DNA from: Roseofilum acuticapitatum BLCC-M154
Lineage (GTDB): Bacteria; Cyanobacteriota; Cyanobacteriia; Cyanobacteriales; Desertifilaceae
Assembly (NCBI RefSeq): GCF_030068475.1
Contig: NZ_JAQOSP010000053.1
Location: forward strand, 1-52,770
Reading direction: 5' to 3'
DNA length: 52,770 nt
Below are positions 1 to 52,770 of this stretch, piece by piece; within the stretch, counting starts at the first letter, position 1, and every line of letters starts with the position of its first letter. Position numbers and translations under genes: made by a program. Under the pieces are notes generated by a model that searched no databases, had not been told where the DNA came from, and worked only from the letters and a program-made list of their open reading frames with translations.

Positions 1-257
1 GGCATTATTAGCGTAGGTTACTTGTTTAATCAACTGCTATAGCCTTGCTCGAATAGATGATACAGCAGTTTTCGCGCTTTATGTGGGACATCTTGATCCC
101 CCTAAATCCCCCTTAAAAAGGGGGACTTTCCTATTCCCCCCCTTTTTAAGGGGGGCAAGGGGGGATCTTTTCCTACTGTCCACCGATACAGCGCAAAGCC
201 CTGTATCCCCTACGATCGCCTAAAATAACAATTAAACTCTCATCAGATAAACAGATC
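1..257. repeat. Spacer with large inverted repeat and short palindromes
   Basis: No gene is visible before the dihydrouridine synthase start. Positions 95-124 (GATCCCCCTAAATCCCCC... ending in AAAAAGGGGG) and 136-167 are imperfect inverted copies around an 11-nt loop, giving a very long G/C-rich hairpin. It is flanked by short palindrome-like pieces containing ATACAGC near 60 and 185. The same short pieces recur near 6620, 52492 and 52605, so they belong to a dispersed repeat family. I infer an intergenic repeat or MITE-like hairpin. No promoter could be assigned with confidence. Confidence 0.7.
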
Positions 258-1301
258 ATGGTTGCCTTGTCTCCAGAACTGCAAGCTCGACTCTCTTCTC
301 CCCTGAAAATCGGCACGGTAGAAGTCAACTCTAGGGTCTTACAATCTCCCCTATCCGGAGTGACGGATTTGGTGTTTCGTCGCCTGGTGCGTCGTTACGC
401 TCCCAGTTCCATGATGTATACGGAAATGGTGAATGCTACGGGATTACACTATGTACGAGAGTTGCCGAAGCTGATGGAGGTAGACCCCAATGAGCGCCCT
501 ATTAGTATTCAACTGTTTGACTGTCGCCCGGATTTTTTGGCGGAAGCGGCGCAAATGGCGGTAGACGAAGGGGCGGATACGGTGGATATTAATATGGGCT
601 GCCCGGTGAATAAGATTACGAAAAATGGGGGCGGGTCGTCTTTGTTACGGGAGCCGGAAGTGGCGGAGGCGATTGTGCGGGAAGTGACATCTGCGGTCGA
701 GGTTCCGGTGACAGTCAAAACCCGGATTGGCTGGTCAAATCAAGAAATTAATATTTTGGAGTTTGCCCAACGGATGCAGGATGCGGGGGCAAAAATGTTG
801 ACGCTCCATGGTCGGACTCGCGCTCAGGGGTATAATGGGCCGGCCCGTTGGGAGTGGATTACGAAGGTTAAGGAGATTTTGTCGATTCCGGTGATTGCTA
901 ATGGGGATATTTTTTCCGTAGAAGCTGCGGTGCGCTGTTTGGAGGAAACGAAAGCGGATGGGGTGATGTGTTCGCGGGGGACGTTGGGGTATCCGTTTTT
1001 GGTGGGAGAGATTGATTATTTTTTGAAGACGGGGGAAATCTTGCCGCAACCGTCGGCGATCGCCCGTTTAGAATGTGCTAAGGAGCATTTGCGAGCCTTG
1101 TATGAGTATAAGGGCGATCGCGGCATTCGTCAGGCCCGCAAGCATATGACTTGGTACGCAAAAGAGTTTTATGGTGCGGGAGAATTGCGCGGTAAACTGG
1201 CACGGATAGAATCGGTGGAAGACGGGGTAACCTTATTAGAGGAGGCGATCGCCCAACTCAGGAAATTAGACCTCGATCCAGCTCCTGTATCCGTGGGCTA
1301 G
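258..1301 (+). CDS. dus: tRNA-dihydrouridine synthase, DusB/NifR3-like
   Basis: This flavoenzyme reduces uridines in the tRNA D-loop to dihydrouridine with FMN and NADPH. The 347-residue product has the family length and an N-terminal TIM barrel. Visible landmarks are the early PLSGVTD segment, the catalytic cysteine in INMGCPVNK (Cys115), the FMN and substrate lysine in VKTRIGW (Lys154), the histidine in LTLHGRTRAQGY (His184) and the phosphate-binding IANGDI stretch. The C-terminal helical tRNA-binding domain follows from about residue 250. The motifs place it in the Dus family; the exact uridine modified cannot be read from sequence, so the DusB-type label is inference. The next gene starts about 75 nt downstream on the same strand. 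Confidence 0.92.
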   Translation: MVALSPELQARLSSPLKIGTVEVNSRVLQSPLSGVTDLVFRRLVRRYAPSSMMYTEMVNATGLHYVRELPKLMEVDPNERPISIQLFDCRPDFLAEAAQMAVDEGADTVDINMGCPVNKITKNGGGSSLLREPEVAEAIVREVTSAVEVPVTVKTRIGWSNQEINILEFAQRMQDAGAKMLTLHGRTRAQGYNGPARWEWITKVKEILSIPVIANGDIFSVEAAVRCLEETKADGVMCSRGTLGYPFLVGEIDYFLKTGEILPQPSAIARLECAKEHLRALYEYKGDRGIRQARKHMTWYAKEFYGAGELRGKLARIESVEDGVTLLEEAIAQLRKLDLDPAPVSVG

Positions 1302-1375
1302 TTTTCTCCAGTTTCCGGGAGATGGCCCCACTTGGCATGTATCCTCAAGAATGGCATTTAGACAGGAATGTGGTT

Positions 1376-1765
1376 ATGAAAGCGCTAAAAATGGTGGCTT
1401 TAGTCGGAGGAGTGGCGATCGCCACTATAGCAGGAGCAATGGTCGCCACCAACCCCAAATCCCCCAACTATGAAGAATTTGCCTCCCAACAGCTAGTCGA
1501 ATATCTCCAAGACAACGTTTGTGACAAAGCCAACCAAACCCTCGGCAACCTCCTCCAACAATCTTGTGATAACTTCCTCCAAGACGCTAGACCCCAACTG
1601 CAAAATATCATTGCCCAACGCACTGAACGGCAAGACTATATACTATTCAGTATCTATCGAACTAACCTTTCAGTTGCCGCCTTTCTGCCTGCCTACGAAT
1701 TTGAAACCCTAGGGGTTTTTTCCAATTTCCATATCTTGAAGGCAGAAGAAACTTCAGCCCCATAA
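1376..1765 (+). CDS. DUF4359 family membrane-anchored protein
   Basis: Small cyanobacterial protein of unknown function that I recognise as the DUF4359 type. From the ATG at 1376 it is 129 residues, with an N-terminal hydrophobic segment (about residues 5-23, MVALVGGVAIATIAGAMVA). That segment is probably an uncleaved anchor or signal peptide. A polar domain with two cysteines (in DNVCDKA and QQSCDNF) follows. An in-frame ATG at 1322 would add 18 residues of unlikely character; 1376 has AGGA about 10 nt upstream and puts the hydrophobic stretch at the N-terminus. Related proteins end in a similar hydrophobic-acidic tail. It lies 27 nt before the kinase gene and may share its transcript. No enzymatic motif is visible. 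Confidence 0.75.
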   Translation: MKALKMVALVGGVAIATIAGAMVATNPKSPNYEEFASQQLVEYLQDNVCDKANQTLGNLLQQSCDNFLQDARPQLQNIIAQRTERQDYILFSIYRTNLSVAAFLPAYEFETLGVFSNFHILKAEETSAP

Positions 1766-1792
1766 AGTAACCTTCCTGATCAGGATACTCCC

Positions 1793-3310
1793 ATGAGTTA
1801 CTGCGTTAACCCCGACTGCAAATCCCCCAAAAATCCCGATAGCGCTAAATTTTGCTCTAGTTGTGGCACATCCTTGTATCTCCGGCAACGCTATAGACCC
1901 GTTACCCAACTCGGTCAAGGAGGATTTGGTAAAACCTTTATTGCCATTGATGAAGATATTCCCTCCCAACCTCTACGGGTTGTCAAACAACTCTACCTCA
2001 AGGGCTTTAGCGATCAGATTATTCATAAAGCGCAACGGTTATTTCGCCAAGAAGCCATGCGCCTCGATGAGCTAGGAAAACACGATCAGATCCCCAATTT
2101 ACTGGCCCATTTTGAGCAAGATCGACAGCTCTATTTAGTGCAAGAATTTGTAGACGGCCCAAACCTAGCTCAAGAACTCCAACAGAAAGGGTCTTATGAA
2201 CCGGAAGAAATTGAACAACTCTTACGAGATCTATTACCCGTTTTACAGTTTGTCCACGATAATAATGTCATTCATCGGGATATAAAACCCCAAAACATCA
2301 TTCGCCGCAAAAGTGATAATCTACCGGTACTTATTGATTTTGGCGTATCCAAATGGGTTTCCCAAACCACCCTAAATCAAACGGGAACCATAGTCGGGAG
2401 TGCCGAGTATATGCCCTTAGAACAGTTGCGGGGAAAAGTTTTTCCTGCCAGCGATTTATATAGTTTAGGGGCAACTTGCTTGCATTTGTTAACCGGACTA
2501 CCTCCTTTAGAACTCTATGATATTGCTAATGAAAAATGGGTATGGCGAGATTACTTGCTGCCAGAAAAACGGGTGAATTTAATTTTAGCTGAAACCCTCG
2601 ATCGCATGGTCTCTCGGAATGTCAATCAACGCTTTCAATCGGCCTCGGAAGTTTTGTCTGTATTATCGGCTGCTCCAGGTTCCTTAACAGCCATCGCTGC
2701 ACCGAAAGCCAAAACCCCAAAACCCCAAACCTCAAAACCCCTCCCTCCTCCTTCGAGCCGGACTGCTCTAAGTAACCAACCTACGGAGATTACCCCGAAA
2801 CCCTTTAACCCCCTTCATGTGGTCAAAACTTGGGTCTTTGGTTCCTCTGAAATCTACGCAAAATTAACCTCTTCTATGGGAGTGGATTATACGCAACTGC
2901 AAAGCCTCCTGCAACTCAAACGCTGGAAAGCAGCCGATGAGGAAACCTGGAACTGTCTCCATCAAGCCGCAGGTAAACCCCTCAGTCGCTTTTTAGCTCC
3001 CCGCGATCTTACTAAGATTCCTTGTGAAGATTTACAGATCGTCGATCGCCTGTGGCTAGAAGCAAGTGAGGGACGCTTTGGCTTAACCCTTCAGGTTCAA
3101 GTCTATCAACAGTCGGCAGACAACTATTTTCAGTTCTGTCAAACCGTAAAATGGCCCTTACGACCGAGTGGCAATACGGAGGACTATATTAAGTATAAAA
3201 CTAATGCGGTTGTTGCTCATTTGCCCTCCCCGATTCGCTTCAAAGGCTCCGATTGGTCAAAGCATGTGGAGGCGATCGCCTCTAAGTGTATCAGTTGTGG
3301 CTTGGTTTAG
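1793..3310 (+). CDS. Zinc-ribbon Ser/Thr protein kinase with C-terminal GUN4 domain
   Basis: A 505-residue fusion of three modules. Residues 1-27 form a zinc ribbon with two CxxC-like pairs (Cys4, Cys9, Cys21, Cys24). Residues 34-300 are a Hanks-type kinase with a glycine loop (GQGGFGKT, 41-48), ATP lysine in VVKQL (Lys65), catalytic HRD (161-163) and DFG (182-184); the activation segment ends in YMPLEQ. After a proline-rich linker (about 303-340) comes a GUN4 domain (about 365-500, beginning DYTQLQSLLQLKRWKAADEE). GUN4 binds porphyrins and stimulates magnesium chelatase in chlorophyll synthesis, so kinase activity may respond to tetrapyrroles; that link is inference. All core kinase residues are present, so it should be active. 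Kinase-GUN4 fusions are known in cyanobacteria, but their substrates are not evident here. Confidence 0.9.
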   Translation: MSYCVNPDCKSPKNPDSAKFCSSCGTSLYLRQRYRPVTQLGQGGFGKTFIAIDEDIPSQPLRVVKQLYLKGFSDQIIHKAQRLFRQEAMRLDELGKHDQIPNLLAHFEQDRQLYLVQEFVDGPNLAQELQQKGSYEPEEIEQLLRDLLPVLQFVHDNNVIHRDIKPQNIIRRKSDNLPVLIDFGVSKWVSQTTLNQTGTIVGSAEYMPLEQLRGKVFPASDLYSLGATCLHLLTGLPPLELYDIANEKWVWRDYLLPEKRVNLILAETLDRMVSRNVNQRFQSASEVLSVLSAAPGSLTAIAAPKAKTPKPQTSKPLPPPSSRTALSNQPTEITPKPFNPLHVVKTWVFGSSEIYAKLTSSMGVDYTQLQSLLQLKRWKAADEETWNCLHQAAGKPLSRFLAPRDLTKIPCEDLQIVDRLWLEASEGRFGLTLQVQVYQQSADNYFQFCQTVKWPLRPSGNTEDYIKYKTNAVVAHLPSPIRFKGSDWSKHVEAIASKCISCGLV

Positions 3311-3458
3311 GGTCTTGATTATCTCTAGGAGAAAACCGGTTTCTCTCTCCCTAAACTTCGGCTTCTAATTAAAAAGTAAACCTTAAAAATGCTCTGCTCT
3401 GTGTCAAGGGTAACTTAGGATTAGGGTATTCATTGACTAGGTTATTGAGTACAAGATT

Positions 3459-3644
3459 ATGGGTCTGAATAGTTCTTCGGTGTGGCTATTGTTTGGTGCT
3501 TTTTTCATTCTGCTGCTCATCTCAGCAACTCCCATCCTGGGATCGCTGGAAGTTAAAGGATCTCTAACCTTTCTTCTCTGGCTGTTTGGGATCTTTTTTG
3601 TGGGAGGATGGGTGCTGTTTATTTGTTATCCTTTGTTTTCTTGA
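3459..3644 (+). CDS. Small two-helix membrane protein
   Basis: A 61-residue, strongly hydrophobic reading frame with two likely transmembrane helices (about residues 8-28 and 37-58) separated by a short polar turn (GSLEVKGS). No family is recognised. Its 3' end overlaps the end of the convergent trhO gene by 26 nt, which is tolerable for tail-to-tail genes. The Shine-Dalgarno region is weak (GAGTAC upstream), so the gene is plausible rather than certain. Its composition is clearly that of a membrane protein rather than of an antisense shadow of trhO, since most of it lies outside that gene. Confidence 0.45.
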
Positions 3645-4518
3645 GTTGGCTTTGTTGATGTTTCGCTTGTTGACGGGCCCGTTTTTCTGGGGTAAGGCGA
3701 TCGCCGCAATGGGGACAGCAAATCCCTTCTTCATACTCTGGTGAAGCCTTATCTGCTTCAGAAATGGGATAACCACATCCGGCACAGAGATCGTAACTCC
3801 CTGGACGTAAGCCGGTTTTGACAGCGATCCTTTGGTCAAAGACAAAGCATTCCCCTTCCCATAAACTTTCAGGTTCGGGGACTTCTTCGAGATATTTCAG
3901 AATCCCTCCTTGCAAATGGTAGACTTCCTGAAAGCCTTGTTTGAGCATAAAGGCGGTTGCTTTTTCGCAGCGAATGCCCCCAGTACAGAACATGGCTACC
4001 TTGGGATGCTTTTGGGGGTCGAGATGGGTTTTCACATAGTCGGGGAAGTCCCTAAATGACTCGGTGTGCGGATTTTGGGCCCCTCGGAAGGAGCCGATCT
4101 GTACTTCGTAGTCATTGCGGGTGTCAATGAGGGTGACTTCTGGATCGCTAATTAATTGATTCCAGTCTTGGGGACTGACATAGGTTCCCACTTGCTCATT
4201 GGGATTAACGTCGGGTTGGCCGAGGGTGACGATTTCGGATTTGAGCCGCACTTTCAGGCGATCGAAGGGATAGTCTGGAGCAGTTGATTCTTTAGGGGTG
4301 AGATCCGATAGCCGAGGATCGGAGCGCAAATAGGCGAGGAGGGTATCGATAGCAGAACGGGAACCGGCGATCGTGGCGTTGATGCCTTCGGCAGCTAGGA
4401 GGATGGTTCCTTTGATCTCTTGTTGTTCACATAAAGCTTGGAGAGGCGATCGCCATTGGGCATAATCAGCAAAGGGAAAAAAGTGATAAAACGTCGCGAC
4501 AACAAGGCTCATAGTCAT
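3619..4518 (-). CDS. trhO: tRNA uridine-34 hydroxylase TrhO (rhodanese family)
   Basis: TrhO (formerly YceA) introduces the 5-hydroxyl group at wobble uridine 34 in oxygen-dependent synthesis of 5-oxyacetyluridine-type modifications. The 299-residue product has the acylphosphatase-like N-terminal domain ([17 protein letters not shown], about 36-52). A rhodanese domain follows with active-site [11 protein letters not shown] (Cys178, Cys184). A cysteine-rich C-terminus (CAGCGYP near 245, CCPHCGD near 270) is probably a zinc-binding ribbon. A second in-frame ATG two codons in is an alternative start. The gene is divergent from tRNA-Ala, about 105 nt away. Order and motifs are diagnostic. Confidence 0.93.
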
Positions 4519-4623
4519 CCCCCGAAAAAAAAATTAGCTCAACCTCTTTTCAAATGAAGTCTTATGTGTATAATAGATCGAGTGGGGTGAATTTCAACGT
4601 CTTCACCCGTGCTGAAATGTTCT

Positions 4624-4696
4624 GGGGGTATAGCTCAGTTGGTAGAGCGCCTGCTTTGCAAGCAGGATGTCATCGGTTCGAGTCCGTTTACCTCCA
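4624..4696 (+). tRNA. trnA-UGC: tRNA-Ala (anticodon TGC)
   Basis: A complete cloverleaf of 73 nt without encoded CCA. The acceptor stem is GGGGGTA/TACCTCC with discriminator A. The D-arm is GCTC/GAGC, and the anticodon arm is CCTGC-TTTGCAA-GCAGG with TGC at 4657-4659. The T-arm is ATCGG-TTCGAGT-CCGTT. The second T-stem pair (positions 50:64, bases 4673 and 4687) is a T-T mismatch, while every other pair is sound. The gene is followed 27 nt later by an element whose first part is complementary to the middle of this tRNA. Confidence 0.97.
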
Positions 4697-4723
4697 TCCC
4701 AATCAATTTATATAGAGAAAAAC

Positions 4724-4822
4724 TTTCACCGATGACATCCTGCTTGTAAGGCAGGCTTGCACCTAAATTTCACACGAAATGACTATAACCTTCCCTTTTT
4801 GGGGAAGTCAAGTGATGGGTCA
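4724..4822 (+). repeat. tRNA-adjacent antisense element, copy A (Ala)
   Basis: Begins with TTTCACC. Bases 4728-4756 are the reverse complement of tRNA-Ala bases 4649-4677: 27 of 29 match, and the two differences become G-U pairs in RNA. The shared tail follows: GCACCTAAATTTCAC, a hairpin CTTCCC/GGGAAG (4790-4795 with 4802-4807, loop of five T plus G), then GTCAAGTGATGGGTCA ending at 4822, 126 nt after the tRNA. The same layout follows tRNA-Leu and tRNA-Pro here. Function unknown. There is no T-run after the hairpin, so a simple terminator is not obvious. Confidence 0.8.
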
Positions 4823-5030
4823 GAGGGGAAATACTCATTAACCAATGAACATACCTGCTTTTTCTAGTATTTGCCCTTAAAAAGTAAGCCCCTAAAGAAA
4901 TTCAAATCATACCCAGTTCAACCGGAAATAGGTTAACCTGATAAGTAAAGGAATAAAAAAGATGCCTCTTATTTTAGATACGGTTCAATCCTATCGATGA
5001 GGCAACTCAAAGTTTTGAGTGTAGTTTAGG

Positions 5031-5065
5031 TATAGCAAAGCTTCAATTCAGTACGCTTTGCTATA
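5031..5065. repeat. Perfect 11-bp inverted repeat
   Basis: TATAGCAAAGC at 5031-5041 is repeated in perfect inverse at 5055-5065, with a 13-nt loop. It lies about 40 nt upstream of the next gene start, without a following T-run. It may be a regulatory hairpin in the leader, an operator, or a small palindromic repeat. It sits at the end of the 409-nt stretch after tRNA-Ala (4697-5105), in which nothing else beyond the tRNA-adjacent element is recognised. Confidence 0.6.
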
Positions 5066-5105
5066 GAGCTTGGGGTGCAGAACCATCTAAAAAGGGGCAA
5101 CTACC

Positions 5106-6470
5106 ATGGGACCTAGTTTAATGGATGAAAATTATCCACCCTCTGGTTTCAAGACAACAGAACTGAGGAAGAATATTGGTCAATATCAAGAAACCATTTA
5201 TTGTTATTTTTTAGCCATTGTCAAAAGGGAGAGTCCCGAACCAGTGGTGCAAAAATTTCGACAGCTATTCATCGATCATACTGAGATCGATGATCCGGCG
5301 ATCAACCAAGCTTTATTGAATCTAGTTTTTGCTAATCAAGAAGAGAATTTTTCTCATACCTTAAAACGCTGTTGTTATATTTTAATTAATAACTGGGAAG
5401 CCAACAGAAATCATAATGCAGTCCGGGAATTAGTCAATAGTTTTGAAAGAGAGACCATTGGTCGTAATAGCCATTCTATAGCGATCAAGCGACTCAAAAA
5501 TTGGACGATAAACTTTGTCAAAAGTCCGGATTATCAAGAACTCAAACTGTTTTGTGCTAAGTTTGACTTAGACTCAGAGCAATGGAGCGATCGCTACACA
5601 TCCTATCTATTAGTGCCCCAATATATTAACCTCAAAAATTCGGCTGAACAACGCCAAGCAGCAAAAGTGCGATCCCACGAACTCAAAGAAAAGTTCAAAT
5701 TTGATTTAGCTATGTACACTACCCGGTCTCAGCTTACCCATCACCAGGACAGTGAACCGCCACAAAATCCCACTCGCTTGGGGGATGAAGTCTTACACCT
5801 GATTAAAATGATTCTCCTCAGACGAGGGCCATACAATTATGTGAATTTAGCCCATATCTTTTTACAACAAACCCAGGATATTAGTTATCAGGAATTTAAG
5901 CAAGCTCTCCAACGTTACCTGGTTTTTTCTGTAGATGATACTGCTTTTATTCATTTAATCGAAAAGAAATTATCGGTTCAGTTAAATAACCTCTACTCTA
6001 ACTATGACGATCTACCGGTGAATAAAGCTTTATTGCTGAGAACTTGTAACCGAGTGGTAGAGTATTTGACGACTGAAGATCGTAAGACTCCTTCAACTTT
6101 ATTTGTGCTGTGGGTGGCTCAAAATAACCCGTTAACTTTGGTCACTATGATGCTGAAGTTAATCTTAATCAGTAAACCGACAAGAGTTCACCTGGAAGCG
6201 AGAATTGCGGATTTAATTCACTACTACAAAGATTATCCAGAAAATGAATGTCAGTGGCTGATTAATTTTATGGAAGTGTTGAACATTGCCTTTGCAATTT
6301 ATGCGGATAATGTGCAATATAATTTGGTTCGCATTGACCAAAAGAGCTTGGGGAGTCAGTCCTTATCGAACTTAGATAAGTATAAAGTATTTTCTCAACT
6401 GAACAAAGCTCAACCCGTTGATTTTGTTCATGAAAATCATGAGGATTTCCTGGAGGACGAGGAAGAGTAA
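5106..6470 (+). CDS. Conserved hypothetical protein, 454 residues
   Basis: I do not recognise a named family. The product is predicted mostly helical and soluble, without signal peptide or membrane segments. Residues about 15-130 form a helical repeat-like block (FLAIVKRESPEPVVQKFRQLF, SHTLKRCCYILINNWEANRN). A second block covers about 225-420 (LGDEVLHLIKMILLRRGPYN, NKALLLRTCNRVVEYLTTED). It ends in a strongly acidic tail, FLEDEEE. Even helix spacing suggests an armadillo/HEAT-like scaffold, which is inference. Start 5106 has AAAGGGG about 9 nt upstream; an ATG five codons later is the alternative. It stands alone, with larC convergent downstream. Coding is supported by full length, ordinary codon use and a good ribosome-binding site. 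Confidence 0.8.
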   Translation: MGPSLMDENYPPSGFKTTELRKNIGQYQETIYCYFLAIVKRESPEPVVQKFRQLFIDHTEIDDPAINQALLNLVFANQEENFSHTLKRCCYILINNWEANRNHNAVRELVNSFERETIGRNSHSIAIKRLKNWTINFVKSPDYQELKLFCAKFDLDSEQWSDRYTSYLLVPQYINLKNSAEQRQAAKVRSHELKEKFKFDLAMYTTRSQLTHHQDSEPPQNPTRLGDEVLHLIKMILLRRGPYNYVNLAHIFLQQTQDISYQEFKQALQRYLVFSVDDTAFIHLIEKKLSVQLNNLYSNYDDLPVNKALLLRTCNRVVEYLTTEDRKTPSTLFVLWVAQNNPLTLVTMMLKLILISKPTRVHLEARIADLIHYYKDYPENECQWLINFMEVLNIAFAIYADNVQYNLVRIDQKSLGSQSLSNLDKYKVFSQLNKAQPVDFVHENHEDFLEDEEE

Positions 6471-6642
6471 TATTAAGTCTGCTTGTTCACCCTTTATCCG
6501 GACTTGATATTATGTAAGTCAATGTGTAAGGTGGGCACTGCCAGCCCTACTCGTTGGGGTCTCACTAAAATGGCTCAAAGCGCTACCCAATCTGTTATTT
6601 TTTCCCCCTATCCCCCTATCACAGCGAAAAGCGCTGTAAATC

Positions 6643-7857
6643 CTAATGGTTAAATGTGGATCGGGCTAATTCGAGGGCGGTTTGATAAACCTGTCGCCAA
6701 GGGAGATGGTGTTGGCGGGCTAGTTCGGCACAGTCTTCATATTCGGGTTGTAGATTGGAGAGTTGTTGCCCTTGCCAAGCGAGCTTAATCTGAACGGAGC
6801 CATAGGGGGTTTCTAGGGTGCGGAGTTCTCGACGCAAAATGGAACGGTTTTGGAGGGTTCGGCGAATGCCTAATGTGGTGGTTTCTTGGAATAATAGGGT
6901 TTCGCAGGCTGTGATGTGGGTGGGGGGACAAATGACGGTTAAGAGTACGCCGAGGCGTGATTTTTTCATGGTGATGGGTTGGGTGAATACATCTAAGGCT
7001 CCGGCAGCTAGGAGTTGATCGCAACAGTAGGCGATCGCCTGGGGACTGAGGTCATCAATTTGAGTCTCTAATACGGCTACTTGCTCTAAACCCTGCGGTT
7101 CACCTGGGGAACCCACCCACAAGCGGAGCAAATTGGGTAGGGGTAACTGTGCCGATCCGGCTCCTAAACCGACCTGTTCTAAGCGCATGGAGGGAACGGA
7201 ACCGAAACCTGTGGCTAGAGTGGTGGCGATCGCCGCCCCCGTAGGAGTCACCAACTCCCGCTCAATCCCATTACTGTAAACCGGAACCTGGGCCATTTCC
7301 CACAACCTCAACACCGCCGGAGCAGGAACCGGTAAAATCCCATGAGCTGCCTTGACTGTACCCCCTCCCGTCGGCAGAGCCGAACAAAACAGGCGATCGA
7401 TCCCTAACCACTCCAACCCCAAACAAGTGCCCACAATATCCACCAGAGCATCTGTTGCCCCCACCTCATGGAAATGTACCCGCTCTGGTTCAATGCCATG
7501 AACCGCAGCTTCTGCTAAAGCCAAACGGTGAAAAATGGCTAAACTGCGCTCTTCCACCCGTGGAGGCAGTTGAGCATCCTTAATCATCTCCACAATCTCC
7601 GGTAAATGGCGGCTTCCGTGGTGATGATCGTGATGAGGGTGATGATCGTGGGAATAACTCAGATCTACATGAACCTTAGTGCCCACTTGGCCATGATGGG
7701 TCACCGTTTCCTCGCGTAACTGATACTCATCCTCGATTTGTAAGGATTTCAAGCCCTCTTGCAGGTATTCTAGAGGAACTCCAGCATCCACCAAAGCGCC
7801 CAAACACATATCACCCGCTAAACCCGTGGGACAATCCAGATACCCGATTTTATTCAT
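6643..7857 (-). CDS. larC: LarC, nickel-pincer cofactor nickel insertase
   Basis: LarC inserts nickel into the pyridinium-3,5-bisthiocarboxylic acid mononucleotide cofactor of lactate racemase-type enzymes in a CTP-dependent step. The 404-residue product matches the family: N-terminal [20 protein letters not shown], a histidine-rich metal-binding loop (about residues 70-80, [11 protein letters not shown]), [17 protein letters not shown] (about 130-147), PTGAA (about 205-209) and a C-terminal domain with [10 protein letters not shown]. It is one continuous frame, unlike the split larC of Lactiplantibacillus. No larA, larB or larE lies nearby, so its target enzyme is unknown. Only 18 nt separate its start from that of the divergent YrdC-family gene. 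Confidence 0.93.
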
Positions 7858-7875
7858 TCATCTACCCCCAAAGTT

Positions 7876-8541
7876 ATGGCAATCCTGTATACCCTACATC
7901 CCGAAACACCGCAACAGCGAACCCTCCAAGAGATCAAAGAAGCTCTTCAAGATGGAGCGGTGATGTTATATCCCACTGATACCGTTTATGCGATCGGTTG
8001 CGATCTGAATGCTAAATCCGGTATCGAGCGCGTCAGACGGATTAAACAACTCTCTAATGATAAACCTTTAACCTTCCTCTGTTCCTCCCTTTCTAATGTA
8101 GCCAGCTATGCCACAGTGAGTGATGTGGCTTATCGGATTATGAAGCGTTTAATTCCTGGGCCCTATACCTTTTTATTGCCTGCAACCAAGGAGGTTCCCC
8201 GGTTGGTGATGTCTCCCAAACGCCGAACGACTGGAATTCGAGTGCCGGATAATCCCATTTGTTTAGGTCTGTTGGAGGCTTTAGAGAATCCGATTATCTC
8301 CACCTCCGCGCACTTGGTGGGCGATGAGGAAATGTCCGCCACTCCCAGCGCTCCCGAATATACTTCGACACAAGAACTCTTTGACCGTCTCGATAAACTG
8401 GTGGATATCATTATCGATGATGGTTTACCGGTTGAATCCCAAGTTTCGACCGTTCTGGATTTAACTCAGATGGAACCAAAAGTGGTGCGTGAAGGTCTGG
8501 GATGGGAAGCAGCATCGGATTGGGTGTCCGATGCTGATTAG
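7876..8541 (+). CDS. Sua5/YciO/YrdC family protein (threonylcarbamoyl-AMP synthase-like)
   Basis: Family members make threonylcarbamoyl-AMP from threonine, bicarbonate and ATP for the t6A modification at tRNA position 37; YciO-type members are less well defined. The 221-residue product shows the basic-pocket pattern: YPTDTVYAIGCD (about 32-43), KQLSNDKPLTFLC (about 56-68), PGPYTFLLPAT (about 95-105), RRTTGIRVPDNP (about 117-128) and ISTSAHLVG (about 140-148). It has no C-terminal Sua5 domain. SAH in place of the usual SAN and the overall form lean towards YciO, so I give no tsaC symbol. Expression must involve sequence inside larC or the 18-nt gap, because the start-to-start spacing is so small. 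Confidence 0.85.
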   Translation: MAILYTLHPETPQQRTLQEIKEALQDGAVMLYPTDTVYAIGCDLNAKSGIERVRRIKQLSNDKPLTFLCSSLSNVASYATVSDVAYRIMKRLIPGPYTFLLPATKEVPRLVMSPKRRTTGIRVPDNPICLGLLEALENPIISTSAHLVGDEEMSATPSAPEYTSTQELFDRLDKLVDIIIDDGLPVESQVSTVLDLTQMEPKVVREGLGWEAASDWVSDAD

Positions 8542-8946
8542 TCTAGAGGATCGATCGTCACCCCTAGGGTTGGACGATCTCTCTAGGGTTTCGGAATCAG
8601 GGAATTTCAGAGGCATCTACCCCACACCAGTTTTTTTAGCCACTCCTGCAATTGTCTACTCATGACTGCTCTAGGGGGTTTGCTGCTCTAGCCCCCAATT
8701 AGGGAATTGAAAATGGCTTAAAGTCTAGCGTTGACCAAGGTTTGGACGATCGCCCATCAAGGTGCGATCGCCAAGTCTTCCCCTGCGCTCTTGTTCTGGA
8801 GTCGATCTACCTGATCGAAGAGTGCCACAGCAGAACCCCTTTATTTTCTGAGGGACATCTACAGTCAGAGTATAGACAGCGCGAGGGATTCAACCCGAAA
8901 CGATGTCATCACGCCGAGTGCATTTAACCTAAAGGAGATTCAACTG
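8542..8946. other. 405-nt leader region upstream of hetZ
   Basis: No convincing gene. It holds two HIP1-like GCGATCGC-related sites near 8745-8770, a G5/C5 inverted pair around a 13-nt loop (GGGGG...CCCCC, about 8673-8696), and a strong ribosome-binding site, AAAGGAG, just before 8947. A 61-codon frame at 8742-8927 shows no protein-like character and is not called. The length is consistent with a long regulated promoter or 5' leader for hetZ, but no specific operator was recognised. Confidence 0.5.
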
Positions 8947-10203
8947 ATGAATACTAAATCCAGCCCTTCTGCTACCCTCTCTAATCTCGATTCCGCTCAA
9001 TCCAATCCCTCTTTCACTGCTCTTAACTCTTGTGCAACTCCAAGCGCCCCAATTCCGGAGTCTTCTGAACCCGTGATGGATGTCCAAGCGCTACTAGGGT
9101 TAATTAGTGCTGAACTTGGCAATGGGATGCAGATTAATTGTCGCTCTATTCGGGGAGTGGCTGAACGGATGGCGCGGGAAGTCGAGCGCATTTGCCAAAA
9201 GAGCGATCGCATTCAAAAATCGGGAATCATTGAATCTTGGCAACGGACTCTAGCCCATAACCGGATTGAAAAATGCTTACAGTATTACAAACTCGGTTCC
9301 CGTCAAGGTCGGAGTGAACTCCACAGCAATCTGAGTGTAATGGTCTATCGCCATGTGGCTAAAACGAGCGCTCGCTTAGGGTTTAGGGCGCGCTATAGTT
9401 TGATAGAAGACTTCATGCAAGGTTTTTATGTGGAAACCCTGAAAGCCTTCCGTCGGGAAAATGAGCTGACACAAGAGTATAGCCCCCGCACCCGCTTAGA
9501 ATTAGCTGAATATATGGCGTTTACGGAACAATATGCCAAACGACGCATTGGTTTACCCGGTGGCATTTCCCAAAGATTGATTGTCCTCAGAGCGCAAGGA
9601 TTTTCTCGTCGTCAACCCCAAGAGATGTCCGTAGATATGGAAATGGCAGTAGAATCGGGGAAAACGGAAGAGGCGCAAATGTACAGCCGCGATCCTGCCC
9701 TGCATCAAATTCGTGAGAAAATGGTTGCCGGTGCGATCGATCCTTCTGAGTCGGTACTGCGCGATCGCGTCATTCGGGAATTAACCGAGTATCTCCAATC
9801 TCAGGAACAGTTCGATTGTATCGATTACCTGAATCTGAAGCTGCAAGATTTCTCGGCTACCGAAATTGATGAAACCCTAGGCTTAACCCCACGCCAACGG
9901 GATTATCTACAACAACGGTTTAAGTATCATGTGGAAAAATTCTCCCGCTTCCATAACTGGCATTTGGTTCATCAGTGGCTGGGTGCGGATCTCGATCAAA
10001 ATCTAGGGTTGTCTCCTTCCCAATGGCAAGAGTTCTTTAGTCAACTCGCTCCTGAGCAACAACAACTGTTCCAACTCAAACAAGCGGGAATTGAGGATAC
10101 TGAAATTGCTACCGCGATCGGCTGTACCCCCAAACAATTACAAAAGCGCTGGAATAAATTACTGGAATTGGCTTGGAAGGCACGCAATCAGGTTAACTCC
10201 TAG
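8947..10203 (+). CDS. hetZ: HetZ-family heterocyst differentiation regulator
   Basis: HetZ is a DNA-binding regulator needed early in heterocyst differentiation in Anabaena; homologues also exist in filamentous cyanobacteria without heterocysts. The 418-residue product has a low-complexity Ser/Pro-rich N-terminus (1-40). The conserved core has the pattern RMAREVERICQKSDRIQKSG (about 75-95), KCLQYYKLGSRQGRSELHS (about 112-130) and a C-terminal helix-turn-helix-like region (ATEIDETLGLTPRQRDYLQQR). AAAGGAG sits ideally before the ATG at 8947. The call is from family resemblance; whether this organism makes heterocysts cannot be told here. A patD-like gene occurs 35 kb away in the same window. 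Confidence 0.8.
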   Translation: MNTKSSPSATLSNLDSAQSNPSFTALNSCATPSAPIPESSEPVMDVQALLGLISAELGNGMQINCRSIRGVAERMAREVERICQKSDRIQKSGIIESWQRTLAHNRIEKCLQYYKLGSRQGRSELHSNLSVMVYRHVAKTSARLGFRARYSLIEDFMQGFYVETLKAFRRENELTQEYSPRTRLELAEYMAFTEQYAKRRIGLPGGISQRLIVLRAQGFSRRQPQEMSVDMEMAVESGKTEEAQMYSRDPALHQIREKMVAGAIDPSESVLRDRVIRELTEYLQSQEQFDCIDYLNLKLQDFSATEIDETLGLTPRQRDYLQQRFKYHVEKFSRFHNWHLVHQWLGADLDQNLGLSPSQWQEFFSQLAPEQQQLFQLKQAGIEDTEIATAIGCTPKQLQKRWNKLLELAWKARNQVNS

Positions 10204-10363
10204 TCAGAGCTGTGGAGTTAGAATATGAAAAAGGGGATCTTGATGGCAGACTGTTCACCTCGAACACTCTACTTTCCCCTTTGTACCTTATGGTAATCTT
10301 GAGGGTTAGCTAGTTCGTATATTATCAACCCATCCTTTTGTTTTATCCCCTTCAAACCCGCTC

Positions 10364-13174
10364 ATGGCAGGGAAAGTAAAAAACCCTTTGTTTCCAGAAT
10401 CTAAACAAGTACCGCTTGGTTGGGTTCTGATTGTTCCTTTTCTGATTCAGATTTTTGCCGCAGTGGGTTTAACCGGTTGGTTTTCTCTGCGTAATGGTCA
10501 AACTGCCGTTGAACAGGTGACGACTCAACTGCGAAATGAACTCACCGCTCGCATTGAGCAACATCTGGACACCTATCTACAAACGCCTCATTTGATTAAT
10601 CAGATGAATATCCAGGCGATCGCTAGTGGTCAATTGGATATCAATGATGAAGTAGCCGTTCGTAACCATTTATGGCAACAAATTAAACTCTTTCCCCATA
10701 TTGCCCAAATTGGATTTTTGACCCCTAACGGTTATTTTCAGTCCATTAATCACGAGTTGAATCCTCCGTCTTTACATTGGATTATCAGTAATAAAAACAA
10801 CTTAAAAAATTTAAATATTTATCCCCTGGATAACCAAGGGAATCCTGAAAAAGTAGCAATTCCCTGGAACTCTGGCGATCCTAGACAAGAGCCATGGTAT
10901 CAAAATGCCCTAAATCATTCAGGGCTAGTCTGGACACAGCAGAAAGAATTTCCTCCCGATCGGGAACCGGAATTGATTTTAAATGCAAGTCAAATTTGGA
11001 ACAATAAAGAGAAGGGAATTGCCGGAGTCATTAAAAGCAGTCTCAGCCTATCCCAAATCCAAGATTTTTTACAAGGACTACAGATTGGGCGATCGGGTCA
11101 AACCTTTATTATAGATAGTCAAGGCTATTTAATTGCCAGCTCTCTACCCGAAAAATCGGCAAATCCTCAACCCAAAACCTCCTTCCCCAAGACAGCAGAA
11201 AATAGCCCTAATGCTCTTATTCGCTTAACCACCAAACAGATCGAAAATGAATTGGGAAATATTGAACAAATTCAACAGTCTCATCAACTGAGTTTTTTAT
11301 TTAAACATCAACGGCAATTTGTGCAAGTCACGCCCCTCGAAAACAATCAAGACCTCGATTGGCTCATTGTTGTTATTATCCCTGATGCAGACTTTATGGG
11401 AGTGATTTATGAAAATATTCGCAATACCATTCTCCTCTGTTTTGTAGCATTAATGGTAGCTGCAAGCCTCGGATTAGTGACTGCCCGTTGGATCTCTAAA
11501 CCTATTTTTAACTTAATTAAAGCATTAGAATCAATCTCCGCAGGCAACCTGGATCAAACCTTAAACATTCATCAATCACGCCTACCCAAAATCCATGAAT
11601 TGGAGGTTTTATCTCGGTCTTTTAACCAAATGTCGGATCGATTTCGTCAGTCCTACGAAGAACTGGAAATTCGAGTCCAATTGCGAACGTTTGAATTAAA
11701 AGAAGCCAAAGAAGCAGCCGATGCTGCCAATTCTGCTAAAAGTGAGTTTCTCGCCAACATGAGTCATGAATTACGCACTCCCCTCAATGGCATTCTAGGC
11801 TATACCCAAATCTTAAAACGTTCCCAAAGTATTCCCGAAAAAGAACAAGATGGAATTGAAATCATTCATCAATGCGCCACTCACTTACTGACCCTGATTA
11901 ATGATATTCTCGATCTGTCTAAAATTGAAGCTAGAAAATTAGATATTCATCCATCAGATATCCATTTCCATACCTTTTTAGAAGGAGTGGCAGAGATTTG
12001 TCGGATTCGCGCCGATCAAAAAGCAATTGGCTTTAACTATTTAGCCGATCCAAACTTACCCCATGGCATCCATGGAGATGAAAAACGAATTCGTCAAGTT
12101 TTAATTAATTTATTAGGAAACGCAATTAAATTTACCGATGTGGGCAAAGTTTCCTTTAAGATAGAGAGTTTAGAGAAAATCGAGCAAGAAGAACAAACTA
12201 TCCATAAAATTCGCTTCCAAATTCAAGATAGTGGAATTGGAATTGATTCAGAAAAATTAGAGTCCATTTTTTTGCCGTTTGAACAAGTAGGAGATGTCTC
12301 TAAACAAGCTGCCGGTACAGGGTTAGGACTAGCCATCAGTCAAAAAATTGTGGCGATGATGGGCAGTAAGATCCAGGTAGAAAGTGAACTCGGTAAAGGA
12401 AGTTTATTCTTTTTCGATTTAGAGTTACCTGAAGTGTTAGCATATAAAGAAGAGAGCAATACTCTTCCCACGAAAAAAATTATCGGTTTTGAAGGACTTG
12501 AAACTGCCAAAATCATGGTCGTTGATAATCATTGGGAAAATCCATCCATTATTAGGAATCTTCTAGAGCCAATGGGATTTACTATCACTGAAGCTAATAA
12601 TGGTCAAGAGGCTCTCGAACTACTGCCTGTGTTTGTCCCTAATTTGATAATTACCGATTTAGAAATGCCGATTATGGATGGAATTGAGTTAATTAAAGCT
12701 GTGCGATCGCACCCAGATTGGCAAAATTTACCCATTATCGTATCCTCTGGTCGTGTCTTTGAAGCCGATCGCCATCGCGCTCTAGAAGTAGGTGCGAATG
12801 CCTTTTTACCCAAGCCTCTAGATACCCATGGACTTCTAGAACAGATTCAAGCTTGGTTAAATCTCGAATGGATCACGGAGTCCTCGTCAACAGAAATGAA
12901 TCCTGAAACTCTGGCTGTTCCCATCGCCCCAGATGCCTCAGATGAGCTATTGATCCCCGATCGAGAACATTTAGCTGAATTATATCGCTTGGCTCTGGAA
13001 GGAAATCTCAAGAAAATCCAAAAGAAAGTCAATTTAATTGCTGAAGCCGATCCCGATCTCCACCCATTCTGCGAGCAAGTGATTCGCCTGGCTAAAGGGT
13101 TTAAGGAAAAAGAACTACTCGAATTAATTGAAACTCATTATCAGAGCCTCAGAGGAGAAAACCATGAGTTATAA
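10364..13174 (+). CDS. Hybrid sensor histidine kinase (dCache-HAMP-HisKA-HATPase-REC)
   Basis: A 936-residue membrane sensor. A transmembrane helix at about 17-40 is followed by a periplasmic double-Cache-like sensor (about 45-345) and a second helix (about 350-373). Then come HAMP (about 375-430), a coiled coil, HisKA with MSHELRTPLNG (His468), an HATPase with N, G1 and G2 boxes (NLLGNAIKFT, DSGIGID, GTGLGLAIS), and a receiver with phospho-acceptor Asp765 in ITDLEMPIMDG and lysine in LPKPLD. The receiver's first acidic pair reads VVDN rather than VDDN. A helical C-terminal tail (about 865-930) resembles the tail of the kinase at 49934. Cache domains usually bind small extracellular ligands; the ligand is unknown. 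Its stop overlaps the next gene start by 11 nt, so the two are coupled. Confidence 0.92.
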   Translation: MAGKVKNPLFPESKQVPLGWVLIVPFLIQIFAAVGLTGWFSLRNGQTAVEQVTTQLRNELTARIEQHLDTYLQTPHLINQMNIQAIASGQLDINDEVAVRNHLWQQIKLFPHIAQIGFLTPNGYFQSINHELNPPSLHWIISNKNNLKNLNIYPLDNQGNPEKVAIPWNSGDPRQEPWYQNALNHSGLVWTQQKEFPPDREPELILNASQIWNNKEKGIAGVIKSSLSLSQIQDFLQGLQIGRSGQTFIIDSQGYLIASSLPEKSANPQPKTSFPKTAENSPNALIRLTTKQIENELGNIEQIQQSHQLSFLFKHQRQFVQVTPLENNQDLDWLIVVIIPDADFMGVIYENIRNTILLCFVALMVAASLGLVTARWISKPIFNLIKALESISAGNLDQTLNIHQSRLPKIHELEVLSRSFNQMSDRFRQSYEELEIRVQLRTFELKEAKEAADAANSAKSEFLANMSHELRTPLNGILGYTQILKRSQSIPEKEQDGIEIIHQCATHLLTLINDILDLSKIEARKLDIHPSDIHFHTFLEGVAEICRIRADQKAIGFNYLADPNLPHGIHGDEKRIRQVLINLLGNAIKFTDVGKVSFKIESLEKIEQEEQTIHKIRFQIQDSGIGIDSEKLESIFLPFEQVGDVSKQAAGTGLGLAISQKIVAMMGSKIQVESELGKGSLFFFDLELPEVLAYKEESNTLPTKKIIGFEGLETAKIMVVDNHWENPSIIRNLLEPMGFTITEANNGQEALELLPVFVPNLIITDLEMPIMDGIELIKAVRSHPDWQNLPIIVSSGRVFEADRHRALEVGANAFLPKPLDTHGLLEQIQAWLNLEWITESSSTEMNPETLAVPIAPDASDELLIPDREHLAELYRLALEGNLKKIQKKVNLIAEADPDLHPFCEQVIRLAKGFKEKELLELIETHYQSLRGENHEL

Positions 13175-14549
13175 CGAGCCGGAATCCAATATTATTTTAG
13201 TTGTGGATGACAATCCCAATAATTTAGCTGTTTTATCGGATTTTCTGGATGAATCTGGATTTGAGGTTAGGGTAGCTAGAGACGGAGAAAGTGCTTTAGA
13301 AAAGGTCAATTATGCTCCTCCCGATTTAATCTTATTAGATGTCATGATGCCGGGAATTGATGGGTTTGAAGCCTGTAGACAATTAAAGTCTAATTCAGAG
13401 ACGGAGCCTATACCGGTTATTTTCATGACAGCTTTATCTGATACAGTAGATAAGGTTAAGGGTTTGGAATTAGGCGCAGTTGACTATATTACTAAACCCT
13501 TTTCTCAAGAAGAGGTGTTAGCTAGGGTTAGGCTCCATTTAAGATTGAGGTCAATGGCGAAAGAGTTGACCGAACAAAATCAAATGCTAAAACAGGAAAT
13601 TGAGGAAAAAAATCGAGCCGAAGCAGCATTACAGGCTTTAACTCAAGAGTTAGAAGAACGAGTCCAAGCCAGAACTGCCGAGCTTCAACAGGCCATTAAA
13701 GATTTACAAGATGCCCAAGTGCAGTTGGTGCAAAGTGAAAAAATGTCTACCTTGGGTCAGTTGGTGGCGGGAGTTGCCCATGAAATTAATAATCCGGTGG
13801 GGTTTATTATGGGTAATTTAAGTCATGCCCAGGAGTATATTGATGATATTATTGAACATTTGAGTTTATATCAAGATCATTATCCTGAACCGGTTGCAGA
13901 GATTCAAGATCATTATGAAGAGATTGAATTGGATTTTTTGCTTAAGGATTTGCCGGATTTAATTTCCTCAATGCATGAAGGAACGGATCGGATTCGCAAT
14001 ATTAGTCAATCGTTGAGAACGTTTTCGCGATCGGATACGACGAGTAAGGTAATCAGTAATATTCATGAGGGCATCGATAGCACTCTGCTGATTCTCAAGC
14101 ATCGCTTAAAGGCATCGGATGAACGGCCAGCGATCGCCATTATTAAAGAGTATGGAGATACAGCAGAAGTCCCCTGTTATCCGGGTCAACTGAACCAGGT
14201 GTTTATGAATTTGCTGGCCAATGCGATTGATGCCTTAGATGAATCCAATCAGGGGCGCACCTTCCAAGAGATTGAAGCCAATCCGAACAAAATTACAATT
14301 CAAACCCAATTGTCCCCTTCTGGAAATGAAGTGATGATTAGCATTGAGGATAATGGTAAGGGGATTCCCGCAGAGATTCAGAGTAAAATCTTCGATCATC
14401 TCTATACGACCAAAGCTTGCGGACAAGGGACGGGTTTGGGGCTATCGATTAGTCGGCAGATTGTGGAAGAAAAACATGGGGGTAAACTCAGTTGCGATTC
14501 AGCTAGAGATCGCGGCTCCGTCTTTACCATTACGTTACCCCTAAAGTAA
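13164..14549 (+). CDS. Receiver-histidine kinase (REC-coiled coil-HisKA-HATPase)
   Basis: A soluble 461-residue protein with an N-terminal receiver (VVDDNPNN, phospho-acceptor Asp59 in LLDVMMPGIDG, FMTAL, ITKPF). A coiled coil (about 130-190) leads to a kinase core with H-box VAHEINNPVGFI (His206) and an HATPase (NLLANAIDAL, EDNGKGIP, GTGLGLSIS). I chose the ATG at 13164 because AGGAG sits 7 nt upstream; an upstream in-frame start at 13128 lies deep inside the preceding gene. The 11-nt overlap with the hybrid kinase suggests translational coupling and a phosphorelay from that kinase to this receiver, which is inference. It is a close architectural paralogue of the kinases at 22140 and 34144. 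Confidence 0.92.
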   Translation: MSYNEPESNIILVVDDNPNNLAVLSDFLDESGFEVRVARDGESALEKVNYAPPDLILLDVMMPGIDGFEACRQLKSNSETEPIPVIFMTALSDTVDKVKGLELGAVDYITKPFSQEEVLARVRLHLRLRSMAKELTEQNQMLKQEIEEKNRAEAALQALTQELEERVQARTAELQQAIKDLQDAQVQLVQSEKMSTLGQLVAGVAHEINNPVGFIMGNLSHAQEYIDDIIEHLSLYQDHYPEPVAEIQDHYEEIELDFLLKDLPDLISSMHEGTDRIRNISQSLRTFSRSDTTSKVISNIHEGIDSTLLILKHRLKASDERPAIAIIKEYGDTAEVPCYPGQLNQVFMNLLANAIDALDESNQGRTFQEIEANPNKITIQTQLSPSGNEVMISIEDNGKGIPAEIQSKIFDHLYTTKACGQGTGLGLSISRQIVEEKHGGKLSCDSARDRGSVFTITLPLK

Positions 14550-14606
14550 ACTCACCTCTTGGCTATAGTAGAACAGAAGTCTAGTGCGATCTGGAGTTAA
14601 TGCTTG

Positions 14607-15434
14607 ATGGATTTATCTTCTGCGTCCTTACCTCCCCCAGAATTAAGTCAATCCCAACCGTGGCAGTCCACCTCTTCCCCCCAAGATATCGGTATTTCAT
14701 TACTGATCGAAATGGCTCAACGGGGAGAAATTGATCCTTGGGATGTCCAAGTGATTGATGTGATCGATCGCGTTTTAGAGCAACTGAGCGCCCGTGCTGC
14801 CCTGAGCGGGGAAGAGTCGGCTGTTAATCGGGCGGACTTATCGGAGTCTGGGCAAGTGTTTCTTTATGCTTCTATGCTCGTCCTCTTAAAAGCCGAAAGT
14901 CTAGAAGAAGATAGTCAGGAGCTTTCGCCAGAAGACTTCGCTGACGAAATGGAGAATTACGAAGATCGGGCTGATGGTTCTCGTCCTCGTGTCCCCTTTC
15001 GCTTAGAAAATCAACTGCGTCGCCGAGCCATTGCCCGACCGGCGAAACAACGGCGCGTTACCCTACAAGAGCTGATCGATCAACTGCAAACCATGAGCCA
15101 AACTCTGGCGGATCGCTCTGGGACATCCCCTCGTCGTCGCGCTCTTTCCCGCGCCCAAACGGCCAAAGCTATCCGCCAATTGGCACATGAAGAAAATTTA
15201 TCGGAGGTGGCAGAAAAATTGGAAAAGTTTCTGGGTCAATATGGAACCACTGAGGAGGAGAAACCGGAATGGCTGGAACTTGAACAATTGCTGGTTTCCC
15301 ATCCCCAATGCGATCGCGTGGGCACATTCTGGGGCCTGCTTTTGCTCTCGGCCCAATCTAAAGTCGAATTAAAGCAAGAAGAATTCTATCAAGACCTAAA
15401 AATCCGTGTCCTAGGCGAACTGAGTCCGGCTTAA
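14607..15434 (+). CDS. scpA: Segregation and condensation protein A
   Basis: ScpA is the kleisin subunit that bridges SMC heads in the condensin-like chromosome complex. The roughly 275-residue product shows the N-terminal SMC-neck-binding helical region (SLLIEMAQRGEIDPWDVQVIDV), the conserved SGQVFLYASMLVLLKAE, a variable middle and a C-terminal winged helix (TFWGLLLLSAQSKVELKQEEFYQDLKI). An Arg-rich segment with RRALSRAQTAKA lies at about 173-185. The ATG at 14607 is used; TTG at 14604 is one codon earlier, and GGAG lies 11 nt upstream. No scpB or smc is nearby. It follows the kinase pair by 58 nt. Confidence 0.93.
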   Translation: MDLSSASLPPPELSQSQPWQSTSSPQDIGISLLIEMAQRGEIDPWDVQVIDVIDRVLEQLSARAALSGEESAVNRADLSESGQVFLYASMLVLLKAESLEEDSQELSPEDFADEMENYEDRADGSRPRVPFRLENQLRRRAIARPAKQRRVTLQELIDQLQTMSQTLADRSGTSPRRRALSRAQTAKAIRQLAHEENLSEVAEKLEKFLGQYGTTEEEKPEWLELEQLLVSHPQCDRVGTFWGLLLLSAQSKVELKQEEFYQDLKIRVLGELSPA

Positions 15435-15505
15435 GGATTTTTTGCCCAAAAATCGACAGATTCAGAAGTTAAGGAGTAAAATCACTGATAACCTATACAC
15501 ATATG

Positions 15506-15538
15506 GATCAGGTTGTTATCGAACTCCAGAACCTGATC
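15506..15538. repeat. 9-bp inverted repeat upstream of nucleotide-sugar synthase
   Basis: GATCAGGTT at 15506-15514 is inverted perfectly at 15530-15538 (AACCTGATC). A GATAAC/GTTATC pair partly overlaps it to the left. It lies in the 173-nt gap between scpA and the sugar-nucleotide gene, with no T-run after it, so it could be an operator or leader hairpin. Confidence 0.5.
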
Positions 15539-15607
15539 GGTTGAGTCTGATTAGCGTATTGGAATCCCCGTAGTGAAGAAAGACCTGTGGTTGAGGAATA
15601 GACAATT

Positions 15608-16774
15608 ATGAAAGCCATGATTCTGGCGGCTGGTAAGGGAACTCGTGTCCGGCCCATTACTTACACCATTCCCAAGCCGATGATTCCCATCCTACAAAAA
15701 CCGGTAATGGAGTTTCTCCTGGAACTATTGCGCCAGCATGGTTTTGACCAGGTGATGGTCAATGTGAGCCACCTGGCCAATGAAATCGAAAGTTATTTTC
15801 GGGATGGACAACGGTTTGGGGTGCAAATTGGTTATTCTTTTGAAGGACGAATTGAACCCGATGGAACCCTCGTCGGCGATGCTTTAGGCTCGGCGGGGGG
15901 GATGCGCCGTATTCAAGATTATAATCCGTTTTTTGATGATACTTTTGTGGTTTTGTGTGGAGATGCCCTGATTGATTTGGATTTAACGAAGGCCGTTAAG
16001 TGGCATAAGGAAAAAGGGGCGATCGCCACGGTGATTATGAAATCTGTCCCTAAAGAAGAAGTGTCCAGCTATGGAGTGATTGTCACTGATAAAGACGGAC
16101 GGGTGAAATCCTTCCAAGAAAAACCCTCTGTTGAAGAAGCTATTAGCACGGATATTAATACCGGGATTTATATCTTTGAGCCAGAAGTGCTAAATTATAT
16201 TCCCTCTGGTCAAGAATATGATATTGGGGGTGAACTGTTTCCTAAGTTGGTGGAAATGGGTGCGCCTTTTTATGGCATTTCTATGGATTTCCAATGGGTG
16301 GATATTGGCAAAGTTCCGGACTATTGGCGAGCGGTGCGTGGGGTGCTGCTCGGAGAGATTAAGAATGTGTCCATTCCCGGACAGGAAGTTGCTCCTGGAA
16401 TTTATACAGGTCTCAATGTGGCGATTAATTGGGATAAGGTCGATATTACTGGCCCTGTTTATATTGGCGGCATGACCAAAATTGAAGATGGGGCTAAGAT
16501 TGTGGGCCCGGCGATGATTGGGCCAAATTGCCATATTTGTAGCGGAGCAACGGTAGAAAATAGTGTTATTTTCGAGTATTCCCGCCTGGGTGCAGATGTG
16601 CGATTGGTCGATAAATTGGTGTTTGGACGCTATTGTGTGGATAAAACCGGGGCATCCATTGATGTGCGATCGGCTGCTTTAGATTGGTTGATTACCGATA
16701 CTCGTGCTGTGCCGCCCCCTGTGCCACCAGAGGAACAACAGGCGATCGCCGAATTACTAGAATCCGATACTTAA
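15608..16774 (+). CDS. Nucleotidyltransferase: NDP-sugar synthase, mannose-1-P guanylyltransferase-like
   Basis: Joins a sugar-1-phosphate to an NTP to make an NDP-sugar for polysaccharide or cell-wall synthesis. The 388-residue product begins with the family signature AAGKGTRVRPITYTIPKPM (about 7-25). A metal/substrate segment CGDALID follows at about 117-123, and FQEKP and NTGIYIF are present. From about residue 265 a left-handed beta-helix region (repeats such as ITGPVYIGGMTKIEDGAKI, VGPAMIGPN) lies before a proline-rich tail. The beta-helix suggests a GDP-mannose or glucose-type enzyme, but the substrate cannot be fixed from motifs. It stands alone; a terminator-like hairpin lies about 210 nt downstream. 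Confidence 0.87.
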   Translation: MKAMILAAGKGTRVRPITYTIPKPMIPILQKPVMEFLLELLRQHGFDQVMVNVSHLANEIESYFRDGQRFGVQIGYSFEGRIEPDGTLVGDALGSAGGMRRIQDYNPFFDDTFVVLCGDALIDLDLTKAVKWHKEKGAIATVIMKSVPKEEVSSYGVIVTDKDGRVKSFQEKPSVEEAISTDINTGIYIFEPEVLNYIPSGQEYDIGGELFPKLVEMGAPFYGISMDFQWVDIGKVPDYWRAVRGVLLGEIKNVSIPGQEVAPGIYTGLNVAINWDKVDITGPVYIGGMTKIEDGAKIVGPAMIGPNCHICSGATVENSVIFEYSRLGADVRLVDKLVFGRYCVDKTGASIDVRSAALDWLITDTRAVPPPVPPEEQQAIAELLESDT

Positions 16775-17065
16775 CCGCAAGGGAATGGGGGAAGCTTGCA
16801 GGTAGTGGGTTCGTGCGGGTTTCCGCAAGCGGACATGAATACAAAAATAGTTTTCAGTCTACAAGATTTGGGTATAACCCGCCCCTACAGAGAACAGCAA
16901 GCGTAAATAAATAGATTTGATATTAGAAGTTCCAAGAGTGACAGAAGAGGGTTAGCCTAAATTCTGCCGGTTTTTGGGTTTTTGTCTCCAGGCCCAAGAG
17001 CCTGGATTTTTTTCGCCTAAATTTGTTGTACATTCTTATGATAACCATTATCTACTTCTATGATT
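16775..17065. other. Spacer with decayed repeat and terminator
   Basis: No gene is visible. Positions about 16826-16845 contain TTTCCGCAAGCGGACATGAA, close to part of the composite repeat at 25139-25155 and 52648-52669. A rho-independent terminator follows near 17000. Nothing else is recognised before the conserved tail of the tRNA-Leu-adjacent element. Confidence 0.5.
16988..17013 (+). terminator. Rho-independent terminator
   Basis: Stem CCAGGC/GCCTGG (16988-16993 with 17000-17005) with a 6-nt loop, followed by A and a run of seven to eight T. It would stop transcription from the nucleotide-sugar gene on the + strand. On the opposite strand the hairpin is not followed by a T-run. Confidence 0.8.
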
Positions 17066-17170
17066 TGACCCATTACTTGACTTCCCGAAAAAGGGAAGGT
17101 CATAGTCGTTTTAGGCAGATTTTAGGCATAGGCACAGCTTCCCATGACCTTAAAAGTCGTGAGAGTGAGA
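17066..17170 (-). repeat. tRNA-adjacent antisense element, copy L (Leu)
   Basis: Read on the minus strand, this starts about 23 nt after the tRNA-Leu 3' end with a CTCAC-rich segment. Bases 17145-17163 are a perfect 19-nt inverted copy of tRNA bases 17215-17233 (variable arm region). RNA pairing extends through 17164-17166 with one wobble. The shared tail then reads GCCTAAA..., GACTATGACCTTCCC, five T, hairpin partner GGGAAG (17081-17086 on the plus strand with 17093-17098), and GTCAAGTAATGGGTCA ending at 17066, 127 nt past the tRNA. The tail is nearly identical to the one after tRNA-Ala. Confidence 0.8.
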
Positions 17171-17192
17171 GTCCGTAAGCGTTAGTTCTTGA

Positions 17193-17539
17193 TGGGGGCA
17201 GAGGGACTTGAACCCTCACGACTTTTAAGGTCAACGGATTTTCATTCTCCCACAGCTTTCGCTGTTGCCTTGAGACGTTGCTCACCGGTTTTGAGAATCG
17301 GACCCTCCCTTTACCCTCGGCTTAATACGTTAGGGTAGCTCCCGTCGGGCCTCTGCACCTTCCTTTGATACTCAGTTGGGGATCGTAATCCTCAATTTTT
17401 CTCTTAGGCTTGGCTCAGGATTGCCATGTCTGTTACCAGATTTAGGTTTCCCTGAGTTTGAGAGCTTACACTTAGCAAGTTTCTCTGCTAAGGCTCAGTT
17501 TTCTAAGTCCGTAGCGTCTACCATTCCGCCATGCCCCCC
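17193..17539 (-). tRNA. trnL-UAA: tRNA-Leu (anticodon TAA), split by a group I intron
   Basis: The exons are 17506-17539 (5', 34 nt) and 17193-17242 (3', 50 nt). Joined, they give a normal 84-nt class II tRNA: acceptor GGGGGCA/TGCCCCC with discriminator A, anticodon loop CTTAAAA and T-arm GAGGG-TTCAAGT-CCCTC, with no encoded CCA. The split falls between the first and second anticodon bases, the classical position of the cyanobacterial and plastid trnL intron. It is transcribed away from ndhL. An AT-rich stretch (TATATAATTAC around 17583) upstream on the minus strand may be its promoter. Confidence 0.97.
17243..17505 (-). other. Group I intron in trnL(UAA)
   Basis: A 263-nt self-splicing intron. 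It retains the hallmark core segments: an internal guide near the 5' end (GAGCC pairing with the exon end CTT region), TCAGGGAAACCTAAATCT, GGCAATCCTGAGCCAAG, GTGCAGAGGCCCGACGGGAG and the closing GGAGAATG with terminal G at 17243. It encodes no homing endonuclease. This intron is ancient in cyanobacteria and is widely used as a phylogenetic marker. Confidence 0.95.
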
Positions 17540-17723
17540 AACTCAAGCTGAGTGTGGGATGGTGAATCAAAGATGTCACACAATATATAATTACATCATG
17601 AATCTGTTTTTTTGGCAAGTCTCTGAATCAAATTGGGGTAAAAACCGAGTTAAGGGGAGAGAAACCCAGGGGGCTAAAAGTGGTATGATCTCTCTGGATC
17701 GCTCACTTATTAAGTATAGCTAG

Positions 17724-17939
17724 ATGGATATAATCACGTTACTGCTCTACGGAATTTTGGGGGGAACCTATCTCCTAGTCTTACCGGCTCTGATCTACTT
17801 CTACCTCGATCGCCGTTGGTATGTAGCCAGTTCCATCGAACGGTTGTTGATGTACTTCATGGTCTTTTGGTGCTTCCCTGGAATGCTGGTATTGGCTCCC
17901 CTCATTAATCTGAGACCCAAACCCAGACAAATCTCGTAA
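17724..17939 (+). CDS. ndhL: NAD(P)H-quinone oxidoreductase subunit L
   Basis: NdhL is a small thylakoid membrane subunit specific to cyanobacterial and chloroplast NDH-1, required for inorganic carbon transport and respiratory or cyclic electron flow. The 71-residue product has two transmembrane helices (about 3-25 and 42-60). The conserved stretch [21 protein letters not shown] follows the first, and it ends in [15 protein letters not shown] near 17683 may be a promoter -10 box. It is followed by a DUF3007 gene 30 nt later and then trpA, a neighbourhood I know from other cyanobacteria. Confidence 0.95.
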
Positions 17940-17969
17940 ACTCCATCATCGATTAAAGGTAAGCAGGAC

Positions 17970-18290
17970 GTGCGACGAATTGATGTGATTATCTATTGCG
18001 TGGCGATTTTGGCCACGGGGGGTTTGGTCTATGGGCTGTTTCAACTCGCTGGGTTAGATAGCCTGGATGCTGGCCGCTGGAGCCAAGTAATCCTGATGGG
18101 TGGGGTGTTGGTTTGGGTGTCTACCTATTTATTTCGGGTGGGAACCCAGAACATGACCTACAATCAGCAACGTCGCGACTATGAAGAGGCTCTGCTACAA
18201 AAACGGTGGGAATCTCTAACTCCAGAGGAGAGAGCAAAACTGGAAGCCGAGGTGGCTTCAGAATCCGATCCTTCTATCTCCCCTGATTGA
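17970..18290 (+). CDS. DUF3007 family membrane protein
   Basis: A 106-residue cyanobacterial protein of unknown function. Two transmembrane helices (about 5-27 and 38-58) are followed by a charged cytoplasmic tail with YNQQRRDYEEALLQKRWESL and LTPEERAKLEAE, likely helical. It uses a GTG start at 17970 with AAAGG about 10 nt upstream. Placement between ndhL and trpA is typical of the family and suggests a thylakoid or NDH-related role, but that is inference from position only. Confidence 0.85.
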   Translation: MRRIDVIIYCVAILATGGLVYGLFQLAGLDSLDAGRWSQVILMGGVLVWVSTYLFRVGTQNMTYNQQRRDYEEALLQKRWESLTPEERAKLEAEVASESDPSISPD

Positions 18291-18305
18291 CGAAATATTA
18301 CTGTT

Positions 18306-19112
18306 ATGACCTATGCGATTACTGAGTGTTTTCAGCGATTGCGATCGCAAAACACTCCAGCGTTAATTCCCTTTATTACTGCCGGCGATCCGGATTTGGA
18401 AACCACGGCTCAAGCCTTACAAGTTCTCGATCGCCAAGGGGCGGATATCATTGAACTGGGGGTTCCCTATTCCGATCCCTTGGCAGATGGCCCGGTGATT
18501 CAAGCGGCTGCTACCCGCGCTCTACAACGGGGAACCCGTCTAGAGTCGGTCTTAGAACTGCTCAGTCAAGTAAGTCCCCGTTTGCAAGCGCCAGTGATTT
18601 TATTTACTTATTACAATCCCATTCTCCATCGGGGAATAGAGCGATTTTTAGATGAAATTCGTCAAGCGGGAGTGGCGGGTTTAGTGGTTCCTGATTTGCC
18701 CCTAGAAGAGGCAGAGTGTATCCTAGAACCGGCGGCTGCACGGGGGATTGAGGTGGTGTTATTGGTTGCGCCAACGAGTTCGCCAGAGCGAATTGAGGCG
18801 ATCGCCCAAAAGTCCCAAGGATTCATCTATTTAGTCAGCGTCACCGGAGTTACCGGAGTGCGTACCGAAGTCGCCACCAGAGTGCCAGGTTTAATTCAGC
18901 AGATTCGTCAAGTTACGGATAAACCCATCGGAGTTGGCTTTGGCATTTCCCAGCCCGAACATGCCCAGCAAGTGGTGGAGTGGGGGGCTGATGCTGTGAT
19001 TGTTGGCAGTGCGATCGTTCGCCGACTCGCCGATCGGGGAATTGACTCCGTGGGCCCCTTTTGCCACAGCTTAAAACAGGCCATGATTCAATCGGTCATC
19101 CCTAGCCCATAA
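18306..19112 (+). CDS. trpA: Tryptophan synthase alpha chain
   Basis: Cleaves indole-3-glycerol phosphate to indole and glyceraldehyde-3-phosphate, passing indole to TrpB. The 268-residue TIM barrel has the signature [11 protein letters not shown] and [16 protein letters not shown], with catalytic Glu50 and Asp61. The phosphate-binding segment is [12 protein letters not shown] (about 215-226), and VGSAIV follows. It starts 15 nt after the DUF3007 stop, so probably shares the ndhL transcript. It converges on serA, with a hairpin between. Confidence 0.96.
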
Positions 19113-19120
19113 CCCTCAAT

Positions 19121-19141
19121 GGTGGAGCCAGTGGCTCCACC
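19121..19141. terminator. Hairpin between convergent trpA and serA
   Basis: GGTGGAGCC, loop AGT, GGCTCCACC: a perfect 9-bp stem centred between the two stops. It lacks a clear T-run on either side, so it is a possible bidirectional terminator or 3'-end stabiliser rather than a textbook one. Confidence 0.6.
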
Positions 19142-19150
19142 CAGTCAAAG

Positions 19151-20731
19151 CTACAACATCACCGTATTGGCATCCCGAATCCCAGGAACCTTAAGAATCT
19201 CCTCTAAAATTCCTTCCGGTAGGGGATCGTCAATCGTCAGCACCATCACAGCATCACCGCGCACAATCTGGCGACCCACCTGCATACTGGCAATATTGAC
19301 ATTAAAACTACCCAACAGAGAACCAATCTTACCAATAATCCCCGGCATATCCCGGTGACGAGTAAACAGCATATGTTGATTGGGGGGCACATTAATGGGG
19401 AATCCATCCACCGTGGTAATCCGAATCTCGCCATCACCGAGCAATGTACCCGTTACCTCATGCTCCTCTGAAGGCCCCTTCACTTGCAATAACAGAGAAC
19501 CCTTATAATCCCGGATACTGGCATCGCGAGTTTCAATCACCCGAATGCCCCGCTCTTGAGCTTCAATAGACGCATTCACATAGTTAACGCGCTCGCGCAA
19601 AGCACGGGAAAGTAAGCCCTTGAGCGCCGCAATTACAATCGGTTGGCTTTGATTATTCGCCAGTTCCCCTTGCAGACGAATATTGAGGCTTTCCACACGC
19701 CCGCCCACCAATTGACTCACCAGGTTACCCAGAGTTTCCGCCAATTGCAGATAGGGGCGCAATTGTTCCAAGGCATCGGGATGCAGTCCGGGAATATTCA
19801 CCGCCGAGCGTGCAGGCAATCCTAGCAGTACATCCCGAATTTGCTCGGCCACATCCACGGCTACATTCACTTGAGCTTCCGTGGTTGAGGCTCCTAAATG
19901 GGGGGTTAAAATCACCTCTTTTCCTAGCTCCGTTAGGGGAGATTCACCCAGGGGTTCATTCGCATACACATCCAGAGCTGCTCCGGCAATTTGACCGTTT
20001 TTAACGGCTTCAGCGAGGGCCGCTTCATCAATAATCCCCCCTCTGGCACAGTTAATAATCCGCGCCGTAGGTTTCATTTTGGCCAAAGACTGAGCATTGA
20101 TTAAATTGGCTGTTTCTGGGGTTTTGGGAATGTGGAGGGTAATATAGTCAGATTCTTGCATCAGAATATCCATATCCACCAGCCGACAGCCTAATTGATC
20201 TGCCCGTTCTGCGGAAATGAAGGGATCGAAGGCAATGAGCTTCATACCCATGGCTTTGGCGGCTCCTGCGACATGGGAGCCAATTTTGCCTAAGCCGACA
20301 ATTCCCAAGGTTTTTTTATAGACTTCTGTACCGACAAATTTTTTACGCTCCCACTGGCCATTTTTGACGGACTGGTTAGCATCAGGAATATGGCGGGATA
20401 GCGATAGCATTAAGGCTATGGCATGTTCAGCCGCAGCAATGGTGTTGCCTTCTGGGGAATTAACGACAATCACTCCTCTACGGGTGGCAGTGGGGACATC
20501 GACATTATCGACTCCAACCCCAGCGCGACCAATAATTTTCAGTTGTACACCCGCTTCAATGATTTCTTGGGTGACGCGGGTTCCGGAGCGAATCATAAGA
20601 GCATCGTATTCCGGAACGACTTTCACCAGCTCCTCTACGGGCAGGCCGGTTTTTACGTCAACCTGGGCAACTTGAGATAGGATATCTATTCCAGCTTGAT
20701 CGATGGGGTCGCAAACGAGAACTTTAGGCAT
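19151..20731 (-). CDS. serA: D-3-phosphoglycerate dehydrogenase
   Basis: First step of serine synthesis: 3-phosphoglycerate to 3-phosphohydroxypyruvate with NAD. The 526-residue product is the long form. It has a substrate-binding domain, a Rossmann domain with GLGKIGSHVA (about 147-156), the catalytic Arg in NCARGGIIDE (about 230-239), the Glu in DVYANEPLG and the His in LTPHLGASTTEAQ (about 276-288). An intervening domain (about 320-450) precedes a C-terminal ACT domain (MLFTRHRDMPGIIGKIGSLLG) for serine feedback. The gene has its own 263-nt upstream region, which holds one GCGATCGC site. Confidence 0.96.
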   Translation of the reverse strand: MPKVLVCDPIDQAGIDILSQVAQVDVKTGLPVEELVKVVPEYDALMIRSGTRVTQEIIEAGVQLKIIGRAGVGVDNVDVPTATRRGVIVVNSPEGNTIAAAEHAIALMLSLSRHIPDANQSVKNGQWERKKFVGTEVYKKTLGIVGLGKIGSHVAGAAKAMGMKLIAFDPFISAERADQLGCRLVDMDILMQESDYITLHIPKTPETANLINAQSLAKMKPTARIINCARGGIIDEAALAEAVKNGQIAGAALDVYANEPLGESPLTELGKEVILTPHLGASTTEAQVNVAVDVAEQIRDVLLGLPARSAVNIPGLHPDALEQLRPYLQLAETLGNLVSQLVGGRVESLNIRLQGELANNQSQPIVIAALKGLLSRALRERVNYVNASIEAQERGIRVIETRDASIRDYKGSLLLQVKGPSEEHEVTGTLLGDGEIRITTVDGFPINVPPNQHMLFTRHRDMPGIIGKIGSLLGSFNVNIASMQVGRQIVRGDAVMVLTIDDPLPEGILEEILKVPGIRDANTVML

Positions 20732-20994
20732 GATCGGGGGAGAACGTGATGAACAAGTTGTTGAGTGAGATGGACAGGGGGTTGAGGATAGAGAAAGTAT
20801 AGGTCAAGTGCGATCGCCGATGCAAAAAACACCTGACCTATTCACCGATGACCCGCGATCGGGACAACCGTAGGTTATTGTAACCCTAAAACCGGCCCCG
20901 TCATAATCTATATATTATTGCCCTTCTCTCAGCCCTTACCCCAAGACCAAAATCTCCTATCTCAAGTGCAAAATACCACACTTCCTCGTCGGTT

Positions 20995-21969
20995 CTAACC
21001 TTGAAAAAGATGAGCCGCCATCCGGTTGTGATCCCCTAAAATATAATCAATAGACTTGTATCCGACAGAAGCGATCATCGATTTAAATACATCAGGGGGA
21101 TATTTGAAAGAACTCAAGGTATGAACTTTCTGCCCTTTTTCAATGACTACAGTGTGTCCTTGAATTTCAATATTTTGCGTTTCAGTTGCCGTCAAAACAT
21201 GCTTGAGATCGTGAGTTTCAGATACCCATTCTGGTTTATAACTAAAGGCTTCTGGTTTCATTCCCACTGCACCCGAATCCCGATCGACACGAAACATAAT
21301 GTTCTCCATGAAAACAGCCATTTTTGGCGTATCATAGGCCTTCATCAAAGAAACTTCATCTTGGTTAGCATCATGAACCAGGAGTAAATAGTGGGGTTTA
21401 CCAATTAATTCCTTGATATGAGCGATAAAAACGGGAACTTCTTCTTTTCTCAGATTGGCAATGGTACTCCCCTTGAATAAAACAACCGGTTTTTCATATT
21501 CGGGTAGAGTCTCCAGTTGAGTGAAGTCTTGCTGCATTCCTTCAACCGAAATGTTAGGCAGTTCAGCACGAATCACTTCAACGACTTTATCCACAAAATC
21601 TTGGGAAATATCAATTCCCAAATATCCTTTCAATTCATCGCAAGAGCGAAGCAGGGGCAACGTTTTCAGGCGGATACTTGTCTCACTTCCAGGGCCTAAC
21701 TCAACAAAGGTCGCGTTACCACCAATTTTTTCCGTTAGCAAATTGCCTTTACCTTGGAAAAGTTCAGCCTCGTACTTGTACAGGTAATAATCTTTTTCAC
21801 CCTTGAGCATCTCATTGTACAAAATGCCACCTTGAACTGGATCGTTGTCATCTTCAGGTGTTCCATACAGATAAGGCCATAAATTTCCACTGATTTTACC
21901 GAGCAAGAAGTCCATTGCATCTTGCTCTAGTTTATTAATGACTTTTTTATCTCCGATTAGTTTAGTCAT
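20995..21969 (-). CDS. EgtD-like SAM-dependent methyltransferase (substrate uncertain)
   Basis: The 324-residue product belongs to the histidine N-alpha-methyltransferase fold family (EgtD, ergothioneine pathway). It has SAM site FVELGPGSETSIRLK (88-102), GSTIANL (168-174) with the conserved Asn172, LVHD (197-200), and the C-terminal VHTLSSFKY (282-290). In EgtD a Glu two positions before a conserved Ser (Glu282 and Ser284 of the mycobacterial enzyme) holds the imidazole of histidine. Here that Glu is Leu285 while the Ser (Ser287) remains, so histidine is unlikely to be the substrate. No egtB or other ergothioneine gene is adjacent. I therefore give the family only. Confidence 0.8.
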   Translation of the reverse strand: MTKLIGDKKVINKLEQDAMDFLLGKISGNLWPYLYGTPEDDNDPVQGGILYNEMLKGEKDYYLYKYEAELFQGKGNLLTEKIGGNATFVELGPGSETSIRLKTLPLLRSCDELKGYLGIDISQDFVDKVVEVIRAELPNISVEGMQQDFTQLETLPEYEKPVVLFKGSTIANLRKEEVPVFIAHIKELIGKPHYLLLVHDANQDEVSLMKAYDTPKMAVFMENIMFRVDRDSGAVGMKPEAFSYKPEWVSETHDLKHVLTATETQNIEIQGHTVVIEKGQKVHTLSSFKYPPDVFKSMIASVGYKSIDYILGDHNRMAAHLFQG

Positions 21970-22139
21970 GTTTTCTGTGGTTAATCGACAAACACTATCA
22001 TTCTATTTAAGCAGAGAATACTCTTTTGCAAAGGTTTTGTTATTTTTTCTTTACAAATTAATTGAGTGAGGTGGTTCTTGGAGAATTTTTATAGAAACAA
22101 TCACTGAAATAAAAGAGTCAATCCAGTAAATAATTACCC

Positions 22140-24098
22140 TTAAGACGGGCTTTTAGGAAGGTGGATAATAAAGCTAGTTTCTTGGGGTGAAGAGGTACAC
22201 TTCAGACGACCTCCATGTTTTTCAACAATAATTTGATAGCTAATCGCCATGCCCATCCCCGTTCCTTTACCCACTGGTTTTGTGGTAAAGAAGGGGTCAA
22301 AAATGCGGGGTTTAACCTCTGGAGGAATCCCAATACCATTATCACTAATCTCAATTTGAGCTTGCTCTGAATCTTCAAGCCATTGAGTTTCAATCGTTAG
22401 AGTATAGGGGGTTTTTGGGTTCTCCTTTTCTGCTTGATATTTTTCCTGGAGCGCATCAATCCCATTCATCATAATTTGCATGAAGGCTTGATTGAGTTCT
22501 CCAGCAAAACAGTCGATTTTTGGTAGTTTTCCATAGTGGCGATCGACTTTAATTTCCAGTTCATTAACTTCAGTCGTTCTAGGAGAATTTTGGAGTTTGA
22601 GGCGATTATTCAAAATAGTGAGTACGCTTTCAAGTTCATCATGAATGTCTACCTTTTTGAGTTTGGCTTCATCTAAGTGGGCAAAGCGACGTAAGGAGTT
22701 AACAATTTTAGTGATTCTATCGGTTCCACTTTTCATGGAAAGGATAACATTGGGTAAGTCGGTAAGGGTAAAGTCAAGCTCTAGATCCGTAATCAGTTCG
22801 TTTATGGCAGGAGGGGGAGTAGGATAGGATTGCTGATAGGCATAATAGACATGCATGAGATCTTGGATATAGTTTTCCATATGCTCGATGTTGCCAGCAA
22901 TAAAGCTAACTGGATTGTTGATTTCATGGGAAATTCCGGCTACCAGTTGCCCTAAGCTCGACATTTTTTCGCTTTGGATCAGTTGGATTTGGGTCGTTTT
23001 AAGTTGGTGGAGCGCTTGGGCGAGATCTTGGGCTTGTTGTTGCAGTTGTAGTTCGCTTTGTTTGCGTTGGATCAGGAGACTGATTTGGCTGGCGATCGCC
23101 TGAACCAGGGCGACGAGATTTAATTGGCAAGCGGTATTTTTATTTTGGTAAAAGACTAAGATCGCCATCACTTTTTGATCGACAATAATGGGAAGACCAA
23201 AAGCTGACTTGAATCCAATAGCCAGGGCTTGGGATTGTCTAACATATAAGCTTTCAGGATTTTGACTAATATCTTGAATCCATTCTAGGGTTTGAGTCTT
23301 CCAGATTTTTCCGGGTAGCCCTTCCCCTGGCTGAAAGTGTAAGGTTTCACTGAATTCACAAAAGGATTGAAAATTAGGGTCATTAGCAAAAGGATTGGCC
23401 AGATAGGATAAGGTTTGCCGATCTTCCTGGGGTAGCCAAGCTTCTCCATAAGTCCAAAGAATACGCTCGCAAATAATTTTTATGATTTGGGCAATTGCCT
23501 CTTGCCAAGTGGAGGTATGGGTTAAATACTGAGTGACTTCTAATAAGAGCCGTGTTTCTCGCTCTGCTTCTTGCAGTTGATAGTTTTTCTGGACTAAAGC
23601 TTGATTTTGTTGCTGAAGCTGGAGGTTAAGTTCAGTTAACTTTAAGTGGTGGGCAACCCGTGCTAAAACTTCTTCGGCTTGAAAGGGTTTAGTAATATAA
23701 TCTACGGCTCCTACTTGAAAACCCTTAACTTTATCTGCTCCTTCATTAAGCGCGGTTAAGAAGATTACCGGTATATTTTCGGTTTCGGGATTATGTTTTA
23801 AATGCACACATAGCTCATATCCGTCCATTTCCGGCATCATGATATCTAAGAGAATCAGATCGGGCAGAAATCGAGTCAGACTCGCAAGGGCAAATTTAGC
23901 ATTAGGGGCGAATCTTACATCATATCCTTCATTCTTCAGTAGACCTTTGAGCAGACGTAGATTTTCAGGAACATCATCAACCACTAAGATTTTGCTGGCT
24001 TCGTGACTGAAAACTGCGATCTCTTCAGGGGTTGTCCTATTGCTATCTGCCATTACTGTAACCCATTGATTTGAGAACTGATGCTTACTGAGAAGCAT
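22140..24098 (-). CDS. Receiver-GAF-histidine kinase
   Basis: A soluble 652-residue signalling protein. An N-terminal receiver (VVDDVPEN, phospho-acceptor Asp85 in LLDIMMPEMDG, ITKPF) and a coiled coil (about 155-185) precede a GAF domain (about 185-345). A second coiled coil leads to HisKA with GISHEINNPVSFI (His391) and an HATPase (MMNGIDAL, SDNGIGIPP, GKGTGMGMAIS). No membrane segment. The start may instead be the ATG 15 codons in (24053, MADSNRTT); neither has a strong ribosome-binding site. It differs from the kinases at 13164 and 34144 mainly by the inserted GAF domain, which could bind a chromophore or nucleotide; no bilin-type cysteine motif stands out. Confidence 0.9.
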   Translation of the reverse strand: MLLSKHQFSNQWVTVMADSNRTTPEEIAVFSHEASKILVVDDVPENLRLLKGLLKNEGYDVRFAPNAKFALASLTRFLPDLILLDIMMPEMDGYELCVHLKHNPETENIPVIFLTALNEGADKVKGFQVGAVDYITKPFQAEEVLARVAHHLKLTELNLQLQQQNQALVQKNYQLQEAERETRLLLEVTQYLTHTSTWQEAIAQIIKIICERILWTYGEAWLPQEDRQTLSYLANPFANDPNFQSFCEFSETLHFQPGEGLPGKIWKTQTLEWIQDISQNPESLYVRQSQALAIGFKSAFGLPIIVDQKVMAILVFYQNKNTACQLNLVALVQAIASQISLLIQRKQSELQLQQQAQDLAQALHQLKTTQIQLIQSEKMSSLGQLVAGISHEINNPVSFIAGNIEHMENYIQDLMHVYYAYQQSYPTPPPAINELITDLELDFTLTDLPNVILSMKSGTDRITKIVNSLRRFAHLDEAKLKKVDIHDELESVLTILNNRLKLQNSPRTTEVNELEIKVDRHYGKLPKIDCFAGELNQAFMQIMMNGIDALQEKYQAEKENPKTPYTLTIETQWLEDSEQAQIEISDNGIGIPPEVKPRIFDPFFTTKPVGKGTGMGMAISYQIIVEKHGGRLKCTSSPQETSFIIHLPKSPS

Positions 24099-24273
24099 TG
24101 AGGACTGTCTCTCTATCTTAAATGAGTGGAGAGAATATGGGAAAGGGAGGAAATCAAGGGAAATAGAGTTTTGCCCGTTGGGTCAAGTATTTTAGGGTAC
24201 AATTAACGCGATCTATAGGGATTCGTCGTCTTATTGGCGATCGCTCCTTCCTTGTTCTCTATTGCTGTATTCT

Positions 24274-25041
24274 ATGGTTGCGTCATCCCCGTCTACACCT
24301 TGGATTATTCCTCCTCCTCAGCGCTTTGACGCTCCCTTGCGTCTGTTTTGTTTTCCTCCCGCAGGAGCTGGTGCTTTTTTATTTCGTCCTTGGTTAACCT
24401 ACAGCTCTGCTGAAATTGAGATTTTTGCTATTCAATTACCGGGTCGAGAACATCGGTTAAAAGAACCTTGTTTTACTCAACTAGAGCCATTAATTCAAGC
24501 ACTTACAGAAGCAGTTATTCCGACTTTAGAGCAAGGAAAGTTTGCTTTTTTTGGCCATAGTATGGGCGCTTTAATTGCCTTTGAACTCACCCGCGAATTG
24601 CGCCGCCAAGGTAGTGTTTTGCCAGAGCATTTGTTTGTATGTGGTCGCCGTGCCCCCCAAATTCCGATCGATCATCCCCTTTATCCAGAGTCAGATGCTA
24701 TCTTAATTGAAGCGTTGCGTCAATATGGAGGAACACCGGAAGCGGTGCTACAAAATGCGGATTTAATGGAGTTGTTTTTACCCATTTTTCGGTCGGATTT
24801 GAGGGTCAATGAGAAGTATCAGTATCAATCAAAAATCCCTTTAGAGTTGCCGATTACGATGTTTGGAGCAATGAACGACTCGGTGGCTACTCCTGAGCAG
24901 TTTGAGCAATGGAGTCAACATACTTCTGCGAGGTTTGATTTACAGCTTTTTGAGGGAGGACATATGTTCTTTAAGGATGATCCTAGGTTGCTCTTAAATC
25001 CAATTTTTGAGCAATTAAATTGTCATATCAAGTCCGGATAA
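24274..25041 (+). CDS. Type II (editing) thioesterase, alpha/beta hydrolase
   Basis: Type II thioesterases release stalled acyl groups from carrier proteins of peptide or polyketide synthases. The product (255 residues from ATG 24274; a TTG four codons upstream is possible) shows the N-terminal LFCFPPAGAGAFLFRPW. The nucleophile elbow is GHSMG (Ser96), with IQLPGREHRLKEP between. The late Asp is probably in MFGAMNDSVATPEQ, and the catalytic His is in FEGGHMFF. No carrier protein or synthase gene lies in the window, so it acts in trans or on another pathway. The last codons (IKSG and stop) lie inside the terminal repeat of the inserted MITE-like element, suggesting the original C-terminus was replaced. 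Confidence 0.88.
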   Translation: MVASSPSTPWIIPPPQRFDAPLRLFCFPPAGAGAFLFRPWLTYSSAEIEIFAIQLPGREHRLKEPCFTQLEPLIQALTEAVIPTLEQGKFAFFGHSMGALIAFELTRELRRQGSVLPEHLFVCGRRAPQIPIDHPLYPESDAILIEALRQYGGTPEAVLQNADLMELFLPIFRSDLRVNEKYQYQSKIPLELPITMFGAMNDSVATPEQFEQWSQHTSARFDLQLFEGGHMFFKDDPRLLLNPIFEQLNCHIKSG

Positions 25042-25172
25042 AGGGTGGAGAAGCGGGCAAGATGCCCGCACTCCTCTAATCCCTTGATATTACTGGAGTG
25101 GGAGCGTCTCGCTCCCTAAATTTTTAATCATGGTATTTCCGCTTCGCGGACATGAACAATCGGACTTGATAT
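25025..25172. mobile_element. MITE-like element with terminal inverted repeats
   Basis: A 148-bp unit bounded by perfect 12-bp inverted repeats, ATATCAAGTCCG (25025-25036) and CGGACTTGATAT (25161-25172). Inside are three near-perfect palindromes: GCGGGCAAGATGCCCGC (25053-25069), GGGAGCGTCTCGCTCCC (25100-25116) and CCGCTTCGCGG (25139-25149). A closely similar composite lies in reverse orientation at 52633-52752, and a shorter piece at about 52441-52490. It encodes nothing and fills almost the whole gap between the thioesterase and rsmA stops. Confidence 0.8.
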
Positions 25173-25175
25173 CAT

Positions 25176-26000
25176 TTATGAGACGCTTTCTTGTAAGGTA
25201 TCACTGAGCTTAACCCAGTTTTCTAGGCTGAGGTCTTCAGCACGAGCTTGGGGATTGATGTGGAGTTGCTCTAGAATGGTAGCCAGGCGATCGCTCTCAA
25301 TCATCGATTTTAAGTTATTCCGTAACATTTTCCGTTTGGAGGAAAAGCCTAGAGTGACAATTTGTTCTAAATGACGGGGGTTAAGCGCGGGTTTTTCTAG
25401 ACTTCTGGGAGTTAAGCGAATGACGGCTGATTCGACTTTGGGAGGGGGATAAAAGGCTTTTGCGGGTACAGGGCAGATGAGTTCACAATGGGCTAAATAC
25501 TGGACGCGAACGGATAGCGCACCAAAGGCTTTGGTACTGGGATGGGCAACTAGGCGATCGGCGACTTCTTTTTGTACTAATAAAACAATGCTATCATAGT
25601 TTTTGGGCACAGGTGAAGCAATTTTGCCCAAGAGTTTTTCTAAAATGGGCCCGGTAATATTATAAGGAATATTAGCGACTACCTTATTAAGATTTTTAAA
25701 TAAGGGATAAGGAGAAAGTAAATCTTCTAGGTTTAAGGATAAGATATCTCCTTGTAAGAGGAGAAAATTTTGCTTTTCTCTAAACTTTTTGGCTAATTTT
25801 TTACACAAATCTCGGTCAATTTCTACAGAAACTACAGCCTCTGCATGGGTAATGAGTTGACGGGTTAAAACTCCCATTCCTGGGCCAATTTCTAAGATTT
25901 TATCGCTGGCTTGTAAATTGGAAGCTGCAACAATTTTATTCAGAATCGATTCACTGTTGAGCCAATGTTGGGCAAATCGTTTGCGGGGTTGAAAATTCAT
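25176..26000 (-). CDS. rsmA: 16S rRNA (adenine(1518/1519)-N6) dimethyltransferase
   Basis: RsmA (KsgA) dimethylates two adjacent adenines in the 3' hairpin of 16S rRNA during 30S maturation. The 274-residue product has FAQHWL near the N-terminus. The SAM motif is ILEIGPGMGVLTRQL (about 36-50), VEIDRDL follows, the catalytic motif is NIPYNI (about 113-118) and VESAVIRL is present. The C-terminal KRKMLRNNLKS helix region is intact. Upstream, 26007-26017 carries ATCAAGTCCGG, resembling the end of the nearby MITE. It ends 4 nt beyond that element's right terminal repeat. Confidence 0.95.
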   Translation of the reverse strand: MNFQPRKRFAQHWLNSESILNKIVAASNLQASDKILEIGPGMGVLTRQLITHAEAVVSVEIDRDLCKKLAKKFREKQNFLLLQGDILSLNLEDLLSPYPLFKNLNKVVANIPYNITGPILEKLLGKIASPVPKNYDSIVLLVQKEVADRLVAHPSTKAFGALSVRVQYLAHCELICPVPAKAFYPPPKVESAVIRLTPRSLEKPALNPRHLEQIVTLGFSSKRKMLRNNLKSMIESDRLATILEQLHINPQARAEDLSLENWVKLSDTLQESVS

Positions 26001-26091
26001 GTTCTATCAAGTCCGGTTAAACCATTCAAAAAGCCTCCCCTTAACCTCTAATATAGTATCTACGAGTGGGGAGGCTAGGTTACTTAATACC

Positions 26092-26634
26092 CTACTGCAA
26101 ATAACCCATTTCTACTAATTTATTCCAGACTTTATCCACACTTTCAGATAACTCTTCGAGATCGGTGCGGCATTCAATTTCGGGGTTTTCTGGGGGTTCA
26201 TAGGGGTCAGAAATACCGGTGAATTGTTTAATTTCTCCCGCTCTAGCCCGTTTGTATAATCCTTTGACATCCCGTTCTTCACAAACGGCTAAGGGAGCAT
26301 TAACAAAGACTTCTACAAAATCCCCGATTCTCTGGCGTACTTCTTCTCGAATGGCGCGATAGGGAGAAATGGCAGAGACTAAAACAATGACCCCATTTCG
26401 GGTTAATAAATGGGAGACAAATCCAATGCGGCGGATATTTTCATCTCGGTCTTCTTTGCTAAAGCCTAATCCTTTAGTCAGGTTTGTGCGGACAATATCG
26501 CCATCTAGGACTTCTAATTTAACTTCAGCAGCGCGTAATTTTTTTTCTAGGGCTTGGGTAATGGTGGTTTTACCAGCGCCACTGAGGCCGGTAAACCAGA
26601 GTGTAACACCACGGTGATTCATATCGAAGAACAA
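26092..26634 (-). CDS. cysC: Adenylyl-sulfate (APS) kinase
   Basis: Phosphorylates adenosine 5'-phosphosulfate to PAPS in sulfate assimilation. The 180-residue, single-domain product has the P-loop GLSGAGKTT (about 16-24), LDGDIVR, RDENIRRIGFVS and the phosphate-carrying segment SAISPYRAIREEVR, with FTGISDPYEPPENPE near the end. An ATG four codons in (26622, MNHRGVTLWF) is the more typical start for the family. No other sulfate gene adjoins it; malQ lies upstream on the same strand, separated by a hairpin. Confidence 0.94.
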   Translation of the reverse strand: MFFDMNHRGVTLWFTGLSGAGKTTITQALEKKLRAAEVKLEVLDGDIVRTNLTKGLGFSKEDRDENIRRIGFVSHLLTRNGVIVLVSAISPYRAIREEVRQRIGDFVEVFVNAPLAVCEERDVKGLYKRARAGEIKQFTGISDPYEPPENPEIECRTDLEELSESVDKVWNKLVEMGYLQ

Positions 26635-26703
26635 GTTTTAGGATTTGGATCTACTGTACTATTTTCCGGTCAACTTGCGAAAGTCAGTAATGAGTAAGGA
26701 ACT

Positions 26704-26735
26704 GACAAGGGGCAATTGGCTCTCAGCCCCTTGTC
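26704..26735 (-). terminator. Hairpin downstream of malQ
   Basis: GACAAGGGGC and GCCCCTTGTC form a perfect 10-bp stem around a 12-nt loop, 9 nt past the malQ stop. No T-run follows on the minus strand, so it is a strong hairpin whose terminator role is probable rather than certain. Confidence 0.55.
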
Positions 26736-26743
26736 TTAAAGGA

Positions 26744-28258
26744 TTAGCGGCCGTAGGATTGGGTTAGGTGTCGCAGGCGATCGCCTAATTCATCACTCAA
26801 CATCCCTAGATTATCATAGCGCCAACGCCAGTTTCCCGCACTGACGCTGGGATCGTTCATCCGTCCCTGATTGTCTAAACTGAATAAATCTTGTAGAGGA
26901 AGAATTGCCCAAACTGCCACAGAACTTAAGGCTGTGCGAATCAACAGCCAAGAAATCTCAGTAATTTCTTCCGGGGAAGCATAACCGAGATATTGGGCTA
27001 AATGCTGTTTTTCTTTTTCCCCGGCGTTTTTCCACCATCCCACTGACGTATCATTATCGTGGGTTCCTGTGTAGACGATCGCGTTTTGGGGATAATTATG
27101 GGGTAAATAGGCATTATCTGCTCCACCGCCAAAAGCAAATAGGAGAATTTTCATTCCGGGAAAGTTAAAATGATCCCGTAATTCTTCCACTTCTGGGGTA
27201 ATAATGCCCAAATCTTCAGCTAAAACCGGTAGATTTCCCAAGGCTTCAGCCAAGGTTTGGAAAAATTCAAATCCGGGAGCTTTAACCCATTCTCCATTCA
27301 TGGCTGTTTCTTCTCCGGCTGGCACTTGCCAATAGGCTTCAAAGCCTCGGAAATGGTCAATCCTTACCACATCTACATATTGCAGGGTGGCTCGGAAGCG
27401 TTCAATCCACCAAGCATAATTCGTTTCTTGTAATTTATCCCAATCGTAAACCGGATTGCCCCACAATTGCCCGGTAGCACTAAAATAATCGGGGGGTACA
27501 CCCGCCATCCAAGCGGGTTCTAAGGTGTCCGGATCTAACTTGAAAATTTCGGGATTTGCCCAGACATCGGCGCTATTGTGGCAGACGTAAATCGAGACAT
27601 CACCGATAATTTGAATGCCTTTTTCGTTGGTGTACTGGCGCAGATTTTGCCACTGTTCAAAAAACTTGAATTGCAGAAATTGATGGTATAGGATGGAATC
27701 AGCAAGGGTTTCTTTTTTCTGAGTGAGGACTTCGGGATGACGACGGGCGATCGCCGATTCCCAATGATTCCAAGCTTGTCCTCCATTTTCTTCCATCAGG
27801 GACATAAACAACACATAGTCATCCAACCAACTCGCCTGTGCCTGGCAAAATTCAGTGAAGGCAGGATTTTCTTCTTCTGCTAACTGTTCCTTAAAGGTTT
27901 CATAGGCTTGTTTGAGGAAGCCATACTTATGGGGAATTACGCGATCGAAATTGACTCGGTTATCTGAAATATCTTCTCCACTTAGAGGGGTTAATTCTTC
28001 AGAATTTAATAATCCTTCTGCGGCTAATTGCTCTAAACTAATCATCAATGGATTACCCGCAAAAGCGCTGTAATTCATGGTGTAAGGAGAATGTTCATAA
28101 CCGGTTGGCCCCAAGGGCAAAATTTGCCATATTTTTTGCCCACTGCGAGCGAGGAAATCAACAAACCCATAAGCATTCTCTCCTAAATCGCCAATTCCAA
28201 AGGAACTGGGCAAGGAGGTTGGGTGTAATAAGATGCCACTTGCGCGTTCAAAAGCCAT
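26744..28258 (-). CDS. malQ: 4-alpha-glucanotransferase (amylomaltase)
   Basis: Transfers alpha-1,4-glucan segments between malto-oligosaccharides; it serves glycogen turnover in cyanobacteria. The 504-residue product is full length for GH77. It starts RASGILLHPTSLPSSFGIGDLG, has the nucleophile Asp in VVRIDHFRGFE, the acid/base Glu in LAEDLGIITPEV, and the transition-state Asp in THDNDTSVGWW. The WAILPLQDL and GRMNDPS motifs near the end are typical. It is divergent from treS, with 153 nt between starts, so the two glycan genes may be co-regulated. Confidence 0.96.
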   Translation of the reverse strand: MAFERASGILLHPTSLPSSFGIGDLGENAYGFVDFLARSGQKIWQILPLGPTGYEHSPYTMNYSAFAGNPLMISLEQLAAEGLLNSEELTPLSGEDISDNRVNFDRVIPHKYGFLKQAYETFKEQLAEEENPAFTEFCQAQASWLDDYVLFMSLMEENGGQAWNHWESAIARRHPEVLTQKKETLADSILYHQFLQFKFFEQWQNLRQYTNEKGIQIIGDVSIYVCHNSADVWANPEIFKLDPDTLEPAWMAGVPPDYFSATGQLWGNPVYDWDKLQETNYAWWIERFRATLQYVDVVRIDHFRGFEAYWQVPAGEETAMNGEWVKAPGFEFFQTLAEALGNLPVLAEDLGIITPEVEELRDHFNFPGMKILLFAFGGGADNAYLPHNYPQNAIVYTGTHDNDTSVGWWKNAGEKEKQHLAQYLGYASPEEITEISWLLIRTALSSVAVWAILPLQDLFSLDNQGRMNDPSVSAGNWRWRYDNLGMLSDELGDRLRHLTQSYGR

Positions 28259-28411
28259 AGTGATTACAAACTCTACAAGAGATACGGACGATTCGTCCTC
28301 TCCATAGAATAAGGCAAAAAGTGCCCGGCGATCGCTGGGACGGATTTGTTGTTTTTTTAGTCAGCTACTGATTTTCCCAGGCTACCCCTATTTTTTGCTT
28401 CAGGTATTAAA

Positions 28412-31400
28412 ATGAAAAGTCAAGAACATTGGACGATAGAAGAAATGCGCCACTCCATCCTCAAAGACGATCCCCTTTGGTTTAAAGATGCCATTATTTA
28501 TGAAGTCCCTGTCCGCGCCTTTGCCGATAGCAACGGAGACGGTATTGGTGATTTTGGTGGACTGAAGGACAAGCTCGATTACATCCAAGAATTAGGGGTA
28601 ACTGCTCTGTGGATACTGCCCTTTTTCCCTTCTCCTCTCAGAGATGATGGCTATGATATTGCTGATTACAATAGCGTCAACCCCATTTATGGAAACCTAG
28701 AGGACTTCAAAGAATTCTTACGGGAGAGCCATAAACGAGGGATTCGAGTGATTATCGAATTAATTGTGAATCATACCTCTGACCAGCATCCCTGGTTTCA
28801 GCGAGCCAGAAAAGCACCACCAGGGTCACCAGAGCGAGAGTTTTATGTCTGGAATGATAGCCCGAACAAGTATCAAGGCGCTCGGATTATTTTCCAAGAT
28901 TTTGAACATTCTAACTGGTCTTGGGATTCGGTGGCGAATTCCTATTATTGGCATCGGTTTTATTCCCATCAACCGGACTTGAATTATGAAAATCCGGCGG
29001 TGCAAAAAGCGGTTTTGGAAGTAGTGGATTTTTGGTTAGAGATGGGGGTGGATGGTCTGCGCTTAGATGCGGTTCCCTATCTGTATGAGGAGGAGGGAAC
29101 GAATTGCGAAAACTTGCCCCAAACCCATAAGTTTTTGCAAGATCTGCGGAGCCATATGGATACTAAATTTCCCAACCGCATGTTATTAGCGGAAGCCAAT
29201 CAATGGCCAGAGGATGCGGCGGCCTATTTTGGCCAAGGGGATGAATGCCATATGAATTTCCATTTTCCCCTGATGCCGCGTCTGTTTATGGCTCTGAAGA
29301 TGGAGGATAGTTTTCCGATCATTGATATTTTGCAGCAAACGCCCCAGATTCCGAATAATTGTCAGTGGGCGCTGTTTTTGCGAAATCATGATGAACTGAC
29401 TCTGGAAATGGTGTCTGATGAAGACCGGGATTATATGTATCGGGTGTATGCTCAAGATCCGCAAGCGCGGATTAATTTGGGGATTCGTCGGCGTTTGAGT
29501 CCGTTGATGGATAACGATCGCCGCCGGATAGAATTGCTCAATAGTCTGCTCTTCTCTCTGCCAGGAACTCCCGTCCTCTATTATGGGGATGAAATCGGCA
29601 TGGGGGATAATATTTATTTAGGCGATCGCAACGGAGTCCGTACCCCCATGCAATGGAGCGCAGACCGGAACGCCGGATTTAGCCGCACCAACCCCCAACG
29701 GCTCTATGCTCCCCCCATTCTCGACCCCGAATACCACTATGAAGCGGTCAATGTGGAAGCTCAACGGAGCAATACCAACGCTCTTTGGTGGTCAATGAAA
29801 CGGCTGATTGCCACCCGCAAACGGTTCCAAGCCTTCGGTCGCGGTAGCTTTGAATTCCTCTATCCTGATAACCGCAAAGTGCTTGCCTTTACTCGCACCT
29901 ATGCCGGAGAACATATCCTAATTGTCTCTAACCTCTCCCGGTTCGTGCAAACTGTCGAGCTAGATCTGACTCCCTTCCAAGGGATGAAACCCGTAGAAAT
30001 CTTTGGGCGGACGGAATTTCCCACCATTGAGGATGCTCCCTATTTTCTCAGTCTCAGTCCCTACGCCTTCTACTGGTTCACCCTACAGGTAGAAGAGAAC
30101 ATCATCCCCACCCCCGTCCCTGTTACTCAACTCCCGACCCTAGAAGTGCCTACAGGCCCCTGGCCGAGCGCGTTCTATCAAAATGAACCCAAAACCCGCT
30201 TTGAACTGCATCTGCCCCACTACCTGATGACTCGCTCTTGGTTTAAGGGGAAATCGCGCACGATTCAATCGACCCAAATCAGTGATGTGATTCCCATTGC
30301 TTACCAAAACCGGGAAGCGCAGATTCTGCTCATTCAGGTGAACTATACCGAAGGTTCAGCCGAAACCTATGCTTTTTCCATTGCTTATGAAGCCATCAGT
30401 GATGATGAAAACCCCCTTCATGGAGAGCATATGATTGCCAAAATCAATGTTCAAGAAGCGAGCGAAATGGGGATTTTATATGAAGCTAGTGCCGATCCAG
30501 ACTTCTTGAAATTTATGTTAGAGGCGATCGCCAACGGTTGGGAATATCAAGGCATTGAAGGCAAAGTCGTCCCCTATGTGTTCCAAAAACCGGAACAATT
30601 CGAGCAAGGGATTGAGTCCTTCGAGCCACACCTACTACGGGGAGAACACAAACATACCTCTATTATCTATAGCGATCCCCAAACAGAAGCCGATCGCCAT
30701 CATCTGGTTCTCAAACTTTTCCGACAAATTGAAGAAGGAATCAATGCCGATCTAGAAATTGGGGAATTTCTCACCCGCAGAATTAGCTCAGAGCTAGAAC
30801 CCAACCCCAAAACCTTCTCCCTGCGATCGGGGCAAATTACTCCCTTTTATGGCTCCCTAGAATATCGTCGCCCCGGTAAACCCTCCATGACCATTGGGGT
30901 ACTGCGGGACTTCATCCCCGATATCCGCGACGCTTGGTCGTACACCCTGGATACTCTGCGCGGTTATTTTGAGCAAGTGATGGCTACTCCCACCGAGATT
31001 GCCGATCTTCCCCTACCTACCCTCAAGGACTTCACCCTAGATGTGACCTCCAAACCCGACGACTTAGACAACGACGATCCCATTGATGAGATTCCCGAAG
31101 TCGTTTACTCCCTGATTGGGTCTTATCTGGGTTCTGCGGAACGTCTGGGCCAATATATGGCCGAGTTTCATCTGGCTCTAGCTGGCGATCGCGAAAATCC
31201 CCACTTTGCCCCAGAACCCTTTTCTTCCTTCTATCAACGCTCAATCTACCAATACATGCGGAATCTGAGCGGTAAAACCTTCCTGTTCTTGCAAAAGCGC
31301 CTCAACCGACTCCCAGAAGACCTGCAACCGGTTGCCATGGCCCTCATTAATCGCAAGGAACAAGTCTTAGAACGCTTTGGCTCGGTCATCGATTTGAAAA

Positions 31401-31936
31401 TTACCGCCCTGAGAACCCGTTGCCATGGGGATTATCACTTAGAACAAGTCCTCTATACCGGTAAAGACTTTGTGATTACCAACTTTGAAGGGGAAACCAA
31501 CCGCCCCTTAAGCGAACGACGGATGAAGCGATCGCCCCTGCGAGATGTAGCCGGAATGCTCCAATCCTTCCATTATGCTGCCAGTGTTGCCCTGCAACAA
31601 GAAGTCGATAATGGCATGATTGACCCCGAAAACCTCTCGGAAATGGAGCAATGGTCAGATTTTTGGTGCAGTTGGGTAAACCTCGTGTTTATCAAAGCCT
31701 ATCTGCAAACCGCCAGCCAAGGTAACTTCCTCCCCCACGATCCCAGGGAAATGCAAGTCTTACTCGACGCTTACATCCTAGAAAAATCGGTCTACGCCAT
31801 TTCCTACGAACTCACCCATCGTCCCACTTGGGTGAAAATTCCCCTTTCTCGAACCTTAAAACTCTTGCAAGTTCTCGATATGTCCTATCTTATCCCGCTC
31901 CTACAGTCCCGTAGCGCTTCGGGCGGTAATGGGTAA
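28412..31936 (+). CDS. treS: Trehalose synthase (maltose glucosyltransferase)-maltokinase fusion
   Basis: A 1174-residue fusion. Residues about 20-550 are a GH13 trehalose synthase that isomerises maltose and trehalose: YEVPVRAFADSNGDGIGDF, nucleophile Asp219 in GLRLDAVPY, acid/base Glu in LLAEANQWPED, and the late Asp in FLRNHDELTLE. Residues about 600-1174 match maltokinase (Pep2/Mak), which makes maltose-1-phosphate for the GlgE glucan pathway. Its catalytic motif reads HGDYHLEQVL (1005-1014) where HGDYHLGQVL is usual. The metal-binding DFEGE motif reads NFEGE (Asn1024), followed by TNRPL in place of ARPL. The kinase half may therefore be weak or inactive. A terminator lies at 32060-32086. 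Confidence 0.93.
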   Translation: MKSQEHWTIEEMRHSILKDDPLWFKDAIIYEVPVRAFADSNGDGIGDFGGLKDKLDYIQELGVTALWILPFFPSPLRDDGYDIADYNSVNPIYGNLEDFKEFLRESHKRGIRVIIELIVNHTSDQHPWFQRARKAPPGSPEREFYVWNDSPNKYQGARIIFQDFEHSNWSWDSVANSYYWHRFYSHQPDLNYENPAVQKAVLEVVDFWLEMGVDGLRLDAVPYLYEEEGTNCENLPQTHKFLQDLRSHMDTKFPNRMLLAEANQWPEDAAAYFGQGDECHMNFHFPLMPRLFMALKMEDSFPIIDILQQTPQIPNNCQWALFLRNHDELTLEMVSDEDRDYMYRVYAQDPQARINLGIRRRLSPLMDNDRRRIELLNSLLFSLPGTPVLYYGDEIGMGDNIYLGDRNGVRTPMQWSADRNAGFSRTNPQRLYAPPILDPEYHYEAVNVEAQRSNTNALWWSMKRLIATRKRFQAFGRGSFEFLYPDNRKVLAFTRTYAGEHILIVSNLSRFVQTVELDLTPFQGMKPVEIFGRTEFPTIEDAPYFLSLSPYAFYWFTLQVEENIIPTPVPVTQLPTLEVPTGPWPSAFYQNEPKTRFELHLPHYLMTRSWFKGKSRTIQSTQISDVIPIAYQNREAQILLIQVNYTEGSAETYAFSIAYEAISDDENPLHGEHMIAKINVQEASEMGILYEASADPDFLKFMLEAIANGWEYQGIEGKVVPYVFQKPEQFEQGIESFEPHLLRGEHKHTSIIYSDPQTEADRHHLVLKLFRQIEEGINADLEIGEFLTRRISSELEPNPKTFSLRSGQITPFYGSLEYRRPGKPSMTIGVLRDFIPDIRDAWSYTLDTLRGYFEQVMATPTEIADLPLPTLKDFTLDVTSKPDDLDNDDPIDEIPEVVYSLIGSYLGSAERLGQYMAEFHLALAGDRENPHFAPEPFSSFYQRSIYQYMRNLSGKTFLFLQKRLNRLPEDLQPVAMALINRKEQVLERFGSVIDLKITALRTRCHGDYHLEQVLYTGKDFVITNFEGETNRPLSERRMKRSPLRDVAGMLQSFHYAASVALQQEVDNGMIDPENLSEMEQWSDFWCSWVNLVFIKAYLQTASQGNFLPHDPREMQVLLDAYILEKSVYAISYELTHRPTWVKIPLSRTLKLLQVLDMSYLIPLLQSRSASGGNG

Positions 31937-32059
31937 TGGGAAAACCATCCAATTAATCCATAATTTCCCCTTCTTTTAGGCAATGCCCACCTTCTGAGAA
32001 ATATTTTTCAATATTTTAGATGGGTTGAGTGCTTGAATTAAAAACTTGGCGATCCGGTT

Positions 32060-32086
32060 AGGGGGTGAAAATCACCCCCTATTTTT
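32060..32086 (+). terminator. Rho-independent terminator after treS
   Basis: AGGGGGTGA and TCACCCCCT form a perfect 9-bp stem with a 3-nt loop, followed by ATTTTT. It stops + strand transcription about 125 nt after treS and sits just before the end of the convergent rhodanese gene. Confidence 0.85.
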
Positions 32087-32091
32087 GGGGT

Positions 32092-32535
32092 TTAAAAGAG
32101 GTTAGCTTCGGTGGTTGGGGCGATAGTTTTACGCCAGGCTTGAATGCCTCCTTCTAGACTGACGGCTTGAATACCGGCTTGTTCAAGGATTTGTTGGGCT
32201 TTGCCGGAGCGAAATCCGGAGAAGCAATAGAGGATGACGAGGCGATCGCCAGCTAATTGACGAATTTTGTCTATTCCTTCTCCAGATTCAATTTCAGCTA
32301 GGGGAATTAAGGGACTCTCGCCAATGCGATCTTGGGCGTATTCTTGAGGGGTGCGAACGTCGATAAAGAGGGCTTTTTGGGCTAAGGTTCCCGGTGTTTC
32401 AGCCACCAGTTGCCTCACCTGAGTGACACTGATTTCGGCGATCGCCTCTTGGGTATTACCGGGAAGGGCACAACCGGCGATCGAGGCACTTAAATATAAA
32501 CCAGATAGAGCTAAAATCCAGCGTTTGGCTTGCAT
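32092..32535 (-). CDS. Rhodanese-like lipoprotein
   Basis: From ATG 32535 the product is 147 residues with a lipoprotein signal: MQAKRWILALSGLYLSASIAGC, lipobox Ser-Ile-Ala-Gly-Cys with Cys22. A rhodanese domain follows (FIDVRTPQEYAQDRIGESPLI, active-site loop YCFSGFRSGK with catalytic Cys, SLEGGIQAWR). It probably transfers sulfur or acts as a thiol-handling protein at the periplasmic face of a membrane. An upstream in-frame start at 32646 would bury the signal peptide behind 37 residues of unlikely sequence, so I prefer 32535. Substrate unknown. Confidence 0.85.
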   Translation of the reverse strand: MQAKRWILALSGLYLSASIAGCALPGNTQEAIAEISVTQVRQLVAETPGTLAQKALFIDVRTPQEYAQDRIGESPLIPLAEIESGEGIDKIRQLAGDRLVILYCFSGFRSGKAQQILEQAGIQAVSLEGGIQAWRKTIAPTTEANLF

Positions 32536-32723
32536 AAGGGATAAGGGATAAATTCGATCTCCAGTATAGGGCGATCGTCTGTGGAATGAGGCAATAGAGG
32601 AGAGGAGTGTGTTAGCGACAGCGCAGGGCACGCAATTAAAAACCACAGAGACACGAAGGACACTGAGTAGTTATCGCCGGATACCCAACTTTAAAAACAT
32701 GGGAACTAATTTTCAGAAGTAGA

Positions 32724-33959
32724 TCAAGGCCGATTTGAATTACTTTCGGCAGAGTTTGGGGTTGGCGGATCTAGATGTCTCTCACTCCTAGCGGAAACTG
32801 TGATAATTTCCTGGGCAAATCTCTGGGAAGCTCCTATGGAGCCAATCCGTTCTTGGCCATTTTTAACACAAGTTTCTAGATACTGCCGATCGCCGAGAAT
32901 GTGCAAGATTTTGGCGGCTGCTTCTGCTAAAATAGCTGGGGTCGCGGGCCCTGTTCCTATGGTAGTAATGGATGGCCCTAACAGTCGCATTTGAGCTTCG
33001 GCAAACCGATAGGTGAATTGGGGCCCTTTACCGGCAATTTGCACAATGGGTTTCCCTAGTCCCACGGCTTGTTCTACGGCGGTTCCTGCCATACCAATCA
33101 CCAGATTACACCGGTGGAGAATGTCGGGAAAGGCATCAAAATGATAGTGAATCATAGTGTGGTTTTTGGTGAGTTTTCCGGGGCTATAATGCCAACCTTC
33201 TTCAGCCGCTAGGGTTTGTATTTGACTCTCTTTAAGATTAGGAACTAAGGCCGCTTGAAATTGTAGGAGTTTCTGGGATGAGAGAATTTCGCACAGGCGC
33301 AATTGTAGGGCAAAGTTTTCTAAGGCTTCAGGAAGACGACTACCGGGTAAAAGGGCAATCAGGGGTTGATTAGAGTCTAGGTTTAAGGGTTTTCCCGTTG
33401 GCGTTAGGGTATCCATAAAGGGACACCCGATAAATGTGGTGTTGGGGAATCCTTGGTGCTGTAAATCCCTGGCAGTCAAGGCATCGCGGGTATAAATTTT
33501 TTGGCATTGGGGCGATCGCAAACATTGGGCCGTCAACCATGGTAACTTAACCTTGCCCTCATAGTAGCTAGATGTAGACACCACAAACGCCACATAAGGA
33601 CGACCCGTTAACTGTGCTAACCCAATGGGGACAATATCCCCAACCGCCACCAACAGGTCACACTTCTGACTATAGCGCTGCACTGCCCGAATCTGCCGCC
33701 AAGTTAAGCCAATCAAACCCGAAAACAAATCTTTGAGCAGATAAAGGGGATTCATATACCATATCCCTCCAGAGGGTAGAGTCCGCGTCGGGCCAATAAT
33801 CGGCACATCCAAGCGGCGATAAGCTCCCCCTGCACCCACCAAAGGCATAGCCGCAACCTCCACCTGGGGATAATACCCTTGCAAAGCCTTAACAATTAAA
33901 CTGCCATTGAGGTCTTCCCCATGGCCATTACTGAGAAATAGGAGGGATGAGTGATGCAT
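32724..33959 (-). CDS. Lipid-A-disaccharide synthase-related protein (LpxB-like glycosyltransferase)
   Basis: A 411-residue cyanobacterial protein related to LpxB and other GT-B fold transferases. It begins LLFLSNGHGEDLNGSLIVKAL and has a nucleotide-sugar side pattern in the C-terminal half (ALLPGSRLPEALENF at about 210-224, NLVIGMAGTAVEQAVGLGKPIVQI at about 287-310). True LpxB makes lipid A disaccharide; this group is distinct and its product is undefined. In related genomes it is annotated simply as LpxB-related. No other lipid A genes adjoin it. It lacks membrane segments and would act at the inner face of the cytoplasmic membrane. Confidence 0.85.
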   Translation of the reverse strand: MHHSSLLFLSNGHGEDLNGSLIVKALQGYYPQVEVAAMPLVGAGGAYRRLDVPIIGPTRTLPSGGIWYMNPLYLLKDLFSGLIGLTWRQIRAVQRYSQKCDLLVAVGDIVPIGLAQLTGRPYVAFVVSTSSYYEGKVKLPWLTAQCLRSPQCQKIYTRDALTARDLQHQGFPNTTFIGCPFMDTLTPTGKPLNLDSNQPLIALLPGSRLPEALENFALQLRLCEILSSQKLLQFQAALVPNLKESQIQTLAAEEGWHYSPGKLTKNHTMIHYHFDAFPDILHRCNLVIGMAGTAVEQAVGLGKPIVQIAGKGPQFTYRFAEAQMRLLGPSITTIGTGPATPAILAEAAAKILHILGDRQYLETCVKNGQERIGSIGASQRFAQEIITVSARSERHLDPPTPNSAESNSNRP

Positions 33960-34021
33960 AGGATGAAACTCCCAGACGGTAAGTCAAGAGTATCAAATTC
34001 TCATCCCCATTTTGAAGCCAT

Positions 34022-34055
34022 AAAAAGGGCGGGTCTTGCCTAAAGCCGTCCCGCC
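34022..34055 (-). terminator. Rho-independent terminator of the REC-kinase gene
   Basis: On the minus strand GGCGGG...CCCGCC (34050-34055 with 34028-34033) forms a 6-bp G/C stem with internal complementarity, followed by C and TTTTT. It lies about 90 nt after the stop of the kinase at 34144. Confidence 0.7.
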
Positions 34056-34143
34056 ACCTGGTCACCAAGGAGAAACCATAAAGGGGTGACGAGGGACTCA
34101 TACAGAAAGTTCCCAACTGGGATAAAAATCCCCCTAAAATGGC

Positions 34144-35448
34144 TTATTCCTTGACTGGCAACGTTACAGTAAAAGTAGTTCCTTCTCCGAGTTGCGAGGT
34201 AAAGCTTAGGGTTCCTTGATGTTTATCTTCAATAATTTCACGGGAAATAGCCAACCCTAATCCTGTACCTTTATTCACTCCTTTAGTCGTAAATAGATAA
34301 TCAAAGATTTTCTCTTTAATTTCCGGTTTCATGCCTATGCCATTATCGTGAATCTCAATTTTCACTTGATTGTTATCGCCATCATAACCGGTAGTAATCA
34401 CAATTTCATTGGGCTGATTTTGAATGTCTTGATAACTTTTGCCTTGATTAGAATCTTCTAGGGCATCAATAGCATTAGCTAACAGATTCATAAACACCTG
34501 ATTCAATTGTCCCGGATAACAGGGAATGGGGGGTAAATCACCATAGTTTTTAGTAATTTGAATTTCAGGTCGATAGTCTTTCGCTTTTAGGCGATGCCTG
34601 AGAATCATAATTGTACTGTCTATGCCATCATGACAGTTAAAGTCCACTTTTTGATCGCTATCAGCACGGGAAAAGGTACGCATCGATTGACTAATGTTAG
34701 TAATGCGATTGGTTCCTTCTTCCATCGATTTAAGGAGTTTGGGAAAATCTTGCTGTAAGTAGTCAAAGTCAATGGCTTCTAATTCCTCCAGAATGTCCTC
34801 ATCAGGTTGAGGATATTTGTCTTGATAGAGTTGAATCAGATTAATTAAGTCTTGGGCATAATTTTTGGCTTCGGCAATATTGCCCGCAATGAAGCCAACG
34901 GGATTATTAATTTCATGAACAATGCCCGCGACCAGTTGCCCTAAAGAGGACATTTTTTCAGTTAGAACCAATTGAGATTGGGCTTTTTTGAGTTCTGCGG
35001 TTCGTTCCTCAACTTTGTGTTCCAATGAAGCATTTACACTAGCGAGTTCTTGGGTGAGAGATTGTAATTTTAGATGTAAGTTAATGCGGGCTAAGACTTC
35101 TTCTTGTTGAAAGGGTTTGGTAATATAATCCACAGCTCCAGAACTGAGTCCTTTAACTTTATTATTGGCATCAGCTAAGGCAGTCATGAAAATAATGGGA
35201 ATCGTATTAATTTTGGGAGTCTCTTTGATGCGACGGCAGGTTTCAAAGCCATCGATTCCCGGCATCATGATATCGAGTAAAATTAAGTCGGGCTGGATAG
35301 AAGTGAGTTTTTCTAAGGCGTTTAAGCCATCTTTGGCGACTAATACCTTAAATCCTTCTTCTTTGAGAAAGTTGAATAAAACTTTGATATTCGTGGGATT
35401 GTCGTCAACCACTAGCAGGGTTTTTTGATCCAGAGAAGAAGTATTCAT
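34144..35448 (-). CDS. Receiver-histidine kinase (REC-coiled coil-HisKA-HATPase)
   Basis: A soluble 434-residue protein: receiver with VVDDNPTN, Asp59 in LLDIMMPGIDG and ITKPF; coiled coil (about 128-165); kinase core with GIVHEINNPVGFI (His178); HATPase with NLLANAIDAL, HDNGIGMKP and GTGLGLAIS. It is very close in layout and motifs to the product of 13164, including the run LEDSNQGKSYQDI where that protein has LDESNQGRTFQEI, so the two are recent paralogues. Its start lies 44 nt inside the upstream REC-GGDEF-EAL gene, suggesting coupled translation and a joint pathway linking phosphorylation to c-di-GMP. Confidence 0.92.
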   Translation of the reverse strand: MNTSSLDQKTLLVVDDNPTNIKVLFNFLKEEGFKVLVAKDGLNALEKLTSIQPDLILLDIMMPGIDGFETCRRIKETPKINTIPIIFMTALADANNKVKGLSSGAVDYITKPFQQEEVLARINLHLKLQSLTQELASVNASLEHKVEERTAELKKAQSQLVLTEKMSSLGQLVAGIVHEINNPVGFIAGNIAEAKNYAQDLINLIQLYQDKYPQPDEDILEELEAIDFDYLQQDFPKLLKSMEEGTNRITNISQSMRTFSRADSDQKVDFNCHDGIDSTIMILRHRLKAKDYRPEIQITKNYGDLPPIPCYPGQLNQVFMNLLANAIDALEDSNQGKSYQDIQNQPNEIVITTGYDGDNNQVKIEIHDNGIGMKPEIKEKIFDYLFTTKGVNKGTGLGLAISREIIEDKHQGTLSFTSQLGEGTTFTVTLPVKE

Positions 35449-37324
35449 AGGTCAATTCATGGGGTAATGTTTGAATAAAATTAGTGGCCGCTTCAGGATT
35501 TAGGGATTGGGAAAATAAGAAACCTTGGCCAAATTCGCACCCTATTTCTTGGACAATGTTCAGTTGTTGTTCAGTTTCTATGCCTTCAGCCACCAGATCC
35601 ATATCCAAATGATGAGCTAAGGAAATGATGGTTTGAATGATGGCTAAACCTTCTGCACTGTCGAGACGAGCAACAAAGCATCGGTCAATTTTTAGGGTAT
35701 CGACCGGAAAGGAATGCAGACGACTTAGGGAAGAGTAGCCTGTGCCAAAATCATCAATGCAAATTTTGATGCCTTGATGATGAATTTCTTCTAGGATTTT
35801 AGTGGGCATTCCTTCATTTTCTAAAAAGGCACTTTCGGTAACTTCGAGTTTGATTTGATGGGGTAAAATATCATATTCATTACAGATCGTTGTGAGGGTT
35901 TTGAGGATGTTAAAATTTTGAAGTTGTAAGGGGGAGAGATTGACATTAATGACTAAATTTTGGGTATGGGGAAATTGTTGATGCCATTGTTGGAGTTGTT
36001 TGCAGGCTAAGGTAAGCGCGATAAATCCTAGTTCTTCAATAAATCCAGTTTCTTCGGCTAGGTCAATAAAGTATCCGGGGAAAATGAGTCCCCGTTGAGG
36101 ATGTTGCCAGCGAATTAAGGCTTCAAAACCGACGAGTTGATGGCTATCAAGAGCAATAATGGGTTGATAGTGTAGCTCGAATTCATGATTGTGGATGGCT
36201 AAAGGTAATTCGGCTTCGAGTTGAATGCGTTGTAAGGCGCGAGATTGGAGTTGGGGGTTGAGGATGGAATACCCGGTTTTTCCGGCACGTTTGGCTTCTG
36301 ACATGACGATATCTGCATCGCGGAGAATGTCGGTCATTTGCTGATAACCGAGGATGGATGGAATGATGCCAATGCGAGCATGGAGGCAAATGGGGTAGTG
36401 ACCGATGGTAATAGGCGATCGCAAATGGTCTAGAATACGGTTGGCGATCGCCTCTAAATCCATATTTTCCTGTTTTTCTAGTATTAATAAGAACTTATCC
36501 CCCCCTAAACGAGCCACCTGTCCTCGTCCTCGCCAACATCCTAATAGCCGCTCGGCTACCACTTTCAGCACTCGATCCCCAATGCGATGGCCTAAATGAT
36601 CGTTGATACGCTTAAAATGTCCTAAATCCAAGAAAAAAATTCCATAATTAGTCTGATACAAACCAGAAAAATTATCTAACAATGTCGATAAATATTGAGT
36701 CACCCATAACCGATTATATAATCCCGTTAAATGATCGTGAGACGCTTCATAACTCAATTGCTCTTCCCTGGCTTGCAGTTGCTCTAAGGCAGATGAGAGT
36801 TCCTCAGTGCGCTCGATTACACGACTTTCTAAATCTTCATTTAAATGTTTTAATTGAGTTTCCGCTAATAGTCTGGCTTGAATTTCTTTGTGTAGTTGCT
36901 CATTCTTGTCTCGTAAATTTTGGGTTAAGGAGCGTAGCTTCAGATGGAGTTGAATCCGACTTAACACTTCTTCTTGATAGAAAGGTTTAGTAATGTAGTC
37001 TACCGCACCGAGTTTCAATCCCTTTACCTTATCTTCATTCTCGGATAAAGCGGTCATAAAAATGATCGGGATATCCTGAGTCTGGGGATTTCCTTGCAGT
37101 TGATGACACACCTCAAAACCACTGATTTCTGGCATCATCACATCCAACAGGATTAAATCTGGATGGGTTTGATATACTTTATCTAGGGCATTTTTGCCAT
37201 CTGTAGCCACTAATACCCTAAACCCTGCTTTTTTCAGCAAGTTAAATAGCACCCTGAGATTGTTGGTATTATCATCAACAATCAGAATCAGTCCAGATTG
37301 GGTTGTATGGGGTGGGTTAACCAT
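35405..37324 (-). CDS. Receiver-GGDEF-EAL protein (likely c-di-GMP phosphodiesterase)
   Basis: A 639-residue response regulator. The receiver has VDDN, Asp61 in LLDVMMPEISG and ITKPF. A coiled coil (about 130-190) precedes a GGDEF domain whose signature reads GGDKF (274-278) and whose first metal-loop reads LDLGHFK rather than LDLDHFK, so cyclase activity is doubtful. The EAL domain keeps EALIRW (401-406), NVNLSP, TESAF, DDFGTGYSSL, KIDRCFV and AEGIETEQQL, all residues expected of an active phosphodiesterase. The GGDEF part may serve as a GTP-sensing regulatory module, as in other GGDEF-EAL proteins. It is divergent from the TolC-family gene. Confidence 0.92.
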   Translation of the reverse strand: MVNPPHTTQSGLILIVDDNTNNLRVLFNLLKKAGFRVLVATDGKNALDKVYQTHPDLILLDVMMPEISGFEVCHQLQGNPQTQDIPIIFMTALSENEDKVKGLKLGAVDYITKPFYQEEVLSRIQLHLKLRSLTQNLRDKNEQLHKEIQARLLAETQLKHLNEDLESRVIERTEELSSALEQLQAREEQLSYEASHDHLTGLYNRLWVTQYLSTLLDNFSGLYQTNYGIFFLDLGHFKRINDHLGHRIGDRVLKVVAERLLGCWRGRGQVARLGGDKFLLILEKQENMDLEAIANRILDHLRSPITIGHYPICLHARIGIIPSILGYQQMTDILRDADIVMSEAKRAGKTGYSILNPQLQSRALQRIQLEAELPLAIHNHEFELHYQPIIALDSHQLVGFEALIRWQHPQRGLIFPGYFIDLAEETGFIEELGFIALTLACKQLQQWHQQFPHTQNLVINVNLSPLQLQNFNILKTLTTICNEYDILPHQIKLEVTESAFLENEGMPTKILEEIHHQGIKICIDDFGTGYSSLSRLHSFPVDTLKIDRCFVARLDSAEGLAIIQTIISLAHHLDMDLVAEGIETEQQLNIVQEIGCEFGQGFLFSQSLNPEAATNFIQTLPHELTYEYFFSGSKNPASG

Positions 37325-37504
37325 ATCTCCATATTGCGATCTCAGTGTTGGTGTACCTGACTGGTTGCTCTCTCAATCTGTACATTTCCTTTCTAATTTT
37401 GATTGTAGCATCATTATTTTTCTTTTATAGGCAAGGGATCTCCTGTTTTCCTCAAATTTAATTTCAGATTAAATTCACGTTAAAAATTTACCGAAAGACC
37501 CACT

Positions 37505-39037
37505 ATGAGCCGTTATCAATACTTGTTGAGCATCAGAAAAGGAATCACTCTCTTTATTGCCTCTGGATGGCTATTTACCTTATCTAGTCTAGGTTTTAGT
37601 GGCTTCCTTTCTGCTCAAGGAACTCCCCTCCCCAAGCAAAATGTTCACTCTGAACAGACTACTGAAAGAACACCCTTATCTTTGGCGATCGCCGATGTAG
37701 TACAATTAGTGATTGAAAATAACACAGAAATCAAAAACGCCTATCTCGATCGCATTTCTCAACGCCAAGATCTCGTGGTTGCCGAAGATAAATTTAACCC
37801 CAATATTACCCCTAGACTCTTACTTAACGCTCGTCGAGAATCCATTGGCCCCATTATTGCCCAAAGTGAAGGCTTAGACCTTGGTGCATCCCTAAATACC
37901 CAACTCCCTATCGGCAGTGAAATTACTCTAAACTGGAGAACTTTACGCCGTTTTGAACGACAATATAGTGCCACCGATCCCTTCGATCGAAGGACATTAA
38001 ATCATGAAATTCAACTGCAATTCAAACAGCCCTTATTGCGAGGTTCAGGGGTTGAAGTTAATCAAGCATCTATTGAGCGTGCCCGATTGAGGAATCAAGT
38101 GCAAATTTTAGAAGTGCAATCCACATTAATGGATAAAGTCACTGAATCTATTTTATTATATCGTCAACTTTTTCAACGTCAAGAAGAACTGAAAATTGCC
38201 CAATTAACCCTAGAAAACTCCCGCCGTCTTCTAGAAGTCACTGAAGCTTTAATTGAGGCAGGAAAACGGGCCCCAGTAGAGCGTATTCAAGGAGCAGCAG
38301 ATGTAGCCAATCAAGAACTCAATGTTTTAGATGCTCAAAATGCTTTAGATGCAGCTCGATTGCAATTGTTAAATCTATTAGAACTCGATCAAAATTTAGC
38401 GATTGTGGCTCAACCCCCCAATCTAGAAAATCGACCCATATTAGAGATCCAAGAATTATTGGCTTTAGCCCTACAAAATAGCCCTACCTACTTGGTCGCA
38501 CAACTCAACCAAGAAATCGCTAACTATGATTTCATAGAAGCAGCAGATGAACGGCGATGGAATTTAGATTTAGAGGCAGATTATAATTGGCTTCCTAGTA
38601 ATTTAATTGACACTCGATCCGATCTTAGTCTCGCCTTGACCTTGAGTAAAACTTGGGGAGATTTGCAGCCCGAACAGCGCTTTCAACAAAGCCAAGTTAA
38701 CGTGAACAAAACTCAAAATACTCTCGATCAAATCTATTCTAGCTTGAATATTGATCTGAATAATTTAATCCGCAATATTCAACTCACTTGGGAACAGTTT
38801 GAGCAATCTAAAAGTAGAACTCAGTTGGTGCAAGAGCAACTGGAAGCAGAAGAAATTAAACTACGTTTGGGCATTGAAGGGACATCCCTAACCGATATTA
38901 TTCGTTTTCAAAATGATTTAGCCCAGGCTCAACAAAATGAATTACGAATTTTAATTCAGTATCTTGATGCTTTAACTCGTCTGGATCGGAGTGTGGGAAT
39001 TACCTTAGAGCGGTGGAATTTAAATCCAGAAATTTAG
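37505..39037 (+). CDS. TolC-family outer membrane efflux protein
   Basis: A 510-residue outer membrane channel component. A signal peptide (about 1-38, hydrophobic ITLFIASGWLFTLSSLGFSGF then SAQG) is followed by two outer membrane efflux repeats. These have long helices (LSLAIADVVQLVIENNTEIK at about 57-76, and a second at about 320-345). TolC-type proteins pair with an inner-membrane pump and adaptor, neither of which is here, so the exported substrate is unknown. It faces a c-di-GMP phosphodiesterase gene across a 180-nt divergent region, compatible with a role in secretion or biofilm matrix export, which is inference only. Confidence 0.88.
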   Translation: MSRYQYLLSIRKGITLFIASGWLFTLSSLGFSGFLSAQGTPLPKQNVHSEQTTERTPLSLAIADVVQLVIENNTEIKNAYLDRISQRQDLVVAEDKFNPNITPRLLLNARRESIGPIIAQSEGLDLGASLNTQLPIGSEITLNWRTLRRFERQYSATDPFDRRTLNHEIQLQFKQPLLRGSGVEVNQASIERARLRNQVQILEVQSTLMDKVTESILLYRQLFQRQEELKIAQLTLENSRRLLEVTEALIEAGKRAPVERIQGAADVANQELNVLDAQNALDAARLQLLNLLELDQNLAIVAQPPNLENRPILEIQELLALALQNSPTYLVAQLNQEIANYDFIEAADERRWNLDLEADYNWLPSNLIDTRSDLSLALTLSKTWGDLQPEQRFQQSQVNVNKTQNTLDQIYSSLNIDLNNLIRNIQLTWEQFEQSKSRTQLVQEQLEAEEIKLRLGIEGTSLTDIIRFQNDLAQAQQNELRILIQYLDALTRLDRSVGITLERWNLNPEI

Positions 39038-39342
39038 TAATTTTTTAGGTAATTAGTGGTTATATCTGAAGTGAACTGAGCTAGAATCTTAACCCAAGAG
39101 ATGCTGGCTTTATCCTCTTAGATTGTCAATCCCTGAGAGAAGTGTTAAGATAAGAGCAAAAGAATCTACATCTTAGCCCCTCTTCCTGTAAAGGAAATCT
39201 TCTAACATCAAAAACAATACTGATTGAACTCCAAGTTCATGAACCCTTAATTATTTAGATTCGCTTAACAAGTTATGGAATTTAACCCAGTTCTGGGGAA
39301 AGAGAGATTTCAAAACTTGAAGATCGAAGGAGAGAACCAGTA
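39038..39342. other. 305-nt spacer upstream of GAF-GGDEF gene
   Basis: AT-rich with no gene, RNA or repeat recognised beyond a short inverted pair, GAACT-CCA-AGTTC, near 39227. A good ribosome-binding site, GAAGGAGAG, precedes the next start at 39343. It probably holds that gene's promoter. Confidence 0.5.
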
Positions 39343-40845
39343 ATGAATTGTCTATTTAATCAAATTTTAAGCCTTAAATATAAAGTAACTTATGCGATTG
39401 TTAATTCAGAATTTTCGATCGTAGATGCTGACGATAATTTTAACTGTGTTTTTCCGGAAATCTCTCTTGAGGTTGGTGGCGATCTTCGGGAAAAGTTTCT
39501 GTTTTTAAGATCTGTGAATTTAGAGAAATTGCTCGCCAACCCATCAGTAGAGAAAGAAGGCTATTTAGGTGAGAATTACCTCAAGATCACTCTGATGGCA
39601 ATTCCGAATCAGCAAGAAGCTAAGGGGGAAGCGGAATACTTGGTAATGATTGAAGATCAAACTCAATCCGATCGCAGGGAAGAGCAACTCAACCAACAAA
39701 ACCAAGCCGATCGCCTCTTACGAGAGATGATTGAAAAGATCCGTCAATCTGTGGAGCTGGAAGAAATACTGCAATTAACGGTCGATCGACTGCAAACTTT
39801 CTTGGGATTAGACCGAGCCTTTATCTACTATTTTAATCCAGATTGGAGCGGTACAGTGGTGGTTGAAGCCTTAAATTCAACTTGTAATTCTATTTTGGAT
39901 CAGCCCATTGAACAGTTTTACACTAAAGACCAAGTGAGCCTCTATCAAGAAGGACAATGGAGCCAAATCAACACTCTAGAAATGGCTGAACTCCCAGAAA
40001 CTGAGCGAGAATTTCTGAGTAAGCTGGAAGTGCGATCGCAATTAGTTTTTCCCATTCAACTGGGAATTCCCTTAACCCAACCCACCCAAAACACCTTTAA
40101 ATTAGGTCAGTCCAATTTACCCATCGCCCCCCATCACCATCACCTCTATGATAGCTATCTTTGGGGGCTGCTCATCGTCCATCAATGCCATCAATGCCGA
40201 ACCTGGGAACCCTGGGAAACTGAACTGCTTAAAGATATCAGTCATCATCTCAGCATTGCCATTCAACAGTCCCAACTCTACGAACAACTCAAAGAAGCCA
40301 ACCAAGAACTCAAACAACTGGCAGCCTCCGATAGCCTCACCCAACTATATAATCGTCGCCGTTTCGAGCAAGTGCTGCAACAAGAATGGCGAAGACTGGG
40401 CAGGGAGCGATCGCCCCTCGGACTCATTCTTTGTGATATAGATTACTTCCGACTCTACAACGAAGCCTACGGTTACTTAAGCGGTGACTTTTGCCTGCAA
40501 CTGATTGCTGATGCCGTGCGCGAAGCCCTCAAACGGCCCGCCGACCTCGTGGCTCGGTATGGCGCAGAAGAATTTGCCGTCCTCCTCCCCAATACCGACC
40601 TTTCCGGCAGCGCCCATGTTGCCCATATGATTCAAAACAACATCATCAACCTCGATCTAGAACACAAAACCTCCCCCGTCGCCCCCCACGTTACCCTCAG
40701 TATGGGAGTAGCAGCCCTCATCCCCCGTATCGAGACCCAACCCCAATTCCTCCTGGAACTTGCCCGCTATGTTCTCGACCAAGCCAAACGCAACGGCCGT
40801 AACCAAATTGTGGCCGCCAATTCCTCCGTGCTGCTCGACTTTTAG
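39343..40845 (+). CDS. GAF-GGDEF protein (probable diguanylate cyclase)
   Basis: A 500-residue soluble protein. The N-terminal part (1-105) is weakly PAS-like. A coiled coil at about 108-135 precedes a GAF domain (about 130-320) and a GGDEF domain from about 335 (SDSLTQLYNRRRFEQVL, ILCDIDYFRLYNEAYG). The signature at 407-411 is GAEEF, a variant of GGDEF/GGEEF whose activity cannot be assumed. No RxxD inhibitory site is obvious five residues upstream. The GAF region starts like cyanobacterial photosensor GAFs (LQTFLGLDRAFIYYFNPDWSG) and contains HHHHLYDSYLWGLLIVHQCH but no clear Asp-x-Cys-Phe bilin motif. Light or redox sensing is possible but unproven. Confidence 0.88.
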   Translation: MNCLFNQILSLKYKVTYAIVNSEFSIVDADDNFNCVFPEISLEVGGDLREKFLFLRSVNLEKLLANPSVEKEGYLGENYLKITLMAIPNQQEAKGEAEYLVMIEDQTQSDRREEQLNQQNQADRLLREMIEKIRQSVELEEILQLTVDRLQTFLGLDRAFIYYFNPDWSGTVVVEALNSTCNSILDQPIEQFYTKDQVSLYQEGQWSQINTLEMAELPETEREFLSKLEVRSQLVFPIQLGIPLTQPTQNTFKLGQSNLPIAPHHHHLYDSYLWGLLIVHQCHQCRTWEPWETELLKDISHHLSIAIQQSQLYEQLKEANQELKQLAASDSLTQLYNRRRFEQVLQQEWRRLGRERSPLGLILCDIDYFRLYNEAYGYLSGDFCLQLIADAVREALKRPADLVARYGAEEFAVLLPNTDLSGSAHVAHMIQNNIINLDLEHKTSPVAPHVTLSMGVAALIPRIETQPQFLLELARYVLDQAKRNGRNQIVAANSSVLLDF

Positions 40846-40897
40846 CCAGAACCGGTAAACTAGAAAAAGTATTGAGTTAACTCCTAAACACTCCCCT

Positions 40898-41125
40898 ATG
40901 CTAAAGCGCTCTTCCGTAGACAACCAAGAATTAATGCGTCGTGCTGAAGAACTCATTAGTGCTGCATCCAATCGCTATCGGATTACAGTACAAGTAGCCC
41001 ATCGCGCCCAACGTCGCCGCTACGAAGAATTTGATAGCCTCGATGATCCGAAAATGAAACCCGTCATTCGAGCCGTAATCGAAATGTCAGATGAGTTAAC
41101 CCAACCCGAAATCATTGGTGAATGA
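40898..41125 (+). CDS. rpoZ: DNA-directed RNA polymerase omega subunit
   Basis: A 75-residue assembly subunit of RNA polymerase, binding the beta-prime chain. The cyanobacterial form is recognisable from [33 protein letters not shown] and [19 protein letters not shown]. Its stop overlaps the start of the next gene by 4 nt (ATGA), indicating coupled translation. Confidence 0.95.
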
Positions 41126-41604
41126 AACAAGGACGATTTTTGGTCATCGGTTTAGCTGTACTAGGGCTGATGGTGTTCTCCTTCATGCCCTTACAGCCGT
41201 TCCATTCTCCAGCCGCCTTAGCCCAGAGTCGGATTCGATCTAGGGATCTGTGGCGGTTGGTGTATGAACAACTCCCCGACTTCCCCCTTGAAAATGATTA
41301 CGTCAGCACATTGACTGGGGAAGTTAACCCAGACAATACCCTAGTCGAGAGGCTGATTCGTTATCATCTCTATGTTAAAAAACGCACGCCCCTCTATCGA
41401 TTAGATTGGAAGTTAACCCTAGCCGATTATTTGGGAGCGAATGAGATTATGTACGAAGAGAGTTATCCTAGTGCAGATGTGTTGACGGAAAATCCCTTCA
41501 AGAGAGACCGTCAAGCTGTGGAAAATTTGACGCGATCGCAACGGGACGCTTTAATTGATGTCCTCGTTAGTCTTTATAATCCCCAAAACCCACAGCGTGA
41601 TTAA
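41122..41604 (+). CDS. Secreted/periplasmic hypothetical protein downstream of rpoZ
   Basis: A 160-residue product with a signal peptide: basic MKQGR, a hydrophobic run ([17 protein letters not shown]), and a likely Ala-Leu-Ala cleavage site near residues 33-35 (AALAQS). The mature part has no family I recognise, but contains the pattern [15 protein letters not shown] and [29 protein letters not shown], which looks like a conserved cyanobacterial protein. The ATGA overlap with rpoZ and overlap with the DUF1818 gene argue for a three-gene unit. Function unknown. Confidence 0.82.
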
Positions 41605-41953
41605 GCAAGGACTCCAATGGCGCGTTGGCTGGAAACCTGAAGCCTCAGCATATCCCGCTTTACTCGGTGGTGCAGATTGGGCGATCGAACTGACTGCCCC
41701 AGAACTACAAGAATTTCAGAACCTCTTGCAACACCTGATCCACAGCCTAGAGCAAATCGCCCCCGAACTGATGGACGAAGAAAAAATAACCTGTGAAGCC
41801 GAAGGTCGTCTTCTGTGGATGGAAGTTCAAGGTTACCCCCATAGCTTTAGCCTCCATTTCATCCTCAACACCGGTCGTAGAGCCGAAGGAAGTTGGCCGG
41901 CAACCGTCACTCCAGAAGTAATTCAAGCTTTAAATACCTTAGAGGGGTTTTAA
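41597..41953 (+). CDS. DUF1818 family protein
   Basis: A cyanobacterial and plant-type protein of unknown function. From GTG 41597 (first residues [15 protein letters not shown] after the start) it is 118 residues, matching the family length. An in-frame ATG at 41555 would add 14 residues and a 50-nt overlap with the upstream gene. Conserved features visible are IKQGxxWRxGW, GGADWAIELTAPE, the central Glu-rich segment (MDEEKITCEAEGRLLWMEVQG) and the ending GRRAEGSWPATVTPEVIQAL. Position after rpoZ is worth noting but gives no function. Confidence 0.85.
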   Translation: MIKQGLQWRVGWKPEASAYPALLGGADWAIELTAPELQEFQNLLQHLIHSLEQIAPELMDEEKITCEAEGRLLWMEVQGYPHSFSLHFILNTGRRAEGSWPATVTPEVIQALNTLEGF

Positions 41954-41989
41954 TTTTCAAAATCCTGTGTTATGATGAAAATCTGTGAC

Positions 41990-42063
41990 CGGGGCGTAGC
42001 GCAGCTTGGTAGCGCACCACTTTGGGGTAGTGGGGGTCGTGGGTTCAAATCCCGCCGCTCCGA
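41990..42063 (+). tRNA. trnP-GGG: tRNA-Pro (anticodon GGG)
   Basis: 74 nt, no encoded CCA. Acceptor CGGGGCG/CGCTCCG with discriminator A, D-arm GCGC/GCGC, anticodon arm CCACT-TTGGGGT-AGTGG (GGG at 42023-42025), and T-arm GTGGG-TTCAAAT-CCCGC. It lies 36 nt after the DUF1818 gene and is followed by the third copy of the tRNA-adjacent element. Confidence 0.96.
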
Positions 42064-42091
42064 TTGATTAAAAAGGCTTGTATGGCAGAGT

Positions 42092-42180
42092 TTTCACCCT
42101 CGACCGCCACTCCCAAAAGGGATGCCTGCACCTAAATTCACCATAGCACTCCCCCCAATGGGGGTCAAGTAACTAGGTCA
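42092..42180 (+). repeat. tRNA-adjacent antisense element, copy P (Pro)
   Basis: Begins TTTCACC 28 nt after tRNA-Pro. Bases 42097-42121 align, with two single-base gaps and four substitutions, to the reverse complement of tRNA bases 42017-42043 (anticodon arm through start of the T-stem). The tail reads GCCTGCACCTAAATTCACC, a C/G hairpin (42152-42156 with 42060 plus 100 to 42164, loop AAT), then GTCAAGTAACTAGGTCA ending at 42180, 117 nt past the tRNA. It is the most diverged of the three copies. Confidence 0.7.
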
Positions 42181-42204
42181 TGGGGTAAGATATAAATAGA
42201 TATC

Positions 42205-42255
42205 CTCTATGACCACCATAGAGAACCACCATGGCCCTGAATTTTGTATTCAGGG
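42205..42255 (+). promoter_or_regulatory. Two leader hairpins upstream of purine permease
   Basis: CTCTATG/CATAGAG (42205-42223, 5-nt loop) and CCCTGAAT/ATTCAGGG (42235-42255, 5-nt loop) lie in tandem about 60-110 nt before the permease start. They could form a structured 5' leader. The sequence does not match the purine riboswitch core that I know, so no class is claimed. Confidence 0.45.
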
Positions 42256-42315
42256 TTGCTCTGTAGGAGGGGAGACAGTGGTATGGTGTGGGCGAAATGC
42301 TTAGTTTGAACATTT

Positions 42316-43710
42316 ATGAATGAAGAGCAAGAACACTCCGAGTCTCCTTCCTTATCTTTCCTAGACAGGATGGGTGAGTTTTTCCAATGGGATGTTTTGA
42401 ATACCACTTGGCAGACGGAAGTTTTGGCTGGGGCGACGACATTTATTACCATGGCTTATATTTTGGTCGTCAACCCGGACATTTTGTCGAATGCTGTTTT
42501 TTTACAAGAGAGTCGTGACTTATTCGGGGAGTTGGTAATCGCTACGGCCTTTTCGGCGGCGATCGCCTCTTTAGTGATGGGATGTTATGCCAAATATCCA
42601 TTTGCCCTAGCTCCAGGCATGGGATTAAACGCCTATTTTACCTTCTCCATTGTCCTCAGATTGGGAATTGATTGGCGGGTGGCCTTAACGGCGGTTTTCC
42701 TTGAAGGTCTCATTTTTATCGGCTTAACCCTCTCCAATATTCGCGCTCAGATTGTCACCGCAATTCCCGCTTGTATTAAGCACTCTACCTCGGCTGGGAT
42801 TGGTTTATTTATTACTTATATTGGTCTCAAAAACGGTGGTTTGATTGTGGCGAATGAGGTCACCACAACGGCTTTAGGAGAGTTAAGTAATCCTGTAGCA
42901 TTAATAGCGATCTTTGGTATCCTAATTACGGCTGCATTTGTGGCTCGCCGGATTCGTGGGGCCCTGTTGTTAGGGATTTTGGCCACAGCCGTTTTAGCCT
43001 GGATTTTGGGTGTTGCCCCCCTACCCAGTGGGGTTTTGGCCCTTCCTCAATGGCCTAGTGATTTGTTCGGTCAAGCGTTTGTGGGGTTATCTAACCTCAA
43101 TCAAATCCCCTTTTGGGATCTGTTGGCTATCCTGTTTGTATTGCTGTTTGTCGATTTATTTGATACCGTAGGAACCTTAGCCGGGATTGGCATGAAAGCC
43201 GGTTTGATTAATCAGCGCGGTGAGCTACCCCGTGCGAGCGAAGCGTTTATGGCCGATGCGGTGGGAACAACATTTGGAGCAATTTTAGGCACATCAACGG
43301 TCACCACTTATATTGAGTCAGCTTCAGGAATTTCTGAAGGGGGGCGATCGGGGTTTACGGCCGTGGTTGCAGCCCTATTCTTTGCCCTGTCGATCTTCTT
43401 TATTCCCCTAATTTCGGGTATTCCTCCCTTTGCTACTGCCCCCGCATTAGTCATTATTGGGGTACTAATGATGGGAAGTGTACGGTCAATTCATTGGGAC
43501 GATCCGGCGGAGTCTATCCCTTCGTTCTTGACGTTAGTCTTTATACCTTTTAGTTTTTCGATTGCTGAAGGGTTGGCGATCGGATTTATTACTTATCCCT
43601 TACTCAAATCTTTTCAAGGGAAAATGCACGAAGTTCGCCCTGCGGTATGGCTAATTGCAGTCATCTTTACCTTAAGGTTTGTGCTGATGGCTCTAGAGAT
43701 TGGGGGTTAG
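42316..43710 (+). CDS. NCS2-family purine permease (AzgA/GhxP-like)
   Basis: A 464-residue inner membrane transporter for adenine, guanine or hypoxanthine by proton symport. It has about 12-14 hydrophobic helices. Family motifs visible are EVLAGATTFITMAYILVVNP (about 35-54), the substrate-site region ALAPGMGLNAYFTF (about 97-110), the central LFVDLFDTVGTLAGIG (about 277-292) and GAILGTSTVTTYIESASGISEGGRSG (about 319-344). Which purine is used cannot be told from sequence. It is a single gene with a 252-nt upstream region that holds the tRNA-Pro-adjacent element and two hairpins. Confidence 0.93.
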   Translation: MNEEQEHSESPSLSFLDRMGEFFQWDVLNTTWQTEVLAGATTFITMAYILVVNPDILSNAVFLQESRDLFGELVIATAFSAAIASLVMGCYAKYPFALAPGMGLNAYFTFSIVLRLGIDWRVALTAVFLEGLIFIGLTLSNIRAQIVTAIPACIKHSTSAGIGLFITYIGLKNGGLIVANEVTTTALGELSNPVALIAIFGILITAAFVARRIRGALLLGILATAVLAWILGVAPLPSGVLALPQWPSDLFGQAFVGLSNLNQIPFWDLLAILFVLLFVDLFDTVGTLAGIGMKAGLINQRGELPRASEAFMADAVGTTFGAILGTSTVTTYIESASGISEGGRSGFTAVVAALFFALSIFFIPLISGIPPFATAPALVIIGVLMMGSVRSIHWDDPAESIPSFLTLVFIPFSFSIAEGLAIGFITYPLLKSFQGKMHEVRPAVWLIAVIFTLRFVLMALEIGG

Positions 43711-43820
43711 CTGTGGAATACCCAAGCATTTAAAGATATATTAATGAATTGTGGTAACTAACACTGGGGATAACCGGTATAATTGGCCCGTTCATCCATG
43801 GTTCGCTCAATAGTCCATCC

Positions 43821-44198
43821 ATGTCGAATTTACCCCCACTTACTGATGAAACCATTTGGGCGATCGTAGACGAAAGCCTACATAATAGCCTAGACGATCA
43901 AATCGTTAATGAATTAGTCTGGCATTATTTAGGCTATCGCTATAATCCGGAAAGCCAAACCTGGAATATCAGCCAAGTCATTGATGATTGGGGCGAAGTT
44001 TATCCTGAACCCCCAGATTTTATTGATTCCCGTCCAGCAACCCTTAAGCTAACTCGCTCTATTCCTCCAGAAAATAAACAGCTTCTGAAACAAGAATTAG
44101 GATTTAAGGGATATAAAATTGGCGAATTTGGGCCGCGACAAACTCGACGAGCAACGATGGCCAATTGGTTGCTCAGTTATCGTAAAATTCATCAGTAA
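43821..44198 (+). CDS. DUF1823 family protein
   Basis: A 125-residue soluble cyanobacterial protein of unknown function. It matches the family along its length: NLPPLTDETIWAIVDESL, VNELVWHYLGYRYNPESQTW, YPEPPDFIDSRPATLKLTRS, IPPENKQLLKQELGFKGYKI and FGPRQTRRATMANWLLSY. The strongly conserved basic and aromatic C-terminus suggests nucleic acid or protein binding, which is inference. It is a lone gene between the purine permease and a REC-kinase. Confidence 0.9.
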   Translation: MSNLPPLTDETIWAIVDESLHNSLDDQIVNELVWHYLGYRYNPESQTWNISQVIDDWGEVYPEPPDFIDSRPATLKLTRSIPPENKQLLKQELGFKGYKIGEFGPRQTRRATMANWLLSYRKIHQ

Positions 44199-44362
44199 AG
44201 AGAAGGTTTTCATCAAGTTACGTCAATTAGAGTTTTGATTCCCATGAAGGTGCATCTGGACTGGGGTAGCGTGAAATTATTCATGGTTTTAAGGTTGGAT
44301 GACTTTTCAGTGAATTATCTATGCTCACCCTCTAGCCTGAGATCTTAGATCCCTAATCTGAG

Positions 44363-45529
44363 ATGATAGATGTACCCTCTAAGCCCTATACCCACTCTCT
44401 GATGTCTTCGTTGATTCTCATTGTTGAGGAAGATCCTCCGTTAGCTCAAGAGTTAAGTTTATCGATCCAGCCGCCTTTAAGTGAGGCGATCGCTCCCCAT
44501 CAGTATGTCACTCAAACCGTCAGCGAGATTGCAGAACTGACAACAGAACAACCTCATCTGATTATTGTGGATGTCAACTGTGGGAACCTAAAACCGCTTG
44601 CTGAGGCGATCGCCTATCAAAAGGATTGCCCAGCTTACCCTCCGGCCATTTTAGCGATCAGTGCCTGCCGCCAATCGGATTTTATTACCCAAGTTTTAGA
44701 CATGGGGGCTGATGACTATTTACCCAAACCCATCCATCCTCAACTGCTCAACAAACGGATTGCCAGCTTACTATGCGTCTCTAATCCCCAAGATCGCTGC
44801 CTCATTGACCCTTATTTAAACCAAGCCTTAAATCACCTACAAGCGCTCAATGAGCTAAAATCCCGCATTATTACCACCATTTCCCATGAATATCGAACCC
44901 CCCTCACCACCATTGGGTTATCTGTGGGGATGCTAGAGCGCTATCGAGATAAATGGGATAAGCAAAAGCAGGATAAGCATTTTGACCGCATTCATAAAGC
45001 CATTAACCATATGACCAGCCTCTTAGAGGATATCCTGTTTATCAAGGATGCGGATTTTGGCTTGCTGGAATTTAACCCCACAGTCGTAGAGGTGATTCCC
45101 CTATTTGAACAAGTCATCGCCAGAATGAAGGCGATCGCCGGTTCCCAATATTCCCTAGAATTTCTCCCCCAAGACTGCGTAACCTCCTGGACGCTCGATA
45201 GTAGCTTAATCGAACAAATGCTCGTTCATTTACTCTCCAATGCCATAAAATATTCTCCCCAGGGGAGTAAAGTATTTATTCGTGTCCGATGTCTGAGCAA
45301 TACCATTGAATTTCAGATCCAAGATCAAGGCATTGGCATACCCGAATCCGAACAACAGCATCTCTTTGAATCCTTTCATCGCGGCAGCAATATTGGCAAT
45401 ATTGGCGGAACCGGCCTCGGTCTTTCCATCGTTAAAAAATGTGTTGACTTACACAATGGAACCATTCATATTGATAGCCAACTCAACCAAGGAACCACCT
45501 TTACCATTACCTTACCCGCTAGACCCTAA
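44363..45529 (+). CDS. Receiver-histidine kinase with ISHEYRTPL H-box
   Basis: A 388-residue soluble protein. The receiver (VEEDPP, phospho-acceptor Asp70 in IIVDVNCG, YLPKP) is diverged, with little of the usual MPxxDG after the Asp. HisKA follows with TISHEYRTPLTTIG (His175), then HATPase with HLLSNAIKYSP, DQGIGIPE and GGTGLGLSIVKKC. It ends with SQLNQGTTFTITLP. The alternative ATG at 44402 (MSSLILIVEEDPP) removes an untypical 13-residue leader. The tail overlaps the convergent patD-like gene by 4 nt. This type usually reads phosphoryl groups from other kinases and relays them; the partner is unknown. Confidence 0.9.
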   Translation: MIDVPSKPYTHSLMSSLILIVEEDPPLAQELSLSIQPPLSEAIAPHQYVTQTVSEIAELTTEQPHLIIVDVNCGNLKPLAEAIAYQKDCPAYPPAILAISACRQSDFITQVLDMGADDYLPKPIHPQLLNKRIASLLCVSNPQDRCLIDPYLNQALNHLQALNELKSRIITTISHEYRTPLTTIGLSVGMLERYRDKWDKQKQDKHFDRIHKAINHMTSLLEDILFIKDADFGLLEFNPTVVEVIPLFEQVIARMKAIAGSQYSLEFLPQDCVTSWTLDSSLIEQMLVHLLSNAIKYSPQGSKVFIRVRCLSNTIEFQIQDQGIGIPESEQQHLFESFHRGSNIGNIGGTGLGLSIVKKCVDLHNGTIHIDSQLNQGTTFTITLPARP

Positions 45530-45888
45530 TCCTCAATTCCCAAAATCATCTCGCTATAGCGAATCAGCGCCTGAGTATAATTACTAATTTTCTTTTTTCT
45601 CTGCTCTTTCGCCAATTTTTGGTGACTAATTTGGTAAAATGTAATTTCAGTTACCAATAATTTCATCTGTTTATGCATCTCCGTGTGAATCGACTGCCAA
45701 GCCATCCCCATGGGGGGATCGACTCCATCCCCAGCCAAGGGTGCAATCTGTTGCCCAAAAAAATCCTCAGCCTCCTGACTAGCTGAAATGAATCGGTCTG
45801 GAGTTGTCTCAGTTGTGGACAAAATTAAAACTTTATTTAAAATTTCCAGAAAATTCTGGTAAATCTGTACATGCTCTTTAGATAACAT
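45526..45888 (-). CDS. patD: PatD-like protein (heterocyst frequency control family)
   Basis: A 120-residue, helical, soluble protein resembling PatD, which limits heterocyst frequency in Anabaena. The pattern that recalls the family is a regular helix with YQNFLEILNKVL, an acidic AEDFFGQQIAPLA (about 41-53), and the long helix AWQSIHTEMHKQMKLLVTEITFYQ (about 63-86). It ends with LIRYSEMILGIED. Recognition is by overall resemblance only, not by a decisive motif, so another small helical protein is possible. It is convergent with the REC-kinase at 44363 and about 150 nt from the divergent (p)ppGpp synthetase. Confidence 0.6.
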   Translation of the reverse strand: MLSKEHVQIYQNFLEILNKVLILSTTETTPDRFISASQEAEDFFGQQIAPLAGDGVDPPMGMAWQSIHTEMHKQMKLLVTEITFYQISHQKLAKEQRKKKISNYTQALIRYSEMILGIED

Positions 45889-46104
45889 ACAGGTATTTCA
45901 TCCCCTCGCTTTTTTAGAGGTGTAAAGTTATATTATTCAATAACAGAGGCTTAGAGGTAACCTGACATCAGGGTAAACTTCTGCATTAACTCCACCACCA
46001 GCTATTTGCCATTACTATAATCCTCATCTCGTAATCTGGAGACCTTGGACGATTTCGAGAGCAGATTGGCTATTCTATCGATCATCCCCAAACATCCACC
46101 CGCT

Positions 46105-48393
46105 ATGAAAACCATCATCGAATCCAACTCCCTCGATCTAACCCTTCCCAACTGGTTAACCGCCTGTTTAACCCCAGAGCAAGTGGTCATTGATCCCCCT
46201 CCTATTTGTCAAGCCCCGCAAGATCAGCGCTTAATTCGAGAAGCCTTTGAATTTGCCTATCAACTCCATCAAGGGCAATACCGCAAATCAGGAGAAGCTT
46301 ATATTTCCCATCCCGTCGCAGTCGCCGGATTATTGCGCGAATTGGGGGGAAGTGCCCCCATGATTGCGGCTGGTTTCCTCCATGATGTGGTGGAGGATAC
46401 CGATGTTACCCCAGAAGAACTCGAAGAGCGATTTGGCTCAGAAGTGCGCCACTTGGTGGAAGGAGTAACGAAGCTGTCTAAATTTAAGTTTTCCAGCAAA
46501 ACTGAACGGCAAGCCGAAAATTTTCGGCGCATGTTTTTAGCCATGGCTCAAGATATTCGCGTGATCGTGGTGAAGTTAGCTGACCGACTTCATAACATGC
46601 GAACCCTAGAATTTATGAAGGAGGATAAACAACGGGCGATCGCCTTAGAAACCCGTGAAATCTTTGCTCCCTTAGCCAATCGTTTGGGAATTGGGCGGAT
46701 TAAATGGGAATTAGAAGACCTGTCCTTTAAGTATTTAGAACCGCTTTCCTATCGGGAGGTTCAAGCCCTAGTTGCAGAAAAGCGTACAGACCGGGAAATG
46801 CGCCTGGACAATGTGATTGAAATTCTCCAGATTCGCCTGGAACAAATTGGGATCTCTAACGTAGAAATTAGTGGCCGTCCCAAACATCTGTATGGCATTT
46901 ATCGCAAAATGCAACAGCAGCAAAAGGAATTTCATGAAATCTTCGATATTGCCGGGATTCGCATGATTACCCAAAGCCACGATCAATGCTATCGGGCTTT
47001 GGCGATCGTGCATGACTCCTTCCGACCAATCCCCGGTCGATTTAAGGACTATATTGGCCTGCCCAAACCTAACCGCTACCAATCCTTGCATACGGGAGTG
47101 ATTGGCCCTACAGGACGGCCCCTAGAAGTGCAAATCCGTACCCAGGAAATGCATCAGGTGGCCGAATATGGGATTGCGGCCCATTGGAAATATAAGGAAG
47201 GGGGATCGAATTATAGCCAAATGACCGATGCGGATGAAAAATTCACTTGGCTGCGTCAACTGCTGGATTGGCAAAATGATCTCAAGGATGCTCAGGAATA
47301 TTTGGAGAGCATCAAGGATAATCTATTTGAAGATGATGTGTATGTCTTCACGCCCCGTGGGGATGTGCTATCCCTGACTTCGGGATCGTCAACGGTGGAT
47401 TTTGCCTACCGCATTCACTCGGAAGTGGGCAACCATTGCGCGGGAGCAAGGGTGAATGGGCGTATGGTTCCTTTAAGTACGGTGTTGAAAAATGGCGATA
47501 TTGTGGAAGTTTTGACGCAAAAAAATAGCCATCCTAGTTTAGATTGGCTTAATTTTGTCAAGACCGCAGGGGCAAGGAACCGAATTCGTCAATGGTACAA
47601 GCGATCGCATCGAGACGAAAATGTGGCTAGAGGTCGGGAACTGTTGGAAAAAGAAATGGGCAAATCGGGATTTGAGGCTTTGCTGAAATCTCAACCCATG
47701 CACTGGGTGGTCGAACGGTGTAATTATCATTCAGTTGACGATCTGTTGGCGGCTTTGGGATATGGTGAGCTGACCCTAAATTTGGTGGTGAACCGTTTGC
47801 GGGATGCCATTCGTGCCACTCAACCCCTGGAACCCGATCGCAAATCAAGTCTTAAGGGTGAGGCCGTGATTCCCTCTTCCTCTTCTGCCTCATCTGCTGC
47901 TGCTGGGGATCAGAGTTCTCCGATTGTGGGGATTGAAGGTTTACTCTATTATCTGGCTGGATGTTGTAATCCCATTCCCGGAGAGTTGATTATTGGGGTG
48001 GTGACCAGGGGACGGGGGATTTCGATTCATCGCCAAGGCTGTCATAATGTGGAGCATGTGGAGGGCGATCGCCTGATCCCGGTTAGTTGGAATGGCAAAA
48101 ATCATAAAACAACCCCCACTCCCATGACTTATATTGTGCAAGTGCAAATCCAAACCATTGACCGGGTAGGCATTCTCAAGGATATTCTTTCGCGGTTAAG
48201 CGACCAAGGGATTAACGTGCGGAATGTGGACGTGAAAACCCAGACCGGAAAACCGGCCGTGATTAATCTGGGGATGGAAATTCGCGATCGCCCCCAACTC
48301 GAATCGGTGTTTACTCAAATTCGTAATATGAGTGATATTCTCAATATTCGTCGTTTGGGACAAGCCGAAGATGCTCATCCTGAGTCAGAATAG
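46105..48393 (+). CDS. spoT: Bifunctional (p)ppGpp synthetase/hydrolase
   Basis: A RelA/SpoT homologue that makes and degrades (p)ppGpp for the stringent response. From ATG 46105 it is 762 residues; a TTG at 46045 is an unlikely earlier start. The HD hydrolase domain (about 40-190) has HPVAVAGLL and LHDVVEDTD (His93, Asp94). The synthetase domain has GRFKDYIGLPKPNRYQSLHT (about 311-330), whose R-x-K-D motif (312-315) marks a bifunctional rather than RelA-type enzyme. The TGS region (VYVFTPRGDVLSL, VDFAYRIHSEVG) and a C-terminal ACT domain (DRVGILKDILSRLSDQGINV) follow. All catalytic residues are intact. The weak start-site context leaves some doubt about the first residues. Confidence 0.94.
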   Translation: MKTIIESNSLDLTLPNWLTACLTPEQVVIDPPPICQAPQDQRLIREAFEFAYQLHQGQYRKSGEAYISHPVAVAGLLRELGGSAPMIAAGFLHDVVEDTDVTPEELEERFGSEVRHLVEGVTKLSKFKFSSKTERQAENFRRMFLAMAQDIRVIVVKLADRLHNMRTLEFMKEDKQRAIALETREIFAPLANRLGIGRIKWELEDLSFKYLEPLSYREVQALVAEKRTDREMRLDNVIEILQIRLEQIGISNVEISGRPKHLYGIYRKMQQQQKEFHEIFDIAGIRMITQSHDQCYRALAIVHDSFRPIPGRFKDYIGLPKPNRYQSLHTGVIGPTGRPLEVQIRTQEMHQVAEYGIAAHWKYKEGGSNYSQMTDADEKFTWLRQLLDWQNDLKDAQEYLESIKDNLFEDDVYVFTPRGDVLSLTSGSSTVDFAYRIHSEVGNHCAGARVNGRMVPLSTVLKNGDIVEVLTQKNSHPSLDWLNFVKTAGARNRIRQWYKRSHRDENVARGRELLEKEMGKSGFEALLKSQPMHWVVERCNYHSVDDLLAALGYGELTLNLVVNRLRDAIRATQPLEPDRKSSLKGEAVIPSSSSASSAAAGDQSSPIVGIEGLLYYLAGCCNPIPGELIIGVVTRGRGISIHRQGCHNVEHVEGDRLIPVSWNGKNHKTTPTPMTYIVQVQIQTIDRVGILKDILSRLSDQGINVRNVDVKTQTGKPAVINLGMEIRDRPQLESVFTQIRNMSDILNIRRLGQAEDAHPESE

Positions 48394-48418
48394 ATAAGGG
48401 AAATCATGAGGAGCAGCG

Positions 48419-49864
48419 ATGATAGACAGGGTAGATAACAATCCTTTTCAGAGTTTGAACACTGAAAGTGCCCTAGAAAATTTAGGGGATGATTATTACG
48501 ATCTCGTGTCAGCCGCCCAATTTCCTCAGCATATTCTCCGATGGCGTAATGACGATCTCTTACCCCAAATGGGACTCGATCCCCAACAGGTGAGCGATCG
48601 CCACTTTATCGACTTTTTCGGTAAATTTAACAGCTCTCTCCCCTGTTTAGCCCTCAGATACCATGGCTATCAATTTGGAGAATACAACCCCTGGTTAGGC
48701 GATGGTCGGGGGTTTTTGTATGGCCAAGTGCGAGCAGTGGATGGCCAACTCTATGATTTTGGCACAAAAGGATCGGGCATGACTCCCTATTCCAGAGGCG
48801 CAGATGGCCGGTTAACTCTCAAGGGGGGAGTGCGAGAAGTCTTAGCCGGGGAAATGCTGCACCGCTTGGGGGTTACCACCTCACGCTGTTTGAGTTTAAT
48901 TGAAACCGGAGAGTCTTTATGGCGAGGGGATGAACCCTCTCCGACGCGATCCTGTGTCATGGTACGCTGGAGTCGCTCCCATATTCGCTTTGGCACATTT
49001 GAAAGATTGCGCTATTTCGAGCGATCGGACTTAATTACCAAACTCCTAGATCATGTCATCGAACAGTATTATCCCGCTCCCTTCCCCCTAGTCAAGCCTG
49101 AACCCTCACCAGAGCGCTACATCCGATTTTACGATCAATTAGTGCAACGGGTCGCCCAACTCGCCGCCCAATGGATGGCCGCAGGCTTTTGTCATGGAGT
49201 CTTAAATACCGATAATATGTCCATTACCGGTGAAAGTTTCGACTATGGCCCCTATGGCTTCATTCCCCACTACGACCCCAATTTTACCGCCGCCTATTTT
49301 GATTATTCCGGACGCTACAGCTATGGCAATCAACCCCTGGTTTGTCAGCTCAATTTAGAACTGCTCAGTGTCGCTCTGGGTAAAGTGATCCCTAAATCGG
49401 CCATGCAAGAGAGTTTAGATCAATTCAATGTTCATTATGAACAGGCTTATCAGCAGTTGATGTTACGTCGCTTAGGCTTAGAACCCAATCGAATCGAGGC
49501 AAAAGAAGCACAGGAGTTAATCGAGTTAACGCTCAAATTACTCAAAGATACCCAGAAAGGATACCCTCAATTTTTTAGCGGTCTCCGGGATCACTTCGAT
49601 CCCAGTTGGTTACAACAGGTCGATGCAATTCCCAATTGGTCTAGTGCTGGCCCCAGTTCAATTTGGCAAGCTTGGAAAATATTGTATCATAGGGTATTAA
49701 CTCAAAACTCGGAGGAACAGGTAGTCAAAATTGGCGATCGCCTACAAAAAGCTAATCCCCAAGTCCATCTCTTACGTCCAGAAATTGAAACCATTTGGAA
49801 CGCAATTATGATCGATGATAATTGGAAGCCATTTCTACAATTTTTACAAAATATAAATCGATAG
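48419..49864 (+). CDS. selO: Protein adenylyltransferase SelO (YdiU)
   Basis: A pseudokinase-fold enzyme that transfers AMP from ATP to Ser, Thr or Tyr of target proteins, linked to redox homeostasis. The 481-residue product is the usual bacterial length. It has the flipped-ATP site motifs [24 protein letters not shown] (about 115-138), [11 protein letters not shown], the [14 protein letters not shown] segment (about 260-273) with Asn and Asp, and FDYGPYGF (about 275-282). It lacks any C-terminal selenocysteine or cysteine tail. It starts 26 nt after the spoT stop, probably in the same transcript, suggesting a stress-linked pair; that functional link is inference. Confidence 0.93.
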
Positions 49865-49933
49865 TATCCACTCTAGCCTACATAGTCTGCTGATTATGCA
49901 CTCAAAACAATATTGTTTTCAAGCCTTTTTATC

Positions 49934-52207
49934 ATGATGCGCTTATTGGAAAAAAGCCTCCTAAGAAAGATCGCAGTTTATTATTCTGGCCTCTCATTTT
50001 TGATTCTCATATTAGTTGCCAGCAGTGCTTATATCCTAGCCCGTTCTTCCCTCAAACAATCCGTAATCAATCAGCTTGGTTTAGCCGTTTCACTCAAAGA
50101 GAATGAAATTAATCAATGGTTCTTGCTGCAACTTCAGGATGTCTTTCTATTATCAAAATTACCAGAATCAACTCAAAAAATAGATGCATTAATAAACTTG
50201 AGGCAATCCATTTTTGTCATCGAAGAGTCTGATGATTATGAATACATAAAATACTATTCAGAAATCAAAGATATCCTCAATAAAGTTACTGAACTAAAAT
50301 CCAATATAAAAATTGCTTCTGTTGTGAGCAATCAAGGAATTGTTCTGATTTCAACTAATCCTCTACTCGAAAAAACATACCAGCCATTAGGTCATTTAAC
50401 AACTTATATCACTGACCCAAAGTCTCCCATTAATCCCATATTTTATAACTCTATTATTACTCAAAATAAAGCGATTACATTTGTTACTCCAGTCTACAAT
50501 CAAGACAATATAAAAATTGCCTATATTTCCATAGAGTTAGACTTGGGTGAAATAGACAATTTTTTGCATAATAGCAACGATTATGAGCAAGATCAAAAGA
50601 TTTACTTGGTTGGTCGAATTGGCGGGCAAAACACATTTGTAAACTCCCTGACTTTACAAGAAAAAAAACTTGATTTTGTTGATAGTTTTGCCATTGATAC
50701 TGTTCTTGAAGGAAAAAATGGCTCAGGCTTATATATTAATCACCAAAACATTCCAGTCTTAGGATTGTATCGGTGGATTGAAGACAAAAATATGGGTTTA
50801 GTGGCTGAAATAACTCAAAAACAAGCCTTCAGTTTAGCCGAAAACCTCGCTCGTCAAATCTTTTTAATTGGTTGTTTTTTATTGATTGTCATATTATTCA
50901 TTGTTTATTGGATTTCTCGTAAATTAGTACAGCCACTGACTGAAATATCCGAAGCAGCTATAAAAGTTTCTCAAGGTAATTTGAATTGTCATGTACCTGT
51001 ATTGAGTAAAGATGAACTCGGTACACTAGCGATGAGTTTTAATATCATGACCGAAAAACTCAATCACTCTTTCCATGAATTAGAGCTAATGAATCAAGAG
51101 TTGCAAATTAAAATCGATCAACTGAAGACCGCTAATCAGATTGCTGAAAAAGCGAATCAAGTTAAGAGTGAGTTCATTAGCCAAATGAGTCATGAATTAA
51201 GAACTCCTTTGAATAGTATTTTGGGATTTAGCCAAATTCTAGATGAAGATCATGAGATATCTGATGGTAAAAAGCATTTTGTTCAAGGAATTTTAGCCAG
51301 TGGTTACAAGTTATTGGAATTAATTAATAATGTCATTTCTCTATGTAACCAAGATCAAAAAGAAGAATCTTTAGCCCTCAGTGTTGTAGCAGTTGATGAT
51401 GTCCTTCATGAAGTTATAGATCGATTTAGAGGTCAATTGAAAAGTTTAAACTTGTCTCTAACTTACCACCTAGAACCGAAGGTTCCGCAGTATATCCAAA
51501 CGGATGTTTATGGTTTGACAAACATATTAAAGCATTTAGTTGATAATGCGGTTAAGTTTACCCCTGAAGGTCAAATCACCATCAAAGTCAATTTGTTGTC
51601 TGGAGATAACATCGATCGCTTATCAGCTAAGATGCCCAGTTATTTAACGTTTAATTCAACCCCAGTTGATTGGCTTCAATGGGAAATTGAAGATACAGGG
51701 TGTGGCATTAAACCGGAAGAATGGGAAAATTTATTTCAACCTTTTTCCCGTCATGTGAAGACGGGAGGATTTCAGGAGGGAATGGGATTAGGATTACCTT
51801 TGTGCAAGAAGTTAGTGGATCAAATGGGGGGTGAAATTCAATTGGAGAGTCAAGTTGGGATAGGCACTAAGGTTAGCATTGTTTTACCCTCCCCAAAATT
51901 AGATGCTGAGGTAGAACTTCATTTAAGTCAGACGAGACTCTCCAATACAGAACCCCAAAGTGTGAGTAGAGTGAGTGGTTCTATCGAATCTTGGAATACT
52001 CTGAAAACAGGTGTTGAATCTCTTTCTGAGGTTTGGCTTAAAAAAATGCATCAAGCTTGTTGTGAAGCGGACGATCAGAAGGTGATGGAATTGCTGGATG
52101 AGTTACCAGAGTCTGAATTGGCTAAACAGGGGATGAGTGAATTGGCTCAAAATTATCGATTAGATAAAATTTTGGAATTGGTTGAACCTTTGGTTATTAA
52201 GAATTAG
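49934..52207 (+). CDS. Membrane sensor histidine kinase with extracytoplasmic Cache-like domain
   Basis: Read from ATG 49934, the 757-residue product has a transmembrane helix at about 15-38 and an extracytoplasmic sensor (about 40-315) of Cache type (LVAEITQKQAFSLAENLARQIF near its end). The second helix is at about 318-340. HAMP (about 342-395), a coiled coil, HisKA with SQMSHELRTPLNS (His420), HATPase with HLVDNAVKFTPEG, EDTGCGIKPE and GMGLGLPLCK follow. A C-terminal helical region (about 680-755, HQACCEADDQKVMELLDELPE) recalls the tail of the kinase at 10364. There is no receiver, so it needs an external response regulator. TTG 49913 and ATG 49937 are alternative starts. Confidence 0.9.
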   Translation: MMRLLEKSLLRKIAVYYSGLSFLILILVASSAYILARSSLKQSVINQLGLAVSLKENEINQWFLLQLQDVFLLSKLPESTQKIDALINLRQSIFVIEESDDYEYIKYYSEIKDILNKVTELKSNIKIASVVSNQGIVLISTNPLLEKTYQPLGHLTTYITDPKSPINPIFYNSIITQNKAITFVTPVYNQDNIKIAYISIELDLGEIDNFLHNSNDYEQDQKIYLVGRIGGQNTFVNSLTLQEKKLDFVDSFAIDTVLEGKNGSGLYINHQNIPVLGLYRWIEDKNMGLVAEITQKQAFSLAENLARQIFLIGCFLLIVILFIVYWISRKLVQPLTEISEAAIKVSQGNLNCHVPVLSKDELGTLAMSFNIMTEKLNHSFHELELMNQELQIKIDQLKTANQIAEKANQVKSEFISQMSHELRTPLNSILGFSQILDEDHEISDGKKHFVQGILASGYKLLELINNVISLCNQDQKEESLALSVVAVDDVLHEVIDRFRGQLKSLNLSLTYHLEPKVPQYIQTDVYGLTNILKHLVDNAVKFTPEGQITIKVNLLSGDNIDRLSAKMPSYLTFNSTPVDWLQWEIEDTGCGIKPEEWENLFQPFSRHVKTGGFQEGMGLGLPLCKKLVDQMGGEIQLESQVGIGTKVSIVLPSPKLDAEVELHLSQTRLSNTEPQSVSRVSGSIESWNTLKTGVESLSEVWLKKMHQACCEADDQKVMELLDELPESELAKQGMSELAQNYRLDKILELVEPLVIKN

Positions 52208-52391
52208 GGGGTTGGCGGTGTTGAACGCGATCGCGCCATACCTGAAATCCTAGCTCAACCAATCCTCCGATCGCCGCTCCCCACACAAAAGTAGACCCAC
52301 TGGCTCGATCCCAAAAACCCATGGAGCCATAGGCTAAACAGGCTGTAATCACCGCATTGCGAAGAATTCGAGTCCAATCTAAAGTTTTCAT
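52197..52391 (-). CDS. Small membrane protein, 64 residues
   Basis: From ATG 52391 (MKTLDWTRILRNAVITACLA) the product has one or two hydrophobic segments: about 10-24 and SGSTFVWGAAIGGLVELGFQ (about 32-51), then a basic tail WRDRVQHRQPPNS. A more upstream start at 52406 is possible. It overlaps the end of the kinase gene by 11 nt, tail to tail. No family is recognised; the amphipathic basic N-terminus and composition look like a real membrane peptide. Confidence 0.5.
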   Translation of the reverse strand: MKTLDWTRILRNAVITACLAYGSMGFWDRASGSTFVWGAAIGGLVELGFQVWRDRVQHRQPPNS

Positions 52392-52406
52392 CAAAACAAG
52401 GTGCAA

Positions 52407-52770
52407 AGGTTATGGGCACATTGTATAATACCAAGTCTGATGGAATACCATGATTAAAAATTTAGGGAGCGAGACGCTCCCACTCCAGTAATACAGCGCT
52501 TTGCGCTGCCCCAGTAATGAGTAATGAGTAATGAGTAATGAGTAAGAAAGTCCCTCTGAGTCTTGTATAAGGGCAGATTGAGGGCGATTCAAATGTACCC
52601 CATAGCAGCGAAAACTGCTGTATCAAGGGATTATATCAAGTTCGCTTATTCATGTCCGCGAAGCGGAAATACCCTAATTAAAAATCCAGGGAGCAAGATG
52701 CTCCCACTCCAGTCATATCAAAGAATTCGAGGAGTGCGGGCATCTTGCCCGCTTCTTAACAAATTTTCAT
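52407..52770. repeat. Repeat-rich window end
   Basis: No gene. It holds, in order, a reversed piece of the 25-kb element with GGGAGCGAGACGCTCCC (52465-52481), ATACAGCGCTTTGCGCT (from 52491), tandem copies of AATGAGT (52514-52540), another AGCAGCGAAAACTGCT palindrome (near 52605-52620), and a larger reversed copy at 52633-52752. That copy carries CCGCGAAGCGG (52656-52666), GGGAGCAAGATGCTCCC (52689-52705) and GCGGGCATCTTGCCCGC (52736-52752). The short frames here are not genes. Confidence 0.75.
52633..52752 (-). mobile_element. Second MITE-like composite repeat copy
   Basis: A reverse-orientation relative of the element at 25025-25172. It shares the same order of three palindromes, the linker TGGAGTGGGAGC, TTTTTAAT and a terminal ATATCAAGTTCG at 52633-52644, one base different from the 25-kb terminal repeat. 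The other terminal repeat is not recognisable before the window ends, where the sequence diverges after GCCCGC. Confidence 0.7.

Follow-up and report, generated by a model that had tools for sequence, protein, structure and literature searches.

Inverted copies of the target tRNA at the attachment sites of tRNA-inserting elements in Roseofilum and its relatives

Three tRNA loci and the sequences that follow them

The analysed window, i.e. the whole stretch of 52,770 nucleotides, is contig 53 of the 154 contigs that make up the 5.22-Mb genome of Roseofilum acuticapitatum BLCC-M154. Its three tRNA genes are each followed by an inverted copy of part of the tRNA (referred to below as the mirror), by presumed integrase arm repeats and by a promoter-like tail directed outwards, which was recognized in each case by promoter scoring. 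The tails end 117–127 nt beyond the tRNA at all three sites, as the first-pass annotation of this DNA had described.

At site 1, tRNA-Ala(UGC) occupies positions 4623–4699 (+; ARAGORN limits; 4624–4696 in Rfam). The presumed attachment core, extending from the T-loop to the end of the linker (4675–4722, +), was inferred from the direct repeats found at attL and attR of other elements. It is followed by the mirror (4722–4766, −), defined by a repeat scan and by comparison of offsets, by two presumed arm repeats (TGCACCTAAAT and TTCACACGAAAT; 4758–4780, +), whose flavours are also found at far ends of elements, and by the tail (TTGACT-18-TATAGT; 4782–4811, −). The inverted pair noted previously at this site (4649–4677 and 4728–4756) was recovered with a length of 29 nt and 93% identity. 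Its two differences had been described as G-U compatible; they are better explained by a chimeric mirror, since the block at offsets −28 to −13 from the T-loop matches tRNA-Val(tac) at 100% (Ala, 88%) and the block at −12 to −1 matches Ala at 100%.

Site 2 lies at tRNA-Leu(UAA) (17193–17538, −). Its mirror (17140–17174, +) was identified by both the repeat scan and alignment; in the scan it forms an inverted pair with 17204–17238, over 35 nt at 83% identity. The presumed arm repeats (TGCCTAAAATC and TGCCTAAAAC; 17107–17129, −) and the tail (TTGACT-18-CATAGT; 17077–17106, +) follow. The gene contains a group I intron (17279–17514, −; Rfam RF00028, 68.4 bits), which is usual for tRNA-Leu(UAA) among cyanobacteria.

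The repeat scan of the window yielded no inverted pair at site 3, tRNA-Pro(GGG) (41990–42063, +). Gapped alignment placed a degenerate mirror at 42083–42129 (−), for which the tRNA of the same site was the top one of 49 scored. It is accompanied by a presumed arm repeat (TGCACCTAAAT; 42127–42138, +) and by the tail (TTGACC-17-TGC-TATGGT; 42140–42168, −). A short sequence beyond the tail, ATAGATATCYTCTATGACCACCATAG (42180–42240), is also present downstream of tRNA-Thr(CGU) (locus L008) and is perhaps a small repeat.

Enrichment of the tail beside tRNA genes was borne out at the genome level: the pattern GTCAAGTNAN{1,4}GGTCA has seven matches in 5.22 Mb, each of them on the strand of a tRNA gene and about 101–337 nt beyond it (the reversed control pattern has two matches in the same genome). 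Of 291 genomes of the order searched with a model of the tail (R1), three had clear matches (E ≤ 5e-8), all three belonging to this genus, and three others had single weak matches. A more permissive search added weak matches in genomes G127 and G093, several of them at mirrored tRNAs.

Target specificity of the mirrors

The 3' flanks of 132 tRNA loci from the window's genome and three others of the same genus (G000, 49 loci; G076, 44; G057, 33; G093, 6) were compared with their own tRNA and with other tRNAs. This analysis confirmed that the inverted tRNA copy is real and wider than first noted. A score of at least 40 was reached at 50 of the 132 loci with their own tRNA; when tRNAs of a different isotype were used, 24 of 5068 comparisons reached it, so the expectation that such segments match their neighbours better than other tRNAs holds. 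The own tRNA ranked first at 57 of the 132 loci and, with ties included, at 52 of the 56 loci whose own score was at least 34. Mirrors were also identified beside tRNAs for Phe, Trp and His. A literature search covering open-licence papers, preprints excluded, did not find such a mirror described.

The profiles were built from 54 loci that had a score of at least 34, a rank of 4 or better and a start no farther than 40 nt away, after removal of L045 and L185 by hand. This selection favours good matches, so that all figures within the set are descriptive only. Watson–Crick pairing amounts to approximately 63–93% per position from −22 to 0 relative to T54, and the mirror is strongest for tRNA nucleotides ~28–51. 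A mismatch of 2 nt recurs in the T-loop (T55 unpaired in 35 of the 54 mirrors, C56 in 40), beyond which pairing resumes at A57/A58, as it is also present at T54. The own-specific excess over decoys placed at the same anchor is pronounced across most of the interval −26 to −3 and slight past the T-loop; the own tRNA was first in 46 of 54 cases for offsets −12 to −1, in 38 for −28 to −13, and in 19 for +5 to +13. Some mirrors fit another tRNA better than their own, e.g. that of G057 Pro(cgg), with a score of 52.0 for its own tRNA versus 85.5 for Pro(tgg), and that of G000 Val(tac). A foreign donor for the odd Pro mirrors of G057 was sought in 291 genomes; no tRNA matched with three or fewer mismatches, and the only two matches were themselves G057 mirrors.

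The carrier element and its integrase

We consider it very probable that each site of the window is an attL, a body-less scar left by elements that insert into tRNA genes with the aid of a divergent tyrosine recombinase, carry the core at both ends and in many cases possess a mirror. The order at attL is tRNA, linker, mirror, two 11-nt integrase arm repeats and tail. The core, repeated at both ends of the element, extends from the tRNA T-loop to some 16–28 nt past the gene, and the integrase gene is located at the other end, beside the displaced 3' fragment of the tRNA. In many elements the mirror fills a spacer of nearly fixed length between the core and the arm repeats. Far ends corresponding to the three sites were not found in the window. 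An 876-aa DUF3854/DUF5906/D5_N protein is encoded on L061, a contig of the same genome that ends in a related tail.

One element of G076 is bordered by tRNA-Gln on one side and, on the other, by a direct repeat (~37 nt) that copies the 3' portion of this tRNA, beginning at the T-loop and running beyond the end of the gene. It contains pieces of a similar primase gene (by eye), an HTH gene and a gene for a 527-aa protein. The latter has no Pfam and no credible NCBIfam match, and its match in PHROGs (a family of unknown function) is weak (E 0.0097). The protein retains the tyrosine recombinase catalytic residues R, K, HxxR, H and Y, the first H being replaced by Y in 1 of 10 rows, and the best fold match of its structural model (pLDDT 76, pTM 0.47) is the Tn1549 integrase (E 2e-4, with low TM-scores). 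Matches to this integrase were detected in 12 of 59 relatives, own genome counted; among 388 genomes of the class, 11 had matches at E ≤ 1e-20. Nineteen of 20 integrase copies have a tRNA 3' fragment starting at the T-loop upstream of them (by eye; L133 and L147 are less clear), and this fragment is preceded by paired direct repeats that resemble the ones found after the mirrors. Both states of one insertion site are represented within the sampled genomes: the orthologous tRNA-Ala(tgc) locus carries the mirror and tail in G000, G076 and G057, and is empty, without a mirror, in G034, G127, G093 and G004.

Of the first-pass interpretation, these results support the mobile nature of the element, the scaffold common to the sites and the segment specific to each tRNA; they speak against two other parts, the resemblance to IS200/IS605 and the homing guide (considered below). 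An IS200/IS605 end is not supported because the element encodes a tyrosine recombinase, and because the hairpin and TCAAG of the tail read better as a spacer and a −35 box; moreover, no Pfam match to a Y1 transposase or TnpB was obtained among the element proteins scanned. A type V-K CRISPR-associated transposon with a tRNA-homing spacer is likewise not supported (no Pfam match to Cas12k or a Tn7-like transposase among the same proteins).

Several individual loci are worth describing. The element of L244 (G154:C1) is minimal, with the integrase gene at 501–1793, tRNA-Thr at 2285–2356 and the attachment sites within about 2 kb. To the left of position 1533 in L101 (G076:C42), a tRNA-Trp 3' fragment is followed by an old linker, a mirror remnant and a tail (by eye), an arrangement that we read as an older scar hit by a more recent insertion, of which this is the far end. 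L136 (G057:C123) is an exception, in which a flipped (sense) mirror of Pro type is placed between two arm types without a tRNA core; it is perhaps a junction of tandem elements. In several elements the tail adjoins a member of a small protein family of about 160–200 aa (L100, 1444–1962; L102, 3–608; L104, 1996–2481), for which no credible Pfam match was obtained.

For the arm repeats of 51 of the 54 mirrored loci, the median distance from the tRNA to their start is 63 nt (range 58–95). In five attLs of other families they start at 63 nt (G046, G154) or, in the mirror-less ones, at 61 nt (two sites of G117, one of G064); in Nostoc the distance is 19 nt. Mirrors in these more distant genomes scored 39.5 in G046 (decoy maximum 26, shuffle maximum 31), 60.5 in both G154 and G128, which belong to one genus (decoy maxima 39 and 42), and 40.5 in G200 (decoy maximum 29, shuffle maximum 35). 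The mirror of a Xenococcaceae MAG is doubtful (36.5 versus a decoy maximum of 38). The mirror is absent from three attLs of two genomes of family f13 (two in G117, one in G064) and from one of Nostoc sp. XA010, all associated with the same integrase family. In the mirror-less Nostoc locus (L168) a near-whole tRNA-Lys is duplicated (273–342 and 7864–7936).

The tRNA-facing strand of the tail often reads TTGMCY-17/18-TGnTATGGT or similar. A promoter score of at least 9 was recorded on this strand at 20 of 53 mirrored loci and on the other strand at none of the 53, compared with about 11% of shuffles and 6 of 76 other loci. An extended −10 box at +78 to +94 is present at 34 of 54 mirrored loci (absent from 20) versus 3 of 76 others, a comparison for which we claim no p-value, because the motif was set after viewing the data and the copies are kin. 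All three of these non-mirrored loci (G000 Arg(ccg) and Ser(tga), and G076 Phe) have arm repeats. In other families, TGC-TATATT occurs at +87–88 in the mirrored G046, G154 and G128; no such motif was seen near this position in the mirror-less attLs of G117, G064 and Nostoc. Two cases run counter to this association: the mirrored attL of G200 has no extended −10 box near +87, and in the Nostoc element, which has no mirror, the tRNA copy at the far end is followed by TG-TATAAT at +85. Judged by these motifs, the tail is better read as a putative promoter facing the tRNA (extended −10 near +77–95) than as an IS200/IS605 end. Across the junction of an excised circle the same strand would face the integrase gene.

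Origin and possible role of the mirror

The explanation that we favour, with a probability of roughly 0.4, is that the tail acts as an outward promoter and that the mirror, transcribed first as a sense copy, neutralizes the antisense tRNA that follows it. In the excised circle, the tail promoter would read across attP into the integrase gene. In the integrated state, it would instead read into the tRNA and yield antisense tRNA, with the arms, the mirror (a sense piece of the tRNA) and the antisense tRNA following one another in a single transcript. The sense mirror could then fold onto the antisense tRNA within the same RNA, which may shield the host tRNA from the antisense RNA and may also stop or destroy the transcript. 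Such a fold would require the matching tRNA; in the circle this partner would be missing and the integrase message would stay open. More tentatively, the attachment site as a whole may serve as a target-matched RNA antidote and sensor, shut only by the matching tRNA, whose mirror is updated from the neighbouring gene.

The outward transcript of the Ala site has a predicted folding energy of −63.5 kcal/mol (z −7.1), with the mirror paired with the antisense tRNA. The mismatches of the 54 mirrors also bear on this scheme. Those of the G-U type that a duplex of the antisense copy and the tRNA would tolerate, invoked earlier in support of such a duplex, are not in excess (77 versus 80 of the mirror-image type). 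Per available site, mismatches tolerated by the duplex of the sense mirror and antisense tRNA are the more common (80/668 versus 77/952 for the opposite duplex, p 0.01), which is consistent with the antidote and could alternatively reflect strand-biased mutation. Protection of a convergent operon of the element was rejected as a general rule, as the orientation of element genes varies.

Nearly as likely as the antidote is a mirror without function. The spacer would contain a short inverted T-loop-like motif on which the nascent strand folds back during replication, copies the adjacent tRNA and returns; mirrors would be remade occasionally and otherwise decay. Consistent with this, specificity for the own tRNA is pronounced to one side of the T-loop and slight to the other, the longest perfect runs exceed those of permutations (p 0.006), and the mirror of site 1 is an Ala/Val chimera. 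Between G076 and G057, the mirror of Pro(ggg) is decoupled from its linker (22 of 25 linker positions identical, only 19 of 30 in the mirror, with the G076 mirror perfect). In 12 comparisons of these two genomes at the same tRNA, the linker was conserved more than the mirror in seven, so that purifying selection on the mirror is not evident. The ability of template switching to create and maintain hairpins is described in PMC8794818, and we think it probable that the mirrors were both made and patched in this way, with the neighbouring tRNA serving as the template while the DNA was replicated. The quasipalindrome hairpins treated there likewise arise by reverse-complement copying from nearby sequence; in contrast to them, the mirrors recur at many tRNA loci with one anchor. 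Fresh copying with every insertion is ruled out by the mirrors that fit another tRNA (G057 Pro(cgg) and G000 Val(tac)). Against a purely passive origin, a runs test showed no significant clustering (p 0.24), the strict motif YTYTCA is confined to 23 of the 54 mirrored loci (and occurs at 9 of 78 others), the association with an outward promoter is not predicted, and the length of the spacer that the mirrors fill is conserved.

It is unlikely that the mirror acts at the DNA level, as a crossover-dead inverted copy of the attB region that, after integration, is bound by integrase or pairs with the tRNA in a cruciform and thereby locks the integrated state. The T55–C56 mismatch (35–40 of 54) would block strand exchange, the mirror occupies the spacer of almost constant length that separates the core from the arms, and at attL it and the tRNA together make up an inverted repeat; however, the match reaches well past a core half-site and is weak across the T-loop, complete relatives lack a mirror, and one integrase type serves many different tRNAs. 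Inverted repeats with an unpaired stretch at the recombination site are a feature of CTXphi attP and integron attC. A self-folding attP of the CTXphi kind was rejected, as the left arm of attP beside the core is unlike the tRNA (by eye), so that attP alone lacks the main partner of the mirror.

The specificity for the own tRNA, together with the pairing of the mirror with tRNA sequence just beyond the core, would suit a guide, RNA or single-stranded DNA, that selects the integration site by pairing with the target tRNA gene. This homing role, proposed in the first-pass annotation, is improbable: relatives without a mirror have integrated at tRNAs, and some elements, such as those with the misfitting mirrors named above, sit at the worse-fitting tRNA. 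Slightly less probable still is control by read-through, in which the tRNA transcript, its native terminator displaced, would run into the mirror and fold on itself, e.g. for destruction. The predicted fold is stable (−84.1 kcal/mol, z −6.5), but mirrors lie beside tRNAs for Phe, Trp and His, whose loss would be costly, and the mismatch types do not favour the duplex; by the same measure they give no support to the earlier suggestion of antisense control by a plus-strand RNA.

The carrier is a known kind of element; the mirror matched to the target tRNA at its attachment site is the feature of which no description was found among the open-licence papers searched. With ICEs, prophages and satellites that integrate into tRNAs by tyrosine recombinases it shares the catalytic residues, the 3' part of the tRNA at both ends, arm-type direct repeats, and the occurrence of insertions and empty sites; it differs from them in the target-matched inverted tRNA copy between core and arms and in an integrase without a Pfam or NCBIfam match. 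In ICEKp1, ICEclc and ICEEc1, a promoter opposite the integrase end is usable only after excision (as described for these elements, and reported for the far-end integrase promoter of ICEKp1, in PMC13023037). The elements described here may share this feature, their promoter-like tail having the appropriate orientation. The arrangement proposed here differs from theirs: the integrase gene occupies the far end, whereas the putative promoter adjoins the tRNA and is directed into it, with the mirror in between. Tycheposons of Prochlorococcus and others, according to the available part of PMC10872708, also have a tyrosine recombinase and a tRNA at their border; they are cargo elements of 4–200 kb, compared with a distance from tRNA to far end of about 2 kb (G154) and 6 kb (G076) here, and that part of the description does not mention a mirror.

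How mobile elements that insert into tRNA genes avoid harming them is only partly known. The mirrors provide a target-matched sequence at some 50 loci in three or more lineages, associated with a tyrosine recombinase family that serves many tRNAs per genome and has no profile in the libraries searched. If the antidote reading is true, the mirror might stop the element from silencing the tRNA that it occupies. A functional mirror would represent a new means of safe or state-sensitive insertion into tRNA genes; otherwise, the mirrors would constitute an unusually clear natural record of template switching writing mirrors beside genes.

Two further observations concern tRNA genes of the sampled genomes. 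Three short contigs of G000 (C11, C102 and C122) carry pairs of tRNA-Ile and tRNA-Ala genes with an encoded CCA, which sets them apart from most other tRNAs of the genome; these contigs may be rRNA operons of foreign origin within the assembly. In G076 (C35, 46839–47278) and G057 (C52, 18060–18761), tRNA genes form tight arrays such as occur in phages or plasmids.
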